Of a DNA stretch of 64,000 nt, positions 1-64,000 are shown in pieces. The DNA lies in assembly GCF_022879595.1 (NCBI RefSeq), contig NZ_CP084265.1:1798001-1862000 (forward strand), in the 5' to 3' direction. The position numbers were made by a program, and so were the translations under genes. Positions within the stretch are counted from its first letter, which is position 1; each line of letters begins with the position of its first letter. The DNA comes from Caballeronia sp. Lep1P3. Lineage in GTDB: Bacteria; Pseudomonadota; Gammaproteobacteria; Burkholderiales; Burkholderiaceae. Below the pieces are notes generated by a model that saw only the letters and a list, made by a program, of their open reading frames with translations, was not told where the DNA came from and made no database searches.

Positions 1-1
1 C

Positions 2-853
2 GTGCAGAAACTCGAAGCGCGCACGAACATCGCGCAGACCGTGCATTACGTCGATGACCGCGATCATAAGGATCGCCTGCTCGACCATCTGCTGCGCGAC
101 GCCGGGCTGGATCAGGCCATCGTGTTCACGGCGACCAAGAGCGATGCGGACCTGATCGCCAATCGTCTCTCCGACGCGGGTTTCGAATCTGCCGCGCTGC
201 ACGGCGACCTGCCGCAAGGCGCGCGCAATCGCACGATCCGCGCGCTGCGCGAGCGGCGCGTGCGCGTGCTGGTGGCAACGGACGTGGCCGCGCGCGGTAT
301 CGACATTCCGGGCATCACGCACGTTTTCAACTACGACCTGCCGAAGTTCGCCGAAGACTACGTGCACCGCATCGGCCGCACGGGTCGCGCGGGACGCAGC
401 GGCACGGCGGTGAGCCTCGTGCATCACGCCGAAACGGGTGCGTTGAAGCGCATCGAGCGCTTCGTGCGCGCGCCGTTGCCGGTGAACGTCGTCGTCGGTT
501 TCGAACCGCGCAAGTCGCCGCCCAAGAGCGGCTTCGGCGGCCGCGGCCGTCCGGGCGGCAGCAACGGCGGTCGCCGCTTCGGCAGCGGCAGCAGCAGCAA
601 CGGCGGTGGCAACGGGCGCGGCTACGGCCCGGGCAATGCGAGCGGCTACGGCAACAAGTCGAACACCGGGTCGCGCGAAGGTGGCTATCGTGAAGGCGGT
701 TATCGCGATGGCGGCTATCGCGGCAGCAACGCGGGCAGCGGCGATCGCGACGGCGGTTATCGCGGTGGCAATCGCGAAGGCGGTTTCGGCCAGCGCGACG
801 GCTACAGCGCACGCCGCAACGACGGTCCGCGCGCGCCGCGTCGTGGCAGCTGA
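2..853 (+). CDS. DEAD-box RNA helicase, C-terminal part (RhlE-like), 5'-truncated by window edge
   Basis: The visible 283 residues are the second RecA-like domain of a DEAD-box RNA helicase plus a disordered tail. Motif V (VATDVAARGIDIPG, about residues 94-107) and motif VI (HRIGRTGRAGRSG, about 121-133) are intact, so the ATPase/helicase half is functional as far as it is seen. From about residue 175 the protein becomes a Gly/Arg/Ser/Asn-rich tail with repeated GGYR and EGGYR units, an RGG-type RNA-binding extension common in RhlE-like helicases of beta-proteobacteria. The family unwinds short RNA duplexes in ribosome assembly, mRNA turnover or cold response. The N-terminal domain with the Walker A and DEAD motifs lies upstream of the window. 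RhlE is the likely subfamily, but without the N-terminus other DEAD-box types cannot be excluded. Confidence 0.9.
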   Translation: MQKLEARTNIAQTVHYVDDRDHKDRLLDHLLRDAGLDQAIVFTATKSDADLIANRLSDAGFESAALHGDLPQGARNRTIRALRERRVRVLVATDVAARGIDIPGITHVFNYDLPKFAEDYVHRIGRTGRAGRSGTAVSLVHHAETGALKRIERFVRAPLPVNVVVGFEPRKSPPKSGFGGRGRPGGSNGGRRFGSGSSSNGGGNGRGYGPGNASGYGNKSNTGSREGGYREGGYRDGGYRGSNAGSGDRDGGYRGGNREGGFGQRDGYSARRNDGPRAPRRGS

Positions 854-911
854 TCGGGCCGCGTAACGGTCGATCACTGGAGGGCTTCGACGCCCTCCTC
901 GATACTCAAAG

Positions 912-943
912 AAAACCGATGCCTTGCGCATCGGTTTTTTTTC
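912..943 (+). terminator. Rho-independent terminator of the helicase gene
   Basis: An 11-bp perfect stem (912-922 with 928-938, loop CTTGC) is followed by a run of T. It lies about 60 bp after the helicase stop codon. The rest of 944-1140 shows no coding signal and leads into the aceA upstream region. Confidence 0.9.
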
Positions 944-1142
944 GTCCGTCGCTTTATTTCACGATATGCAACGGCTTTTTGGGTCGCAAAAGACGTGCTG
1001 CGCGGCACAACGGCTTCCCTTGCGTCATGGGAAAGCCGTTTTCACATTATGCAACTCCACGTTCAAGCTGTTGATTATACGAGCCTAATTTCGTAGCGAA
1101 TTCTCCGAAAGACCGCTTCTTTTCGCGTTCCGACTTCCCTAG

Positions 1143-1158
1143 ACTCTTATATAAGAGT
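1143..1158. promoter_or_regulatory. Perfect 16-bp palindrome upstream of aceA (candidate operator/promoter)
   Basis: ACTCTTATATAAGAGT is a perfect palindrome in otherwise G+C-rich DNA, 99 bp before the aceA start codon. Its centre is TATA-rich and could overlap a -10 element. Such symmetry suggests a dimeric repressor or activator site controlling isocitrate lyase. Which protein binds it is not shown by the sequence. Confidence 0.45.
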
Positions 1159-1257
1159 TCAGCAAACGCACGCCGCCGACCACGGGGCCGCGACGCTCAA
1201 AGCTCAACCGCTTCGAAACAGGTTTCGTCGTAACGCCCAATCTCAAGGAGAAACGCC

Positions 1258-2565
<1,308 letters not shown>

Positions 2566-2600
2566 TGGCAGGCTGAATCAGGGAGAGCGGTGAACAGAGC

Positions 2601-2647
2601 GGCGGTGCTTGGCGCGACAGCTTGAACGCGCGCCGCGCACCGCCGTT
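2601..2647. terminator. Possible terminator hairpin between aceA and the convergent usp gene
   Basis: Nested inverted repeats (GGCGGTGC 2601-2608 with GCACCGCC 2637-2644, and GGCGCG 2611-2616 with CGCGCC 2629-2634) can form a long hairpin between the convergent genes. The following T-run is short (GTTTC), so termination is plausible but not strong. Confidence 0.4.
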
Positions 2648-2652
2648 TCACA

Positions 2653-3087
2653 TCAGCGATACACGATGACGGGAATCTTCGTATGCGTGAGTACGCGCTG
2701 CGTTTCGCTGCCGATGAGAAGGCTGCCGAGCCCGCGACGACCGTGCGACGCCATGAGGATGACGTCACAGCCGTTCTGCTCGGCGGCGTCGATGATGCCG
2801 ATGTAAGGCGCGGCCTCGATGCTCGTCACGCTCGTACACGCGACGCCCGCGACTTCCGCCGCGCGTTCGACGGCCTGCAGATGGTCGCGCGCCTCGCGTT
2901 CGGCGCGTGCGTGGAAGTCGTCGGGCGGCTCGACGGCGACGTCCGCGAACGGCGAATACGGATACTGCGGCAGGCACGCGTACGCGGTGATGCGGGCACC
3001 GACCGATTGCGCCAGGTCGATGGCGCCGTCGATGGCCTTCTGCGACAGTTCGGAGCCGTCGGTCGGCACCAGAATGTGCTTGAACAT
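2653..3087 (-). CDS. Universal stress protein, UspA family
   Basis: This is a 144-residue single-domain universal stress protein, a cytoplasmic nucleotide-binding protein made under growth arrest or stress. It begins MFKHILVPTDGSE, the canonical first beta strand with the adenine/ribose-binding aspartate. It ends with the ATP-binding loop GRRGLGSLLIGSETQRVL, the G-2x-G-9x-G-S/T pattern of ATP-binding members. The ATG at 3087 is preferred over one 27 bp upstream because GGAGGA lies immediately before it. It is convergent with aceA. The precise physiological role of this paralogue cannot be told from sequence. Confidence 0.93.
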   Translation of the reverse strand: MFKHILVPTDGSELSQKAIDGAIDLAQSVGARITAYACLPQYPYSPFADVAVEPPDDFHARAEREARDHLQAVERAAEVAGVACTSVTSIEAAPYIGIIDAAEQNGCDVILMASHGRRGLGSLLIGSETQRVLTHTKIPVIVYR

Positions 3088-3192
3088 GGCGTCCTCCTTC
3101 GAACGTCGGGTCACGTTTCATTGTAGTCAGGCAGCGGACTCGGCAACAGAACTCGATTTCGGCGGAAGGCGCCAGACGCATAGGAATCCGCA

Positions 3193-4107
3193 CTATTGGA
3201 TACCTTCGCCCCAATACCCCGGAGCGCTATACGTATGTTTCAGGAGATCGAGAAAGAGCCGCACGCGCAACGGCAAATGCCGCCTCTGGGGGAACACCGC
3301 ATGAATGCCGATCGGCGGCGCGGCGAAGGCGTCGAGTACCGTAACGAGCCGTCCCGCGCCGATATCCGCGCCCACTTCCCACCACGACCGCCATGCAAGA
3401 CCGCGCCCTTCGATACACCATTCGTGGAGCACCGCGCCGTCGGAGCATTCCATCGTTCCGGACACCTTGATCGTCACGACCTTGCCGTCTTGCTGGAATA
3501 CCCAGCCGCGCTGCTGATTGGCCGACGCCCCGAGCGCAAGGCAGTTGTGATCGGCGAGCGCGGCGAGTGTCGCCGGATTGCCGCGTCGCGCGAGATAGTC
3601 GGGCGACGCGACGCACACGCGCCGGTTTTCGCCCAGCTTGAGCGACACGAGCGACGAATCCGGCAGGTCGCCGAGCCGCACCGCGCAATCGAAGCCCTCG
3701 TTGACGAGATCGACCATGCGGTCCGTGAGATCGAGGCTCACGGAGACGTCTGGGTGCAGCGTCGTGAATCTGGGCACGAGCGACGCGACGTGACGCCGCC
3801 CGAAGCCCGCGGGCGCGGACACGCGCAAGTGGCCGCTCGCCTTCACGCCGCCCGCCGACACGCTCGCCTCCGCGTTCTGCATGTCGTTGATGATGCGCTG
3901 GCAGTCTTCGAGAAAAGCCGAGCCTTCGAACGTGAGCGTGATCTTGCGCGTCGTTCGCACGAGGAGCTTGACGCCGAGCCGCTCCTCGAGCGCGTCCAGT
4001 CTCCTGCCGATGACGGCCGGCGCGATGCCCTCTGCCTGCGCCGCCGCCGACAAGCTGCCCTTCGCCGCAACCGAGGCGAACGTCTCTATCTGTTTGAACC
4101 GATCCAT
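3193..4107 (-). CDS. LysR-family transcriptional regulator
   Basis: This 304-residue protein has the LysR layout: an N-terminal winged helix-turn-helix (MDRFKQIETFASVAAKGS onward, about residues 1-60) and a LysR substrate-binding domain (about 90-300). It belongs to the CrgA/DmlR-like branch, as shown by the SGHLRVSAPAGFGRRHV start of the effector domain. It is transcribed divergently from the haloacid dehalogenase gene, with about 140 bp between them. Because LysR proteins usually control the divergent neighbour, the dehalogenase is the likeliest target. The effector is unknown. Confidence 0.92.
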   Translation of the reverse strand: MDRFKQIETFASVAAKGSLSAAAQAEGIAPAVIGRRLDALEERLGVKLLVRTTRKITLTFEGSAFLEDCQRIINDMQNAEASVSAGGVKASGHLRVSAPAGFGRRHVASLVPRFTTLHPDVSVSLDLTDRMVDLVNEGFDCAVRLGDLPDSSLVSLKLGENRRVCVASPDYLARRGNPATLAALADHNCLALGASANQQRGWVFQQDGKVVTIKVSGTMECSDGAVLHEWCIEGRGLAWRSWWEVGADIGAGRLVTVLDAFAAPPIGIHAVFPQRRHLPLRVRLFLDLLKHTYSAPGYWGEGIQ

Positions 4108-4245
4108 GCGTCTTGTTCGTCAATGCGTGTCATCGCGAACAGATTAGGTATGTAAAAGTAAAAGATCAAGTGATCCGTCGATGCTTTTTCCATCACTTCG
4201 ATCACCAATAGAATCGACCCCGACCTCTTCATGGAGCGCACGGCT

Positions 4246-5025
4246 ATGTCGGCCATAACGACACACGCATCGTCATCCGGTTCGCCCGCCCTTCCCCGCG
4301 CAGTCATCTTCGACGCCTACGGCACGCTCTTCGACGTTCACTCCGTCATGGCCGCCGCCGAGCAGCTTTTTCCCGGCAACGGCAGCGCGCTGTCACAGCT
4401 TTGGCGTCAGAAGCAGATCGAATACAGCCAGGTTCGCACGCTCGCCGATCCGTCCGGTCGCCGCTACGCGCCGTTCTGGGACATCACGATCGACGCGCTG
4501 CGTCACGCCGCCGCGCGGCTCGGCCTCGCGCGCTCGCTGACCGCCACGGCCGAAAAGCGCCTGATGGACGAGTACGCATGCCTCTCCGCGTTCCCCGACG
4601 CGCTGCCCGCGCTCAACGATCTGCGCGAACGCTTCGGCCTGCCGCTCGGCATCCTGTCGAACGGCAATCCGCCGATGCTCGACATCGCCGTGAAAAGCGC
4701 CGGCATGACCGGACTGTTCGACCACGTCCTATCCGTCGATTCCGTGCGCGCGTACAAGCCCGCACCGGCCGCCTATGAACTCGGCGTGCGCGCGTTCGGC
4801 GCGGCGGCGCGGGAGATCGTCTTCGTGTCGTCGAACGGCTGGGACGTCGCGGGCGCGGGCTGGTACGGCTACGCGACGTTCTGGCTCGATCGCGCGGGCT
4901 TGCCGGTCGAGGAACTCGGCATCCGGCCGCGCGCGACGGGCCGCGACATGAGCGAACTCGTCGCGTTCATCGAAGGCGGCTGCGAGACAACGGGCGCTCG
5001 GCAGACGCCGGGCGCCGGCACTTAA
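4246..5025 (+). CDS. L-2-haloacid dehalogenase (haloacid dehalogenase type II)
   Basis: Hydrolytic dehalogenases of this type convert L-2-haloalkanoates to D-2-hydroxy acids, for example chloroacetate to glycolate. The N-terminal FDAYGTLFD motif (nucleophilic Asp about residue 23), the SNGNP motif II, the KPAPAAYEL motif III and the [15 protein letters not shown] motif IV are all present. They match the type II haloacid dehalogenase subfamily rather than HAD phosphatases. The ATG at 4246 is preferred to one at 4231 because GGAG lies about 10 bp upstream, but the choice is open. It sits between a divergent LysR gene and aceB, so a dehalogenation product such as glycolate or glyoxylate could feed malate synthase. 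That link is inference; many such proteins have unknown natural substrates. Confidence 0.88.
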
Positions 5026-5068
5026 TAATCCCAACCAGAACCGTCTGACCGACCAAGGAGAAAACCAC

Positions 5069-6679
5069 ATGACGCAATCATCGGCTTCCATCGCGCTTCC
5101 GCAAGGCATGGCGATTTCCGGGGACATCGCGCCCGGTTTCGACGCGATCCTCACGCCCGAGGCGCTCGCGTTCGTCGCCGCGCTGCATCGCCAGTTCGAA
5201 CCGCGTCGCCAGGAGCTGCTCGCCGCGCGCGTCGAGCGCACGAAACGGCTCGACGCCGGCGAACGCCCCGGCTTTCTCGAGGAAACGAAAGCTATCCGCG
5301 AAGGCGACTGGAAGGTCGCACCGCTGCCGAAGGATCTGCAATGCCGCCGCGTGGAGATCACCGGGCCGGTCGAGCGCAAGATGATCATCAACGCGCTCAA
5401 TTCCGGCGCGGATTCGTACATGACGGACTTCGAGGATTCGAACGCGCCCGTCTGGGGAAACCAGATCGTCGGCCAGATCAATCTCAAGGAAGCCGTGCGC
5501 CGCACGATTTCGCTCGAACAGAACGGCAAGTCGTACGCGCTGAACGACAAGGTCGCGACGCTGATCGTGCGTCCGCGCGGCTGGCATCTCGACGAAAAGC
5601 ATGTCACGGTAGACGGCCAGCGCGTGTCGGGCGGCATCTTCGACTTCGCGCTCTTTCTCTTTCACAACGCGAAGGAACTGATCGCGCGCGGCAGCGGGCC
5701 TTACTTCTATCTGCCGAAGATGGAGAGCCATCTGGAAGCGCGCCTGTGGAACAACATTTTCGTCGCGGCGCAGGAAGGCGTCGGCATCGCGCGCGGCACG
5801 ATCCGCGCGACCGTGCTCGTCGAGACCATTCTGGCCGCGTTCGAGATGGACGAAATTCTGTACGAGCTTCGCGAGCACAGTTCGGGGCTCAATGCGGGCC
5901 GCTGGGATTACATCTTTTCGGCGATCAAGAAGTTCAAGAGCGATCCCGAGTTCTGCCTCGCGGACCGCTCCCAGATCACGATGACGGTGCCCTTCATGCG
6001 CGCCTACGCGCTCGAACTGCTCAAGACGTGCCACAAGCGCCAGGCGCCGGCGATCGGCGGCATGTCCGCGCTCATTCCGATCAAGAACGATCCCGCCGCG
6101 AACGACAAGGCGATGGGCGGCGTGCGCTCGGACAAGGCACGCGACGCCACCGACGGCTACGACGGCGGCTGGGTTGCGCATCCGGGTCTCGTGCCGGTTG
6201 CGATGGAAGAGTTCGTGAAGGTGCTCGGCGACAGGCCGAATCAGATCGACAAGCAGCGTCCCGATGTGCAGGTGACGGCACACGATCTGCTCGACTTCCG
6301 TCCCGAAGCGCCCATCACCGAGGCCGGCCTGCGCAACAACGTGAACGTCGGCATTCACTATCTCGGGTCGTGGCTCGCCGGCAATGGCTGCGTGCCGATC
6401 CACAACCTGATGGAAGACGCCGCGACCGCCGAAATCTCGCGCTCGCAAGTGTGGCAATGGATTCGCTCGCCGAAGGGCAAACTCGATGACGGTCGCAAGG
6501 TCACGGCGGCGATGGTGCGCGAGATCATCATCGACGAACTGGAAAAAGTGAAGCAGAGCGTCGGCGGCGGGGCAAGCGTCACGAAACCGTATGAACGCGC
6601 GGCGAAAATCTTCGAAACGATGTCCACGTCGGAACAGTTCACCGAATTTCTGACGCTGCCGCTGTACGAGGAAATCTGA
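5069..6679 (+). CDS. aceB: Malate synthase A
   Basis: This enzyme condenses glyoxylate with acetyl-CoA to malate, the second step of the glyoxylate shunt. At 536 residues it has the length of isoform A rather than the longer GlcB/isoform G. The segment [17 protein letters not shown] and the later [23 protein letters not shown] with catalytic acidic and arginine residues are characteristic. An AAGGAG Shine-Dalgarno 7-8 bp upstream supports the ATG. It starts 43 bp after the dehalogenase gene on the same strand, so the two may be co-transcribed. A hairpin at 6708-6741 closes the unit. Confidence 0.98.
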
Positions 6680-6707
6680 AACGCGCGCGAGGAGCCGCGT
6701 CGCGATG

Positions 6708-6741
6708 AACGGCTCGCGGGTTCGCGCCCGCGAGCCGTTTG
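6708..6741 (+). terminator. Terminator hairpin after aceB
   Basis: A perfect 13-bp stem (AACGGCTCGCGGG at 6708-6720 with its complement at 6727-6739) has a 6-nt loop and a short T-run. It is 28 bp past the aceB stop, so it probably terminates that transcript. It also argues against starting the next small gene at 6739. Confidence 0.7.
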
Positions 6742-6843
6742 TTCATGCGGCGCGCGCCACGGACGGAGCATGGCGTGTGCTACATTGCGCATCGTCTTTT
6801 TCAACGATTCAACCGTGGAGCGCACTCGCGTGCGAACGACAGC

Positions 6844-7104
6844 ATGAGCAATATCCAGCTCGATATCGAATGGACCGAAGCGGCATCGCGCAAAATCGAA
6901 AAACTGATGCCGCGCAATGCGAACAAGGACGCGTATCTGGCGCTGCCGCCGGTCGAATGCCTGCCGATGGAAGGCGATGTGCTCTTTCTCGGGCCGACCG
7001 GCAAGCAGCAGCCGTTCATCGTTGCCGAGCGTCAGTATCATCACGACGGCGACGCCGACTGGACCATCATTCTGATCCTCGACGTCCCGCACGAGACGCA
7101 CTGA
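6844..7104 (+). CDS. Conserved small protein of unknown function
   Basis: This 86-residue acidic protein begins MSNIQLDIEWTEAASRKIEK. It contains alternating short beta-like segments (DVLFLGPTGKQQPFIVAERQYHH, WTIILILDVP). I do not recognise a domain. It has no signal peptide or membrane segment, so it is probably cytoplasmic. An upstream in-frame ATG at 6739 would add 35 residues but lies inside the aceB terminator and encodes a poorly ordered Arg/His-rich stretch, so 6844 is preferred. No convincing Shine-Dalgarno is visible. It is convergent with the ABM-domain gene. Confidence 0.65.
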   Translation: MSNIQLDIEWTEAASRKIEKLMPRNANKDAYLALPPVECLPMEGDVLFLGPTGKQQPFIVAERQYHHDGDADWTIILILDVPHETH

Positions 7105-7123
7105 CGCGCGCGTTTCGCTCCGC

Positions 7124-7414
7124 TTAGAGCAGTTTGCCGGCGACGTGCACTTCGCCGTGTTCGTAAAGCTCGGGCGCCTTCGCGCGGAACGCCTGAATGT
7201 GCGCCGACTGGCCGTGCTCCGCGAGCGCGGCTTCGCTTTCCCAGCGCTCGACGAAAATGAACCGGCGCGGCTCCTTGATGTCCCGATGCAGGTCGTACTG
7301 GAGCGCGCCGCGTTCCTTGCGCGTCGGTTCGACGTTGGCTTCCAGCACTTTCCTCAGTTCCTCTTCCTTTCCGGGCTTGGCCACGAATATGGCCACGACG
7401 GCGACTTCCTGCAT
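7124..7414 (-). CDS. Antibiotic biosynthesis monooxygenase (ABM)-domain protein, putative quinol monooxygenase
   Basis: This 96-residue protein has the dimeric ferredoxin-like ABM fold. Typical features are the N-terminal strand VAVVAIFVAKPGKEEELRKVL, the middle RKERGALQYDLHRD segment, and FIFVERWESEAALAEHGQSAHIQAF, which includes the family's W-x-S/D-x-x-A-L-x-x-H pattern. YgiN-type members oxidise quinols or small aromatics; others have no known substrate. AGAGGAGAAACGT directly before the ATG at 7414 fixes the start over one 24 bp upstream. Its 5' side holds the structured, terminator-bearing element at 7499-7690 on the same strand, which may be a leader or an independent small RNA. Confidence 0.85.
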   Translation of the reverse strand: MQEVAVVAIFVAKPGKEEELRKVLEANVEPTRKERGALQYDLHRDIKEPRRFIFVERWESEAALAEHGQSAHIQAFRAKAPELYEHGEVHVAGKLL

Positions 7415-7498
7415 ACGTTTCTCCTCTTTCAAAAGCAATTAAAACCGGAAGCATAAACGCGGGCTGAAAAGCGCGCCTGCGCGCCGTTTAATGCGCGG

Positions 7499-7533
7499 AA
7501 AAGAAAAAGCCCGCGTTTCGATGAAACGCGGGC
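7499..7533 (-). terminator. Strong Rho-independent terminator, minus strand
   Basis: An 11-bp perfect stem (GCCCGCGTTTC at 7509-7519 with its complement at 7523-7533, 3-nt loop) is followed on the minus strand by TTTTTCTTTT. It lies upstream of the ABM gene and downstream of the candidate RNA element, so it must end a transcript that starts to its right. No protein gene ends there. Confidence 0.85.
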
Positions 7534-7537
7534 AAAA

Positions 7538-7690
7538 GCCGTCGCCCTACGAGGATAGGCGACGGGGCCATCGGGGCTCGCGTGCCACGAGCCGTCATCT
7601 GTTGTCTGATTCGGAATGCTTGACTGAAGGTTCTGGTGCGCCGCATCGAGCGAATCGCGCCATGCACGCAATGTACTGGCCCCGCCGATT
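7538..7690 (-). ncRNA. Candidate structured small RNA or leader element
   Basis: The minus-strand sequence can close an 11-bp long-range stem (plus coordinates 7560-7570 with 7677-7687, one G-T pair) around about 105 nt. Inside is a GGCTCG/CGAGCC hairpin. The 3' arm of that stem overlaps the 5' arm of a second hairpin (7539-7546 with 7558-7565), so the two are mutually exclusive, as in attenuators and riboswitches. A TATAAA box on the minus strand at 7692-7697 would place a start near 7685, at the beginning of the closing stem; no good -35 is seen. On the plus strand the same stem is followed by seven T, so transcription in that direction is also possible. No known RNA family is recognised. 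The adjoining stretch 7700-7826 shows no gene. Confidence 0.35.
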
Positions 7691-7826
7691 TTTTTATAAG
7701 CTATTGCGCACATTTCGCGATAAAAAGAATCCTCTGCGCAATATGCGAGCAGAAATGCATAGCAGGCATATCAAAAGCTTTAATCCGCGGCCATAGCTTC
7801 GAAATGTCGTGCGAAGAAAGGAACGC

Positions 7827-7856
7827 ATAAAAAAACCGCCTCGCGAGGAGGCGGTT
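7827..7856 (-). terminator. Terminator of bamC
   Basis: A 9-bp perfect stem (AACCGCCTC 7834-7842 with GAGGCGGTT 7848-7856) is followed on the minus strand by a T-run. It is about 55 bp after the bamC stop codon. Confidence 0.85.
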
Positions 7857-7909
7857 CGCATGCGATGGCAGCGGCAACGCGCGAGTCGAAACGCGCGAAG
7901 CCGACGCGC

Positions 7910-9139
7910 TCAGCTGATCTGGCCTGCCAGCAGCGCCATGATCTGCCGGGCTTGAGGCGAGGAATCCACCTGCCCCTTGTCGTCGACAATCGCGACGCGC
8001 GTTTGACCTTCCGTGATCGCTCGCACGTTCACCTGATATTGCTTGGCCTTGATCTCCATGCGGCCATGAAAGACCTGGCTCCAGAAGCCCTGTTCGCGAG
8101 CGGACTTGTCGTTCGGATCGACATAGCGCACGTAATACACGCCGCGCGCGCGGTCGCGATCGTCCACCGTGAAGTTCGCACGATCGAGCGCGGTGCCCAC
8201 GTGCAGCCACGCGCGGTCGTAGGCTTCCGGCAAGGTCATTTGCGCGGACGTGGCGGCGGGCACGGCCTCATTATTGACCGGGCTATTGGCCGCGTTCGTC
8301 ACGTTTTGCGCGGCGATAGCGGCGGCTTTCGCATCGCCGGCCTTCGCCTGTTGCGCATTACCGGCGTTCGCCGTGCTACCGGCGTTGGCCGAAGCGCCCG
8401 AATCGGTCGCGCCGGCGGCGCCCGACGCCTGACGCGAATCCGCCATGGCGAGCGACGACATCATGCGCTTCAGATATTCGTTCTCGAGCGCCGGATCGTT
8501 CGGGCGGGCTTGCCACTGGCTCGAATCGTTGTTGACGCCCGTCAACGCCTCACGCATCCCCTTCTGGCTGATGAACACGTAGGTGCCGCCGTTCGGCGCG
8601 GCTTCGAGACGCGTGCGGTACTTGTTGCGCTCGGCCGTGACATACGAATTGCCCGTGGCCTTCGCGAGCGTGTCGCGAATGAGGCCGTCCGAAATCTGCG
8701 GATGCGTTTCGTTCCAGTCGGTCTCCATCACGCCCTTGTCGCGCGAATCGACGACGAGCAGAAAGCCCTGCTCCTGCCAGAAACGGCGAATCTGCGGCCA
8801 GACCTGATCGGGCGACTTGCCGTCCACGACGAGCCAGCGCTCGGCGCCGTCGCGCTGAATACGCAGGCCCGAGACGGGCGGCACCACGGTGGGCGCGCTC
8901 GGCGCGACTTTCTGAACCTGCTGGAGGTCCGACAGCGACGCCTGTCCGCTTTGCGGCGGCAGCGAGCGCTGGTCGACCGCTTCGTCGAGAAGGTTCGGCG
9001 GAACGGCGAGCGACGATTGCTTCGAGCGCTGATCGCTCTTGTAGTTGATCGCGGTGGGGGAAGACGTGCCGCATCCCGCCACGATTCCGGCCACCGTAAA
9101 GAGCGCAGCCACCCGCTTGGTTACACGAAAATCTGTCAT
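7910..9139 (-). CDS. bamC: Outer membrane protein assembly factor BamC (NlpB)
   Basis: BamC is a lipoprotein subunit of the BAM complex that inserts beta-barrel proteins into the outer membrane. The 409-residue protein starts with a basic n-region and hydrophobic core ending GIVAGC, so the lipidated cysteine is residue 23. It is followed by the unstructured INYKSDQRSKQSSLAVPPNLL segment that in BamC wraps around BamD. Two helix-grip domains follow (about 85-225 and 300-409), separated by an Ala/Gly/Asn-rich linker. In many proteobacteria bamC follows dapA; here the upstream neighbour is a divergent gene instead, so it has its own promoter region. Start codon 9139 is consistent with the signal peptide. 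Confidence 0.92.
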   Translation of the reverse strand: MTDFRVTKRVAALFTVAGIVAGCGTSSPTAINYKSDQRSKQSSLAVPPNLLDEAVDQRSLPPQSGQASLSDLQQVQKVAPSAPTVVPPVSGLRIQRDGAERWLVVDGKSPDQVWPQIRRFWQEQGFLLVVDSRDKGVMETDWNETHPQISDGLIRDTLAKATGNSYVTAERNKYRTRLEAAPNGGTYVFISQKGMREALTGVNNDSSQWQARPNDPALENEYLKRMMSSLAMADSRQASGAAGATDSGASANAGSTANAGNAQQAKAGDAKAAAIAAQNVTNAANSPVNNEAVPAATSAQMTLPEAYDRAWLHVGTALDRANFTVDDRDRARGVYYVRYVDPNDKSAREQGFWSQVFHGRMEIKAKQYQVNVRAITEGQTRVAIVDDKGQVDSSPQARQIMALLAGQIS

Positions 9140-9345
9140 GTCTGGAAAGTCCTTCCGCTACGCCACGGGTTCGTCCGTGGATCAACCCAGCATTTTACCG
9201 GTCCCGCGCAGCGCCGTGCAAAAACACGGTTGAGCGTCTTGCGCGCCGGCATCCGGAAAATCGCTGCGATTCGTCAATTGCATGTTCGTCGCGCCTTGCG
9301 TCATCGCGCATTCGGTCGCGAGCAAAGTCCGCCCTCGCCATGACG

Positions 9346-9374
9346 ATTACACTCCTCCGGCCAAGAATTGACAA
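9346..9374 (-). promoter_or_regulatory. Candidate sigma70 promoter for bamC
   Basis: On the minus strand TTGTCA (9369-9374) and TGTAAT (9346-9351) are separated by 17 bp, close to the sigma70 consensus. It would give a leader of about 200 nt before bamC. The rest of 9140-9567, a divergent intergenic region of 428 bp, holds no convincing gene; it must also contain the promoter of the DUF2844 gene. Confidence 0.35.
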
Positions 9375-9567
9375 TTTATGACACTCGCGAAAATCGTCAA
9401 CGGGCCGCGCCGATTTTCGCAACGTCTTGTTTTGTCGAAGCATTCGCCTTCCCGCATCAGCGATCACCGGCTTTTTTGACGCCTTTGTCCCCGTATCGGC
9501 GGATCACGCATTCGTCCTAGAATCCAATCTCAAAAATAGGACTACTCCCAAAACATTCGGAGAGACG

Positions 9568-10026
9568 ATGCGAAACATAAGACATCCTCACTACATCGGG
9601 GCGGCTCTGGCGGTGCTCGCGCTCGGGGCAAGCGCGCTATGCCACGCACAGCTCGGCGCGACTTCGCCGGCGAATGCATCGGATGGTGCGGTCATGCATC
9701 ACGCGCAAGACGGGCTGCTTGCCTACCGGGAGACCACCGACGCGTACGGGACCGTCGTGCGCGAATACGTCGATCCGGCCGGCACCGTGTACGCCGTCTC
9801 GTGGCGCGGCCCTTCGATGCCGAACGTGCAGGCGCTGCTCGGCAGCTACTTCCAGCGCTTCCGAGACGGCGCGAGCGCATCCGCAGCGGATGCCGGCTTG
9901 CACATGACGCGCGTCGCCGACGGCGATCTCGTCGCCGAAAACCGTGCGCGGCTGCGCGAATTCAGCGGGCGCGCGTGGCTCGCGAATGCGCTGCCGCCGG
10001 GCGTAACGCCCGCCGATATCCAGTAA
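9568..10026 (+). CDS. DUF2844 secreted protein
   Basis: This 152-residue exported protein has a signal peptide with hydrophobic core GAALAVLALGASALCHA, probably cleaved after CHA near residue 27. The mature part (QLGATSPANASDG onward) contains a YRETTDAYGTVVREYVDPAGTVYAVSWRGP segment, the recognisable core of DUF2844, a family of unknown function found mainly in Burkholderiales. The ATG at 9568 is preferred because CGGAGAG precedes it by 3-4 bp and it opens the signal peptide directly. It is 16 bp upstream of the DUF3443 gene, and this pairing recurs in Burkholderia-type genomes, so the products probably act together in the periplasm. Given the protease-like partner, it could be a substrate, chaperone or inhibitor; that is inference. 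Confidence 0.85.
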   Translation: MRNIRHPHYIGAALAVLALGASALCHAQLGATSPANASDGAVMHHAQDGLLAYRETTDAYGTVVREYVDPAGTVYAVSWRGPSMPNVQALLGSYFQRFRDGASASAADAGLHMTRVADGDLVAENRARLREFSGRAWLANALPPGVTPADIQ

Positions 10027-10042
10027 GCGCGGGAGACCAAAA

Positions 10043-11314
10043 ATGACGACTCGCACGCTTCGCCTCTTCTCCTCGATCTTGCTCTGCTTCGCGCTCCACG
10101 GATGCGGCGGCGGCGGATCGGACGCTCCCACGGCATCGCCGAGCGCCCCGCCCGCCGCCAGCACGCCGGTGCAGGCCAGCGCGCCAGCCACCGCAAGCGC
10201 CCCCGTTGCAGCCAGCAACGCGGTCGCTCAGTCGACGACGCCCAACGTGCAGCCGATCCAGGTCACGAAAATCGCGACCGGCACCCGCAACATGCTTCAG
10301 ACGAGCGTGACGCTGTGCGTGCCGGGCACGAACACATGTCAGACCATCGACAACATTCAGGTCGACACCGGATCGCAGGGGCTGCGCGTGCTGGCATCGG
10401 CGCTCGATCCGGCGATCGCGCTGCCGCTCGTCAAGGCCGGCGCGTCGGGCGCCGCGCTCGCCGAATGCTCGGTGTTCGGCTCCGGCTACACATGGGGCGC
10501 CGTGCGCCAGGCGGACGTGCGGCTCGCCGGACAGCTCGCGAGTTCGATATCGGTTCAGTCGATCAGCGATTCCGCCGTGCCCGCGACGGCGGCCGATTGC
10601 AGCCAGTCCGGCCTGCCGATGCTCACCGCGTCGAGCCTGCGCGGCAACGGCATTCTCGGCGTCGGCCCGTTCGTCGCCGATTGTGGCGGCGGGTGCGCGG
10701 CGTCCGCGATGCCGCGCTGGTACTACGCATGCGCATCGGGCGCGTGTTCCGCGAGCGCGCTCGCAGCCGACCAGCAGGTGACCAACCCGATCGCGCGCTT
10801 TGCCGCCGACAACAACGGCGTGCTGATCGAGTTGCCCGCCGTGCCGCCGGAGGGCGCATCGGCCGTGGCGGGCACGATGACATTCGGCATCGGATCGCAG
10901 GCGAACAACGCGCTCGGCTCCGCGACGGTGCTGAAATCCAACTCGATCACGGGCTACGTCACGACGAGCTTCTCCGCGAACCAGTACGCGTCGAGCTTCA
11001 TCGACAGCGGTTCGAACGGCCTCTTCTTTCCCTCGACGACGCTCAAGAGCTGCGGCGCGTGGTACTGCCCGGCCACGCCGCAATCGTTCAGCGCGACGCT
11101 GCGTTCGACGAGCGGCGTCACGGCCGACGTATCGTTCAGCGTCGCCGCGTCCACGGGTCTGCTGACGAGCGGCAACAACGCGTTCAGCAATTTGGCGGGG
11201 CCGGCGAACGGCTTCTTCGACTGGGGACTGCCGTTCTTCTACGGCAGGCGCGTGTTCACGGCGCTCGAAGGCCGCGCGACGCCAGCGGGGAACGGGCCGT
11301 ACTACGCCTTCTGA
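10043..11314 (+). CDS. DUF3443 lipoprotein with pepsin-like aspartic protease motifs
   Basis: This 423-residue exported protein has a signal peptide ending ALHGC, with a probable lipidated cysteine at 21. A Ser/Pro/Ala/Thr-rich linker follows to about residue 65. It matches DUF3443, which is functionally uncharacterised as far as I know. What can be seen is a bilobed aspartic-protease pattern. VDTGSQGLRV lies at 107-116 (Asp108), GNGILGVG at 201-208 resembles the pepsin DGILGLG strand, a second IDSGSNGLFF lies at 320-329 (Asp321), and the C-terminal GLPFFYGRRVFTALEG resembles the ILGDVFLRxYYTVFD end of pepsins. Several Cys pairs suggest disulfides. Peptidase activity is a prediction. It forms a two-gene unit with the DUF2844 gene. 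Confidence 0.85.
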   Translation: MTTRTLRLFSSILLCFALHGCGGGGSDAPTASPSAPPAASTPVQASAPATASAPVAASNAVAQSTTPNVQPIQVTKIATGTRNMLQTSVTLCVPGTNTCQTIDNIQVDTGSQGLRVLASALDPAIALPLVKAGASGAALAECSVFGSGYTWGAVRQADVRLAGQLASSISVQSISDSAVPATAADCSQSGLPMLTASSLRGNGILGVGPFVADCGGGCAASAMPRWYYACASGACSASALAADQQVTNPIARFAADNNGVLIELPAVPPEGASAVAGTMTFGIGSQANNALGSATVLKSNSITGYVTTSFSANQYASSFIDSGSNGLFFPSTTLKSCGAWYCPATPQSFSATLRSTSGVTADVSFSVAASTGLLTSGNNAFSNLAGPANGFFDWGLPFFYGRRVFTALEGRATPAGNGPYYAF

Positions 11315-11321
11315 AAACGAA

Positions 11322-11353
11322 AAAGCCGTCTCCCGCATGCCGGAGACGGCTTT
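11322..11353. terminator. Bidirectional terminator between the DUF3443 gene and pcaC
   Basis: A 9-bp stem (GCCGTCTCC 11325-11333 with GGAGACGGC 11342-11350) extended by A/T pairs has A-runs on one side and T-runs on the other. It lies between convergent genes and can serve both. Confidence 0.85.
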
Positions 11354-11384
11354 CCTGACTGCGTCGAGCGCGCGATTCAACCGC

Positions 11385-11777
11385 TCACTGTCCGCCCGCG
11401 CTCTTCTCCTCGTCGAAGATTTTCTGCGCGAGATGGAACGCCGAGTTGGCCGCCGGCACGCCGCAATAGACCGCGGTTTGCAGCAGCACTTCCTTGATCT
11501 GATCCTGCGTGACGCCGTTGTTCTTCGCGGCGCGCAGATGCAGCGCGAGTTCCTCGTTGCGATTGAGCGCGACCATCATCGCGATGGTGATGAGACTGCG
11601 CGTATGGCGCGGCAAGCCGTCGCGCGTCCAGATCTCGCCCCACGCATAGCGCGTGATGAAGTTCTGAAATTCGGTCGTGAGTTCTGTGCGGTTCGCGAGC
11701 GACCGGTCCACATGCGCGTCCGACAGCACCGCGCGGCGCACCTGCATGCCGGCTTCGTAACGTTCGTCATCAGTCAT
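11385..11777 (-). CDS. pcaC: 4-carboxymuconolactone decarboxylase
   Basis: PcaC decarboxylates 4-carboxymuconolactone to beta-ketoadipate enol-lactone in the protocatechuate branch of the beta-ketoadipate pathway. The 130-residue length and the segments RYEAGMQVRRAVLSDAHVDRS, TRHTRSLITIAMMVALNRNEEL and GVTQDQIKEVLLQTAVYCGVPAANSAFHLA are typical of the carboxymuconolactone decarboxylase fold. The ATG at 11777 overlaps the pcaD stop codon by 4 bp (ATGA), indicating translational coupling. It is the last gene of the pcaIJFBDC transcript. A larger in-frame extension upstream exists only as the out-of-frame shadow of pcaD and was ignored. Confidence 0.96.
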   Translation of the reverse strand: MTDDERYEAGMQVRRAVLSDAHVDRSLANRTELTTEFQNFITRYAWGEIWTRDGLPRHTRSLITIAMMVALNRNEELALHLRAAKNNGVTQDQIKEVLLQTAVYCGVPAANSAFHLAQKIFDEEKSAGGQ

Positions 11778-12568
11778 CGTTGCTCTCCGAGGAAGTCGAG
11801 CACGGCGTGCGTGTAGTCGTCGTGTTTCTCGATGTTCGACAAGTGCGCGGCGTCCAGTTCGACAAAGCGCGCGCCTTCGATATAACCCGCCAGTTCGCGG
11901 CCCTGCGCCGCCGTGGTCGAGAGATCGTGCGTGCCGGCGATGACGAGCACCGGCAGCGCGATGCCCTTCGCTTCCTCGCGAAGGTCGGCGTCGCGGATCG
12001 CTTCGCAGTTCGATGCGTAGCCCTCGCCGGACGTATGACGGAACACGTCGCGGATATTCGCGAGCACGAGCCGCTCGCGCTCGATGAACGGCGCGGTGAA
12101 CCAGCGCGCGATCACGCTGTCGGTCAGCGCGGCCATGCCGTCGTGCTCGCGCGCCTTGGCTGCGCGCGGCGTCCAGACGGCGTCCGAACCGATCTGCGCG
12201 GCCGTGTTCGAGAGCACGACGCGCGAAAAGCGCTCCGGATGACGCGCGGCAAGACCGATGCCCGTCAGTCCGCCCATCGACAAGCCGCAGTAGTTCGCGC
12301 GCTCGATGCCGAGGTGATCCATGAGGCCGATCACGTCGCCGATCAACTGGTCGATCGTGTACGGGCCTTGCGGCGCGTCGGAATGGCCGTGGCCGCGCGT
12401 GTCGTAGCGCACGACGCGAAAGCGCTTGGCGAACGCTTCGATCTGCGGCGTCCACATCGAGACATCGGCGCCGAGCGAATTCGACAGCACGAGCCACGGC
12501 GCCTGGTCACCGGCGGTCGCGTCGACGCGGTAGTGAATGCGGGTTCCGTTTATAGCGGCGAGAGGCAT
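11774..12568 (-). CDS. pcaD: 3-oxoadipate enol-lactonase
   Basis: PcaD hydrolyses beta-ketoadipate enol-lactone to beta-ketoadipate. This 264-residue alpha/beta hydrolase has the nucleophile elbow CGLSMGG with Ser97, the oxyanion/loop region RGHGHSDAPQGPY, and the later Asp (AGTHD) and His (DAAHLSNIE) of the triad. The start at 12568 (MPLAAINGTRIHY) gives the normal family length. An in-frame ATG nine codons upstream lies inside the end of pcaB. It begins 4 bp after pcaB and ends overlapping pcaC. Confidence 0.95.
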   Translation of the reverse strand: MPLAAINGTRIHYRVDATAGDQAPWLVLSNSLGADVSMWTPQIEAFAKRFRVVRYDTRGHGHSDAPQGPYTIDQLIGDVIGLMDHLGIERANYCGLSMGGLTGIGLAARHPERFSRVVLSNTAAQIGSDAVWTPRAAKAREHDGMAALTDSVIARWFTAPFIERERLVLANIRDVFRHTSGEGYASNCEAIRDADLREEAKGIALPVLVIAGTHDLSTTAAQGRELAGYIEGARFVELDAAHLSNIEKHDDYTHAVLDFLGEQR

Positions 12569-12572
12569 GTTC

Positions 12573-13943
12573 TTATTGCTCCATAGTTCCATTCTGACGA
12601 TGCAGCGCGATCGCCGCATCCACGAACGCCTGAGCCTGACCGACGTAGTTCGCCGGATCGAGCAACTGCTGCAACCGGTCCTGCGAAAGATGCGCGCTGA
12701 CGGTCTCATCGGCGGCGAGCACGTCGAAGAGCGATTGCCCGCTCGCGACCGCCGCCTTCGACGCGCCCTCGACGAGCTTGTGCGCGTCGAGCCGGCCGAT
12801 GGCGTCGCCGAGCGCGAGCATCACCGCTTCGCCGAGAACGAGGCCGTTGGTCGCGTCGAGGTTCGCCGCGAGCCGCGCGACGTTCACTTCCATCGAAGGC
12901 ACGATCGCCAGCATGTTCGACAACGCGCCCGCCGAGAGCCGCGCAAGATCGGGCAACGCTTCCCATTCGGCCTGCCAGCCGCCGAGCGCGCGCTCGTGCT
13001 CCTGCACCATGCCCGCGAAAATCGTCGCGACGAGATTCGGCGCGCGCGTCGCCGCCGTCAGCACGGCCGCGCAGCCGACCGGATTGCGCTTGTGCGGCAT
13101 CGTCGACGAACCGCCCTTGCCCGCGGCAGCGGGTTCGGCCACTTCGCCGAGTTCCGTCTGCATCATGAGCGAGATGTCGCGCGCGATCTTGCCGAGCGTG
13201 CCCGTCAGCATGCCGAGAAACGACGCGCTCTCCGCGATGCGATCGCGCTCGGTGTGCCACGGCAGCGCGGGCAGCGCGAGGCCGAGATCGTCGGCGAGCG
13301 CGCGCGCGGTCGGCAACGCCTTGTCGCGCAGGCTCGCGAGCGTGCCCGCCGCGCCGCCGAATTGCAGCACGAGCGCGCGAGCGCGAAGTTCGGTGAGACG
13401 CGCGCGATGCCGCGTGATCGCATCGAGCCATTGCGCGAACTTGAGGCCGAGCGTGATCGGCAGCGCCTGCTGAAGCCACGTGCGGCCGATCATCGGCGTC
13501 GCGCGATGCTTGTGCGCCTGATCCGCGAGCGAATCGCCGAGCGCGCGCAAGTCGGCGTCGAGCAGATCGAGCGCGGCGCGCAGTTGCAGCACGACGCCCG
13601 TATCGATGATGTCCTGGCTCGTCGCGCCCCAGTGCACGTACTTCGCGGCCTCGGCGTCGCGCGCCTTCACGACGGCCGTGAGCTGCTTGACGAGCGGAAT
13701 CGCGAGATTGCCGCCGGCTGCCGCGCCGGTCATGAGCGCGGCGGCGTCGATGTTGTCGGCGTTGCACGCGGCGACGATGGAATCGACCGCGCTCGCCGGG
13801 ATCACGCCCGCTTTCGCCGATGCGCGCGCGAGCGCCGCTTCGACATCCAGCATGGCCTGCACCGTCGCGCGCGGCGACCATATCGCGTTCGCCGCTTCGC
13901 TGCCGCAGATCAGATCGGTCAGACGTCCGGTGGATTCGAACAT
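12573..13943 (-). CDS. pcaB: 3-carboxy-cis,cis-muconate cycloisomerase
   Basis: PcaB lactonises 3-carboxy-cis,cis-muconate to 4-carboxymuconolactone. The 456-residue protein belongs to the fumarase/aspartase superfamily. It carries the superfamily signature GSSTMPHKRNPV (about residues 281-292), the HWGATSQDIIDTG stretch near 105-117 and the GRTWLQQALPITLG region, as in bacterial PcaB. It lies 3 bp downstream of pcaF on the same strand. In this window the ring-cleaving protocatechuate 3,4-dioxygenase genes (pcaGH) are not adjacent, so its substrate must be supplied by a locus elsewhere. Confidence 0.96.
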   Translation of the reverse strand: MFESTGRLTDLICGSEAANAIWSPRATVQAMLDVEAALARASAKAGVIPASAVDSIVAACNADNIDAAALMTGAAAGGNLAIPLVKQLTAVVKARDAEAAKYVHWGATSQDIIDTGVVLQLRAALDLLDADLRALGDSLADQAHKHRATPMIGRTWLQQALPITLGLKFAQWLDAITRHRARLTELRARALVLQFGGAAGTLASLRDKALPTARALADDLGLALPALPWHTERDRIAESASFLGMLTGTLGKIARDISLMMQTELGEVAEPAAAGKGGSSTMPHKRNPVGCAAVLTAATRAPNLVATIFAGMVQEHERALGGWQAEWEALPDLARLSAGALSNMLAIVPSMEVNVARLAANLDATNGLVLGEAVMLALGDAIGRLDAHKLVEGASKAAVASGQSLFDVLAADETVSAHLSQDRLQQLLDPANYVGQAQAFVDAAIALHRQNGTMEQ

Positions 13944-13946
13944 GTC

Positions 13947-15149
13947 TTAGACGCGCTCGATGACCATCGCGATGCCCTGTCCCACGCCGATGCACATCGT
14001 GCAGAGCGCAAAGCGCCCGCCGGTGCGCTCGAGCTGGTACGTCGCCGCCGTGACGAGCCGCGCACCCGACGCGCCGAGCGGATGCCCGAGCGCGATCGCG
14101 CCGCCGTTCGGGTTCACGCGTGCGTCGTCGTCGGCGACGCCGAGCATGCGCAGCACCGCGAGACCTTGCGACGCGAACGCTTCGTTCAGCTCGATCACGT
14201 CCATCTGGTCGATGGTCATGCCGAGGCGCGCGAGCAGCTTCTGCGACGCCGGCGCCGGGCCGATGCCCATCACGCGCGGCGGGACGCCCGCCGTCGCCAT
14301 GCCGAGAATGCGCGCGCGCGGCGTGAGGCCGTGGCGCTTCGCGCTGTCTTCGTCGGCGATCAGGAGCGCGCACGCGCCGTCGTTCACGCCGGACGCGTTG
14401 CCCGCCGTCACGCTGCCGTCGGGACGCACGACGCCCTTCAGCTTCGCGAGCGCTTCCAGCGTCGTTTCGCGCGGATGTTCGTCGCGGTCGACGACGATCG
14501 CATCGCCCTTTTTCTGCGGGATCGTGACCGGCGTGATTTCCTGCGCGAGCGTACCGTCCTTCTGGCCGCGCGCCGCCTTCTGCTGGCTGCGCAGCGCGAA
14601 CGCGTCCTGATCTTCGCGGCTCACCTTGTAGTCGTCCGCGACGTTCTCGGCGGTCTCGGGCATCGAATCGACGCCGTACTGCTTCTTCATCAGCGGATTG
14701 ACGAAGCGCCAGCCGATGGTCGTATCGTGGATTTCGGCGGCGCGCGAGAACGCGCTCGTCGCCTTGCCCATGACGAACGGCGCGCGGCTCATGCTTTCGA
14801 CGCCGCCTGCGATGAGCAGCCCCGCTTCGCCCGACTTGATCGCGCGCGCCGCGGTGCCGATCGCGTCCATGCCCGAACCGCACAGACGATTCACCGTCGA
14901 GCCGGGCACGCCGACCGGCAGCCCCGCGAGCAGCGCCGACATGCGCGCGACGTTGCGGTTGTCTTCGCCCGCCTGGTTCGCGCAGCCGTAGATGACTTCC
15001 TCGACCGCTTCCCAGTCCACTTCCTTGTTGCGCTCCATCAGCGCGCGCAGCGGCACCGCGCCCAGATCGTCGGCGCGCACCGACGACAGCGAACCGGCGT
15101 AGCGGCCGAACGGCGTGCGGATCGCGTCACATACGAATGCTTCTTTCAT
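13947..15149 (-). CDS. pcaF: Beta-ketoadipyl-CoA thiolase
   Basis: PcaF cleaves beta-ketoadipyl-CoA with CoA to succinyl-CoA and acetyl-CoA, the last step of the pathway. The 400-residue thiolase starts MKEAFVCDAIRTPFGRY, as PcaF proteins do. It has the acylation cysteine at 90 (NRLCGSGMDAIGTA), the GHPLGASGAR histidine loop, and the C-terminal catalytic cysteine in CTMCIGVGQG. It is in line with pcaJ (25 bp gap) and pcaB (3 bp gap). Confidence 0.96.
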   Translation of the reverse strand: MKEAFVCDAIRTPFGRYAGSLSSVRADDLGAVPLRALMERNKEVDWEAVEEVIYGCANQAGEDNRNVARMSALLAGLPVGVPGSTVNRLCGSGMDAIGTAARAIKSGEAGLLIAGGVESMSRAPFVMGKATSAFSRAAEIHDTTIGWRFVNPLMKKQYGVDSMPETAENVADDYKVSREDQDAFALRSQQKAARGQKDGTLAQEITPVTIPQKKGDAIVVDRDEHPRETTLEALAKLKGVVRPDGSVTAGNASGVNDGACALLIADEDSAKRHGLTPRARILGMATAGVPPRVMGIGPAPASQKLLARLGMTIDQMDVIELNEAFASQGLAVLRMLGVADDDARVNPNGGAIALGHPLGASGARLVTAATYQLERTGGRFALCTMCIGVGQGIAMVIERV

Positions 15150-15174
15150 CGCTTGCTCCAGATTGTTGTGTCTC

Positions 15175-15831
15175 TCACGCTGCCTCGGAAACCGGCGCGT
15201 ATTGCAGCGGCACGTTCGCGAGCTTTTGCAGCTCCTCGAACGACAGGCCGTCCACGATTTCTCGCACGACGAAGCCTTGCGGCGTCACGTCGAAGACGGC
15301 GAGATCGGTATAGACGCGGTCCACGCACTGCACGCCCGTCACCGGATACGAGCACTCGGCGACGAGCTTGCTTTCGCCCTGCTTCGTGAGCAGTTCCATC
15401 ATCACGTAGACCTGTTTGGCGCCGATGGCGAGATCCATCGCACCGCCGACGGCCGGAATCGCATCCGGTGCGCCGGTGTGCCAGTTCGCGAGGTCGCCCT
15501 TGGCCGACACCTGGAACGCGCCCAGTACGCAGAAGTCGAGATGGCCGCCGCGCATCATCGCGAACGAATCCGCGTGATGGAAGAATGCGCCGCCCGTGAG
15601 GAGCGTGACGTGCTGCTTGCCTGCGTTGATGAGTTCGTCGTCTTCCTCGCCCTTCGCGGGCGCGGGGCCCATGCCGAGCAGACCGTTCTCGCTGTGCAGG
15701 AAGATTTCGCGGTCCGCCGCGAGATGATTGGCGACGAGCGTCGGCACGCCGATGCCCAAATTCACGTAAGCGCCTTCGGGGATGTCCGCGGCCACGCGCC
15801 TGGCCATTTCGTCGCGAGTCAGTTTCTTCAT
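15175..15831 (-). CDS. pcaJ: 3-oxoadipate CoA-transferase subunit B
   Basis: This is the beta subunit of the succinyl-CoA:3-oxoacid CoA-transferase that activates beta-ketoadipate. The 218-residue protein contains the YVNLGIGVPTLVAN motif and the catalytic glutamate loop HSENGLLGMGP (Glu48), which forms the enzyme-CoA thioester. It follows pcaI with 12 bp between them and precedes pcaF, so substrate specificity for 3-oxoadipate is assigned from context. A second A/B pair lies at 35814-37162. Confidence 0.93.
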   Translation of the reverse strand: MKKLTRDEMARRVAADIPEGAYVNLGIGVPTLVANHLAADREIFLHSENGLLGMGPAPAKGEEDDELINAGKQHVTLLTGGAFFHHADSFAMMRGGHLDFCVLGAFQVSAKGDLANWHTGAPDAIPAVGGAMDLAIGAKQVYVMMELLTKQGESKLVAECSYPVTGVQCVDRVYTDLAVFDVTPQGFVVREIVDGLSFEELQKLANVPLQYAPVSEAA

Positions 15832-15843
15832 GGCTTCGTTCCT

Positions 15844-16536
15844 TTAAGCAGCGAGTTCGGCCGCGTGCACGGCTTGCGGCACTTCCACGACGCGCTGCAC
15901 GAAGATGCCGGGCGTCACGATGTTTTCCGGGTCGAGTTCGCCGAGCGGCACCACCTTCGACACCTGCACGATGGCCGTCTTCGCGGCGCTCGCCATGATC
16001 GGCCCGAAATTGCGCGCAGTTTTACGATAGACGAGATTGCCCCAGCGGTCGCCCCTGAACGCCTTCACGAGCGCGAAATCCGCGTGCAGCGGCGACTCCA
16101 GCACGTAATGCTTTCCGTCGATCTCACGCGTTTCCTTGCCTTCGGCGAGCTTCGTGCCGTAGCCCGTCGGCGTGAAGAAACCGCCGATGCCCGCGCCCGC
16201 CGCGCGGATGCGCTCGGCGAGATTGCCCTGCGGCACGAGTTCCAGTTCGATTTCGCCGGCGCGGTAGAGCGCGTCGAACACGTGCGAATCCGTCTGACGC
16301 GGAAACGAGCAGATGATCTTGCGCACCCGCCTGGCCTTCAGAAGCGCGGCGAGGCCCGTGTCGCCGTTGCCTGCGTTGTTGTTCACGATGGTCAGCTCGC
16401 GCGCGCCCTGCTCGATGAGCGCGTCGATCAGCTCGGACGGCATACCTGCCGTGCCGAAACCGCCGATCATGATGGTCGCGCCGTCGTGGACATCCGCGAC
16501 GGCGGACGCGAGCGAATCGAAAATCTTGTTGATCAT
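15844..16536 (-). CDS. pcaI: 3-oxoadipate CoA-transferase subunit A
   Basis: This is the alpha subunit of the 3-oxoadipate CoA-transferase. The 230-residue protein has the subunit-A pattern: IMIGGFGTAGMPSELIDALIEQG with the CoA-binding glycine motif, NNAGNG, and ELVPQGNLAERIRAAGAGIGGFFTPTGYGT. It is the first gene of pcaIJFBDC and diverges from pcaR across a 215-bp region containing several inverted repeats. Confidence 0.93.
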   Translation of the reverse strand: MINKIFDSLASAVADVHDGATIMIGGFGTAGMPSELIDALIEQGARELTIVNNNAGNGDTGLAALLKARRVRKIICSFPRQTDSHVFDALYRAGEIELELVPQGNLAERIRAAGAGIGGFFTPTGYGTKLAEGKETREIDGKHYVLESPLHADFALVKAFRGDRWGNLVYRKTARNFGPIMASAAKTAIVQVSKVVPLGELDPENIVTPGIFVQRVVEVPQAVHAAELAA

Positions 16537-16624
16537 TGCCGTTGTTCTCCGGTCCCGTTCGAAAGAGCCCGCTCGGCGCTTCGAACTTCGGGTTTACCTG
16601 CGCGTCGATGACGCTTGCATGGAA

Positions 16625-16662
16625 ATGTTCGTCATGCGAACATGGATTCGTTTAGCGAACAT
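16625..16662. promoter_or_regulatory. Tandem inverted-repeat sites, probable PcaR operator
   Basis: A perfect inverted repeat (ATGTTCG 16625-16631, CGAACAT 16637-16643, 5-bp spacer) is followed by a related imperfect copy ending CGAACAT at 16662, offset by 19 bp, about two helical turns. The TTCG-N5-CGAA layout resembles sites bound by IclR-family regulators. The position between pcaI and pcaR fits control of both genes by PcaR. Confidence 0.55.
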
Positions 16663-16680
16663 CGGCATGGTAGTCCCGCG

Positions 16681-16700
16681 TTCGTTGCCGTGTCAACGAA
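16681..16700. promoter_or_regulatory. Further inverted repeat in the pcaI-pcaR intergenic region
   Basis: TTCGTTG (16681-16687) and CAACGAA (16694-16700) form a perfect 7-bp inverted repeat with a 6-bp spacer, closer to pcaR than the tandem sites. It may be an autoregulatory site or a separate operator. The evidence is symmetry and position only. Confidence 0.35.
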
Positions 16701-16751
16701 GCCCGCGCAAATCGCGGGTTTGTACGGAGCCTCGCTCTATTAAAGAATGTC

Positions 16752-17588
16752 ATGAAGAAGTTTTCGACGCCCTCTCTCGACGCCGACGCACGAGACGCAC
16801 AAGACGCACAAGACGCGCCCTCCCGCCCCGGCGATGCCTATGTGCAGTCGTTCGCGCGCGGGCTCGCGGTCATCCGTTCGTTCGATGCGAGCCGTCCCGC
16901 GCAGACGCTCACCGATGTCGCCGCCGCAACGGGCCTCACGCGCGCCGGCGCGCGGCGCATTCTGCTGACGCTGCAATCGCTCGGCTACGTGGACGCCGAC
17001 GGCCGGCTCTTTCAGCTCACGCCGAAGATTCTCGACCTCGGCTTCGCCTATCTCACGTCGATGCCGTTCTGGAACCTCGCGGAACCGGTCATGGAAGACC
17101 TCGTCGAACAGGTGCACGAAAGCTGCTCGGCGGCAGTGCTAAACGGCGCGGAAATCGTCTACGTGCTGCGTGTGCCGACGCACAAGATCATCACGCAGAA
17201 TCTGTCGATCGGCAGCCGCCTGCCCGCGTTTTGCACGTCGATGGGCCGCGTGCTTCTGTCCGCGCTCGATGATGACCGCCTCGACGCGGCGCTCGACGCG
17301 AGCGACATCGTCGCGCGCACGCCGCACACGATCACCGATCGCGATGCGCTGAAGGACGCGATCGCCGTCGTGCGCCGGCAAGGTTGGGCGATCGTCGATC
17401 AGGAACTCGAAGAAGGACTGATTTCGATGTCCGCGCCGATCCGCGACCGGCAAGGCCGCGTGATCGCCGCGCTCAACATCAGCGGCAACGCGCAGCGCAA
17501 GAACGCGAAACAGATGGCGAAGGCTTTCCTGGAACCGCTGCAGGACGCGGCGCAGCGCGTGTCGGACATGGTCGCGCGGCGCGGCTGA
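16752..17588 (+). CDS. pcaR: IclR-family regulator of the pca genes
   Basis: This 278-residue IclR-type regulator has a winged helix-turn-helix (VIRSFDASRPAQTLTDVAAATGLTRAGARRILLTLQ, about residues 35-70) and an IclR effector domain (about 100-265, including GRVLLSAL and INISG segments). PcaR/CatR-type IclR proteins respond to beta-ketoadipate or related acids and activate pca operons. The N-terminal 25 residues are Asp/Ala/Arg-rich and probably disordered. The DARDAQDAQDA stretch comes from a short repeated GACGCAC/CAAGAC DNA motif. It diverges from pcaI. The assignment rests on family and position. Confidence 0.88.
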   Translation: MKKFSTPSLDADARDAQDAQDAPSRPGDAYVQSFARGLAVIRSFDASRPAQTLTDVAAATGLTRAGARRILLTLQSLGYVDADGRLFQLTPKILDLGFAYLTSMPFWNLAEPVMEDLVEQVHESCSAAVLNGAEIVYVLRVPTHKIITQNLSIGSRLPAFCTSMGRVLLSALDDDRLDAALDASDIVARTPHTITDRDALKDAIAVVRRQGWAIVDQELEEGLISMSAPIRDRQGRVIAALNISGNAQRKNAKQMAKAFLEPLQDAAQRVSDMVARRG

Positions 17589-17610
17589 CGCGAGCCGCCA
17601 TGCACATGTC

Positions 17611-18534
17611 ATGAACGATCTCGACCTGAACCTGATCCCGTTTCTCGTCGCCATCGACGATACGCGCAACGTGAGCCGCGCCGCCGAACGGCTGGGCGTG
17701 AGCCAGCCGCGCGTATCGACGGCGCTCGGGCGGCTGCGCGAGTACTTCAACGACCCGCTCTTCGTGCGAACCTCGCGCGGCATGGAACCGACGCCGCGCG
17801 CGCTCGTCATCGTGCCCGCGGCACGCGAGGCGCTCGTGCGTATCGAGCGCGGTCTTCTCGATACGCAGCACTTCGATCCCGCCTCGAGCACGGATACGTT
17901 CGCGATCGCTCTGTCCGATGTCGGCGAGATCGTGTTCCTGCCGCGCCTGTTGCAAGCCTTCGCGAAGAACGCGCCCCGCGCGAATCTGCGCTCGGTGTCG
18001 GCGTCGCACGGCGAAGTGGAACGCGGGCTGGAGTCCGGCGACATCGATCTGGCCGTCGGCTATTTTCCCGACCTTCACGGCAACAATTTTTTCCAGCAGC
18101 GGCTCTTCTCGCATCGCTTCATCTGTCTCATGCGGCGCGACCATCCGTTCGCGAATGCGCCGCTCACCGTCGAGCGTTTTGTCGAGTGCGGGCATGCGGT
18201 GGTCCGCGCCGAAGGCCGCAGCCAGGAAATTCTTGAGAATTATCTCGACAAGGAGCGCGTGCGCCGGCGCGCCGTGCTGGAGACGCCGCACTTCATGAGC
18301 CTGCCGTTCATCCTGTCGCGCACCGATCTGATCGCGACCGTGCCGCACGCGATCGGCTTCGCGTATGTCGCCGAACACGCGTCGATCACGCTCGCGGAGC
18401 CGCCGTTTCCGCTGCCGCGCTTCGATCTGAGGCAGCACTGGCATCGCAAGTTTCATAACGATCCGCGCACGACGTGGCTGCGCGGCGTCGTCGCGTCGCT
18501 CTTCAACGACGCGCTCGACGAATGGCCGAAGTAA
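17611..18534 (+). CDS. LysR-family transcriptional regulator
   Basis: This 307-residue LysR protein begins MNDLDLNLIPFLVAIDDTRNVSRAAERLGVSQPRVSTALGRLREYF. It resembles the NahR/PcaQ/NodD-like branch, which has Leu-rich N-termini and strict HTH spacing. Many such regulators control aromatic-compound genes. The effector-binding domain runs from about 90 to 300. It is 22 bp after pcaR on the same strand and may be co-transcribed with it. Its target cannot be set from sequence; pca or a linked catabolic locus is plausible. Confidence 0.9.
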   Translation: MNDLDLNLIPFLVAIDDTRNVSRAAERLGVSQPRVSTALGRLREYFNDPLFVRTSRGMEPTPRALVIVPAAREALVRIERGLLDTQHFDPASSTDTFAIALSDVGEIVFLPRLLQAFAKNAPRANLRSVSASHGEVERGLESGDIDLAVGYFPDLHGNNFFQQRLFSHRFICLMRRDHPFANAPLTVERFVECGHAVVRAEGRSQEILENYLDKERVRRRAVLETPHFMSLPFILSRTDLIATVPHAIGFAYVAEHASITLAEPPFPLPRFDLRQHWHRKFHNDPRTTWLRGVVASLFNDALDEWPK

Positions 18535-18592
18535 TCGTCGCGCGGGGAATCGGGCTAACATCGCCGTTTTATTCCGAGGCGGACACCGATCG

Positions 18593-19492
18593 ATGGATGC
18601 GCTCACCAGCCTGCGCGTGTTTCGCGAGGTCGTCGAAGCCGGCAGCTTCGTGAAGGCTGCCGAGCGGCTCGATATCTCGACGGCGATGACGAGCAAGCAC
18701 CTCGCCAATCTCGAACGTCAACTGGGCGTGCGCCTGCTCAACCGCACGACGCGCCACCTGAGCCTGACCGAAGCGGGCAACGTCTATTACGAACAGTGCC
18801 GCGAGGCGCTCGACATCCTGCGGGCGGCCGAGGCCGCCGTCGGTGCGGTCGGCGCGCAGACGGCCGAGCCGCAGGGCGTCCTCAAGGTGACGGCGCCGGG
18901 CTGGTTCGCGAACCGGCGCTTCGCGGATTTGCTCGTCGGGTATCAGGCGCGCTATCCGGGCGTGCTCGTGGACTTGCGGCTCGAAAACCGCATCGTCGAT
19001 CTCGTCGAGGAAGGCTACGACATGGCCCTGCGCGCGACGTCCGAGCCTTCGCCTTCGCTGATCGTGCGGCCGCTGTGCAGCATGCCGTTCCTTCTGGCCG
19101 GCTCGCGCGCCTATCTGGACCGCCACGGCGACTTGCTCCATCCGGACGATGTGGCGCGGCATCGCATTGTCTTGCCGACGTATGCGAACATCGATTCCGT
19201 CACGCTGACCGGCCCGGACGGCGCGTTCATCGTAAAAAATCATGCGGTGTTGAAAACGAACGACACCTCGATGGCGATGCAATTGGTGCGCGCGGGCATC
19301 GGGCTCGCCTATTTTCCGGCGTGGATCGTGGAGCCGGAGTTGGCTTCCGGGGCACTGGTGCGCGTGCTGCCGGCTTATTCGGCGTTCGCGCCATCGGTCT
19401 ATGCCGTCTACACGAGCCGCAAATACATGACGACGAAGGTCCGCACGTTCATCGACTTTCTCTCCGAGTCGCTCGCCGACCCGCCAAACTGA
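18593..19492 (+). CDS. LysR-family transcriptional regulator
   Basis: This 299-residue LysR protein of the CrgA-like branch begins MDALTSLRVFREVVEAGSFVKAAERLDISTAMTSKHLANLERQLG, followed by the TRHLSLTEAG wing. The effector domain starts at about residue 90 (GVLKVTAPGWFANRRFADLL). It is 58 bp downstream of the previous LysR gene and followed by a small membrane protein gene. No divergent partner is present, so the regulon is unknown. Confidence 0.9.
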   Translation: MDALTSLRVFREVVEAGSFVKAAERLDISTAMTSKHLANLERQLGVRLLNRTTRHLSLTEAGNVYYEQCREALDILRAAEAAVGAVGAQTAEPQGVLKVTAPGWFANRRFADLLVGYQARYPGVLVDLRLENRIVDLVEEGYDMALRATSEPSPSLIVRPLCSMPFLLAGSRAYLDRHGDLLHPDDVARHRIVLPTYANIDSVTLTGPDGAFIVKNHAVLKTNDTSMAMQLVRAGIGLAYFPAWIVEPELASGALVRVLPAYSAFAPSVYAVYTSRKYMTTKVRTFIDFLSESLADPPN

Positions 19493-19595
19493 TTAGGAAT
19501 ACTCTTATTCAAGCGAAGTTTGCTGCGTGTGAAGATCGCGCCGGCCTCCGTTACCCGGACGGCCGACCTTCTTCATTGCATAGGCTCTCGCGCAC

Positions 19596-19976
19596 ATGGA
19601 CTTCCCCTGGATTCCGTTGATTTTCAATATGGTGATGCTCGGCATCGTGCTGTTCGTCTGCCGCACGATCAACGCGGCGAACGGCCAGCTCCTGTGGAAC
19701 GGCGCGCTCATCTACTTCGTCTTCGCCGTGCTCGCGATGGCGCTGGACTTCGCGTTGACGATGATCTTCGCGTCCGCGAGCTTTCACGACAACATTCAAT
19801 ATGAGCGGCTCGCCTCGCGCACGGCCTGGAGCGATCGCATTCTCGGCTACGTGATTCCGTGCGCCGTGTCGCTCGTGCTGGCACGCAGCTTCCGCAAGCG
19901 CCAGCGATCGGCAAAGCCGCATTCGGCGGGTGAATCTGCGGACGCGTCTTACGCGCCGTCGCAAGCGGCATCGTGA
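19596..19976 (+). CDS. Small integral membrane protein of unknown function
   Basis: This 126-residue protein has three hydrophobic segments: about residues 5-23 (WIPLIFNMVMLGIVLFVC), 37-60 (LIYFVFAVLAMALDFALTMIF) and 84-98 (ILGYVIPCAVSLVLA). A basic then Ser/Ala-rich C-terminal tail follows. I do not recognise the family. It follows a LysR gene and precedes tRNA-Pro. Base composition is like the surrounding chromosome, so it is native rather than part of the following low-G+C islet. No strong Shine-Dalgarno is seen. Confidence 0.65.
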   Translation: MDFPWIPLIFNMVMLGIVLFVCRTINAANGQLLWNGALIYFVFAVLAMALDFALTMIFASASFHDNIQYERLASRTAWSDRILGYVIPCAVSLVLARSFRKRQRSAKPHSAGESADASYAPSQAAS

Positions 19977-20033
19977 TGAACCGGCTCGCGGAAGTGAAAT
20001 CAACGAATAACGCCGTACAAAACGCAGAAGCAG

Positions 20034-20062
20034 TTCTACATTTCGTTTCTCTCTGATATACT
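20034..20062 (+). promoter_or_regulatory. Promoter of tRNA-Pro
   Basis: An extended -10 element (TG at 20054-20055, then TATACT at 20057-20062) lies 10 bp before the mature tRNA 5' end. A weak -35 (TTCTAC, 20034-20039) is 17 bp upstream. Confidence 0.55.
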
Positions 20063-20072
20063 TTCGCTCTTT

Positions 20073-20149
<77 letters not shown>

Positions 20150-20150
20150 G

Positions 20151-20188
20151 AATAAGCCCGCGTAATCAACAGATTACGCGGGCTTATT
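20151..20188 (+). terminator. Long hairpin terminator after tRNA-Pro
   Basis: A perfect 16-bp inverted repeat (AATAAGCCCGCGTAAT 20151-20166 with its complement 20173-20188, 6-nt loop) begins 2 bp after the tRNA CCA end. The T-tract is short (ATTGCTTTGC), but the stem ends in A/T pairs. Confidence 0.7.
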
Positions 20189-20189
20189 G

Positions 20190-20536
20190 CTTTGCACGTC
20201 CGCCCAAGAATGGGGCATTTTGGAAGTCTTCCAAAACAAACCGCCGGTCAGGAGCTGGCACTACCGTACGCATATACGGTGCGGGTCAATGCCATGGCAT
20301 CGTTCGAGGTCGTGCTCTTTTGCTTGCGTGGTGACAGCGAGCAAGTGAAGGCGCAGCCGGCTAGACGCATCTTCCCGAGTCAGCAAGAGGACTCGCTCCA
20401 TATCTTGCACCGCTTCCGAAGTTGGCTGGTCAATACCTCCACAAGTCGCAGCTGAACGACAAGAAACTCAAGCCGGCTCAGCTGGTGAAACCGGTTCAGT
20501 CATGCAATCCCTCAAGAGCCGCCCGAAGGCGGCTGA
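20190..20536. other. Gene-free, lower-G+C stretch after tRNA-Pro, probably degenerate acquired DNA
   Basis: No convincing gene is seen over about 350 bp. The stretch contains a 19-bp palindrome (TTTTGGAAG 20218-20226 with CTTCCAAAA 20228-20236) and a 6-bp-arm inverted repeat ACCGTA/TACGGT (20263-20280). Short open frames lack ribosome-binding sites and resemble broken protein fragments, for example one encoding GQYLHKSQLNDKKLKP near 20425-20475. The best reading is a remnant of inserted DNA next to the tRNA. Confidence 0.4.
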
Positions 20537-21667
20537 GTGCACTTGCATTCGACGCCGTCAAACCTGCTTGAAGTAAGATGTGTGCGCCGAAGAATTTACG
20601 ACCATTACAAATTGACGACAGACATCAAGAGAATCCCGCGGAGCCGCGATCCGTCTCTAGACTTCGTGAAGTTCGTCGCGATCATCTTGGTGATAATGGT
20701 CCACGTCACAGCGGTAGGATTTCTTTACCCGCTGAGAGATTGGTGGCATGCCGCGTCAGCGTATCGATGCATATCGGCAGCTTGCGTACCACTGTTCTTT
20801 ATGGCGACGGGCGCGGTGATCCTTGACCGTCCCACCTCGCTTTTATCAAGCCTGAAGAGAATCGCTCGCGTCGGCGTGCCTTTAGTACTTTGGTCATGCA
20901 TATACTTAGCGTGGTACCAATTCGCTTTGGATGCAAAGGTCGGAAACTGGCTGCTGGCAATTCTCCTGAATAGGGCGGCGGCACACCTTTGGTTCGTATA
21001 CGCGATTATTGGCTTGTATATATTCCTGCCGGTCCTTGCGGTTTTTTACACGCAATCCACCGCCGGGCAAAAGGCGATTTTCTTGGCAGCTTGGTTCATC
21101 GGTGCAAGCCTGAACCAATTCTCAAGCAGAGTCTTCGGTCATCCGATCATCGCCATTGATCTTTCATACGCTCCGCTCTATAGCGGGTACGTGATCTTGG
21201 GAGCGGTTTTATATCGCTGGCTTGAGAATCACCGCGACCGCCATTGGATGCTCATTTCATGCACACTCGCGCTTATAGCCTTATGCGCGGCAATTCGACT
21301 GACGTGGGCTTGGCCCGTGTCACATCGGTCGACATCAACCGTTTTTTTCGATTACCAGTCACCCCTGACTGTTGTCGCAGCCATAGCCTTATTCGTCGCG
21401 CTGCAGCTCATGTTCGACCGCGTGGCCATCTCGTGGATTCGATCTACCGTTTCTTTCTTCGCGCGCCGGACGTTCGGGATCTACCTGTCTCACTTTCTGC
21501 TTTTCCAGTTCTACTTCACCTATGCGAAAGGCGATTTCCTTTACATCGATCAAATCGGCGCGTGGATATGGTTTCCAGGTGCGACCATTGGCGCCCTGAT
21601 TCTAAGCGGGGCGCTCGTCTGGACGATACAGAAAGTCCCAGTGCTCAAGATGTTGAGTCCCGACTGA
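20537..21667 (+). CDS. Membrane acyltransferase, acyltransferase-3 family (WecH/OafA-like)
   Basis: This is a 376-residue polytopic protein with about ten hydrophobic segments from residue 44 to 370. The first segment, SLDFVKFVAIILVIMVHVTAV, carries the conserved histidine typical of acyltransferase-3 proteins, which O-acetylate cell-surface polysaccharides, lipids or other acceptors at the inner membrane. The nominal GTG start at 20537 is uncertain: no clear ribosome-binding site is seen, and residues 1-40 may be untranslated. G+C is visibly lower than in its neighbours (62 of 120 bases in lines 20941-21060) and codon use is unlike the surrounding genes. It lies in the islet after tRNA-Pro with no glycan-synthesis neighbours, so horizontal acquisition is likely. 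The acceptor is unknown. Confidence 0.8.
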   Translation: MHLHSTPSNLLEVRCVRRRIYDHYKLTTDIKRIPRSRDPSLDFVKFVAIILVIMVHVTAVGFLYPLRDWWHAASAYRCISAACVPLFFMATGAVILDRPTSLLSSLKRIARVGVPLVLWSCIYLAWYQFALDAKVGNWLLAILLNRAAAHLWFVYAIIGLYIFLPVLAVFYTQSTAGQKAIFLAAWFIGASLNQFSSRVFGHPIIAIDLSYAPLYSGYVILGAVLYRWLENHRDRHWMLISCTLALIALCAAIRLTWAWPVSHRSTSTVFFDYQSPLTVVAAIALFVALQLMFDRVAISWIRSTVSFFARRTFGIYLSHFLLFQFYFTYAKGDFLYIDQIGAWIWFPGATIGALILSGALVWTIQKVPVLKMLSPD

Positions 21668-21972
21668 CATCAACGTTTCGAGGGGACTGTGACCAGACAA
21701 GAGCCACGCGCCAGTTCATGCTGACGCGGGTTTTCTCTTTCGGGCGATGGGAAGGCTTTTATTGCTCTGATGGGGTGCGTCATCCATTGCGCCCCGCTCT
21801 CGCTACGCGCACTCGTCTATCAGCGCGATGAAGACAAGCCGCCGTTCGACAAACAATTGCGCTGCCCACGCAGCCGATGGAACCGCAGCGCCGCTCCTCC
21901 GCGCGGAAAACAGCCCCAACGTTTACGGTAGACTCCGCGCAATTGGTCACCTTCCCCGTTCCCCACTCGCCG
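21668..21972. other. Intergenic stretch between acyltransferase and lipoprotein genes
   Basis: About 305 bp with no supported gene. Short open frames lack ribosome-binding sites. Composition shifts back toward the high-G+C chromosome by about 21850, so the right edge of the acquired islet probably lies here. No direct repeat of the tRNA-Pro 3' end was recognised. Confidence 0.4.
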
Positions 21973-22341
21973 ATGACGCTCTCGCGACGCCTCTCTCCAG
22001 TCCTTCTTCTACTGCTTCTCTGTGCCGGCTGCACCGTCGGCTATAAGAACGCCGATCTGTGCAAGCAACGGATGATCGCAACTTATCCGAACACGGCTCC
22101 GAAGCTCACCTATGACCAGGCGAAGACGGCCAACCGTGGCGTGCGCGTCGTCGTTCAGGCCACTTATAAAATCCCGGTCGGGAATAGCTCCGCTGAGAAG
22201 ACGCTCGTCAAGCGAAAGACTTCGGAGGGCGCCGCCGCAGTCGAATGCACCTTCGACGGCGAGACGATGAAGACATTTGCCTGGCTCACGCCTCCCGACA
22301 TGGCCACGCGCTATCCGCTCACTTCCGCAGAAGACCGATAA
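21973..22341 (+). CDS. Small lipoprotein of unknown function
   Basis: This 122-residue protein opens MTLSRRLSPVLLLLLLCAGC, a compact lipoprotein signal peptide with lipidated Cys20. The mature part contains CKQRMIATYPNTAPKLTYDQAK and a VVVQATYKIPVGNSSAEKTLVKRKT beta-like region, then AAAVECTFDGETMKTFAW. Three cysteines in total are visible besides none in the tail. I do not recognise a family. An upstream in-frame start would add a long non-hydrophobic N-terminus and lose the signal peptide, so 21973 is chosen. It probably sits in the periplasm attached to a membrane. Confidence 0.7.
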   Translation: MTLSRRLSPVLLLLLLCAGCTVGYKNADLCKQRMIATYPNTAPKLTYDQAKTANRGVRVVVQATYKIPVGNSSAEKTLVKRKTSEGAAAVECTFDGETMKTFAWLTPPDMATRYPLTSAEDR

Positions 22342-22553
22342 CATCCGCACGCGATCAACAAGGAAAACGCTCGGCAAAAAGTCGTATAAGGGCGAACGCG
22401 CGTCCGATCGATCCGCTCGATTCACCCGCCGACCGATCACCTTAGAGCCGGCGTCCAAAAAACGCAATTCTGGCTGCGCAGCGCCGGAAAATCACTTGTG
22501 TGTCATCGTCTTAACCTCTATTCTTCAAGCGACACATAAGGAGCGCCCCTTCG

Positions 22554-22904
22554 ATGCTTTCGTCAGTTCGTGCCCCTTCCCGGCGAAGGCACGCGCCGCC
22601 CGATCGCGGCGCCTCTTCGCTGCGCGCCGAAATCGCAAAGTGGTTCGACGCCGAAAGCTCAGCGCGGGTCACGCGCTTCGGACGCATCTACTTGGGCGGT
22701 AGCCGCTATGTGTGCGTGAGCGCGCCGGACCGCGTTCGCGGCGGCTCCCATTCGCTCTACTTCTTCCATCACGGAAAAAGCGACTGGCGCGTCTACCCGC
22801 CGGCCGGCGTCGGGCCGAGCATCGTGTACTGCTCGATCGCAGCGCCAACAGCCAGCGCAACGGGCACAACGGGCGCAACCGATGCAAAGGCAGCGCCCGG
22901 CTAA
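22554..22904 (+). CDS. Hypothetical protein, 116 residues
   Basis: I do not recognise this protein. It has a good Shine-Dalgarno (AAGGAG, 22538-22543, 10 bp before the ATG). It has an Arg-rich N-terminus, a middle with well-formed strands (RFGRIYLGGSRYVCVSA, SHSLYFFHHGKSDWRVYPP), and a low-complexity Ala/Thr/Gly tail. There is no signal peptide. The coding signal is plausible, with G+C typical of the chromosome. It is convergent with the SDR gene, 5 bp away. The preceding 22342-22553 holds nothing recognisable. Confidence 0.55.
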   Translation: MLSSVRAPSRRRHAPPDRGASSLRAEIAKWFDAESSARVTRFGRIYLGGSRYVCVSAPDRVRGGSHSLYFFHHGKSDWRVYPPAGVGPSIVYCSIAAPTASATGTTGATDAKAAPG

Positions 22905-22909
22905 CGATC

Positions 22910-23509
22910 TCACGACTTCGCTGCGAGAAGTACCTGCCCGGTGATCGCTTCGTCGATCGTGCGCTTGTATGCCTTGGCGACTTCCGCCGCCGCAATGCCC
23001 TGCGACGCGTCCTTGCCCATCGCTTCGAGCGTCTCCGCGACCCATCCGGGACTCACGACATTCACTCGCATCCTGCCGTGAAGCTCCAGCGCGGCCACGC
23101 GCGCGAATGCTTCGACGCCCGCGTTGACGATGCTCACCGCCGCGCTGCCGACCATCGGTTGCTGCGCGAGGACGCCGCTCGTCAATGTGATGGCGCCGCC
23201 CTCATCGACGTGGCCCGTCGCGCAGCGCACGAGGTTCACCTGACCCATCAGCTTGTTGGCGAGACTGAACGCGTAGTCGTCGTCCGAGAGCGTATCGAGC
23301 GGCGCAAACTTCGCCGTGCCGCCGACGCACAAGACCGCGCCGACCTTTCTTACTTGCGCGAACATCGCCGCGATGCTCGCTTTGTCCGACAAGTCGACCG
23401 CGACATCCGAACCCTTGCGGCTCGCCGTGACGATCTCGTGCTCGGCTTCGAGCAATCGCGCGATCTGCGTGCCCAGCAATCCCGTTGCACCCACGATCAG
23501 CACTCGCAT
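22910..23509 (-). CDS. Short-chain dehydrogenase/reductase-like protein lacking the YxxxK motif
   Basis: This 199-residue Rossmann protein has the N-terminal nucleotide loop VGATGLLGTQIARLLE. Acidic and basic positions after strand 2 (TASRKGSDVAVDLSD) suggest NADP or NAD binding. Where classical SDRs have Tyr-x-x-x-Lys it reads SAAVSIVNAGVEAFARVAALEL, so the catalytic Tyr and Lys are absent. Short atypical SDRs of this kind exist in proteobacteria; function is unknown. It may bind a dinucleotide without classical dehydrogenase chemistry. It is not in an operon with merR/ihfA, from which it is separated by a terminator. Confidence 0.8.
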   Translation of the reverse strand: MRVLIVGATGLLGTQIARLLEAEHEIVTASRKGSDVAVDLSDKASIAAMFAQVRKVGAVLCVGGTAKFAPLDTLSDDDYAFSLANKLMGQVNLVRCATGHVDEGGAITLTSGVLAQQPMVGSAAVSIVNAGVEAFARVAALELHGRMRVNVVSPGWVAETLEAMGKDASQGIAAAEVAKAYKRTIDEAITGQVLLAAKS

Positions 23510-23593
23510 AAGGCCTCCTGAAGATAGAACGACAGAGATAGACAGCGATCATGCTACCGCCCTCGCCCGCTTCGCGCTCGTTGGGGCAGCGAC

Positions 23594-23627
23594 AAAAAAA
23601 ATGCCGCGATACGCGATCGCGGCATTT
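23594..23627 (-). terminator. Terminator of the thrS-to-merR gene block
   Basis: A 12-bp perfect stem (AAATGCCGCGAT 23599-23610 with its complement 23616-23627) is followed on the minus strand by seven T. It lies just after the merR stop. Confidence 0.92.
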
Positions 23628-23654
23628 ACATGGTGCGTATATCGGGCGTCGAAC

Positions 23655-24038
23655 TCATCCGCCCAGGAGATCGATCACCTGCATGATCTCGCTGCGCAAC
23701 TGATCGACATCGACGGCGGGCTGCTGCGCCTGTGCGGCTCCGGGCGACTCGTCCATCTCGGCGGCGTCGCCGTTGGCGCGCCCTTGCGCATCGAGGCGAT
23801 TGCGCGCGCCGTTGATCGTGAAGCCCTGTTCGTACAGCAGCTCACGAATGCGCCGGATCAGCAGGACTTCATGATGCTGATAGTACCGGCGATTCCCGCG
23901 TCGCTTGACCGGCCGCAGTTGCGTGAACTCCTGCTCCCAATAGCGCAGCACATGCGGTTTGACGCCGCATAGTTCGCTGACTTCGCCAATCGTGAAATAA
24001 CGCTTGGCTGGGATCGGAGGCAAGACGACTTTTTCCAT
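23655..24038 (-). CDS. MerR-family transcriptional regulator
   Basis: This 127-residue protein has the N-terminal MerR winged helix (YFTIGEVSELCGVKPHVLRYWEQEFTQLRPVKRRGNRRYY, about residues 13-53), a short dimerisation helix (LLIRRIRELLYEQGFTINGARNRL), and an acidic tail with no metal-binding cysteines. This small MerR type is conserved downstream of ihfA in many proteobacteria, but its target is not established. It is the last gene of the minus-strand block, 85 bp after ihfA. Confidence 0.92.
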   Translation of the reverse strand: MEKVVLPPIPAKRYFTIGEVSELCGVKPHVLRYWEQEFTQLRPVKRRGNRRYYQHHEVLLIRRIRELLYEQGFTINGARNRLDAQGRANGDAAEMDESPGAAQAQQPAVDVDQLRSEIMQVIDLLGG

Positions 24039-24123
24039 CGTCGATCAACCATCGTTTGAGTGATGTCGATTGAAGCACGGCAGTCGAAGAGCGATGCGCT
24101 CACGCACCGGCGCAGGAAACGCG

Positions 24124-24531
24124 TCAACGGGAAAGACTCGTCTCCGCTCCGGTTTCGACCAGCGCCTTCAGTTTCTGGCTTGCATGAAATGTGACGACGC
24201 GACGCGCCGCAATGGGAATGGCTTCGCCGGTCTTGGGATTGCGGCCCGGGCGCTGCGGCTTGTCGCGCAACTGGAAGTTGCCGAAGCCGGACAGCTTGAC
24301 GCTGTCGCCGCTTTCAAGCGCATCGCGGATGACTTCGAAGAACGCTTCGACCATGTCCTTCGCTTCGCGCTTGTTCAGACCGACGTGGTCGAACAGCATT
24401 TCCGCGAGCTCGGCTTTGGTGAGCGTCGGCGTGTCGTTCGACACCGCGCCCGAAGTCGTGTTGTCTCGGGTCATGGCGCTGCGCTGCGCCGAAAGAAGGG
24501 CTTCGAAATCACTCGAGTTCATTTGGTTCAT
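24124..24531 (-). CDS. ihfA: Integration host factor alpha subunit
   Basis: IHF is a heterodimeric DNA-bending protein used in recombination, replication and transcription. The HU/IHF core ([31 protein letters not shown] onward) is complete, with the DNA-minor-groove arm [21 protein letters not shown] roughly 35-residue N-terminal extension ([18 protein letters not shown]...) precedes it, typical of this genus group. Start choice is uncertain: 24531 (ATG) is used here, but GTG at 24552 and ATG at 24474 are alternatives, and none has a good Shine-Dalgarno. It follows pheT as in E. coli and most proteobacteria. Confidence 0.95.
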
Positions 24532-24593
24532 ATCGGTAAGACGGCGCGACACATTTTCAGACTTGAGGATTGAGACGGAGGCCTCATTGCAGG

Positions 24594-27026
24594 CTATCCG
24601 CGCAGCCGCGCGCCGTGTACTCGAGCCAGGCGATCCACCAGCGTTTTGATAGCCGTATCGACCGTTTCGTCCTGAAGCGTGCCGCCAGTATCTTGCAACG
24701 TTACACGGAAGGCAAGACTTTTCTCATGCACTCCCAAACCGCCGGAAGTGTTTGATTTTGGACGGAATTCGTCGAAAAGCGCAACCCTCGTCACATGCTT
24801 GCAGGCAGGCTCCGAACGCGCGTTTTCCAGCTCGTCCAGCAGCGCCTGCACCGGCACGGACTGGTCGACGACGACCGCGATATCGCGTCGCACCGGCGGG
24901 AATTTCGATACCTCGGAAGGCGTCGGCAGTGCGCGGTCCATCAGCGCGTCGGCTTCGACCTCGAAGAGAATCGGCGCGTGCGGCAGATCGTATTTCTGCA
25001 GCCAGCGCGGATGCAGTTCGCCGATCCAGCCGACCGCGCGCCCCGCTACTTCGATGCGCGCGCTGCGTCCCGGATGCAGCGCCGAATGCTCGGCCTTCAC
25101 GAAACGCGGCGCGACCGGCGCGAAGAGCGCTTCGACGTCGCCCTTCACGTCGAAGAAGTCCACGTTGCGCGAGGCCACGCCCCATTGCTCGTCGAGCGCC
25201 GGACCATACGCGAGCGCGCCGATCATCTTCGGCTGCGCGAAGCCTTCGACTGCCAGTTCGCCCGCCTTCACCGACGCATCGCGCAGGAACACGCGCCCCG
25301 CCTCGAACACGCGGATGCGATCCGCGCGACGATTCAGGTTGTAGCGCAACACGTCGATGAGGCTGCCGAACAGCGTCGTTCGCATGACCGAATGCTGGCT
25401 CGCGATCGGATTGACGAGCTTCACCGGATTGTCGTTGCCGGCGAAGTCCTGCTCCCACTGCGCATCGACGAAACTGAAGTTCACGGTCTCCGCGTAATCG
25501 CGCGCGGCCACGGCATGACGCAGCGCGTGGATGGAACGCTTGGTCTCGTCGGTGCGACGCATCTCGCTCGCCGCCACCGGCGGACGCGCGGGAATCTTTT
25601 CGAAGCCGTAAATGCGCGCGACTTCCTCGATGAGGTCTTCCTCGATCTCGATGTCGAAGCGATACGGCGGCGGCGTCACCTTGAACGTGTCGCCGTCGCG
25701 CTCGAACGCGAGATTCAGCCGCGTGAAAATCTGCGCGATCTCTTCCGCGCCGATCTCGACACCGATGATGCGATGCGCGCGCGAGACGCGCATCGAAACC
25801 GGACGGCGCTCGGGCACGTTGAGGATCTGATCGTCGACGGGACCGGCTTCGCCGCCGCAGATATCGAGGATCAGTTGCGAGATGCGCTCGATGTGCTCGA
25901 CCGTCGTCGCGTAATCGACGCCGCGCTCGAAGCGGTGCGCCGCATCCGTCGAGAAGTTGTACTTGCGCGCACGGCCGCGAATGGCGTCCGGCCACCAGAA
26001 CGCGGCTTCCAGATAGATGTTGGCCGTATCGAGCGATACGGCGGTGCTGTCGCCGCCCATGATGCCGGCGAGACTTTCGACGTGGCGATCGTCCGCGATC
26101 ACGCCGACGGTTTCATCCAGCTCGACAGTATTGCCGTTAAGCAGCTTGAGCGACTCGCCTTGTCTGCCCCAACGCACTTCGATCCCGCCGTGAATCTTGT
26201 CGAGATCGAAGACGTGCGTCGGGCGACCGAGCTCGAGCATCACGTAGTTCGAAATATCGACGAGCGCGGAAATGCTGCGCTGGCCCGAGCGTTCGAGACG
26301 CTCGACCATCCATTGCGGCGTCTTCCCGTGTGCGTTGACGCCACGGATCACGCGGCCCGAGAAGCGGCCGCACAGGTCGGGCGCGAGCACCTTGACGGGC
26401 AGCTTTTCGTCGAGCGTCGTCTTGACGGGCGGCATGTCGAGCGCCTTCAGCGGTGCGCCGGTGATCGCCGCGGTTTCGCGCGCGACGCCGAACACCGAGA
26501 GACAGTCCGCCTTGTTCGGCGTCAGCTTGATCTCGAAAACAGTGTCGTCGAGACTGAGCGCCTCGCGGATGTCCTGCCCGATCTTCGCGTCGGCGGACAG
26601 GATCAGCAGGCCGCTGTGATCTTCGGACAGCTTGAGTTCGCGCGCCGAGCACAGCATGCCCTGGCTATCGACGCCGCGCAGCTTCGCCGGCTTGATGGCG
26701 AATGGCTCGCCGCCCGCCTCGACCGGCGGCAGAACCGCGCCGATCAGCGCGACCGGCACCTTGATGCCCGGCGACACGTTCGGCGCGCCGCAGACGATGT
26801 TCAGACGCTCGCCCGTGCCGGCGTCGACCTGGCAGACGTTGAGCTTGTCGGCGTTCGGATGCTTGGCCACTTCCAGCACTTGCCCGACGACGATCTTGGT
26901 GGTCGGCGGCGCGACCGGCCGCAGGTCTTCGACTTCGAGACCGGCCATCGTCAGCGCGTGAGCGAGTTCGTCGGTGGAGAGCTTGGGATCGACGAAGCTG
27001 CGGAGCCAGGATTCGGGGAATTGCAT
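24594..27026 (-). CDS. pheT: Phenylalanine-tRNA ligase beta subunit
   Basis: This is the 810-residue large subunit of the alpha2-beta2 phenylalanyl-tRNA synthetase. Visible domains are an N-terminal tRNA-binding/OB-like region with [25 protein letters not shown] (about 45-70), the B3/B4 editing domain in the middle, the B5 domain, and a C-terminal anticodon-binding ferredoxin-like domain ([21 protein letters not shown]). Length matches E. coli PheT (795). It follows pheS by about 77 bp. Confidence 0.98.
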
Positions 27027-27103
27027 GTGTGTCTACGTTCGAAATGTGGAGTTCTCGTCCGGCGCGTGCCGCGTGGCCGGACGTCGCATGGCGCGCGGGC
27101 GTT

Positions 27104-28117
27104 TCAGGCGAACTGTCGAAGGAAGCGCAGATCGTTTTCGAAGAAGAGGCGCAAGTCCTGGACGCCGTAACGCAGCATCGTCAGACGCTCGAGGCCGCTG
27201 CCGAACGCAAAGCCGATATAGCGCTCGGGATCGAGGCCCATGTTGCGGATGACGGTCGGATGCACCTGACCCGAGCCCGAAATCTCCAGCCACTTGCCCG
27301 CGTTCTTGCCGTGCTCGAACATCATGTCGATCTCGGCCGACGGCTCGGTGAACGGAAAGTACGACGGACGGAAACGCACGAGAATGTCGTCGCGCTCGAA
27401 GAACTTCTTGAGGAAATCGGTGTAGACGCCCTTCAGGTCCGCAAAGCTGATGTTCTCCTCGATCCACAGGCCTTCCACCTGATTGAACATCGGCGAATGG
27501 GTGGCGTCGCTGTCCACGCGATACGTGCGGCCGGGCACGATCACCTTGATCGGCGGCTTGTTCATGCGCGCGTAGCGCACCTGCATGGGGCTCGTGTGCG
27601 TGCGAAGCAGAAGCGGGCGTCCTTCGGCGTCCTTCCCGTTGACGTAGAAGGTGTCCTGCATCGAGCGCGCCGGATGGTTCTCGGGGCTGTTCAGCGCGGT
27701 GAAGTTGTACCAGTCCGTCTCGATCTCGGGACCGTCGGCAACGTCGAAGCCGATCGAGCCGAAGATTTTCTCGACGCGCTCCCAGGTTCGCATCACCGGA
27801 TGCAGCGTGCCCGCGCCAGCGCCGCGCCCGGGCAGCGTCACGTCGATGGCTTCGGCTGCGAGCCGCTGGTTCAGAAGCGCATCGGCCAGCGCCTGACGAC
27901 GCGCATTGAGCGCCGCCTCGACCTGCTGCTTCGCTACGTTGATGCGCGCGCCTTCCGTCTTCTTCGCGTCCGGATCGAGCTTGCCCAGGCCCTTCAGCAG
28001 CTCCGTCAGCGCGCCCGCCTTGCCGAGAAAGCGAGCCTTCTCGTTTTCGAGCGTGGTGGCATCCGTGGCGTTTTCAAAGGCGCTTTTCGCGTCGGCGACA
28101 ATCTGGTCCAGATCCAT
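27104..28117 (-). CDS. pheS: Phenylalanine-tRNA ligase alpha subunit
   Basis: This catalytic subunit charges tRNA-Phe. The 337-residue protein has an N-terminal coiled-coil (about 1-90) and a class II synthetase core. Motif 2 is [22 protein letters not shown] and motif 3 is [19 protein letters not shown]. The Phe-binding pocket region ([11 protein letters not shown]) is present. The ATG at 28117 gives the usual length; another ATG three codons upstream has poorer spacing to GGAAAG. Upstream lie an intrinsic terminator and a second strong hairpin, so expression relative to rplT may be attenuated. Confidence 0.98.
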
Positions 28118-28148
28118 TGATCCCATCTTTCCAAGTTCTGACTGAATG

Positions 28149-28194
28149 CGGTTTTGCGCGCGTCCTGGCGATGTTCAAGCCGCGCGCAAAACCG
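28149..28194 (-). promoter_or_regulatory. Long hairpin just upstream of pheS
   Basis: A perfect 14-bp inverted repeat (28149-28162 with 28181-28194, 18-nt loop) lies between the terminator at 28201-28234 and the pheS start. There is no U-run, so it is not itself a terminator. It could protect or present the pheST 5' end, or form part of an attenuator. Confidence 0.55.
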
Positions 28195-28200
28195 TCCGAC

Positions 28201-28234
28201 CAACAAAAACGGGGCTCGGTGAGAGCCCCGTTTT
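28201..28234 (-). terminator. Intrinsic terminator between rplT and pheS
   Basis: A 12-bp perfect stem (AAAACGGGGCTC 28206-28217 with its complement 28223-28234, 5-nt loop) is followed on the minus strand by TTTTTGTTG. It separates the infC-rpmI-rplT transcript from pheST, either fully or as an attenuator. No Phe-rich leader peptide was seen in this interval. Confidence 0.88.
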
Positions 28235-28300
28235 CTGCCCTTGCGCCGCCGTCAACAACCCGGCGACGAAAAGGCGAACCACGCAGTACTAATTTCGCAA

Positions 28301-28660
28301 TTAGGCTGCAACGGCGGCTTTCACCTGCTTGACGATCGCAGCAAAAGCAGCCTTGTCGAACACAGCCATGTCAGCCAGCACCTTGCGGTCGAGTTCGATC
28401 GACGCCTTCTTCAGGCCGTTGATGAACACGCTGTAGGTCATGTCGTGCTGACGCACCGCCGCGTTGATACGCGTGATCCACAATGCGCGGAACACACGCT
28501 TCTTGTTGCGGCGATCGCGATAGGCGTACTGGCCTGCGCGCATGACCGCCTGCTTGGCGATGCGATAGACGTTATTGCGACGGCCGCGGTAACCCTTGGC
28601 CAGACGGATGATCTTCTTGTGACGGGCCCGTGCGGTAACCCCACGTTTTACTCGAGGCAT
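28301..28660 (-). CDS. rplT: 50S ribosomal protein L20
   Basis: L20 is a 23S rRNA-binding protein needed for early 50S assembly. It also represses its own operon in E. coli and Bacillus. The 119-residue protein [20 protein letters not shown] onward, with the Arg-rich extended N-terminus and globular C-terminus, matches the family over its full length. It is 28 bp after rpmI. Confidence 0.99.
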
Positions 28661-28688
28661 GTTGCTCTCCTTTGAGTGTTAGTTGAGG

Positions 28689-28886
28689 TTACGCGAACGG
28701 CAGCATTGCGCGGACGGAGTTCAGATCGGAATCGTGAACAGCCGTGGCGCCACGCAGATGGCGTTTGTTCTTGGTGGTTTTCTTGGTAAGAATGTGGCGC
28801 TTGAAGGCCTGACCGCGCTTGACGGTACCGCCCGGACGCACCACGAAGCGCTTTGCAGCACTCTTCTTGGTCTTCATCTTCGGCAT
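28689..28886 (-). CDS. rpmI: 50S ribosomal protein L35
   Basis: This 65-residue basic ribosomal protein begins [20 protein letters not shown] and contains the [23 protein letters not shown] core. It has the family's usual length. A 224-bp interval separates it from infC, large enough to hold an RNA operator for L20 autoregulation, but I could not identify a specific structure with confidence. Confidence 0.99.
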
Positions 28887-29110
28887 GACAACTCCAGTTT
28901 ATTAGATGGTCATGGGTGTGCGGTTGATCCCTCCGTACCGGCCAGAACCCCTTTCCGCCCTTCGAAACCCACGCTCCACTTGTGTGCGAACGGTCTACTA
29001 GGACCGCCGCCTTCATGAACGGCGCCGCTTGACGCGACGCCCTTCTGAACTTTCCGGCAATGCCGCGGCAGCCGTCTTGCGACGGCGCGCGATCCATTGC
29101 TCTTGCTTCC

Positions 29111-29638
29111 TTACTTGCCCTTCTTCTTCGGCGCCAGGACCATGATCATCTGGCGGCCTTCCATCTTCGGCATCTGCTCGACCTGGCCGACTTCGTCCAG
29201 GTCCGACTTCAGGCGTTCGAGCATGCGCATGCCAATTTCCTGGTGCGCCATTTCGCGGCCGCGAAAACGCAGCGTGATTTTCGTCTTGTCGCCGTCTTCG
29301 AGGAAGCGCGTGAGGTTGCGCAGCTTGACGTTGTAGTCACCGTCATCCGTGCCGGGGCGGAATTTGACTTCCTTCACCTGCACGATCTTCTGCTTGAGCT
29401 TCGCCTCGTGCTGCTTCTTCGCTTCCGAGTACTTGAACTTGCCGTAGTCCATCAAACGGCAGACAGGCGGTGAGGCCTGCGGCGCGATTTCGACGAGATC
29501 CACATCGAGCTGTTCCGATTGACGGAACGCCTCGGCCAGTTTCACGATCCCGAGCGGCTCGTTGTCCACTCCGACCAAGCGCACTTCCGGTGCGGAAATT
29601 TCACCGTTGATGCGATGTGACGACTTATCAGTAGCGAT
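29111..29638 (-). CDS. infC: Translation initiation factor IF-3, with an AUC start codon
   Basis: IF-3 proofreads the start codon and keeps ribosomal subunits apart. No ATG, GTG or TTG start gives a full-length protein: GTG at 29584 would cut off the conserved NINGEI-type N-terminus. Reading upstream in frame gives (I)[22 protein letters not shown], beginning with ATC at 29638-29636 behind AGAGGA. This matches the E. coli IF-3 N-terminus (RINGEIRAQEVRLTG), and infC genes use near-cognate AUU/AUC-type starts for autoregulation. The resulting 175 residues contain both IF-3 domains and the linker ([22 protein letters not shown]). The C-terminal [19 protein letters not shown] is also typical. Confidence 0.93.
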
Positions 29639-29685
29639 GTTACGTTTCCTCTAAAAATGAAAAAACAAGCCGCGCTGCGAGTGAC

Positions 29686-31593
29686 TTACTTGAACGCCCG
29701 CACTTCCTCTTGCAGACGTTCGAGGAATGCGCCGACCGGCATGACGCCCAGATCGACACCGCCACGAGCACGCACGGCTACGGTTTGTGCCTCACGCTCC
29801 TTGTCCCCGACGACCAGCAAATAGGGAACCTTTTGCAGCGTGTGCTCGCGTATTTTATAGCTAATCTTCTCGTTGCGCAAATCGCTCTCAACTCTAAGCC
29901 CTTGTTTTTGCAACGATTGGGCGAGAGAAGCAGCATATTCGGCCTGACTTTCGGCAATATTCAGCACGACAGCCTGCACGGGCGCGAGCCACGGAGGCAT
30001 TGCCCCGGCGTGGTGCTCGATCAGAATGCCGAGGAAGCGCTCCATCGACCCGACTATCGCGCGGTGAAGCATCACCGGACGACGGCGGCTATTGTCTTCC
30101 GCGACATACTCCGCGCCGAGACGCTCCGGCAGCACCATGTCGAGCTGCAGCGTGCCGCATTGCCAGGACCGTCCGAGCGCATCCTTGATGTGGTACTCGA
30201 TCTTCGGACCGTAGAACGCGCCTTCGCCCGCGAGCTCTTCCCACTGTAGCCCGCACGCGGTGAGCGCCTCGCGCAGACCCTGTTCCGCGCGATCCCAGGT
30301 TTCGTCGGTGCCCGCGCGCTGCTCCGGGCGCAACGACAGCTTGATGTCGATGTGCTCGAAGCCGAAGTCCTTGTAGACGCTCATCGCGAGCGTGTTGAAC
30401 GCGATCGATTCCGCGATGAACTGGTCTTCGGTACAGAAGATGTGTGCGTCGTCCTGCACGAAACCGCGCACGCGCATGAGCCCGTGCAGCGCGCCCGACG
30501 GCTCGTTGCGGTGGCACGAGCCAAATTCCGCGTAACGCAGCGGCAGATCGCGGTACGAGCGCAGACCGTGGTTGAACACCTGGACGTGGCCGGGGCAGTT
30601 CATCGGCTTGATGGCGTAGTCGCGCTTTTCCGATTCGGTCGTGAACATGTTTTCACGATAGTTCTGCCAGTGGCCCGACGCTTCCCAGAGCGACCGGTCC
30701 ATGACCATCGGCGTCTTGATTTCGAGATAACCGGCCTCGTTCACGCGGCGGCGCATGTACTGCTCGACCTGCTGCCACAGCGACCAGCCCTTCGGATGCC
30801 AGAACACCATGCCCGGCGCCTCGTCCTGCAGATGGAACAGGTCGAGCTGCTTGCCGAGCTTGCGGTGGTCGCGCTTCTCCGCTTCCTCGAGCATGTGCAG
30901 GTACGCGTCCTGGTCTTCCTTCTTCGTCCAGGCGGTGCCGTAGATGCGCTGCAGTTGCTCGTTCTTCGAATCGCCGCGCCAGTACGCGCCCGCGAGCTTC
31001 ATCAGCTTGAAAACCTTGAGCTTGCCGGTGGACGGTACGTGCGGGCCACGGCACAGGTCGGTGAAACCGCCGTGAGAGTAGAGCTTGATTTCGTCGCTGG
31101 CGGGAATCGACTCGATGATCTCCGCCTTGTACTTTTCGCCGATGCTCTTGAAGTAGTCGACGGCCTCGTCGCGCGAAACGACGCGGCGCGACACCGGCTC
31201 GTCTTTCTTCACGAGCTCCTGCATGCGCTTTTCGATCTTTTCCAGATCTTCGGGCGTGAAGGGACGGCTGTACGCGAAGTCGTAGTAGAAGCCGTTGTCG
31301 ATGACCGGTCCGATGGTGACCTGCGCCTCGGGAAACAGGTCCTTGACCGCGTAGGCCAGAAGGTGCGCGGTGGAGTGACGAACGACATCGACGCCTTCCG
31401 GGTCTTTGTCGGTGACGATGGCGAGCGACGAATCGCGGTCGATCACGAAAGATGTATCGACGAGCTCGCCGTTCAGCTTGCCGGCGAGCGCCGCCTTGGC
31501 GAGGCCCGCGCCGATCGATGCCGCGACTTCCGCGACGGTCACCGGGTGGTCGTATTGGCGGACCGACCCATCAGGCAAACGTACCGAAACCAT
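29686..31593 (-). CDS. thrS: Threonine-tRNA ligase
   Basis: This 635-residue class II synthetase charges tRNA-Thr. Domains in order: TGS ([18 protein letters not shown], residues 1-60), the N2 editing domain with the zinc-type [16 protein letters not shown] and a later [13 protein letters not shown] motif, the catalytic core ([25 protein letters not shown], motif 2), and the anticodon-binding domain ([18 protein letters not shown]). The start at 31593 has GGAG 7 bp upstream and gives the family N-terminus. An in-frame start 48 bp upstream is not conserved. It leads the thrS-infC-rpmI-rplT block. Confidence 0.98.
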
Positions 31594-31675
31594 TTCGTTC
31601 TCCAGGACGCCGGCGCACGCCGAGCGAATTCGAATAACCACTGCCCCGCGACATCGATGAAACGGAAATCGAGGA

Positions 31676-31713
31676 ACAAAAAAAATGCGGCCCCACTACC
31701 GAGGGGCCGCATT
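31676..31713 (-). terminator. Terminator after tRNA-Val, upstream of thrS
   Basis: An 11-bp perfect stem (AATGCGGCCCC 31684-31694 with GGGGCCGCATT 31703-31713) is followed on the minus strand by a run of eight T. It ends the tRNA-Val transcript and isolates thrS, whose promoter must lie within 31594-31680. Confidence 0.9.
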
Positions 31714-31882
31714 CACTTTTTACATACCGCGAGACAATTTGGCACAAGGCGAATTAGGTCCTCGACTAGCGTCGCTCCGAAGTTGTTTCGGTCAACGTTC
31801 GACGTGCCATTTTCGTATCGCCTTTTGCGCAATGCGCTTCTTGCGGATTGAAGCCTCGGAGAACCGGGACTTCGCTTTTCGT

Positions 31883-31959
31883 TGGTAGGCTCGATTGGAC
31901 TCGAACCAACGACCCCCACCATGTCAAGGTGGTGCTCTAACCAGCTGAGCTACGAGCCT
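31883..31959 (-). tRNA. tRNA-Val (anticodon GAC)
   Basis: This is a 77-nt cloverleaf on the minus strand. The acceptor stem is AGGCTCG/CGAGCCT. The anticodon stem CCACC/GGTGG encloses loop TTGACAT with anticodon GAC, which reads GUC and GUU. The T-arm is TTGGTTCGAGTCCAA, and CCA is encoded. It is followed by a terminator and then thrS. Confidence 0.97.
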
Positions 31960-32063
31960 GAAAGAAGTGAGATTATATGGAGCGTTTCGAATCTTGGCAA
32001 GTCTTTCTGAACACGAATTCGAGATTCAACCGCAGAAACGCCCAAGTCCTCGCGTCATGCGGC

Positions 32064-34286
32064 TCAAGCACGCCGCGACGCCCGTATCACCCCGCCGATC
32101 TCCGCGAGCAACGTGCACGCGCGCTGTATCTGCGCAGCGCTCGACACCTCGACGGTGAACTGCATGTACGCGACGTTCCTGCGGCTCTGGCTTTTCACGC
32201 CGATCACGTTGATCTTCTCGCGCGCGAAGACCTCCGAAATATCCCGCAGAAGCCCCTGCCGATCCGCCGACTCGACCGCAAGATCGACCGGATACACCGA
32301 CGATCCGCGCCCGTTGAGCACATCCGCCGACCACGTCGTATGCAGCACGCGCTCGGGCGAGCGCTGCGCCATGCGCTGGAACGTCGCGCAGTCGGTGCGA
32401 TGAATCGACATGCCCTTGCCGCGCGTCACGAACCCCGCGATCGGATCGGGCGGCGCCGGACGGCAGCAGCGCGCGAGCTGCGTGAGCAGCGCGTCGACGC
32501 CGACGACGAGCACGCCCGTCGACGCGCCGTGGGCCACGCTCTGCCCGCTGCTGCGCTTTTCGAAGTGCGCGGGCGCTTCGGGTGCGGGCTCGGGCGGCGG
32601 TGTGTCGGAAAGCGCGTGTTCGATGTTGCGCAGGCTGAACTCGTCCTTCGCGACGACCGCGTATAACTCTTCCGGCGCCTTGAACCCGAGCTTGGCCGCG
32701 AGCTGATCCAGATTGACGGACGTCTTGCCCTCGCGCTGCAGCGTCTTTTCGACGATCGCGCGGCCCTGCGCGATGTTCTCTTCGGCATCGACCGCGTTGA
32801 ACCACGCGCGCACCTTCTGCCGCGCGCGCGGGCTCTGCAGATAGCCGAGCTGCGGGTTGAGCCAGTCTCGCGAAGGCCCGCCCTCCTTCACCGCGATGAT
32901 TTCGACGGTCTGCCCGTTCTGCAGCGGTGTGTTGAGCGGCACCATCGCGCCGTCGACGCGCGCCCCGCGGCAGCGATGCCCGAGTTCGCTATGCAGGTGA
33001 TATGCGAAATCGACGGCGGTCGCGCCCTGCGGCAGTGCGATCACGCGCGCCTGAGGCGTCAGGACATAGATGTGATCGTCGTCGAGCGTGGCGTCGCGCA
33101 GATGCTGCCAGCCGGGACGATCGCCTTCGACATCGTCTTTCCATGCGAGAAGCTGGCGCAGCCACGCGATCTTCTCGTCGTATTTCTCGTTCGCCGTGAC
33201 CTGGCCCGCGTAGCCGCGCGCGCCGGCTTCCTTGTAGCGCCAGTGGGCGGCCACGCCGTATTCGGCGAACTGATGCATCTCGTGCGTGCGGATTTGCACT
33301 TCGAACGCGCGGCCATCGTCGCCGACGACCACCGTATGCAGCGACTTGTAGCCGTTCGGCTTCGGCCGCGAGATGTAGTCGTCGAATTCGCGCGGCACCG
33401 GCTGCCACAGGTTGTGCACGATGCCGAGCACCGTGTAGCAATCCTTGATATCGCCGACGATCACGCGAAACGCGCGCACGTCGTTAAGCTCCGAGAAGTC
33501 GAGATGCTTGCCGCGCATCTTCTTCCAGATGCTGTAGATGTGCTTGGGCCGGCCGCTCACCTCGGCCTTGATCTGCGCGGTGTCCAGTTCCTTTTGCAGC
33601 CGCGCGATGGCGCCGGTCACATACGATTCGCGCTCGACGCGTTTCTCATCGAGCAGCTTCGCGATGCGCTTGTAGGTGACGGGGTCCTCGAAGCGGAACG
33701 ACAGGTCTTCGAGTTCCCATTTCAGTTGCCAGATGCCGAGCCGGTTGGCAAGCGGCGCGTAGATTTCGAGCGTCTCGCGCGGCACGTCGGGCGACGGGTC
33801 GGTCTTGTGCGCCGCGTGGTAGCGCAGCGTCTGCAAGCGGGACGCGAGGCGGATCAGCACCACGCGTATGTCCTGCGCGAAGGCAAGCAGCATCTTGCGC
33901 AGCGATTCGACTTGCGCGCGCCGCGCCGCCTGCGCATCGCGCGTGTTGTGCGGCAGTTCGGCGAGCGTCGCGCGGGAACTCAGCGAGCCGAGCCGCAAGA
34001 GCTTGCGCACGTCGCCGACGAGCCGCTGCACTTCCGCACCGAAGCGCTCCGCGATCAGCTTCTCCGGATCGTCGAGATGCGGCGCGAGCGCGAAGAGCGC
34101 GGCGGCGGCGATCGCGTGCGGATCGACGTTGAGCGTCTGCATGATGCGCGCGGTGCCGGCCGCATGTTCGGCGAGCAGTTCGCCGGTCGAGAGCCGCGCA
34201 TCCTTCGCGTGATCGCGCACGAACGCGAGCGCGTCGTCGATGGACGGCTCAGGCAACGTATCGGCGGGGACGGCGGTCTCGGTCAT
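32064..34286 (-). CDS. relA: GTP pyrophosphokinase RelA ((p)ppGpp synthetase I)
   Basis: RelA makes (p)ppGpp on ribosomes sensing uncharged tRNA. The 740-residue protein has an N-terminal degenerate hydrolase domain (about 20-200), a synthetase domain (about 230-360, with VSGRPKHIYSIWKKM, DVRAFRVIVGDIKDCY and RPKPNGYKSLHTVVVG), a TGS domain (IYVLTPQARVIALPQGATAVDFAY), a zinc-finger-like CCRPAPPDPI region, and a C-terminal ACT domain. The hydrolase HD motif is missing: where SpoT/Rel proteins read LLHDVVED this one has LFALAPHLDD. It is therefore a synthetase-only RelA, and a SpoT must be encoded elsewhere. Confidence 0.96.
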   Translation of the reverse strand: MTETAVPADTLPEPSIDDALAFVRDHAKDARLSTGELLAEHAAGTARIMQTLNVDPHAIAAAALFALAPHLDDPEKLIAERFGAEVQRLVGDVRKLLRLGSLSSRATLAELPHNTRDAQAARRAQVESLRKMLLAFAQDIRVVLIRLASRLQTLRYHAAHKTDPSPDVPRETLEIYAPLANRLGIWQLKWELEDLSFRFEDPVTYKRIAKLLDEKRVERESYVTGAIARLQKELDTAQIKAEVSGRPKHIYSIWKKMRGKHLDFSELNDVRAFRVIVGDIKDCYTVLGIVHNLWQPVPREFDDYISRPKPNGYKSLHTVVVGDDGRAFEVQIRTHEMHQFAEYGVAAHWRYKEAGARGYAGQVTANEKYDEKIAWLRQLLAWKDDVEGDRPGWQHLRDATLDDDHIYVLTPQARVIALPQGATAVDFAYHLHSELGHRCRGARVDGAMVPLNTPLQNGQTVEIIAVKEGGPSRDWLNPQLGYLQSPRARQKVRAWFNAVDAEENIAQGRAIVEKTLQREGKTSVNLDQLAAKLGFKAPEELYAVVAKDEFSLRNIEHALSDTPPPEPAPEAPAHFEKRSSGQSVAHGASTGVLVVGVDALLTQLARCCRPAPPDPIAGFVTRGKGMSIHRTDCATFQRMAQRSPERVLHTTWSADVLNGRGSSVYPVDLAVESADRQGLLRDISEVFAREKINVIGVKSQSRRNVAYMQFTVEVSSAAQIQRACTLLAEIGGVIRASRRA

Positions 34287-34314
34287 GCGGGCACACTACG
34301 GCGGCGGACGTGCT

Positions 34315-34668
34315 TTAGCTGCGCTGCGCCGCCACCACGACGACTTCCACGAGGCAAGCGGGGTTCGCGAGCTTCGCCTCGACGGTCGCGCGCGGCGGCG
34401 TGTGGCCGGGCGCCACCCACGCGTCCCAGACGGCGTTCATGCCGGCGAAGTGCTCCATGTCCGAGATGTAGATCTGCACCGACAGCAGATGCGACTTGTC
34501 GCTGTTCGCCTCCTCGAGCAGACGGTCGATATGACCCAGCACTTCGCGCGTCTGGCCCGCGATGTCCTGGTTCGTGTCTTCCGCGATCTGCCCCGCGAGA
34601 TACACGGTGCCGTTGTGAATCGCGATCTCGGAAAGCCGCGCGCCGACGTGATGACGAGTAACTGCCAT
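34315..34668 (-). CDS. RidA/YjgF/UK114 family protein
   Basis: RidA-family enzymes deaminate reactive enamines and imines formed by PLP enzymes. The 117-residue protein has the family pattern VYLAGQIAEDTNQDIAGQTREVLGHIDRLLEEANSDKSHLLSVQIYISD, followed by NAVWDAWVAPGHTPPRATVEAKLANPACLVEVVVVAA. The family's conserved catalytic arginine is present in PRATVEA. This is the YjgH/RidA-like branch. It lies 28 bp downstream of relA's start region on the same strand but upstream of it, with a hydrolase gene further upstream. Confidence 0.9.
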   Translation of the reverse strand: MAVTRHHVGARLSEIAIHNGTVYLAGQIAEDTNQDIAGQTREVLGHIDRLLEEANSDKSHLLSVQIYISDMEHFAGMNAVWDAWVAPGHTPPRATVEAKLANPACLVEVVVVAAQRS

Positions 34669-34745
34669 GAGAATATCCGGTCCTTATGGGGTGATAAAAA
34701 CGGGGTGACAAAAAGCGGGGCGAGCGACGGGCGCCCGGCCCCATA

Positions 34746-35666
34746 TTATGCCCGGCTGCCGTTGTTTTCGAGAAAGAACGCCCGCGCGATGGCAATCTGG
34801 TCCGCTGCGAGAAACGCGGGCGCGTGACCCGCGTTCGGCACTTCGGCGCTCGTCACGGCCTGCCCTTTCTCGACCATCTGCCTGACGGTCTCGCGCGAGA
34901 GCAGGTCGGAGCTTTCGCCGCGCACGACGAGCACCGGCGTTTCGATCGACGCGAGCGAGTGCCACAGGAACGCTTCGCCCGCGGCGTGGTCTTCGTCGGT
35001 GCTCGCGGAAAACGGCGCGGCAATGTCGGGGTCGTAGCGGAAAGTCCACGCGCCGTCGCGCTCGTGCAGAAGCGGCGTGTTGATGCGCGTCCACTCGTCG
35101 TCCGTGAGCGGGCCGAACGAAGCCGCGAGCGCCGCCGCGTGGCGCACGCCTTCCTCGAGCGACGCAAAGCGCGCGGGCTTGCCGAGGTAGCTGCGGATGC
35201 GCTCGAGCGCGACCGGTTCGATATGCGGCCCCACATCGTTCAGCAGCATCTTGCGGATCGGCGTATTCGGGAGCCCGCCGAGCGCCATGCCGATCAGCCC
35301 GCCCATCGACGTGCCGAACCAGTCCACCGTCTCGACGTTGAGCCGCGCGATCAGCGTGACCATGTCCGAGACGTACTGCGCGACGCCGTAATAGCGAGCA
35401 TCCGCGAGCCAGTCCGATAAACCGCGGCCCACGACATCCGGGCACACGACGCGATAGTCGCCCGCGAACGCTCTCGCGACCTCGTCGAAATCGCGGCCCG
35501 AGCGCGTCAGCCCATGCACGCACAAGAGCACGCGCGGATTGGCCGGATCGCCCCATTCGGTGTAGGCGACGCGATGCAGTCCCGCCGGGCTCGCGCACTG
35601 GACGAAGCGCTGGCGCGGCTCGGTGTGCGTGGAATGCGATGCCTCGACGACGATGGATGCGCTCAT
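34746..35666 (-). CDS. Alpha/beta hydrolase
   Basis: This 306-residue alpha/beta hydrolase has an HGLTRSGRDFDEVARAFAG oxyanion loop, PDVVGRGLSDW, nucleophile elbow GTSMGGLIGMALGG, later Asp-containing VVRGESSDLLS, and PNAGHAPAF supplying the histidine. The ATG at 35666 is chosen because AAGGA lies 8 bp upstream; an ATG nine codons earlier lacks a site. Substrate is unknown; the family includes esterases and dienelactone or proline-iminopeptidase-like hydrolases. It precedes the RidA gene by about 77 bp on the same strand, so the two may share a transcript. Confidence 0.85.
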   Translation of the reverse strand: MSASIVVEASHSTHTEPRQRFVQCASPAGLHRVAYTEWGDPANPRVLLCVHGLTRSGRDFDEVARAFAGDYRVVCPDVVGRGLSDWLADARYYGVAQYVSDMVTLIARLNVETVDWFGTSMGGLIGMALGGLPNTPIRKMLLNDVGPHIEPVALERIRSYLGKPARFASLEEGVRHAAALAASFGPLTDDEWTRINTPLLHERDGAWTFRYDPDIAAPFSASTDEDHAAGEAFLWHSLASIETPVLVVRGESSDLLSRETVRQMVEKGQAVTSAEVPNAGHAPAFLAADQIAIARAFFLENNGSRA

Positions 35667-35756
35667 GAAATGTCCTTCGTGGAAGATGTCCAAACGATTC
35701 TAAACGTCCGGCGCGCGGGAAAGTGCGCGTTGGCCGAACGGACGATGGCGCGCCCA

Positions 35757-35788
35757 AAACGAAACGGGCGAAGCCATTGCCTCGCCCG
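35757..35788 (-). terminator. Terminator after the scoB-like gene
   Basis: A 7-bp stem (CGGGCGA 35765-35771 with TCGCCCG 35782-35788), extendable with mismatches, is followed on the minus strand by TTTCGTTTT. It is about 25 bp after the CoA-transferase B stop. Confidence 0.55.
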
Positions 35789-35813
35789 CTTCGGTCCGCG
35801 CGCTAGCGCGAGC

Positions 35814-36458
35814 TCACTTCACGTCGCTGACATCGAGCGGTGCGCCGGTCTTGCGCTGAATCTCCTCGACGGTCACGCCATCGGCGAGTTCGACGAGCTT
35901 CAGGCCACCTTCGGTGACGTCGATCACGCCGAGATCCGTGATGATGCGATCGACGACGCCCACGCCCGTGAGCGGCAGCATGCACTCTTCGAGAATCTTG
36001 TGCTGGTCGCCCTTCGCGACGTGCTCCATCAGCACGACGACGCGCTTCACGCCCGCGACGAGATCCATCGCGCCGCCCATGCCCTTGATCATCTTGCCGG
36101 GGATCATCCAGTTGGCCAGATCGCCCGTCTTGCTGATCTGCATCGCGCCGAGAATCGCGAGATTGATGTGGCCGCCGCGGATCATGGCGAACGAATCCGC
36201 CGACGAAAAGATCGACGAGCCCGGCAGCGTCGTCACCGTCTGCTTGCCGGCGTTGATGAGATCGGCGTCGACCTCGTCGTCATACGGCGACGGTCCGATA
36301 CCGAGCAGTCCGTTCTCCGACTGCAGCCACACTTCGACGCCCTGCGGCACATGATTGGCGACGAGCGTCGGCAAGCCGATGCCCAGGTTCACGTAGAAGC
36401 CGTCCTGCAGTTCCTTCGCCGCGCGCGCGGCCATCTGGTCACGAGTCCAAGCCATCAT
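35814..36458 (-). CDS. scoB: 3-oxoacid CoA-transferase subunit B
   Basis: This is the beta subunit of a succinyl-CoA:3-ketoacid (acetoacetate) CoA-transferase, 214 residues. It has [14 protein letters not shown] and the catalytic [10 protein letters not shown] loop with Glu48. It differs clearly from the PcaJ at 15175-15831 but is the same family. The start ATG overlaps the scoA stop (TAATG), showing translational coupling. The SCOT role in ketone-body or short-chain 3-oxoacid use is inferred because this pair is away from the pca genes; a second beta-ketoadipate transferase cannot be excluded. Confidence 0.9.
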
Positions 36459-37162
36459 TACTCTCCTTTCGCGCGGACGATGCGTTGTTCGATGCGCTTT
36501 TCCGGATGCGCGTTCAGCACGAGCCGTTGCACGAAAATGCCCGGCGTGTGGATCGCGTCCGGATCGAGTTCGCCGACTTCGACGATCTCTTCCACTTCGG
36601 CGACGGTGATCTTCCCGGCCATCGCGCACATCGGATTGAAGTTGCGCGCCGTGCGGCGATAGATCAGGTTGCCCGACTTGTCGGCCTTCCACGCCTTGAC
36701 GAGACCGATGTCCGCCGTCAGCGAATGTTCGAGCACGTAATGGTTCTCGCCGAACTGGCGCGTTTCCTTGCCGTCCGCGATCACGGTGCCGTAGCCGGTG
36801 TTCGTGAAGAACGCCGGAATGCCCGCGCCGCCCGCGCGCAGTTTCTCGGCGAGCGTGCCTTGCGGCGTGAATTCGAGTTCGAGTTCGCCAGCGAGATATT
36901 GCCGCTCGAATTCCTTGTTTTCGCCCACGTAGGACGAAATCATCTTCTTGATCTGGCGCGTTTCGAGCAGCAGGCCGAGCCCGAAGCCATCGACGCCCGC
37001 GTTATTGCTGATGCACGTAATGTCCTTCACGCGCGAATCGCGCAGGGCGGCGATCAGCGCTTCGGGAATCCCGCACAGCCCGAATCCGCCGACGGCGAAT
37101 GTCTGCCCGTCTCTGACGATGCCATCGAGCGCCGCTTTCGCGCTGGGATAGACCTTGTTCAT
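36458..37162 (-). CDS. scoA: 3-oxoacid CoA-transferase subunit A
   Basis: This is the alpha subunit, 234 residues, starting [40 protein letters not shown]. It then has [55 protein letters not shown], a close match to ScoA/AtoD-type subunits. The ATG at 37162 follows AAGGGA by 8 bp; longer frames upstream are not conserved. It diverges from the PAS-LuxR regulator gene at 37353 across about 190 bp. Confidence 0.9.
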
Positions 37163-37352
37163 CTGTATGTCCCTTCCATGTTGAACCCGACTGAGAATCT
37201 TTTCTTGTACGCCACGGAAAGCGTCCCGGCGGCGTGATGACTCGCGCAAAAGGGTACGCCGCGCGGTCGATCCGGCACAATACGCAAAAATACATAAGTC
37301 TTTGCCCGCGCCCGCCGATTCCTTGCGGGGCGCGCGCGAGCGCCGATTCCAC

Positions 37353-37898
37353 ATGCGTGAACTGGATTATCAAACCGCGTTTCATCTCGCGCCCGTCGGC
37401 CTCGTGCTTTCGCGCGAGCGCATCATCGAGGATTGCAACGAGCAGCTTTGCGCGATCTTCGGCTTCGCGCGGGAAGCGCTCATCGGCCAGTCGTTCGAGG
37501 TGATCTATCCGACGCCCGACGAGTTCGCGCGCATCGGCGAGCGGATCGCCGCGCATATCACGAGCCGCGGCACCTACAGCGACGACCGCATCATGAAGCG
37601 ATCGAACGGCGAACTGTTCTGGTGCCATGTGACGGGCCGCGCGCTCGACCGCGCAGCGCCCCATGCCGCGGGCGTCTGGACTTTCGAGGATTTGAGCGCG
37701 ACGCGGCGGGTCGCGATCGAACTGACGCCGCGCGAGCGGGAAATCGCCGCGCAGCTCGTAACGGGGAAGACGAGCAAGCAGATCGGCCGCGTGCTGGATA
37801 TCAGCCCGCGCACCGTGGACATTTACCGCGCGCGGCTCATGCGCAAGTACGACACGGGCAACGCGACCGAGCTGCTTCAGCGGCTGCTCGGCAACTAA
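37353..37898 (+). CDS. PAS-domain LuxR-type transcriptional regulator
   Basis: This 181-residue regulator has an N-terminal PAS domain (about 5-115: [44 protein letters not shown], then [36 protein letters not shown]). A C-terminal LuxR/FixJ helix-turn-helix follows ([43 protein letters not shown], about 130-172). It has no receiver domain, so it probably senses a ligand or redox signal through PAS directly. The ATG at 37353 opens the PAS domain. It diverges from scoAB, making that operon its likely target. Confidence 0.88.
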
Positions 37899-37905
37899 TT
37901 CGCGA

Positions 37906-38370
37906 TTAGAGTTCGACGGCCGCGCCCGTCTCGATGATCTGGCGCAGCAGATCAGGGATCGGCACCGACTTTCCGGCCGCATAGTCGATCCACACGATTT
38001 TGGCCGCGCCGCGCGCGTAGGGCGTGCCGGGCGCATCGGCGCGATACAGCTCGAAGCGCGTGTCGAAACTGCTGCGGCCGGGCTTGCCGACCGACATGCG
38101 CGCGATGACATCGCCGGGATAATGCAACTGCTTCAGAAACTCCATCGACGCATTTACGATCACCGGCCCCTGCCCTTCGCCGTTGCCGCCCGCGATGCCG
38201 AGGCGCTCGAACCAGGAAATCCGCACTTGCTCCATGTAGCGGAAATAGACGGTGTTGTTGACGTGCCCGAAGGCGTCCATGTCGCCCCAGCGGATCGGCA
38301 TGGACATCTCGAAGACGGTGTGAAAGTCGCTTTCTGTGTTGGTGCTTGCGGATGTGGCGGTAGTGCTCAT
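37906..38370 (-). CDS. Acyl-CoA thioesterase, 4HBT hotdog family
   Basis: This 154-residue hotdog-fold protein has the 4-hydroxybenzoyl-CoA-thioesterase motif WGDMDAFGHVNNTVYFRYMEQVRISWFE, with the catalytic Asp in DMDAFGHVNN. The long helix is followed by PVIVNASMEFLKQLHYPGDV. It hydrolyses acyl-CoA thioesters of unknown chain type. The ATG at 38370 begins just before the fold; an upstream extension is Ser/Ala-rich and unlikely. It is convergent with the PAS-LuxR gene and 64 bp downstream of an SDR gene on the same strand. Confidence 0.88.
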   Translation of the reverse strand: MSTTATSASTNTESDFHTVFEMSMPIRWGDMDAFGHVNNTVYFRYMEQVRISWFERLGIAGGNGEGQGPVIVNASMEFLKQLHYPGDVIARMSVGKPGRSSFDTRFELYRADAPGTPYARGAAKIVWIDYAAGKSVPIPDLLRQIIETGAAVEL

Positions 38371-38434
38371 TGCGTGGTCGTTCCAGTGTCGAAAACAGGG
38401 CGGCGCGGCACTGGACGAACCATGCACGCGACGC

Positions 38435-39208
38435 TCAGAGTGAAAAACCGTCGTCCGCCGAGATCACCGAGCCGTTCATGAACTGCGATTCGTCCGCCGC
38501 GAGCAGCAGCAGCAGGCCGTCGAGGTCCTCGGGCGCGCCGACGCGCCGGCGCGGCAGCATCGACACGAGCTTCTGGCCCTGCTCGGTCTTCCAGTGGTGA
38601 TGATTGATCTCGGTGTCGATATAACCCGGGCAGATCGCGTTCACGTTGATGCCGTGGCGGCCCCATTCCAGCGCCATTGCCTTGGTCATTTGCACGACGG
38701 CGGCCTTGCTCATCGAATAGAGACCGATTTGCGGAAACACGCGCAAGCCGGCCACCGACGCCACGTTGATGATCCGGTACGCCGGCTTCGACGGTCCGTT
38801 GCCGCGCATGATCATGCGCTTGGCGACTTCCTGCGCGACGAAGAACGCGCCGCGCACGTTGGTGCCGAAGACGAATTCGAAGTCGGCGGGCGTGACCTCG
38901 GTCAGCTTCTGCGTGGTCGAGACGCCCGAGTTATTCACGAGAATGTCGATGGTACCGGCTTCCGTCTCGGCGTGCGCGACCGCGGCCTTCACGCTCTGGT
39001 AATCGGTGACGTCGAGCGAGACGACATGCGCCGCGCCGCCGGACGCCTCGATCTCCGCGCGCAGTTCCTTGAGCCGCTCCGTGCGGCGGCTCGCGAGCAC
39101 GACCTTTGCGCCCGCCTGCGAGAGCACCTGCGCGAAACGCTTGCCAAGTCCACTGGACGCGCCGGTGATCAGCGCGACCTTGCCTTCCAGGTTGATCGAA
39201 CGGCCCAT
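38435..39208 (-). CDS. SDR family oxidoreductase
   Basis: This 257-residue classical short-chain dehydrogenase has the TGASSGLGKRF cofactor loop, NNSG, active-site Ser followed by YSMSKAA (Tyr-x-x-x-Lys), and the CPGYIDTEIN segment. Arg after strand 2 (VLASRRTERLKELR) suggests NADP preference. The start at 39208 has AAGGAAG about 6 bp upstream. The substrate is unknown; 3-oxoacyl or hydroxyacyl compounds are plausible given the neighbouring thioesterase and CoA-transferase genes. Confidence 0.9.
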   Translation of the reverse strand: MGRSINLEGKVALITGASSGLGKRFAQVLSQAGAKVVLASRRTERLKELRAEIEASGGAAHVVSLDVTDYQSVKAAVAHAETEAGTIDILVNNSGVSTTQKLTEVTPADFEFVFGTNVRGAFFVAQEVAKRMIMRGNGPSKPAYRIINVASVAGLRVFPQIGLYSMSKAAVVQMTKAMALEWGRHGINVNAICPGYIDTEINHHHWKTEQGQKLVSMLPRRRVGAPEDLDGLLLLLAADESQFMNGSVISADDGFSL

Positions 39209-39421
39209 TGTGCTTCCTTCTTTTACGGTTGATTCAGCCTTGGCGTGAGCGTGGCCAGCACGACGCGCGCCGCGGGGAGACATGGCGTTCACACCGATAT
39301 GGCGGCGTCACGAAAAATAGTACGCTCGTGCCAATCCGGACACCTTCGGTTGCAGCCCGCCTGACGTTCGCTGACAATACGCGATCCTGAAAGGCCATTC
39401 TAACGGTAGAGAGGAGCATTG

Positions 39422-41095
39422 ATGACCCCGGCGAGCCTTATCGACCAGTACGGTCCCCGCGAATCGATGGAATACGACGTCGTGATCGTCGGCGGCGGGC
39501 CAGCCGGTTTGTCGGCCGCGATCCGCCTGAAGCAACTGGCCGAGGAGAAAGGCGTCGAAATCGGCGTCTGCGTGCTGGAAAAAGGCTCGGAGATCGGCGC
39601 GCACATCCTGTCGGGCGCGGTGATGGACCCGCGCGGCCTCTCGGAACTGATTCCCGAGTGGAAGGAAAAAGGCGCGCCGCTCGACGTCGAAGTGACCGAA
39701 GACCGCTTTCTCTTTCTGTCGCCGACGGGCGCGAAGCAAGTTCCCAACTGGCTGCTTCCCGACAACTTCAAGAATCACGGCAACTACGTTATCAGCCTCG
39801 GCAACGTCACGCGCTGGCTCGGTCAACAGGCCGAAGCGCTGGGCGTCGAGATATTTCCGGGCTTTCCCGCCGCCGAAGTGCTCTACGCCGAAGACGGCTC
39901 GGTGCGCGGCGTCATCACGGGCAACATGGGCGTCGGCAAGGACGGCGAGCCGACCGAGAATTTCCAGCTCGGCATGGAATTGCATGCCAAGTACACGATC
40001 TTCTGCGAAGGCGCGCGCGGGCATCTCGGCCGTCAGCTGATGGAGAAGTTTAGGCTCAACCAGAACGCCGATCCGCAGGTGTACGGCATCGGCATCAAGG
40101 AATTGTGGGAGATCGATCCGGTCAAGCACAAGCCGGGGCTCGTCATCCACACGGCGGGCTGGCCGCTCGAGCCGGACACCTATGGCGGCTCGTTCCTCTA
40201 TCACATGGACAACAACCAGGTGGTGGTCGGCTTCGTGGTCGGGCTCGGGTACTCGAATCCGTACTTGTCGCCGTTCGAGGAGTTCCAGCGCTACAAGACG
40301 CATCCGTCGATCCGCGCGTTTCTCGAAGGCGGCAAGCGCATTTCCTACGGCGCGCGCGCGATCACCGCGGGCGGGCTGATGTCGCTGCCGAAGCTGGTGT
40401 TTCCGGGCGGCGCGCTCGCCGGCGACGACGCGGGCTTTTTGAACGCATCGCGCATCAAGGGCAGTCACGGGGCGATCAAGTCCGGCAAGATGGCCGCCGA
40501 AGCCGCGTTCGACGCCGTGCAGGCCGGACGTCAGGGCGACGAACTGACAGCCTACCCGGAAGCGTTCGACAACTCCTGGCTCAAGACCGAGCTTTACCGC
40601 GCGCGTAATTTCAAGCAATGGATGAGCAAGGGCCTGTATCTCGGCACGTTCATGGTCGGCCTCGAACAGAAAGTGATGGGCGGCAACGTTCCGTGGACGC
40701 TGCATCATCAGCACTGGGACCATGAGATGCTGAAGCCGGCGTCCCAGTCCAAGCCGATCATTTATCCAAAGCCGGACGGCAAGCTCACGTTCGATCGTCT
40801 TTCGTCCGTTTTCATTTCGAACACGAATCACGAAGAGAATCAGCCCGCGCACCTCACGCTCAAGGACCCGAGCGTGCCGGTCAACGTCAACTTGCGCACG
40901 TATGCCGGACCCGAAGGCCGGTATTGTCCGGCCGCCGTCTACGAATTCGTGAAGTCGGACGACGGCAGCGACCGCCTGCAGATCAACGCCCAGAACTGCG
41001 TGCACTGCAAGACGTGCGACATCAAGGACCCGACGCAGAACATCGTCTGGGTCACGCCGGAAGGCGGCGGCGGGCCGAACTATCCGAACATGTAA
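39422..41095 (+). CDS. Electron transfer flavoprotein-ubiquinone oxidoreductase
   Basis: ETF-QO passes electrons from ETF, and thus from acyl-CoA and other flavoprotein dehydrogenases, to the quinone pool at the inner membrane. The 557-residue protein has an N-terminal FAD-binding motif VVIVGGGPAGLSAAIRL. The middle GSFLYHMDNNQVVVGFVVGLGYSNPY region is also present. A C-terminal [4Fe-4S] ferredoxin-like cluster site is visible (RYCPAAVYEFV and NAQNCVHCKTCDIKDPTQNI, four cysteines). The ATG at 39422 is preferred over an in-frame TTG at 39419 because GAGGAG lies 5 bp before the ATG. It probably supports the catabolic genes around it. Confidence 0.97.
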   Translation: MTPASLIDQYGPRESMEYDVVIVGGGPAGLSAAIRLKQLAEEKGVEIGVCVLEKGSEIGAHILSGAVMDPRGLSELIPEWKEKGAPLDVEVTEDRFLFLSPTGAKQVPNWLLPDNFKNHGNYVISLGNVTRWLGQQAEALGVEIFPGFPAAEVLYAEDGSVRGVITGNMGVGKDGEPTENFQLGMELHAKYTIFCEGARGHLGRQLMEKFRLNQNADPQVYGIGIKELWEIDPVKHKPGLVIHTAGWPLEPDTYGGSFLYHMDNNQVVVGFVVGLGYSNPYLSPFEEFQRYKTHPSIRAFLEGGKRISYGARAITAGGLMSLPKLVFPGGALAGDDAGFLNASRIKGSHGAIKSGKMAAEAAFDAVQAGRQGDELTAYPEAFDNSWLKTELYRARNFKQWMSKGLYLGTFMVGLEQKVMGGNVPWTLHHQHWDHEMLKPASQSKPIIYPKPDGKLTFDRLSSVFISNTNHEENQPAHLTLKDPSVPVNVNLRTYAGPEGRYCPAAVYEFVKSDDGSDRLQINAQNCVHCKTCDIKDPTQNIVWVTPEGGGGPNYPNM

Positions 41096-41112
41096 CGCAT
41101 AAGCGGTAAACG

Positions 41113-41150
41113 AAAAAGGGCGCCGGTCTCATCGACCGGCGCCCTTTTTT
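41113..41150. terminator. Bidirectional terminator between ETF-QO and aroC
   Basis: A 16-bp perfect stem (41113-41128 with 41134-41149, 5-nt loop) has A-runs and T-runs on its two sides. It serves the convergent ETF-QO and aroC genes. Confidence 0.93.
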
Positions 41151-41160
41151 CATGCGTGCG

Positions 41161-42267
41161 TCACTCGCGCGGTGCGTGCGCCGCGATTCTGGGGGTATCG
41201 ACGGCCACATCGCCACATTGCGCGCGATGCCGCAGCGCGTGGTCGATCAGCACGAGCGCGAGCAGCGCTTCCGCGATGGGCGTCGCGCGAATGCCGACAC
41301 AGGGATCGTGCCGGCCGAACGTTTCGACGGTTGCGGGCGCGCCGGCCTTGTCGATCGACTGGCGCGGCGTGCGGATGCTCGACGTCGGCTTGATCGCGAT
41401 GGACACGGTGATGTCCTGCCCGCTCGAAATGCCGCCGAGAATGCCGCCCGCGTTATTCGTCGCGAAGCCTTCGGACGTCATCTCGTCGCCGTGCTGCGAA
41501 CCGCGCTGCGAAACGCTCGCAAAGCCCGCGCCGATCTCGACGCCCTTGACCGCATTGATGCCCATCATCGCGTGCGCGATGTCGGCGTCGAGCCGGTCGT
41601 ACAGCGGCTCGCCGAGGCCGACCGGCACGCCGCTCGCCACCACTTCGATGCGCGCGCCGACCGAGTCGCCATCGCGGCGCAGCCCGTCCATGTACGCTTC
41701 CAGTTGCGGCACGATGTCCGCGTTCGGCGCAAAGAACGGATTCTCGCGTACAGCGTCCCAGCCGACGAACGGAATGGGAATCTCGCCCAGCGCGCTCATG
41801 TACCCGCGCGTCTCGATGCCGAACTTCTCGCGCAGCCATTTCTTGGCGACCGCGCCCGCCGCGACCGTCGGCGCCGTCAGCCGCGCGGACGAGCGGCCGC
41901 CGCCGCGATAATCGCGCACGCCGTATTTCTGCCAGTACGTGTAATCCGCGTGGCCGGGGCGAAAGGTTTCGGCGATGTTGCCGTAGTCCTTGCTGCGTTG
42001 ATCCGTATTGCGAATCAGGAGCGCGATCGGCGTGCCGGTGGTCACGCCTTCGAATACGCCAGAAAGAATCTCGACTTGGTCCGCTTCCTGCCGCTGCGTG
42101 ACATGCCGCGACGTGCCGGGACGACGGCGGTCCAGCTCCACTTGAATATCGGCTTCGGTCAGCGCCATGCCCGGCGGGCAGCCGTCGATCACGCAGCCGA
42201 TCGCCGGACCGTGCGATTCGCCAAAATTCGTGACGGTGAAGAGCGTGCCAAGGGTATTGCCGGACAT
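41161..42267 (-). CDS. aroC: Chorismate synthase
   Basis: AroC converts 5-enolpyruvylshikimate-3-phosphate to chorismate, the last common step of aromatic amino-acid synthesis, using reduced FMN. The 368-residue protein starts [34 protein letters not shown]. It has the FMN/substrate signatures [24 protein letters not shown] and [14 protein letters not shown], as well as GGISSGQDI. It follows the LplT-PlsC fusion gene by about 64 bp on the same strand. Confidence 0.98.
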
Positions 42268-42331
42268 GAGTAGACCTGAGAGGAGTGTCGGGGGAGATCG
42301 TTATTATGCCAGCGCAGGCGCTCGCGGCCTT

Positions 42332-44284
42332 CTACCGGCGCGCGCCGCGCAAGGCCGTCACCGCCTCCTGCAGACGTTGCGGCGTCGCGTCTTCCGGCGC
42401 TATCGGCTCGCCGACCGCGAGCGTGAGACGCGTCATCACGCCACGCCTGACCGGACGCGGCCACTGCGCGTCCTGGTGACGCGAGAACACGCTTCCCCAC
42501 AGGCCGCGCAGCGCCATCGGCACGACGGGCGCCGGATGCCGCCGCAAAATCTCCGACACGCCATGCCTGAACGGATTGATGTCGCCGGTCCGCGTAAGCT
42601 TGCCCTCGGGGAAGATGCAAACGAGATCGCCCTCGTCGAGCGCGCGCTGGCAGGATCGATACGCGCGTTCGAGCATCGGCGCGTCTTCGTGCGCGGGCGC
42701 GATCGGAATGGCTTTCGCGTGCCTGAAGAGCCAGCCGACGAACGGCGTGCGAAAGATGCGGTGATCCATCACGAAGCGGATCGGGCGCGGGCTTTCGGCC
42801 ATGATGACGACGGCATCGACGAAACTGACGTGATTGCAGACGAGCACCGCCGCGCCGTGCGACGGGATGCGCGCCGCATCGACGAGGCGGATGCGATAGA
42901 ACGTGTGCGCGAGCACCCACGCCACGAAGCGCAGCAGAAACTCCGGCACGAGCGAATAGATATACACCGCGACGACCACGTTCAGCAGCGCGGTGACGAG
43001 AAAGAGCCCGGGAATGCCGACGCCCATCGACGTGAGCGCAAGCGCCATCAGCGACGAAACGATCATGAAGAACGAATTAAGAATATTGTTCGCCGCGATG
43101 ATGCGCGCGCGATGCGTCTGCGGGCTGCGCGCCTGAATCAGCGCGTAAAGCGGCACGCTGTAGAAGCCGCCGAACATCGCGAGCAGAAAGAGGTCCGCGA
43201 GAATGCGCCAGTGCGGCAGCGCGAGAAGGAACTCGCCGACGTTCAGCAGATGCGTAGCCGGCGCGATGCGATGACTCGCGAAAAACAGGTCGATGGCGAA
43301 CACGCTGATGCCGATGGAGCCGAGCGGCACCAGCCCGATCTCGACGCGCCGCCTGGAGAGCCGTTCGCACAGCAGCGAGCCCGAGCCGATGCCGAGCGAG
43401 AAGGTCGCAAGCAGAATCGTCACCACATCGGGATTCGCGGAGAGCACGTCCTTCGCGAAACTGAAAAACGACGTGAGAAACGTCGCGCCGACGAACCACA
43501 GCCACGAAATCCCGAGCAGGCTGAGAAAAACGGTGCGGTCCGCTTTTGCCAGCTTGAGATTGCGCCACGTTTCCGAGACCGGATTCCAGTTGATGCGCAA
43601 ATCCGGCTGCGACGGCTCCGACTTCGGCACGAAGACCGACGCGACACGCCCGATAATCGCCAACGCGAGACACGCGAGCGCGAGCAGCAGCGCGCCATGC
43701 CCGGCCTCGCCCGCCGCCGCGCCGCCGACGATCGTGCCGATCAATATCGCGACGAACGTGCCCATTTCGACGAGCCCGTTGCCGCCGACGAGTTCGTCGT
43801 CGCGCAGATGTTGCGGCAGGTAGGCGTACTTCACAGGCCCGAAGACGGTGGAATGCACGCCCATGAGGAACGTGCAGAGGTAGAGCAACGGCGCGCTGTG
43901 CAGCACGAATCCCGCGCCGCCGATCAGCATCACGACGATCTCGAAGCTCTTCACGAGCCGCGCGAGCACGGCCTTGTCGAACTTGTCGGCGATTTGCCCG
44001 GAAGTCGCGGAAAACAGCACGAATGGCACGATGAAGATGGCGGAAATCAGGAACGCGGCCGTCTTCGGATCGACGCCAGAGAAGCGCGCGGACTGGAACG
44101 TGACAAGCGACGTGAAGCCGACCTTGAAGACGTTGTCGTTCATCGCGCCCAGAAACTGCGTCCAGAAAAACGGCGCGAAACGACGCTCGCGCAAAAGCCC
44201 GAACTGGCCTCCGCCTTCGCCGTGGCGAGCGCCGGAAGCAGGCGCCGGCGCGTCTTGCGAAGCGGGCAACGGATTTTCACTCAT
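42332..44284 (-). CDS. Fused lysophospholipid transporter (LplT-like MFS) and acyltransferase (PlsC)
   Basis: This 650-residue inner-membrane protein joins two activities. Residues 30-450 form a 12-segment major-facilitator domain of LplT type (LLRERRFAPFFWTQFLGAMNDNVFKVGFTSLV). Residues 460-650 are a PlsC 1-acylglycerol-phosphate acyltransferase with the HX4D motif at 485-490 (NHVSFVDAVV) and FPEG at 558-561. It probably flips lysophospholipids inward and re-acylates them. In E. coli LplT and Aas are separate proteins, and many bacteria fuse LplT, PlsC and an acyl-ACP synthetase; the synthetase is absent here. The ATG at 44284 gives a natural N-terminus; longer frames are not conserved. Confidence 0.9.
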   Translation of the reverse strand: MSENPLPASQDAPAPASGARHGEGGGQFGLLRERRFAPFFWTQFLGAMNDNVFKVGFTSLVTFQSARFSGVDPKTAAFLISAIFIVPFVLFSATSGQIADKFDKAVLARLVKSFEIVVMLIGGAGFVLHSAPLLYLCTFLMGVHSTVFGPVKYAYLPQHLRDDELVGGNGLVEMGTFVAILIGTIVGGAAAGEAGHGALLLALACLALAIIGRVASVFVPKSEPSQPDLRINWNPVSETWRNLKLAKADRTVFLSLLGISWLWFVGATFLTSFFSFAKDVLSANPDVVTILLATFSLGIGSGSLLCERLSRRRVEIGLVPLGSIGISVFAIDLFFASHRIAPATHLLNVGEFLLALPHWRILADLFLLAMFGGFYSVPLYALIQARSPQTHRARIIAANNILNSFFMIVSSLMALALTSMGVGIPGLFLVTALLNVVVAVYIYSLVPEFLLRFVAWVLAHTFYRIRLVDAARIPSHGAAVLVCNHVSFVDAVVIMAESPRPIRFVMDHRIFRTPFVGWLFRHAKAIPIAPAHEDAPMLERAYRSCQRALDEGDLVCIFPEGKLTRTGDINPFRHGVSEILRRHPAPVVPMALRGLWGSVFSRHQDAQWPRPVRRGVMTRLTLAVGEPIAPEDATPQRLQEAVTALRGARR

Positions 44285-44398
44285 GGGATTCTCAGCGTAA
44301 TGGCTCCAGTGTTGATCGCATGGCGGCGCACCACGCGTTGCCGCGATCGAATCTGAAGAAAAATGAAAACGTAGCTTTTTGTACGCGAACGTCAGGCG

Positions 44399-44424
44399 AA
44401 AAAAAACGCGCCGTTTCGGGCGCG
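44399..44424 (-). terminator. Terminator after the CBS-domain gene
   Basis: A 6-bp G+C stem (CGCGCC 44407-44412 with GGCGCG 44419-44424) is followed on the minus strand by eight T. It lies between the CBS-domain gene and the LplT-PlsC gene. Confidence 0.7.
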
Positions 44425-44506
44425 CTGCGGATGACAGCCTCGGTTTGAATTCAGTGGTTGAGAAGGCGCACACGGAACGATACCGGTGCCCCGTGACGCG
44501 ACGATT

Positions 44507-44974
44507 TCAGCGGGCGGCGTCCTGCTGCTGTTGCTGCTGCTCTTCCGGCCAGTCGCGGATATACGCCTTCAACATGCGATTTTCGAAACCTTGCTCCTCG
44601 ACCACGGCCTTCGCCACGTCGTAGAACGAGATGACGCCCATCAGCGCGCGCTTTTCCATGACGGGCAGATAACGGACGTGATGTTCCAGCATCATGCGGC
44701 GGACTTCGTTCACGTCCGTTTCCGGCGTGCAGGTGAGCGGATGGTCGTCCATGACCTTGCGGATGGTCGTGGTGCCGACGCCGCCGCCGTTGTCGCGCAA
44801 AGTGACGATGATCTCCCGGAAAGTCAGCATGCCGACGAGATCGCCATATTCCATGACGACGAGCGAGCCGATATCGTGCGCCGCCATCACGTTGATCGCG
44901 TCGGAGAGCGGCGTATCGGGCGTAACGGTGAACAGCGCGTTGCCCTTCACCTTCAGAATGTCGCTGACTCGCAT
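44507..44974 (-). CDS. CBS-domain protein
   Basis: This 155-residue protein is two tandem CBS motifs, about residues 1-60 (VSDILKVKGNALFTVTPDTPLSDAINVMAAHDIGSLVVME) and 70-135 (IRKVMDDHPLTCTPETDVNEVRRMMLEHHVRYLPVMEKRALMGVISFYDVAKAVVEEQ). Such stand-alone pairs bind adenine nucleotides and regulate partner proteins. The C-terminus ends EEQQQQQQDAAR, encoded by a short CAG/CTG trinucleotide run. The ATG at 44974 has AAGGAGA just upstream. No partner gene is adjacent, so the target is unknown. Confidence 0.92.
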   Translation of the reverse strand: MRVSDILKVKGNALFTVTPDTPLSDAINVMAAHDIGSLVVMEYGDLVGMLTFREIIVTLRDNGGGVGTTTIRKVMDDHPLTCTPETDVNEVRRMMLEHHVRYLPVMEKRALMGVISFYDVAKAVVEEQGFENRMLKAYIRDWPEEQQQQQQDAAR

Positions 44975-45216
44975 GACTTTCTCCTTGCGAAATGCCGGTA
45001 CGGATGCTGAATCGTTCGTGAAACCATGCGTCGATGCTATCGGAAAGGCTCGCAAAAGGAAAGCAAGCGACGCCCGCCCTGGCCGTTCGGACAAGGCTTC
45101 GCGCCGCGCGTCGCGCCTTTTACGCACGCGTTCGCCCTAGGTTTGCGCGTGCCGCCCGAATGCTACGATGATCGGCCCACATTTACGCCGGATGCTGACG
45201 CGCCCGGCCGCCGACG

Positions 45217-46554
45217 ATGCCAGCCAACCGTTTCGATACGCTCGCGCTGCACGCGGGCGCCGCGCCCGATCCCGTCACCGGCGCGCGCGCCACGCCGATC
45301 TACCAGACCACCTCGTTCACTTTCCGCGACACCGACCACGCCGCCGCGCTCTTCAACATGGAGCGCTCGGGGCACGTCTATTCGCGCATATCGAACCCGA
45401 CGGTCGCGGTGTTCGAGGAGCGCGTCGCGGCGCTGGAGAACGGCGTCGGCGCCATCGGCACGGCGAGCGGACAGGCGGCGCTGCATCTAGCCATCGCCAC
45501 GCTGATGGGCGCGGGCTCGCATGTCGTCGCGTCGAGCGCGCTTTACGGCGGCTCGCACAATCTGCTTCACTACACGCTGCGGCGCTTCGGCATCGAAACG
45601 ACTTTCGTGCCGCCGCACGACCTCGACGCCTGGCGCGCGGCGGCGCGGCCGAACACGCGGCTGTTCTTCGGCGAGACGCTCGGCAATCCCGGCCTCGACG
45701 TGCTCGACATCGAGCGCGTCGCGCAGATCGCGCACGCGCACGGCGCGCCGCTCCTCGTCGATTCCACGTTCACGACGCCTTATCTGCTGCGTCCGTTCGA
45801 GCACGGCGCGGACCTGGTCTATCACTCGGCGACGAAGTTTCTCGGCGGTCACGGCACGACGATCGGCGGCGTGCTCGTGGATGGCGGCACGTTCGACTTC
45901 GCCGCAAGCGGCCGCTTTCCCGAATTCACCGAGCCCTACGACGGCTTTCACGGCATGGTGTTCGCCGAAGAGAGCACGGTCGCGCCGTTCCTGCTTCGCG
46001 CGCGTCGCGAGGGCTTGCGCGACTTCGGCGCATGCCTGCATCCGCAGGCCGCGTGGCAGTTGCTTCAGGGCATCGAGACCTTGCCGTTGCGCATGGATCG
46101 GCATGTCGCGAATACGCGCAAGGTCATCGACTTCCTGCTGGGTTCGCCGGCCGTGGAAGGCGTGGCTTATCCCGAACTGCCGACGCATCGCGATCACGCG
46201 CTCGCGCAACGCCTGCTGCCGCGTGGCGCGGGCGCGGTGTTCAGCTTCGACTTGCGCGGCGGCGTGCCGGCCGCGCGCCGGTTCATCGAATCGCTGTCGC
46301 TTTTCTCGCATCTCGCGAATGTCGGCGACGCGCGCTCGCTCGTGATCCATCCCGCCTCGACGACGCACTTTCGCATGGACGCGGCCGCGCTCGCCGCCGC
46401 GGGCATCGGGCCGGGGCGCATTCGTCTGTCGATCGGGCTGGAAGACGCCGACGATCTCATCGACGATCTGAAGCGCGGTCTCAAAGCCGCGCAAAAGGCC
46501 GCGGAAAGCGGCACCGGAAGCACCGCGAAAAGCCCGCTCGGGAGCCGCGCATGA
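45217..46554 (+). CDS. O-acetylhomoserine/O-succinylhomoserine sulfhydrylase (MetY-like)
   Basis: This PLP enzyme of the Cys/Met metabolism family makes homocysteine directly from activated homoserine and sulfide. The 445-residue protein has the PLP lysine at 207 in YHSATKFLGGHGTTIGG, the FGETLGNPGLDVLD substrate loop and the C-terminal LVIHPASTTHFRMD segment. Length and the ALYGGSHNLLHYTLRRFGIE region favour MetY-type acetylhomoserine sulfhydrylases over shorter MetB/MetC. It overlaps the following hydrolase gene by 4 bp (ATGA). No strong Shine-Dalgarno precedes the ATG, and no SAM or SAH riboswitch was recognised in the 242-bp upstream region. Confidence 0.9.
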   Translation: MPANRFDTLALHAGAAPDPVTGARATPIYQTTSFTFRDTDHAAALFNMERSGHVYSRISNPTVAVFEERVAALENGVGAIGTASGQAALHLAIATLMGAGSHVVASSALYGGSHNLLHYTLRRFGIETTFVPPHDLDAWRAAARPNTRLFFGETLGNPGLDVLDIERVAQIAHAHGAPLLVDSTFTTPYLLRPFEHGADLVYHSATKFLGGHGTTIGGVLVDGGTFDFAASGRFPEFTEPYDGFHGMVFAEESTVAPFLLRARREGLRDFGACLHPQAAWQLLQGIETLPLRMDRHVANTRKVIDFLLGSPAVEGVAYPELPTHRDHALAQRLLPRGAGAVFSFDLRGGVPAARRFIESLSLFSHLANVGDARSLVIHPASTTHFRMDAAALAAAGIGPGRIRLSIGLEDADDLIDDLKRGLKAAQKAAESGTGSTAKSPLGSRA

Positions 46555-47381
46555 TCCTCGACCTCGACGGCCGCCGCGCTTACGCGTACACCGGCGGCAA
46601 GCCTTTCGACGCGGCGCGGCCCGCCGTCGTCTTCGTTCACGGCGCGCAGCACGACCATAGCGTGTGGGGACTGCAAACACGCTACTTCGCGCATCACGGC
46701 TTCGGCGTGCTCGCGCTCGATCTTCCCGGCCACGGGCGCAGCGACGGTCCCGCGCTGCGCGACATCGGCGCAATGGCCGACTGGCTGATCCGCGTGCTCG
46801 ACGCAGCGGGCGTGCAACAGGCGATTTTCGCCGGACACAGCATGGGCTCGCTGATCGCGCTGGATGCGGCCGCGCGCCATCCCGAGCGCGCCGCCGGGCT
46901 TGCGCTCGTTGCCACCGCCGCGCCGATGACCGTCTCCGACGCCCTTCTCGACGCCGCCCGCGAACGCGAGCCGGAAGCCATCGGCATGGTGAACCAGTGG
47001 TCGCATTCGACGATCGCCGCGAAGCCATCCAGCCCCGCGCCCGGCTTCTGGCTTCAGGGCGTGAATCAGCGTCTGATGGAGCGCATCGGCGCAACGGGCG
47101 AGGCGCAACTGTTCCACACGGATTTCAGCGCGTGCAACGGCTACGCCGGTGCGCTCGACCGCGCCGCGTCCGTGCGCTGCCCCGTGTGCGTACTGAGCGG
47201 CAAGCGCGACGTGATGACGCCGCCGCGCGCTGCCCGCGCGCTCGTGGACGCCATGCGCGAAGCGGGCGCCGCCGTGCGCACAACGGAGCTCGACGGCGGC
47301 CACGCGCTGATGACGGAGCAACCCGACGCCGTCCTCGATACCCTCTTCGCGTTCGCCCTCGACTGCGCGAAAGGCGCCTGA
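46551..47381 (+). CDS. Alpha/beta hydrolase, translationally coupled to metY-like gene
   Basis: This 276-residue hydrolase begins MILDLDGRRAYAYTGGKPFDAARPAVVFVHG. It has DLPGHGRSDGPALRDIGAMADWL, nucleophile elbow AGHSMGSLIALDAAARHPERAAGL, an Asp-bearing VLSGKRDVMTPPRA and a final DGGHALMTEQPDAV. Its start overlaps the metY-like stop by 4 bp, so it is coupled to sulfur metabolism, but whether it acts on a pathway metabolite (for example an O-acyl homoserine, or a side product) is not shown. Frames extending further upstream are shadows of the metY-like gene. Confidence 0.88.
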   Translation: MILDLDGRRAYAYTGGKPFDAARPAVVFVHGAQHDHSVWGLQTRYFAHHGFGVLALDLPGHGRSDGPALRDIGAMADWLIRVLDAAGVQQAIFAGHSMGSLIALDAAARHPERAAGLALVATAAPMTVSDALLDAAREREPEAIGMVNQWSHSTIAAKPSSPAPGFWLQGVNQRLMERIGATGEAQLFHTDFSACNGYAGALDRAASVRCPVCVLSGKRDVMTPPRAARALVDAMREAGAAVRTTELDGGHALMTEQPDAVLDTLFAFALDCAKGA

Positions 47382-47486
47382 GCGGACGACGCTTGCGCGG
47401 CACGGCGCGTCGTCGCAGAATGAATTTTGCTGCAGTCGTCAGACAGATCGGCCGGCGGCATCCTCGTGACCGGCACGGAGGGCATC

Positions 47487-47807
47487 ATGGCGCACACCGC
47501 ACACGGAGAGCATTTCGCGAATTTCGCCGAGTTCTATCCGTACTATCTGGACGAGCATCGGCATCCCGTATCGCGCAGGCTGCATTTCATCGGCTCGCTG
47601 GGCGTGATCGGATGCCTCGCGATGGCGCTCGCCACCGGCGACTGGCTGTGGCTGCCCGCGGCCATCGTGTGCGGCTATGGCTTCGCGTGGATCGGGCACT
47701 TCTTCTTCGAGAAAAACCGTCCGGCCACGTTTCGCCATCCGCTCTACAGCCTCATGGGCGACTGGGTGATGTTCAAGGACATCTGCATCGGCAGGATCTC
47801 ACTGTGA
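47487..47807 (+). CDS. Mpo1-like (DUF962) membrane protein
   Basis: This 106-residue protein matches the DUF962/Mpo1 family, whose yeast member is an iron-dependent dioxygenase of fatty-acid alpha-oxidation. Histidines sit at the expected places (YYLDEHRHPVSRRLHFIGS and GHFFFEKNRPATFRHPLYSLMGDWVMF). Two hydrophobic segments (about 32-48 and 52-72) suggest an inner-membrane protein. GGAGG 5 bp before the ATG at 47487 fixes the start. Bacterial function is not established. Confidence 0.85.
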   Translation: MAHTAHGEHFANFAEFYPYYLDEHRHPVSRRLHFIGSLGVIGCLAMALATGDWLWLPAAIVCGYGFAWIGHFFFEKNRPATFRHPLYSLMGDWVMFKDICIGRISL

Positions 47808-47816
47808 GCGCGGCGC

Positions 47817-49130
47817 TCAAGCCGGCTGCTGCGGCATCGGCGAGCGCGCCGTCTCACTCTCGCGCAGCCGCGCGTTGGCGAGCGCCTGCGTTCGCGCGGC
47901 GATCAGCGAGGCGAGCGTGACCTGCAGCTTCTCGTTCTCGAGCGCGTTCATGAGCGTGTCGCGCTCGATTTGCGTCGCGTCGAGCCGTAACTGATAGTCC
48001 AGTTCCTCGCGATCGACGACGAATTCCTGGAAAAGCATTGTCAGCGTGATCTGGCTCGGATTAGCGATCAGCACATAGCGCGGCATGCGCGCATCCTCCA
48101 GACGGCCGATCCAGCCGAGCGCGTCCAGCCGCGCGATGATGCGCGTGGATGTATCGACGTCGCAGCGGACCATTTTCGACAATTCGAGCGCCGTGTAACC
48201 CGGCTTGCCTTCGTCGCGGGCTTCGACCAGGCGCGCGAGAATTTCGAGCGCATCGAGCAGATCGCTGCCCGGAAACGCGCGCCGGTGATACTGCCCGATG
48301 CGAATGGCCGGCAGCGCGGACGTGACCATGGCGCCGACGAGCGCGATCATCCAGCACAGATACACCCAGAGCAGGAACACCGGCAGCGACGCGAACGCGC
48401 CGTACACGGCGGTGTAGGTCGGAATGCGCCGCACGTACAGGCCGAAGCCGCGCTTGCCGAGCTCGAACGCGACCGCGGCAATGAGTCCGCCGATGACGGC
48501 ATCGCGCCATTCGACCTTGCAGTTCGGCATGTAGACGTAAGTGATCGTGAAGCCGAACACGGTGAGCGGCAGCGAAACGCCCGTCAGCAGCCATTCGACG
48601 ACGGGCGGCATCAGGTTGTGCGAGCCCGCGAACGCGACCGAATGCGCAAACACGTAAGACGAAATGGAAAGGCTGCAGCCGAAGAGAATCGGCCCGAGCG
48701 TGATGATCGACCAATAGACGAGCACGCGCTGCGCGAAGGGCCGCGACTTCTTCACGCGCCAGATGACGTTGAACGCGGATTCGACCGTCATCATCGTCAT
48801 GACCGACGTGACGAACAGGATGATCATGCCGACGGTGGTGAGCCCCTTCGCCTTCGATGCGAATTCGTTCAGGTACTTGAAGATCTGGCTATTGATCTGC
48901 GCGGGCATCAGGTGATCCGCGAGAAAGTCCTGCAGCGAAGCCTGGAACGAACTGAAGATGGGAAACGCCGTCAACAGCGCGAAAGCGACAGTGGCGAGCG
49001 GCACGAGCGACAGCACGCTCGTGAACGTGAGGCTGCCGGCCACTTGCGCGACGCGATCCTCGCCGATGCGCCGCGCGACGAATCCGGCGAGGCGCTTGAC
49101 TGCGGCGAAATCGATGGAAAGGTGCTGCAA
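47817..49130 (-). CDS. YihY/UPF0761 family inner-membrane protein with C-terminal winged helix
   Basis: This 437-residue protein has a YihY/virulence-factor BrkB-type membrane domain (about residues 15-290) with six hydrophobic segments and the conserved YMPNCKVEWRDAVIGGLIAAVAFELGKRGF loop. A soluble C-terminal part (about 300-437) looks like a winged helix (DEGKPGYTALELSKMVRCDVDTSTRIIARLDALGWI). A TTG start at 49130, 7 bp after AGGAG, is preferred over TTG at 49175. E. coli YihY lacks the C-terminal extension, so this form may couple a membrane event to DNA or protein binding. Its role is unknown; older RNase BN annotations of the family are mistaken. Confidence 0.85.
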   Translation of the reverse strand: MQHLSIDFAAVKRLAGFVARRIGEDRVAQVAGSLTFTSVLSLVPLATVAFALLTAFPIFSSFQASLQDFLADHLMPAQINSQIFKYLNEFASKAKGLTTVGMIILFVTSVMTMMTVESAFNVIWRVKKSRPFAQRVLVYWSIITLGPILFGCSLSISSYVFAHSVAFAGSHNLMPPVVEWLLTGVSLPLTVFGFTITYVYMPNCKVEWRDAVIGGLIAAVAFELGKRGFGLYVRRIPTYTAVYGAFASLPVFLLWVYLCWMIALVGAMVTSALPAIRIGQYHRRAFPGSDLLDALEILARLVEARDEGKPGYTALELSKMVRCDVDTSTRIIARLDALGWIGRLEDARMPRYVLIANPSQITLTMLFQEFVVDREELDYQLRLDATQIERDTLMNALENEKLQVTLASLIAARTQALANARLRESETARSPMPQQPA

Positions 49131-49198
49131 AAGTCTTCTCCTGACGAGCGAGCCGCGCGCGGGGCGCAAACCCAATCCCTATAATAGCCGTTCACTGA

Positions 49199-49825
<627 letters not shown>

Positions 49826-49832
49826 GCGCGCC

Positions 49833-50228
49833 ATGAACACGCGCCCCGCCGACACCACCGCCTCGCGCGGCTTTGCATCCGGCGCGTTCGCGTGCCTTTG
49901 CGCCCTCGTCGTGCTCACGCTTCTGTGGGAACTGTGGCTCGCGCCGCTGCGCCCCGGCGCGTGGGTGCTCGCCTTGAAGGCGCTGCCGCTCGCATGCGCA
50001 ATGCCCGGCGTCGCCAGGCGCAACGTCTATACGCTGCAATGGGCGTCGATGCTCGCTCTCGTCTATTTCGCCGAAGGCATCGTGCGCGGCATGACGGATG
50101 CGGGCCTCTCGGCGCGTCTCGCGTGGATGGAGGCGCTCTTGGCGCTCGGGTTCTTCCTCTGCGCGCTCGCGTATGTCGCGCCGTTCAAGCGTGCCGCCCG
50201 CCGTCTCGCACGCGAGAAGAAACGCTAG
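49833..50228 (+). CDS. DUF2069 membrane protein
   Basis: This 131-residue protein has four hydrophobic segments (about 16-40, 45-60, 68-85 and 100-120: ACLCALVVLTLLWELWL; VLALKALPLACAM; WASMLALVYFAEGIVRG; MEALLALGFFLCALAYV) and a basic C-terminus. It matches DUF2069, a small inner-membrane family of unknown role that often follows wrbA in proteobacteria, as here. Confidence 0.88.
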   Translation: MNTRPADTTASRGFASGAFACLCALVVLTLLWELWLAPLRPGAWVLALKALPLACAMPGVARRNVYTLQWASMLALVYFAEGIVRGMTDAGLSARLAWMEALLALGFFLCALAYVAPFKRAARRLAREKKR

Positions 50229-50397
50229 CCCGCGCCGTTCACGGTTCGCTTCGATTCGTGGGGCGGCGTGGTGCTTTGTAGCACGAATCGCAGCGCGAAT
50301 CGCACGACGCGCGCCTGCCTATGCCATTCGGCCGATGCCTCGCATCGCGTCTCTGCGCGATACTGTCGGCTACGTTCTACCGGATCTCCCCTCGCCC

Positions 50398-51855
50398 ATG
50401 ACCGCTTTCGCCGCCCCCTTCATCGACGCCTGCGCCCGACTCATCGGCGCGTCCCACGTTCTCACCGATACGCACGATACCGAGCCGTACCTCGTCGACT
50501 GGCGCAAGCGCTATCGCGGCAACGCGTGTGCGGTGCTCCTGCCCGCCGACGCGCAGCAGGTCGCCGGCATCGTGCGGCTCGCGCGGGAGCATCGCGTGGC
50601 GCTCGTGCCGCAGGGCGGCAACACCGGGCTTGCCGGCGGCGCGACGCCGGATGCGAGCGGCGCGCAGGCGCTCGTGAGCCTCAGGCGCCTGAACCGCATC
50701 CGCGGCATCGATCCGCACAACAACACGATCACCGTCGAAGCGGGCGTCGTACTCGCCGAAATCCAGGCGCGGGCCGAGAGCGAGCAGCGCCTCTTCCCGC
50801 TGAGCCTCGCCGCCGAGGGCAGTTGCACCATCGGCGGCAATCTGTCGACCAACGCCGGCGGCACCGGCGTGCTGCGCTACGGCAACACGCGCGAACTGTG
50901 CCTCGGTCTCGAAGTGGTGACGCCGCAAGGCGAAATCTGGGACGGCCTGCGCGGACTGCGCAAGGACAACACCGGCTACGACTTGCGCGATCTCTTCATC
51001 GGCGCCGAAGGCACGCTCGGCATCATCACGGCGGCGGTCATGAAGCTGCATCCCGCGCCGGTCGGGAAGGTCACGGCGCTTGCGGGCCTCGCGTCGCCGC
51101 ACGCTGCGCTGGATTTCCTCGCGATGGCGCAACGTCACGCCGGCGCGCTTCTGACCGGCTTCGAGCTGATGTCGGATTTTTCGATGCGGCTCGTCGGCCG
51201 CCACTTTCCGCAACTGCGCTATCCGTTCGGCGAGCCGCACGCGCAGACCGTGCTGCTCGAACTTTCGGACAGCGAGAGCGACGCGCACGCCCGCGCGCTC
51301 TTCGAGCGGCTGATGGAAGAGGCGCTGGAAAAAGGCATCGTGGAGGATGCCGTCGTCGCCGAAAATCTCGCGCAATCGCAGGCATTCTGGGACCTGCGCG
51401 AACACATTCCGCTCGCGCAGGCCGAAGAAGGGCTGAACATCAAGCATGACATCGCGGTGCCCATTTCGAGTATCGGCCGATTCATCGAGGAAACCGACGC
51501 GATCATCGCGAAGGCCGCGCCCGGCGCGCGCATGGTGACGTTCGGCCACCTCGGTGACGGCAACCTGCATTACAACGTGCAGGCGCCGGAAGGCGTCGAT
51601 CAGAAGCAGTTTCTGGTGGAATTTCAGGCGCCGATCAACGCGCTCGTGTACGAAGAAGTGCACAAGCATCGCGGCAGCATCAGCGCCGAACATGGCCTCG
51701 GGCAACTGAAGGTGGACGAGGCCATGCACTTCAAGTCGCCGGTCGAGGTGCGCCTCATGCAGACGATCAAGGCCGCGCTCGATCCTGACAACCTGATGAA
51801 CCCCGGCAAGGTCGTGCACTGGAATGCGCAGGCCGGCAAGGAGAACGCCGCATGA
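50398..51855 (+). CDS. FAD-binding oxidoreductase, GlcD/D-2-hydroxyglutarate dehydrogenase-like
   Basis: This 485-residue vanillyl-alcohol-oxidase-type flavoprotein has PP-loop sequence VPQGGNTGLAGGATPDA, then SLAAEGSCTIGGNLSTNAGGTGVLRYGNTREL and LRKDNTGYDLRDLFIGAEGTLGIITAAV. It has a C-terminal metal-binding and substrate region GHLGDGNLHYNVQAP and ISAEHGLGQLKVDEA. The family oxidises D-2-hydroxy acids such as D-lactate, glycolate or D-2-hydroxyglutarate. The ATG at 50398 gives the family N-terminus, and no closer start is needed. It overlaps the metallophosphoesterase gene by 4 bp (ATGA). Confidence 0.92.
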   Translation: MTAFAAPFIDACARLIGASHVLTDTHDTEPYLVDWRKRYRGNACAVLLPADAQQVAGIVRLAREHRVALVPQGGNTGLAGGATPDASGAQALVSLRRLNRIRGIDPHNNTITVEAGVVLAEIQARAESEQRLFPLSLAAEGSCTIGGNLSTNAGGTGVLRYGNTRELCLGLEVVTPQGEIWDGLRGLRKDNTGYDLRDLFIGAEGTLGIITAAVMKLHPAPVGKVTALAGLASPHAALDFLAMAQRHAGALLTGFELMSDFSMRLVGRHFPQLRYPFGEPHAQTVLLELSDSESDAHARALFERLMEEALEKGIVEDAVVAENLAQSQAFWDLREHIPLAQAEEGLNIKHDIAVPISSIGRFIEETDAIIAKAAPGARMVTFGHLGDGNLHYNVQAPEGVDQKQFLVEFQAPINALVYEEVHKHRGSISAEHGLGQLKVDEAMHFKSPVEVRLMQTIKAALDPDNLMNPGKVVHWNAQAGKENAA

Positions 51856-52655
51856 AAATCCGCGTGCTGTCCGACCTGCATCTGGAGTGCGACGAGCCGC
51901 TCGCCGTTCCGTATGCCGAGGCCGATCTCGTCGTGCTGGCGGGCGACATCCACAATCACGCCGAAGGCTTGCGCTGGGCGGCGGAGAACTTCGATAGCGA
52001 CGCGCCCGTCATCTACGTTCCCGGCAACCACGAATATTACGACGGCGAATTCGGCGCGATGGAAGCCGCGATGCACGCCGCCGCGCGCAGCGTCGACAAC
52101 GTGCATTTTCTGAACAACGCGGCGCTCGTCGATCGCCGCGGCGCGTGGCGCGTGCTCGGCACCACACTCTGGACCGACTTCGCGCTCTTCGGCGCGAGCG
52201 AGCACGACATCGAAAAAGCGAAGTACGCCTGCACACAAGTCATGCTGGACTATCGCGGACTGATTCAACTCGCGTGGCCAGAGCCGGACGGCGAGCCGCG
52301 CGCCTTCGCGCCCGACGATTTCCTCGCGCTGCACGTTCAGGCGCGCGCGTGGCTCGAAAGCGAACTGGCGAAACCGTTCGCGGGGCAGACCATCGTCGTC
52401 ACGCATCACGCGCCGATGCGCGAAAGCCTCGCGCCGCGCTACGCGGAAGACATCGTATCGGCGGGCTTCATCAATCACTTGCCGACGCTCACGCGCTCGC
52501 CCGTCGCGCTGTGGATTCACGGTCACACGCACACCGCTTTCGATTACACCGTGAACGGCACGCGCGTCGTCTGCAATCCGCGCGGCTACTTCGACAAACG
52601 CACGCGCCAGTGGGAAAACGCCGCGTTCGCGTGGGACAAGGTCGTCGAAATCTGA
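51852..52655 (+). CDS. Calcineurin-like metallophosphoesterase
   Basis: This 267-residue phosphoesterase has the five dimetal motifs: LSDLHLEC, LAGDIHNH, GNHEYYD, VVTHHAPM and IHGHTHTAFDY. It is coupled to the preceding oxidase gene by an ATGA overlap and followed 20 bp later by the SRAP gene. Substrate is not predictable; such proteins may be nucleases or phosphodiesterases. Confidence 0.93.
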   Translation: MKIRVLSDLHLECDEPLAVPYAEADLVVLAGDIHNHAEGLRWAAENFDSDAPVIYVPGNHEYYDGEFGAMEAAMHAAARSVDNVHFLNNAALVDRRGAWRVLGTTLWTDFALFGASEHDIEKAKYACTQVMLDYRGLIQLAWPEPDGEPRAFAPDDFLALHVQARAWLESELAKPFAGQTIVVTHHAPMRESLAPRYAEDIVSAGFINHLPTLTRSPVALWIHGHTHTAFDYTVNGTRVVCNPRGYFDKRTRQWENAAFAWDKVVEI

Positions 52656-52675
52656 CGCGCAAGCGGAGGAACGCC

Positions 52676-53386
52676 ATGTGCGGCCGAATCAGCCAGTACC
52701 GGTTGCCGATGCACTACGCGCAACGCCTGCATCTGAAAAACCCGTTCGTGCTCGTCGATGCCGACGATCGCCGCCCGGGCTATAACCTGTCGCCGGGCAC
52801 GCACCCGCTCGCCGTCTATCCGGACGAAAGCATCCGCGCCGTGCATTGGGGCTATTGCCCGCCGTGGGCCAGAGAAAAGAAACTGCCGCAGACCATCAAC
52901 GCGCGCGTCGAAACTGCTTCGACGAGTGCGTATTTCCGCGAGTTGTGGAGAAAGGCGCGCGTTCTGGTGCCCGCCGACGGCTGGTTCGAGTGGCGCGTCG
53001 AGCCGCGCGCGGGCGACCCGGCCGCCCGGCCCGTCAAGCAGCCGTATTTCATCCGGCGCGCCGATGGCGAGCCGATGTTTCTCGCCGCGCTCACGAGCGT
53101 CACGCGCGACGAACACGCCGGCGTGCCGGGCGCGGGCTTCGTCATCGTGACGTCGAAGGCGGACGAAGGCCTCGTCGACGTGCACGATCGCCGCCCGCTC
53201 GTCTTTTCGGCCTCGGCCGGCCGGCGATGGCTCGACGCCGCGACGACGCCGGCCGAGCTTCAATCGCTCGTCGGCACCGATGGCGAGCCGGCGTCGCGCT
53301 TCGTGTGGTATCGCGTATCGAGCGACGTCAATCGCACCGCGAACGACGAGCCGCGCCTCATCGAGCCGATCGAAGCGCCGCGATAA
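52676..53386 (+). CDS. SOS response-associated peptidase (SRAP/YedK/HMCES family)
   Basis: SRAP proteins crosslink to abasic sites in single-stranded DNA through Cys2 and shield them from nucleases and error-prone repair. The 236-residue protein begins MCGRISQYRLP, exposing Cys2 after Met removal. It has the conserved NARVETAS segment, PADGWFEWR with the catalytic glutamate, and VHDRRPLVFSA with the histidine. GCGGAGGA 5-6 bp before the ATG at 52676 fixes the start. Its stop codon directly abuts the stop of the small gene on the opposite strand. Confidence 0.95.
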   Translation: MCGRISQYRLPMHYAQRLHLKNPFVLVDADDRRPGYNLSPGTHPLAVYPDESIRAVHWGYCPPWAREKKLPQTINARVETASTSAYFRELWRKARVLVPADGWFEWRVEPRAGDPAARPVKQPYFIRRADGEPMFLAALTSVTRDEHAGVPGAGFVIVTSKADEGLVDVHDRRPLVFSASAGRRWLDAATTPAELQSLVGTDGEPASRFVWYRVSSDVNRTANDEPRLIEPIEAPR

Positions 53387-53551
53387 TCAGCGCCGATAAC
53401 GATCGCGCTCGTCGTCGATGCGCACGGGCACGAGGCGGCGCTTCGCCGCGCGTTCGGATTGGGCGCGCATCGCGTTGAAGAGATCGCGTGAGGCGGGCAC
53501 GGCGATGAGAACGAGGAGCGCGGCGAGCGCGAACAGGAGAGGCGTGCTCAT
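53387..53551 (-). CDS. Small single-pass membrane protein, unknown function
   Basis: This 54-residue protein begins MSTPLLFALAALLVLIAVPASRDLF. It has one N-terminal transmembrane segment (residues 4-19) and a basic, charged C-terminal tail (QSERAAKRRLVPVRIDDERDRYRR), so it is probably anchored with the tail in the cytoplasm. An upstream in-frame ATG would add 16 residues. Its stop codon abuts the SRAP stop on the other strand with no gap. No family is recognised, but the hydrophobic and charged layout argues that it is real. Confidence 0.5.
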   Translation of the reverse strand: MSTPLLFALAALLVLIAVPASRDLFNAMRAQSERAAKRRLVPVRIDDERDRYRR

Positions 53552-53687
53552 GTGACGTTTTCCGAGAGAAACGGTTGTGACGAGTGCAGACAGTAGCAAG
53601 CTGCGGTCGAATCGGGAGTAAGCAAGTGTTGCGCCGCGCGCAATTTCGTAACGGGAATGACAAAAGCGCCGACGCGCCCGTCGCGAT

Positions 53688-54626
53688 TCACGTCGCGACG
53701 AATTCCTTCAGCGACTCGCAATCGGCCGCGAGCGTTTCGGGCAGCGCCTCGCGCAGGAACTCGACCCACGTCCGGATCTTCGCGTCGAGATACTGGCGCG
53801 ACGCATAGAGCGCATAGACGTTGAGTTCCTGCAGCGTGTATTGCGGCAGCACGCGCACGAGCGTGCCCGCGCGCAAGGCGGGCAGCGCCGACGACGTCGG
53901 CAGCACGCCGATTCCCATGCCCTCGCGAATCGCGACGACCATCGCCTCGGCCACGTTCACCGTGAACGTCGACGGACCGAGGCTCACCGTCTCCTGTCCG
54001 TTCGGGCCGTCGAACACCCAGCGCCCCGGCGGGAACACGGGCGTGATGAGGTGCAGGCAGGTATGGCGCACGAGGTCCGAGAGCACGTGCGGCGCGCCGT
54101 GTTTCTCGATATACGCCGGCGACGCGCACGCGATGCTGAACGCCGAGCCGAGCCGCGCGGATACCAACCCGGAGTCCGGCAAGTCCGACGCCAGCACGAG
54201 CGACACGTCGTAGCCTTCGTCGAGCAGATCGGGCACGCGCTGCGCGAGCGTCAGATCCACCTGAACGGACGGATGCCGCTCCTGGTAGCGCGAAATCATC
54301 GGTACGACGTAGTGCTGGCCGAAGCTCGTCATCGCGTGCACTTTCAGGCGGCCGGCCGGGCGCGCATGGGCGTCGCCCGCTTCGGCTTCGGCCTGCTCCA
54401 CATACGCGAGAATCTGCTCGCAGCGTTGCAGGTAGCGCTCGCCCGCCTGCGTGAGCGCGATGCGGCGCGTCGTGCGATTCAAGAGGCGCGTTCGCAGATG
54501 CGCCTCCAGGTCCGACACCGCGCGCGACGCCTGTGCGGTAGTCGTATTCAGGTACTGCGCCGCAGCCGTAAAGCTGCCCGCTTCGACGACGCGCACGAAG
54601 ACGCGCATGTTTTGTAGCGTATCCAT
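53688..54626 (-). CDS. LysR-family regulator, AaeR-like
   Basis: This 312-residue LysR protein of the CrgA-like branch has the HTH at MDTLQNMRVFVRVVEAGSFTAAAQYLNTTTAQASRAVSDLE and the effector domain from about residue 90. It is divergent from the efflux genes starting at 54799. In E. coli the LysR protein AaeR lies divergent from aaeXAB and responds to hydroxybenzoates, so the same role is likely here. The ATG at 54626 matches the LysR N-terminus; upstream frames are not conserved. Confidence 0.9.
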   Translation of the reverse strand: MDTLQNMRVFVRVVEAGSFTAAAQYLNTTTAQASRAVSDLEAHLRTRLLNRTTRRIALTQAGERYLQRCEQILAYVEQAEAEAGDAHARPAGRLKVHAMTSFGQHYVVPMISRYQERHPSVQVDLTLAQRVPDLLDEGYDVSLVLASDLPDSGLVSARLGSAFSIACASPAYIEKHGAPHVLSDLVRHTCLHLITPVFPPGRWVFDGPNGQETVSLGPSTFTVNVAEAMVVAIREGMGIGVLPTSSALPALRAGTLVRVLPQYTLQELNVYALYASRQYLDAKIRTWVEFLREALPETLAADCESLKEFVAT

Positions 54627-54798
54627 CGCTTCTTTTTCGATGAGTTGTCCGATCCACTGCCGCGTGCATTGTTGCACGCCGAGCAAGACGGATTATCACG
54701 CGCCTCGTAAGAATGCTTTATTCAAGCGCCGGTTATTTGAGAATCGTTGCAAAAATATAATCAGCGCTCAAAAGTCAATTCGGGTTTAGGAGAACAAC

Positions 54799-56325
54799 GT
54801 GCGAGGCCGGGGGTTTAGACGCGCTGCTTGCGCCGCGGCGCTTACAACAATATTAACGATGGCCGGCTGCGCCAGCACGGGCAAGATCGCACCGCAGGAT
54901 TCGATGAAGGACGCATCGGCGCTCGATGCGGGCAGCGCGATCGATGCCGCCGCGCGCGCGAACGCCGACGCCGCGTGGCCCGAACAGCAATGGTGGCGCG
55001 CCTATCGCGATCCGCAGCTCGACGCGTGGATCGCCCGCGCAACGGCGGGCAGCCCGACGCTCGCGATGGCGGCCGCGCGCGTGCGCGAGGCCCGCGAACA
55101 AGCGGGCGTCGCGCACTCGGCGCTCCTGCCGCACGTCGACGGGAACATGGACGTCACGCGCAAGGACTGGCCGGACAACGCCTTCTACGGCCCCGGCCCC
55201 TACGCCGGCGCGACGACCTGGGACAACACCGGGGGCGTTTCCCTCTCCTACGACCTCGACCTCTGGGGCCGCGACGAGAATTCCGCGCGACGCGCGCTCG
55301 ACGTGGCGCACGTCCGCGCCGCCGACGCCCGCGCGGCGCAGCTCGAACTCGAAACGAACATCGTGCGCGCGTACATCGGCATGTCGCAGGTGTTCGCGCT
55401 TCTCGACATCGCGCAGGAGACGCTCGCGCAGCAGGAACGCATCGCGGAACTGGCGCGTCGCCGGCTCAAGGGCGGGCTCGGCACGCAGCTCGAAGTGAGT
55501 CAGGCCGAAGCGCCGCTGCCCGAGTACGAGCGTCAGGTCGATATCTATAAGGAAACGATTCAGCTCGCGCGCCATCAGCTCGCGGCGCTCGCGGGCGAAG
55601 GCCCCGGCGCGGGAGAAGCGCTCACGCGCCCCGCGCTGTCGCTCGCGACGCCGCTGCCGCTGCCGTCGTCGCTGCCGGCGGAACTCGTCGGGCATCGGCC
55701 GGACATCGTCGCGGCACGCTGGATGGTCGCGGCCCAGGCGCGCGGAATCGATGTCGCGAAGGCGCAGTTCTATCCGAACATCAATCTGGCCGCGTCCGTC
55801 ACGCAGATGTTCGCGGGCGGCGCGCTCCTCAGCTTTCTCACGAGCAAGGCGACGGGCTACGCGGTCGGCCCGGCGCTCTCGCTGCCGATCTTCGAGGGCG
55901 GGCGCCTGCGCGCGCAGCTCGGCGCGGCGTCGGCGCAATACGATCAGGCCGTCGATCACTACAACGCGACGCTCGTCGCGGCGCTCAAGGACATCGCCGA
56001 TCAGGTGGTGCGCGTGCAGTCGCTCGATACGCAGCTCGAAGCGTCGGGGCGCTCGGTCGCCGCCGCGCGCAAGAACTACGACCTCGCGAACGAAGGCTAC
56101 AAGCGCGGCCTCACCGACTACGTCAACGTGCTGATCGCGCAGGCGCAACTGCTGCGCGCCGAGGACGGCCAGGCGCGCGTGCGGGCCGAGCGCCTTTCCG
56201 CCTACGCGACGCTGACCGCCGCGCTCGGCGGCGGCATCGAAGATCCCTCGAACGGTCCCGCCGACGCGAAGCTCGCGCCGTCCAAGCATCTCGGGCCGCT
56301 CACGCGCGAGCGCGCGGAAGATTGA
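54799..56325 (+). CDS. Outer-membrane efflux lipoprotein, NodT/OprM type
   Basis: This TolC-like channel for tripartite efflux is a lipoprotein. The signal peptide ends TILTMAGC with lipidated Cys24. The 508-residue protein has the two OEP repeats (about 70-270 and 285-480) with QWWRAYRDPQLDAWIARA, GVSLSYDLDLWGRDENSARRAL, HRPDIVAARWMVAAQARGIDVAKAQFYPNI and NEGYKRGLTDYVNVLIAQAQLL. The GTG start follows TAGGAG. It is followed 10 bp later by the FUSC gene. E. coli AaeAB borrows TolC; here the channel gene is part of the operon. Confidence 0.94.
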   Translation: MRGRGFRRAACAAALTTILTMAGCASTGKIAPQDSMKDASALDAGSAIDAAARANADAAWPEQQWWRAYRDPQLDAWIARATAGSPTLAMAAARVREAREQAGVAHSALLPHVDGNMDVTRKDWPDNAFYGPGPYAGATTWDNTGGVSLSYDLDLWGRDENSARRALDVAHVRAADARAAQLELETNIVRAYIGMSQVFALLDIAQETLAQQERIAELARRRLKGGLGTQLEVSQAEAPLPEYERQVDIYKETIQLARHQLAALAGEGPGAGEALTRPALSLATPLPLPSSLPAELVGHRPDIVAARWMVAAQARGIDVAKAQFYPNINLAASVTQMFAGGALLSFLTSKATGYAVGPALSLPIFEGGRLRAQLGAASAQYDQAVDHYNATLVAALKDIADQVVRVQSLDTQLEASGRSVAAARKNYDLANEGYKRGLTDYVNVLIAQAQLLRAEDGQARVRAERLSAYATLTAALGGGIEDPSNGPADAKLAPSKHLGPLTRERAED

Positions 56326-56335
56326 GGGAGCGCAC

Positions 56336-58531
56336 ATGTCATCGGTAATGGTCAAGCCGGCGCGTGAATCGCTCACGGCGGCGTTCGCGGATTGGGCGCG
56401 CACCGACGGCCTCGCGTGGGTCTACATCTTCAAGGCGGTGCTCGCCGCGCTTCTCGCGCTGTGGATCGCCATGCGCCTCGACATGCAGCAGCCGCGCACC
56501 GCGATGACCACCGTGTTCGTCGTCATGCAGCCGCAAAGCGGCATGGTGCTCGCGAAGAGCTTCTATCGCTTGTGCGGCACGATGGTCGGTCTCGTCGTGA
56601 TGATGGCGCTGATCGCGCTCTTCGCGCAGCAGCCCGTGCTCTTTCTCTCGGCGACGGCGCTCTGGGTCGGCATTTGCACGGCGGGCGCGGCGCGCAACCG
56701 CAATTTCCGCTCGTATGGCTTCGTGCTTGCGGGCTACACGGCCGCGCTGATCGGCATTCCGGCGGCGCAGCATCCGGACGGCGCGTATCTCTCGGCGCTC
56801 ACGCGCGTGGGCGAAGTCACGCTCGGCATTCTTTGCGCGGGCACCGTGAGCGCGCTCGTCTTTCCGCAGCACGCGGGCGAGCAGATTCGCGCGACGGTGC
56901 GGCGGCGCTTTTCGCAGTTCGTCGATTACGTCTGTCGCGCGATGTCGGGCGAGATGGAACGCGCGCAGATCGAAGAGGCGAATCTCGGCTTCGTCGCGGA
57001 TATCGTCGGGTTCGAGGCGGCGCGCAGCGTCGCGATGTTCGAGCATCCCGAATCGCGGCGGCGCGGCGGACGGCTCGCGCGCCTGAACAGCGAATTCATG
57101 ACCGCGTCCACGCGCTTTCACGCGCTGCATCAGTTGATGAATCGTCTGCGCGGCGCTGCGTCTGCGGCGACCGTGACCGCGCTCACGCCCTTCATCCACG
57201 AAGTGCCGCCGCTTTTTCTGAACGCCGGCGAGCCCGTGCGCAATGCCGCCGATGCCGCGCACGCCGCCGCGCGCCTGCGCGACTACAAGGCCGCGTTGCC
57301 CAGGCGCGTGCGCGCGGTGCGCGCGCAATTCGAAGCGGACCAGCAAGCCGATGCGGACGCCGCGTTCGCCCCCCTCGAATTCGATACGGCGAGCGAACTG
57401 CTCTACCGCTTCGTCGACGACATGCTCGCGTATGCCGAAACCTACGCGTCGCTCGCGTCGCCGTCGCATGAACGCGAACGCTGGGCCGCGCGCTACGTGC
57501 CGAAGACCAATCTGCTCGCCGCCGCGATTTCCGGCCTGCGCGGGGCGGTCGTCATGGCCGCGTTGAGCGCGTTCTGGATCGGCACCGCATGGCCGGGCGG
57601 CGGCACGATGGTGCTCAACGCGGCGGCGGTGTGCGCGCTCGCGTCGTCGTCCGCGCGCCCGACACTGATGGCTTCGCAGATGGCGATCGGCACCGCGCTC
57701 GCCGCTGTCGTCGGCATGGTCGTGGTCTTCGGCGTCTTTCCGCACATGGACGGCTTCGCGCTGATGTGCGCCGCGCTCGTGCCCGCGCTCCTTCTCGGCA
57801 CGTTCCTGAGCACGCGCCGCGCGGTGGCGGGCGTGGGCATCGGCTATTGCATCTTCTTCTGCTTTCTCGCGGGGCCGGACAATCTCGTCCACTACGATCC
57901 GAGCACCTTCATGGACAACGCGATCGCGCTCGTGCTGTCGATGGTCGTCTCGGCCATTGCGTCCGCGATTCTGCTGCCCACCGATGCGCCGTGGCTGCGG
58001 CGTCTGCTGCTCGCCGATCTGCGGCGCGAAGTCGTGCTCGCGCGGCGCGGTGCGCTCGCGAACGTGGCGACGCGCTTCGAAAGCCGCACGCGCGACTTGC
58101 TTTCGCAAATCAACGCGCTCGCCGCCGGCCGGCCCGCGCTGCAGCGCGAAGCGTTGCAGTGGCTTTTCGCGGTGCTCGAAGTGGGCAGCGCGGTCATCGA
58201 CTTGCGGCGCGAAACCGCCGCCCTGCCCGACGCGCCTTCGATGCCCTTGCGACGCGACATCGAAGCGACGCTGGATGCCGTCGCGCGGCTCTTCGATACG
58301 CCGAACGCGGCGCGCTTCGCTCGGGCGCTGGAACTGACGGCACACGCGATCGACGAGACGCGCGGCCTGCTCGCCGCGTCGAATCGGCCGCGCGACGACC
58401 GGCATCGGCTGCGGCGGATCGCGAGTCATCTGCATTTCATCCGCACGGGCCTGCTCGATCCAGAATCGCCGCTCGCACCTTTCTCCCAGCCGATATCGCA
58501 ATCAGCACAAGGAGCGCCTCATGCCGCGTGA
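56336..58531 (+). CDS. Aromatic-acid efflux permease, FUSC family (AaeB-like)
   Basis: This 731-residue inner-membrane protein has two clusters of six hydrophobic segments, about 25-180 (LAWVYIFKAVLAALLALWIAMRLDMQQPRTAMTTVFVVMQP) and 395-545 (GAVVMAALSAFWIGTAWPGGGTMVLNAAAVCALASSSARPT). The clusters flank long cytoplasmic regions, the layout of FUSC/AaeB proteins that export hydroxybenzoates or fusaric acid. It overlaps the DUF1656 gene by 11 bp. Function as a relief valve for aromatic acids agrees with the pca genes elsewhere in the window; the actual substrate is inferred. Confidence 0.92.
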   Translation: MSSVMVKPARESLTAAFADWARTDGLAWVYIFKAVLAALLALWIAMRLDMQQPRTAMTTVFVVMQPQSGMVLAKSFYRLCGTMVGLVVMMALIALFAQQPVLFLSATALWVGICTAGAARNRNFRSYGFVLAGYTAALIGIPAAQHPDGAYLSALTRVGEVTLGILCAGTVSALVFPQHAGEQIRATVRRRFSQFVDYVCRAMSGEMERAQIEEANLGFVADIVGFEAARSVAMFEHPESRRRGGRLARLNSEFMTASTRFHALHQLMNRLRGAASAATVTALTPFIHEVPPLFLNAGEPVRNAADAAHAAARLRDYKAALPRRVRAVRAQFEADQQADADAAFAPLEFDTASELLYRFVDDMLAYAETYASLASPSHERERWAARYVPKTNLLAAAISGLRGAVVMAALSAFWIGTAWPGGGTMVLNAAAVCALASSSARPTLMASQMAIGTALAAVVGMVVVFGVFPHMDGFALMCAALVPALLLGTFLSTRRAVAGVGIGYCIFFCFLAGPDNLVHYDPSTFMDNAIALVLSMVVSAIASAILLPTDAPWLRRLLLADLRREVVLARRGALANVATRFESRTRDLLSQINALAAGRPALQREALQWLFAVLEVGSAVIDLRRETAALPDAPSMPLRRDIEATLDAVARLFDTPNAARFARALELTAHAIDETRGLLAASNRPRDDRHRLRRIASHLHFIRTGLLDPESPLAPFSQPISQSAQGAPHAA

Positions 58532-58721
58532 CACCGCCATTCTCGAAGCCTACGTGCCGACGCTGCTCGTCCTGTTCGCCGGGGGCGCGCTCATCACATG
58601 GGCGATCGACCGCGCGCTCGCGATGACAGGGCTGTACCGCATCGTCTGGCATCCCGCGCTCTTTCGCGCGAGCCTGCTCGCGTGCATCTGCGGCCTGCTC
58701 GGGCTCGCGGTGTATCGCTAG
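58521..58721 (+). CDS. DUF1656 small membrane protein (AaeX-like)
   Basis: This 66-residue protein has two hydrophobic segments, MPRDTAILEAYVPTLLVLFAGGALITWAI and HPALFRASLLACICGLLGLAVY. It matches DUF1656/AaeX, which accompanies AaeA and AaeB. It overlaps the end of the permease gene and precedes the adaptor gene by about 60 bp. Confidence 0.92.
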   Translation: MPRDTAILEAYVPTLLVLFAGGALITWAIDRALAMTGLYRIVWHPALFRASLLACICGLLGLAVYR

Positions 58722-58780
58722 GCAAGGCAAGGTCAGGCACGACACGACTTCCGTTCTCACACGTTCACAAGAGTTGCATC

Positions 58781-59644
58781 ATGGTTCTCAGGAAAATCAT
58801 CGGCTTCGTCATGACGATCGTCATTTTCGCGGCGGCCCTCATCATCGGACGCATGCTGTGGGTGCATTACATGGACGAGCCGTGGACGCGCGACGGCCGC
58901 GTGCGCGCCGATGTCGTCAACGTCGCGCCCGATGTGTCCGGCGCGGTCGTGCAGATGCCCGTTCGCGACAACCAGTTCGTGAAGAAAGGCGACCTTCTGA
59001 TGGAGATCGATCCGTCGCACTACCGAATCGCGGTCGAGCAGGCGCAGGCGAACGTCGCCGCGCGCGCCGCCGAACTGCACATGCGCCGCGAGGACGCGCA
59101 GCGCCGCGCGGATATGGACAGCCTCGTCGTCTCGAAGGAAGCGCGCGAAAACGCGATGCAGACGGCATCGACGGCCGCCGCGCAATTGCAGCAGGCGCAG
59201 GCCGCGCTCGATGCCGCGAAGCTCAATCTCGAACGCACGAAAGTCTATTCGCCGGTGGATGGCTACGTGACGAACCTGAACGTCTTTCGCGGCGACTATG
59301 CGACGGCCGGCACGGCGAAGCTCGCCATCGTCGACAGCCATTCGTTCTGGGTCTACGGCTACTTCGAGGAAACGAAGCTGCCGCATGTGCGCGTCGGCGA
59401 CCGCGCGCAGATCCGGCTCATGAGCGGCGGGGAACTCGCGGGCCACGTCGAAAGCATTTCGCGCGGCATCTACGACCGCGACAATCCGCAAAGCCGAGAA
59501 CTGCTCGCCGATGTCAACCCGACCTTCAACTGGGTACGGCTCGCGCAGCGCGTGCCGGTACGCGTGAAGATCGACGACGTGCCGCAGGGCATGCTGCTCG
59601 CGGCGGGCACGACGTGCACGGTGGTGATCGCGCCGTCGATGTGA
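58781..59644 (+). CDS. HlyD-family periplasmic adaptor (AaeA-like)
   Basis: This membrane-fusion protein links the AaeB-like permease to the outer-membrane channel. The 287-residue protein has one N-terminal anchor (IGFVMTIVIFAAALIIGRMLW) and the barrel/lipoyl halves (VRADVVNVAPDVSGAVVQMPVRDNQFVKKGDLLMEID, then LNLERTKVYSPVDGYVTNLNVFRGDYATAGTAKLAIVDS), flanking a short alpha-hairpin. Typical AaeA segments are present (PTFNWVRLAQRVPVRV). It is the last gene of the efflux operon and is followed by a terminator. Confidence 0.94.
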   Translation: MVLRKIIGFVMTIVIFAAALIIGRMLWVHYMDEPWTRDGRVRADVVNVAPDVSGAVVQMPVRDNQFVKKGDLLMEIDPSHYRIAVEQAQANVAARAAELHMRREDAQRRADMDSLVVSKEARENAMQTASTAAAQLQQAQAALDAAKLNLERTKVYSPVDGYVTNLNVFRGDYATAGTAKLAIVDSHSFWVYGYFEETKLPHVRVGDRAQIRLMSGGELAGHVESISRGIYDRDNPQSRELLADVNPTFNWVRLAQRVPVRVKIDDVPQGMLLAAGTTCTVVIAPSM

Positions 59645-59653
59645 ACGAAGCGC

Positions 59654-59694
59654 GAAAAAGAAAAAGCCCGCCGGCCGAGCGCCGAAGCGGGCTT
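59654..59694. terminator. Terminator between the efflux operon and the amino-acid binding protein gene
   Basis: An 8-bp stem (AAGCCCGC 59664-59671 with GCGGGCTT 59687-59694) has T-rich sequence on the minus-strand side. It lies between convergent genes and probably works best for the minus-strand gene. Confidence 0.7.
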
Positions 59695-59727
59695 CGCGGG
59701 CTTGAGCGCCCTTACTTCATAGCGCCC

Positions 59728-60540
59728 TTACTTCAGAACGACCTTCACGTCGAAATACTTCGCGGCGAGCCGGTCGATCGAGCCATCGTCCTTCAGCTCC
59801 TTGAGCGCGCGATTGAGCGCGTCCTTGAGCGGCTTGTCGTTCTTGCGCACGCCGAAGCCCACGCCCGAGCCGAGCAGCTTGTCGTCGCTGACAGCGCCCC
59901 CGGCGAATGCAAAGCCCGCGCCCTGCGGCTGTTTCAGAAAGCCCTTCGACGCCGCCTCGGCATCCTGAAACGCCGCGTCCAGACGCCCGGCCGCGAGATC
60001 CGCGTAAATCTGGTCCTGCGCCTGATACGACTGCACGTCGACGCCCGCCGGCGCCCACTTCGCCTTCGCGTAGGTTTCCTGGATCGAGCCCTGCAGCACG
60101 CCCACGCGCTTACCCTTCAGGCCGTCGACGGTGGGAAGAATCCCGCTGCCCTTCTTCGCGACGAGCTGGTTCGGAATCGAGTAGATCGGATCGGTGAAGT
60201 CGATCGCGACCTTGCGCTTGTCGGTGATCGTCATGTCCGAGTTAATGCCGTCGAACTTGCGCGCCTGCAGCGCCGGAATCAGCCCGTCGAACGAATTCTC
60301 GACCCAGACGCACTTCATCTTGAGCTTCGCGCAGACCGCGTTGCCGATGTCGATATCGAAGCCCGTCAGCTCGCCCGCCGGCGTCTTCGATTCGAACGGC
60401 GCATACGATGCCTCCACGCCGAAGCGCAGCGTTTTCGCTTCGTCGGCGGCGTGCGCGTTCAGCGACGCCGCGCCTGCCGCGACCATCGTTCCCAGCACCG
60501 CGACAGCGGCGAGCCTGCGTTTGATCCATTGCGATTTCAT
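59728..60540 (-). CDS. ABC transporter substrate-binding protein for basic amino acids (ArgT/HisJ-like)
   Basis: This 270-residue periplasmic protein has a signal peptide (MKSQWIKRRLAAVAVLGTMV..., cleavage after AHA near residue 32). The mature domain begins LRFGVEASYAPFESKTPAGELTGFDIDIGNAVCAKL, with ENSFDGLIPALQARKFDGINSDMTITDKRKVAIDFTDPIY. This is the type II periplasmic binding fold that binds Lys, Arg, Orn or His. Permease and ATPase genes are not adjacent here. Its position next to the ast genes suggests arginine uptake for catabolism. Confidence 0.92.
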   Translation of the reverse strand: MKSQWIKRRLAAVAVLGTMVAAGAASLNAHAADEAKTLRFGVEASYAPFESKTPAGELTGFDIDIGNAVCAKLKMKCVWVENSFDGLIPALQARKFDGINSDMTITDKRKVAIDFTDPIYSIPNQLVAKKGSGILPTVDGLKGKRVGVLQGSIQETYAKAKWAPAGVDVQSYQAQDQIYADLAAGRLDAAFQDAEAASKGFLKQPQGAGFAFAGGAVSDDKLLGSGVGFGVRKNDKPLKDALNRALKELKDDGSIDRLAAKYFDVKVVLK

Positions 60541-60813
60541 CTACTGCGATCTCCTTCCAGTATGTTCGTCGTCTTTCGTCCGATGCGGCTTCGAGGCCAG
60601 CGCGCCGAGAATCGCCGCGTCAATAAAAACGCTCAAGCGACGCGCGGCGCATTGGTGCGGCGCACCAAGGACAGGGCCGCGATTGTAGCGCGCGTGACTT
60701 CACGCCCGCTGAAGCGACGCCGCGCCGACGATCCGCCAGCGGACTGGAAACGTGGAGAGAAATTTCGCAAGGACGCGTCGCGCTGGAGCAAGTCCGAGCG
60801 CGACGCGAGAGAC

Positions 60814-61827
60814 TCATTCGAGCGATGCCAGCGTCGCGTCGGTGGTATCGACGACCATCAGGCCCGCGCGCAAGCCCGGCTTGACCTTCGGATTCGGAAA
60901 CACGATGCGCTCCTCTTCGTGCGTCACGCGATAGACGTAGTCGCCGTCGCGCGCGAGTTCCGCGCCCGCTGCGAACGGCGTGAAATTCGGCACGTCGCCC
61001 GCCACGTTCAGCGTGAACGCATCGCTCTTCTTGTCGATTTGCGCGACGACCGTGAACACGCGCAGCGCCGCGTGTTCCGCCGGCGCATCGCCCGCGATCA
61101 GCCGGCGCAACGCCGCATCCGATGCCGCGAAGCGCGCGAGATCGTTCTCGCCGAACGGCCGCACTTTGCCGAGTTCCAGCGTGCACGCGAGCGCGCCGCA
61201 TCGCTCGGCGGTGAAATGCGTGAACGTGCTGCCCTTCTCCCGATGCAGCAGCACGGCACTCAGACGCGCATCGCGCAGCCAGTCGAACATCGCGCGCGAA
61301 AGCGGCGCGCCGGTGAAGGGCAGCAGCGCGAACTGCTCGAAGACAGACGCGCGGATGGCCGTGTGCATGTCGATATGCCACTTGCCATGCGCGATGCCGT
61401 CGAAAAAGCGCGTCGCCAAGGTTTCGAGTTCGGCGGCGCGCGGCGCTTCCGCGCTCGACGGCAAGTGCCCGTGACGGCCGCTGAAGAGGCGATTGAGGTC
61501 GTCGTCGATATAGCGCACGCCCGCGCGCATCGCGCCGATGTTGCCCAGAATCACGAGCATGCGTGCGGCAAGCGGGGCCGCGCCGCTCGCGATATCCGCG
61601 ACGAGCCGCGACAGCATTTCGATGGGCGCGGTTTCGTCGCCGTGGATGCCTGCTGAAACGAGCACACTTTGCGTCGCCGTTTGCGCGCCCGGTTCGAAGA
61701 GCAGCACGCCTTCGCCCTGCCAAGTCCAGCGCACGCCGGATGCCGCCACGCCCGAGCGCGCCGATGGTGTCTTGCCGGCGAGACAGAACGCGAGGAAATC
61801 GTCGAGAAAATCAGCGCTGGAAGTCAT
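60814..61827 (-). CDS. astE: Succinylglutamate desuccinylase
   Basis: AstE hydrolyses N-succinylglutamate to glutamate and succinate, the last step of the arginine succinyltransferase pathway. The 337-residue zinc carboxypeptidase-like enzyme has the metal motif [13 protein letters not shown] (His62, Glu65), and [11 protein letters not shown] and [11 protein letters not shown] supply further ligands. It overlaps astB by 17 bp. Confidence 0.96.
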
Positions 61828-63151
61828 AGACGCTGCCGAGTCCGAGAATGCCGGTTAGTTCGTCGAGCGCCGTGCGCGACTGCGCGAGCAGTTGCGGGTC
61901 GGCGAGATCGGCGCTTGCGAGGCGGTCGCGGTAATGCGCGTCGATCCACGCGTCGAGGCGCGCGAAGAGCGCGTCGTTCATCCACACGTTCGGATTGACG
62001 GCCGCGCGCTCGGCCTCGTTCAGCACGACGCGCAGCCGCAGGCACGCCGGCCCGCCGCCGTTTTTCATGCTCTCGCGCAAATCGAAGACGAGCACTTCGT
62101 CGATCGGCGTCGAACGCGTCGCGAGCGAGTCGAGATACGCGGCGACGCGCTCGTTCTCGCGGCATTCCTGCGGCACGACGAGTACCTGCGTGCCATCGGC
62201 GCGCGAAAGCAACTGGCTGTTGAAGAGATAGGACGACACCGCATCGGCCACGGTGACTTCGCTCGCCGGCACTTCGAGCACCCTGAACGCCGCGCCGTGT
62301 TCTTTCAGCTTCGCCGCCAGTTCCTCGTACATCCTGCGCTGATCGACGAACGCGCGCTCATGGCAAAAGAGCGTCGTGCGATTGCCGACCGCGATGACAT
62401 CGTTGTGGAAGACGCCGGCATCGATCACATCGGGCGATTGCTGCGCATACACCGTCGATGCCTCCGACAGGCCGTGCAGACGCGCAACCGCACGGCTCGC
62501 CTCGAGCGTCTGCCGCGCAGGGAAGCGCTGCGGCTGCGGCCCGCGCCCGTATTCGCTGCGCCCGTAGACGAAAAATTCGACGCCCTTCTCGCCGTATTCG
62601 CGGGCAAAGCGCGTGTGGTTCGCCGCGCCCTCGTCGCCGAGCGCGGGCGTGCCGGGCAGCGCGTGGTGAATGCGAAAGCGCGCTTCGTCGGCGAAGATCG
62701 CGGCGAGCGAGCGGCGCGTTTCGCCATGCTCGATCGCGCGATGCAGCTTCGCCGCGAGATTCGCGGGCGTGAAGTGCACGCGGCCATCGGCGGTATCGGC
62801 GGAAGGGCTGACCGTCGCGGCGTTCGCCGTCCACATGGCCGATGCGGAACTCGCCGCGGCGAGCAGTTCTGGCGCTTCGCGCGCCGCGCGCTCGATCACG
62901 GCGGCGTCGTCGCCGGTGAAGCCGACGCTTCGCAAGAGCCGGATCGACGGGCGTTCCAGCGGCGGCAGCACGCCCTGCTGAAAGCCGAGATCCGCGAGCC
63001 GCTTCATCTTGCGCAAGCCCTGCTTCGCCGCCGCTTTCGGGTTCGCGACCGTTTTCTCGTTGCTGCGCGACGCCACGTTGCCGAACGACAGCCCCGCGTA
63101 GTTGTGAGTCGGGCCGACGAGTCCGTCGAAGTTTGTTTCGAATGCCTGCAT
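61811..63151 (-). CDS. astB: N-succinylarginine dihydrolase
   Basis: AstB converts N-succinylarginine to N-succinylornithine, CO2 and two NH3. The 446-residue guanidino-modifying enzyme opens [25 protein letters not shown]. It has catalytic Glu174 (GDEGAANH), His249 ([12 protein letters not shown]) and Cys370 ([15 protein letters not shown]), corresponding to the known Glu/His/Cys triad. It follows astD by 15 bp and overlaps astE. Confidence 0.97.
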
Positions 63152-63166
63152 GGTGAATCCCGGTGC

Positions 63167-64000
63167 TTAAAACGTGAGGCCCGGCGATACGCTCGCGGGC
63201 ATCTGCAATTGCGCGCTTTCGACCGACGCCATCGGATACGAGCAGTAATCCGCCGCGTAATACGCGCTCGGCCGCTGATTCCCCGAGCGCCCGATGCCGC
63301 CGAACGGCGCCGCCGACGACGCGCCGTTCGTCGGCCGGTTCCAGTTGACGATGCCCGCGCGAATCGTGCGCTGAAAATGCGTCCAGGCGGCTTCGTCGTC
63401 GGCGAGCAGGCCGGCGGAAAGGCCGTAAGCCGTGTCGTTCGCGCGCTCGATCGCTTCGTCGAACGTCTTGTAGCGCGTCAGTTGAACCATCGGGCCGAAA
63501 TGCTCTTCGTCGGGAACGTCGCGCGCTTCTGTCACGTCGAGAATCGCGGGCGTGACGAAGCCGAGATTCGCCGCGCGCTGCTTCATTTCCAGCACGGGCA
63601 GCGCGCCCGCTTCGAGCAATCGCGCCTGCGCTTGCACGAGCCGCGCCGCCGCCTGCGACGAAATCACCGCGCCCATGAACGGCTGCGGCTCGTCGTCGTA
63701 TGCGCCGATGCGGATGTACGCGCTCACTTCAGCGAAGCGTTGCAAGAAGCGCTCCCCGAACGCGTCGTCGGGAACGAAAAGACGGCGCGCGCAGGTGCAG
63801 CGCTGTCCCGCGGACAGGAACGCGGACTGGATCGTGTGATGCACGGCGGCGTCGATGTCCTCGACCGGCGCGACGACGAGCGGATTGTTGCCGCCCATCT
63901 CCAGCGCCAGCACGATCTCTGGCCGCCCACCGAACTGGCGATGCAGGAGCGTGCCGGTGTCGGAACTGCCGGTGAAGAAGAGGCCGTCGATCTGCCGATG
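63167..64000 (-). CDS. astD: Succinylglutamic semialdehyde dehydrogenase, C-terminal part (cut by window end)
   Basis: The reading frame is open to the right edge, so the gene continues beyond the window. The visible 277 residues are the C-terminal part of an NAD-dependent aldehyde dehydrogenase, beginning HRQIDGLFFTGSSDTG. They contain EMGGNNPLVVAPVEDID (Glu general base), AGQRCTCARR with the catalytic cysteine, and FGPMVQLTRYKTFDEAIERANDTAYGLSAGL. Context with astB and astE identifies AstD, which oxidises succinylglutamate semialdehyde. Confidence 0.95.
   Translation of the reverse strand, partial: HRQIDGLFFTGSSDTGTLLHRQFGGRPEIVLALEMGGNNPLVVAPVEDIDAAVHHTIQSAFLSAGQRCTCARRLFVPDDAFGERFLQRFAEVSAYIRIGAYDDEPQPFMGAVISSQAAARLVQAQARLLEAGALPVLEMKQRAANLGFVTPAILDVTEARDVPDEEHFGPMVQLTRYKTFDEAIERANDTAYGLSAGLLADDEAAWTHFQRTIRAGIVNWNRPTNGASSAAPFGGIGRSGNQRPSAYYAADYCSYPMASVESAQLQMPASVSPGLTF

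Follow-up and report, generated by a model that had tools for sequence, protein, structure and literature searches.

DUF3443 of Caballeronia sp. Lep1P3, a predicted pepsin-fold lipoprotein encoded beside DUF2844

The DUF3443 gene and its product

The window is the whole stretch of DNA analyzed here, 64,000 nucleotides from Caballeronia sp. Lep1P3. It contains a gene of the DUF3443 family (PF11925; 10043..11314, + strand) that encodes a predicted pepsin-fold lipoprotein of 423 amino acids. The reading frame starts with an ATG at 10043 and is preceded by an RBS-like GGGAGA. The PF11925 profile covers residues 65-423 of the product with 444.5 bits, passing the cut-off of 25. A 418-amino-acid open frame (window 10102-11358, +) overlaps the gene in a different frame and is probably an artefact of high G+C. 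An earlier note on this locus called DUF3443 uncharacterised, and a search of the available literature for DUF3443, DUF2844, or PF11925 found no paper naming them.

Conservation was followed in a set of 105 DUF3443 rows, made up of 142 rows minus the bacterial proteins of the pepsin family A1 that were also picked up. Residues 1-21 (10043..10105, +) read as a lipoprotein signal peptide with the lipobox L-H-G-C21 and Gly at +2, in keeping with the lipoprotein signal claimed by the earlier note. Cys21 is present in 98 of the 105 rows, and the remaining seven are gapped at this position. The most frequent lipobox is L-A-A-C-G (33/98), and Asp is found at +2 in none of the 98. By the +2 rule for lipoprotein sorting, which is established for E. 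coli, the lack of this Asp points to the outer membrane.

The signal is followed by a Pro/Ala/Ser-rich tether (residues 22-64; 10106..10234, +), with pLDDT below 50 for residues 22-52. The predicted model is confident beyond it and places two beta lobes across a cleft in one chain. The N-terminal lobe spans residues 65-250 (10235..10792, +; boundary approximate) and the C-terminal lobe residues 251-423 (10793..11311, +). Both are drawn from the predicted model, structural matches, and lobe profiles. Besides the lipobox Cys, ten cysteines are each kept in at least 98 of the 105 rows.

Two relatives depart from this layout. One (L093:214-2604) has an additional region of ~250-300 residues after the lipobox and ahead of the protease domain, with DUF2844 still upstream. 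In Candidatus Burkholderia humilis, a leaf-nodule symbiont, the gene is split over two frames, as if decaying (L052:6010-7247; excluded from alignment A2, where 73 of the 74 listed were used).

The DUF2844 partner

The DUF2844 gene (PF11005; 9568..10026, +) ends 16 bases upstream of DUF3443 and encodes a predicted exported partner of 152 amino acids. Its N-terminus resembles a Sec signal (A-L-C-H-A before Q) and is without a lipobox. The predicted model has a block with pLDDT 78-96 from residue 51, composed of four strands, a long helix, and three strands. A PDB search with this model gave no convincing fold match, so any role given to DUF2844 is a guess. The C-terminal tail is conserved with the consensus LPAGVSAxDIQ (P143 in 80, V146 in 78, and D150 in 76 of 80 rows) and is a candidate for contact with the protease cleft.

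Of 96 loci, which include repeats of some genomes, 93 have DUF2844 upstream of DUF3443 on the same strand. Among the other three, L058 and L076 end at a sequence edge, and only L051 is truly lone. Among 41 related genomes, 49 of 51 DUF3443 genes and 49 of 50 DUF2844 genes are adjacent, counted after neighbouring pieces of one gene were merged. The two families are held by the identical 26 of these 41 genomes. In a sample of 299 genomes of the phylum, the same seven carry both over the cut-off, and an eighth DUF3443 match falls below it. This near-constant pairing, with genome-by-genome co-occurrence, is newly noted here, and the two genes are probably co-transcribed.

The lone gene of L051 (1162-2673) has DTAS as its first motif and sits downstream of strongly repeated coding-like sequence. 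Tandem double pairs on one strand are found in L069, L072, L074, L078 (3.1-7.1 kb), and L081; in the first four, the first DUF3443 of the tandem has DSGT at the second motif.

We lean slightly toward DUF2844 being a regulator of DUF3443. It may instead be the natural substrate, in which case the pair would form a protease-target cassette with a product active outside the cell. Near-strict adjacency and co-occurrence would fit a substrate, as would the conserved tail, but the protein is a confidently folded domain rather than an obvious cleavable linker protein, and no cut site could be identified in it. We regard the substrate reading as unlikely, and a role that is neither regulator nor substrate as a little more so. 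Regulation of DUF3443 is the role taken up below.

Distribution and genomic settings

DUF3443 is found over the cut-off in 26 of 41 related genomes, three of 274 in a sample of the class, and seven of 299 in the sample of the phylum (own genome counted). None of 14 control genomes has it. Two database searches returned at least 5826 and at least 3472 homologues at E<=0.001, from sets that possibly overlap. Named matches are found in beta- and alphaproteobacteria.

Two well-populated groups of loci are newly noted. The first, to which the window belongs, has a divergent gene for a BamC-like lipoprotein (PF06804, NlpB/DapX; 7910..9139, - strand, in the window). This neighbour is conserved in 41 of 42 loci of the window's ortholog group, and the 42nd ends at a sequence edge. 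The second group follows cheRDBYZ. The genome analyzed here has a member of this group as well, a second DUF2844-DUF3443 pair downstream of cheRDBYZ (L104:6829-8995; C1:2910000-2925000). Its DUF3443 has DTAS in place of DTGS at the first motif, as seen in L092, which is the same gene.

In a midpoint-rooted FastTree tree of 98 tips (L002-L008 and partial ORFs excluded), the 32 chemotaxis-neighbour tips, labelled by hand, and one further tip form a clade with support 1.0. For the window's group, whose 43 tips also fall together, support is only 0.52. Within the fetched flanks, flhB-flhA-flhF was found in nine of 29 che-side loci, and flhB was not found in those of the other 20. The annotation of the B. 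glumae plasmid pBGF2 gives the order che-DUF2844-DUF3443-flh. Pairs are also present on plasmids NZ_CP022992.1 and NC_010879.1 (L117, L116). One of these lies beside genes for an integrase and replication, which suggests that the pair may be mobile.

Predicted catalytic motifs and active site

The earlier note described two motifs, VDTGSQGLRV with Asp108 and IDSGSNGLFF with Asp321, and these are present with their Asp codons at 10364-10366 and 11003-11005, 213 residues apart. The first catalytic motif is Asp108-Thr-Gly-Ser (10364..10375, +) and the second Asp321-Ser-Gly-Ser (11003..11014, +). Each DUF3443 lobe bears one conserved D[TS]G motif, DTG and DSG in the window protein. The window holds 191 stop-to-stop ORFs with a length of 150 amino acids or more, and DUF3443 is the only one in which D[TS]G[ST] occurs twice. 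Two D[TS]GS occurred in nine of 20000 shuffles of the DUF3443 protein. The motif pair therefore exceeds chance.

Conservation at these sites was counted in 212 aligned relatives, a set that joins 92 ORFs from the loci with 120 proteins from databases. The ORFs span profile positions <=100 and >=405, identical ones were removed, and genomes are partly shared. Asp108 and Asp321 are each found in 212/212, though the rows are not independent. Invariant residues also include Thr109, Ser111, Gly203, Gly206, Gly323, Gly395, and Gly401. Gly110 is replaced by Ala in 13 of the 212 and by Glu in one; in the che clade it is Ala in 12 of 33 tips and Glu in one. In the wider 105-row set, Asp is kept at 108 in 105/105 and at 321 in 104/105. 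The sole exception, P0209, has Tyr for the second catalytic Asp and is possibly a pseudoenzyme.

The psi-loop motif of lobe 1 is Gly203-Ile-Leu-Gly206 (10649..10660, +). The GNGILGVG stretch and the C-terminal GLPFFYGRRVFTALEG described in the earlier note are both present; a strict ILG copy in lobe 2 is not, and D-W-G takes its place. Residues 395-404 (11225..11254, +) likely hold the psi-loop Gly of lobe 2 and the helix after it. By DSSP of the model, a strand at 392-394 and a helix at 396-399 flank Gly395, which is most likely the lobe-2 counterpart of the Gly in pepsin's ILG. The hydrophobic-hydrophobic-Gly pattern is thus ILG in lobe 1 and D-W-G395 in lobe 2, where residue 393 is Asp in 87 of the 105 rows.

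Pepsin has Trp39 seven residues after Asp32. Arg115 (10385..10387, +), seven residues past Asp108, occupies the Trp39 position and is found in 105/105. The bacterial A1 protein in the DUF3443 profile alignment has Ala there. At the position of the flap residue Tyr75, profile alignment places Phe145 (10475..10477, +); the residue is Phe in 66, Tyr in 38, and Arg in one of the 105 rows. The window protein thus lacks the flap Tyr of A1. Both the replacement of this Tyr by Phe in the window protein and the invariant Arg at the Trp39 position are newly noted.

Thr or Ser directly follows each Asp, and Ser or Thr stands at the third position beyond it, throughout the three groups, with Thr109 replaced by Asn in one of the 98 tree tips. 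With these residues retained, the catalytic dyad and the side chains that normally hydrogen-bond to it seem undisturbed in the alignments, while the flap pair is rebuilt.

Such a rebuilt flap could belong to a pepsin-fold pseudoenzyme that binds peptides, glycans, or a partner without cutting. Plant xylanase inhibitors are pepsin-fold members of this kind, binding instead of cutting. The Phe flap, Arg115 in place of Trp39, the Gly110 variants (above all Ala in the che group), the single Asn at 109, the D-W-G of lobe 2, and P0209 without Asp321 all speak against an active protease. PE_PGRS16 is a precedent for the fold without observed activity (PMC6819658). However, both Asp residues and their partners are retained as described above, whereas the loss of some of them would be expected in a pseudoenzyme. 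Rawlings and Bateman (PMC2761423) give Phe75 as a common A1 replacement, there with no characterised active example, and a rhizopuspepsin Phe75 mutant as weakened with some activity kept. As Phe commonly replaces Tyr75 there, we do not take the flap Tyr as an absolute criterion for A1. We consider a pseudoenzyme improbable, and it is likely, going by the model and the motifs, that DUF3443 is an active aspartic protease.

Fold and relation to pepsins

A structural search with the DUF3443 model matched full-length two-lobe pepsins, at 10-19% identity in the listed structural alignments; identity to family A1 is ~16%. The bilobed, pepsin-type fold that the earlier note proposed agrees with this model, and we hold the pepsin fold to be nearly certain on the strength of it. 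The further claim of a full A1 protease stood for the two-lobe fold and the motifs; sequence does not establish membership in A1, as the window protein has no match to PF00026 at E<=1. A PDB sequence search matched no pepsin chain and gave no solved pepsin with direct significance. The rarity of two-lobe A1 proteins in bacteria, also claimed, is reflected in four of 299 sampled genomes of this phylum having A1 over the cut-off.

When the 105-row DUF3443 profile was run against 120 bacterial A1 proteins, 22 of them were found at E<=0.01 (best 1.1e-4). All 120 proteins of the test set were used, and the controls gave 0/120 reversed and 0/600 shuffled copies. In the four alignments shown, DTGS falls on DTGS and iDsGs on VDSGT. 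Their second-lobe stretches have domain E of 0.4-1.5 and are not significant alone, which leaves lobe 1 as the main source of the signal. The bacterial A1 protein P0325 matches PF00026 with 84.6 bits and also PF11925 with 25.3 bits, barely above the cut-off. Six other bacterial A1 proteins were scanned; three match PF11925 below the cut-off (E 0.0011, 0.0076, and 0.032) and three have no match. At the level of these profiles, the sequence connection between DUF3443 and A1 runs via bacterial intermediates. Full profile-profile alignment of DUF3443 and bacterial A1 by hhalign gave only 12% probability and E 0.0023. This, the weak second-lobe signal, the three unmatched A1 proteins, and the lack of direct significance to a solved pepsin count against the pepsin-type reading.

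Other families were matched by a few members. PE-PGRS_C (PF20729) matches the N lobe of two of the 105 at E 1.6e-5 and 1.9e-5, with 24.8 and 24.6 bits, under the Pfam cut-off of 33; it has no match to the window protein at E<=1. Asp_protease_2 (PF13650) matches four of the 105 (best E 0.0013). The unrelated family Rit1_C matches 14 of the 105 (best E 0.0019), below the cut-off in the three with scores shown. As fold and motifs agree with clan AA, we place DUF3443 in that clan; it is not demonstrably a member of family A1, and it is not one of PE-PGRS_C. By the structural signs covered here, it would work as pepsins do.

The two lobes could have come from a duplication within DUF3443 of a single-lobe ancestor, with the resemblance to A1 arising by convergence. 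The low identity to pepsins fits such an origin. Against it, lobe profiles of DUF3443 and A1 match in order (N-N P 1.8e-4, C-C 2.5e-3) better than crossed (0.18 and 0.057), and the N and C lobe profiles inside DUF3443 match at P 0.033. Per-lobe HMM searches agree; the N-lobe profile reached E 4.9e-4 on N lobes vs 6.4e-3, and the C-lobe profile 0.036 on C lobes vs 3.9. As in-order matches beat crossed ones, a common two-lobed ancestor is suggested rather than an independent duplication, which we find very improbable, although the numbers are small. Chance motifs on an unrelated fold, for which no supporting point was found, are negligible in view of the confident two-lobe model, the pepsin structure matches, the motif conservation, and the A1 profile hits.

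Proposed mechanism and significance

DUF3443 is likely an outer-membrane lipoprotein with a tethered pepsin-type endopeptidase, on which DUF2844 would act in trans. Cys21 would anchor the protein in the envelope, most likely at the outer membrane, and the flexible tether of ~43 residues would hold the bilobed endopeptidase domain (residues 65-423). Each lobe would contribute one catalytic Asp (Asp108 and Asp321), and the water molecule activated by this pair would serve to cut extended peptide chains in the interlobe cleft. The substrates would be periplasmic or cell-surface proteins. We infer that DUF2844 leaves the cytoplasm with no lipid anchor, and it most likely serves DUF3443 as an inhibitor (a zymogen substitute), folding factor, or adaptor.

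A bolder version, which we hold only tentatively and think unlikely, is a new class of outer-membrane pepsin-type proteases that form a split zymogen with DUF2844, which would restrain or switch their activity in trans. The che-side copies would then serve a motility-linked envelope process, partly as DTA regulators.

If the likely version is true, DUF3443 gives Gram-negative bacteria a pepsin-type envelope protease with a fixed partner gene. Two DUF families would together gain a testable biochemical function, and DUF3443 would serve as an out-group to date the pepsin duplication.

Comparison with known systems

One close likeness is to MEROPS family A1 (PF00026), which includes the shewasins and other bacterial homologues. 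DUF3443 shares the full-length two-lobe fold, one D[TS]GS per lobe, and GILG after the first; it differs in the missing PF00026 match. It was already known that the first bacterial pepsin-type proteins are predicted to be intracellular and that an exported case exists in mycobacteria. Bacterial members of A1 that were described in 2009 are without signal peptides and predicted intracellular (PMC2761423), and shewasin D accumulates chiefly in the cytoplasm (PMC4814920). DUF3443 is in contrast a predicted exported lipoprotein with ten conserved cysteines besides the lipobox.

The PE-PGRS_C family of mycobacteria includes PecA, an exported pepsin-fold protease whose first Asp is required for activity, and PE_PGRS16, which has the fold with no activity seen (PMC6819658). 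Shared with DUF3443 are export, an aspartic-protease fold in a bacterium, and the motifs DTG and DSG. DUF3443 differs in its lipoprotein signal, its DUF2844 partner, and PF20729 scores under the cut-off.

Retropepsins (family A2) have a single lobe and are active as homodimers. Retropepsin-like aspartic proteases are described from bacteria, such as Rlo of Pseudomonas aeruginosa, which has signal peptides (PMC12239564), and APRc of Rickettsia (PMC4140852). The likeness to DUF3443 is that of bacterial aspartic proteases, together with the four members that match PF13650. DUF3443 departs from the retropepsins in having its two lobes on a single chain.
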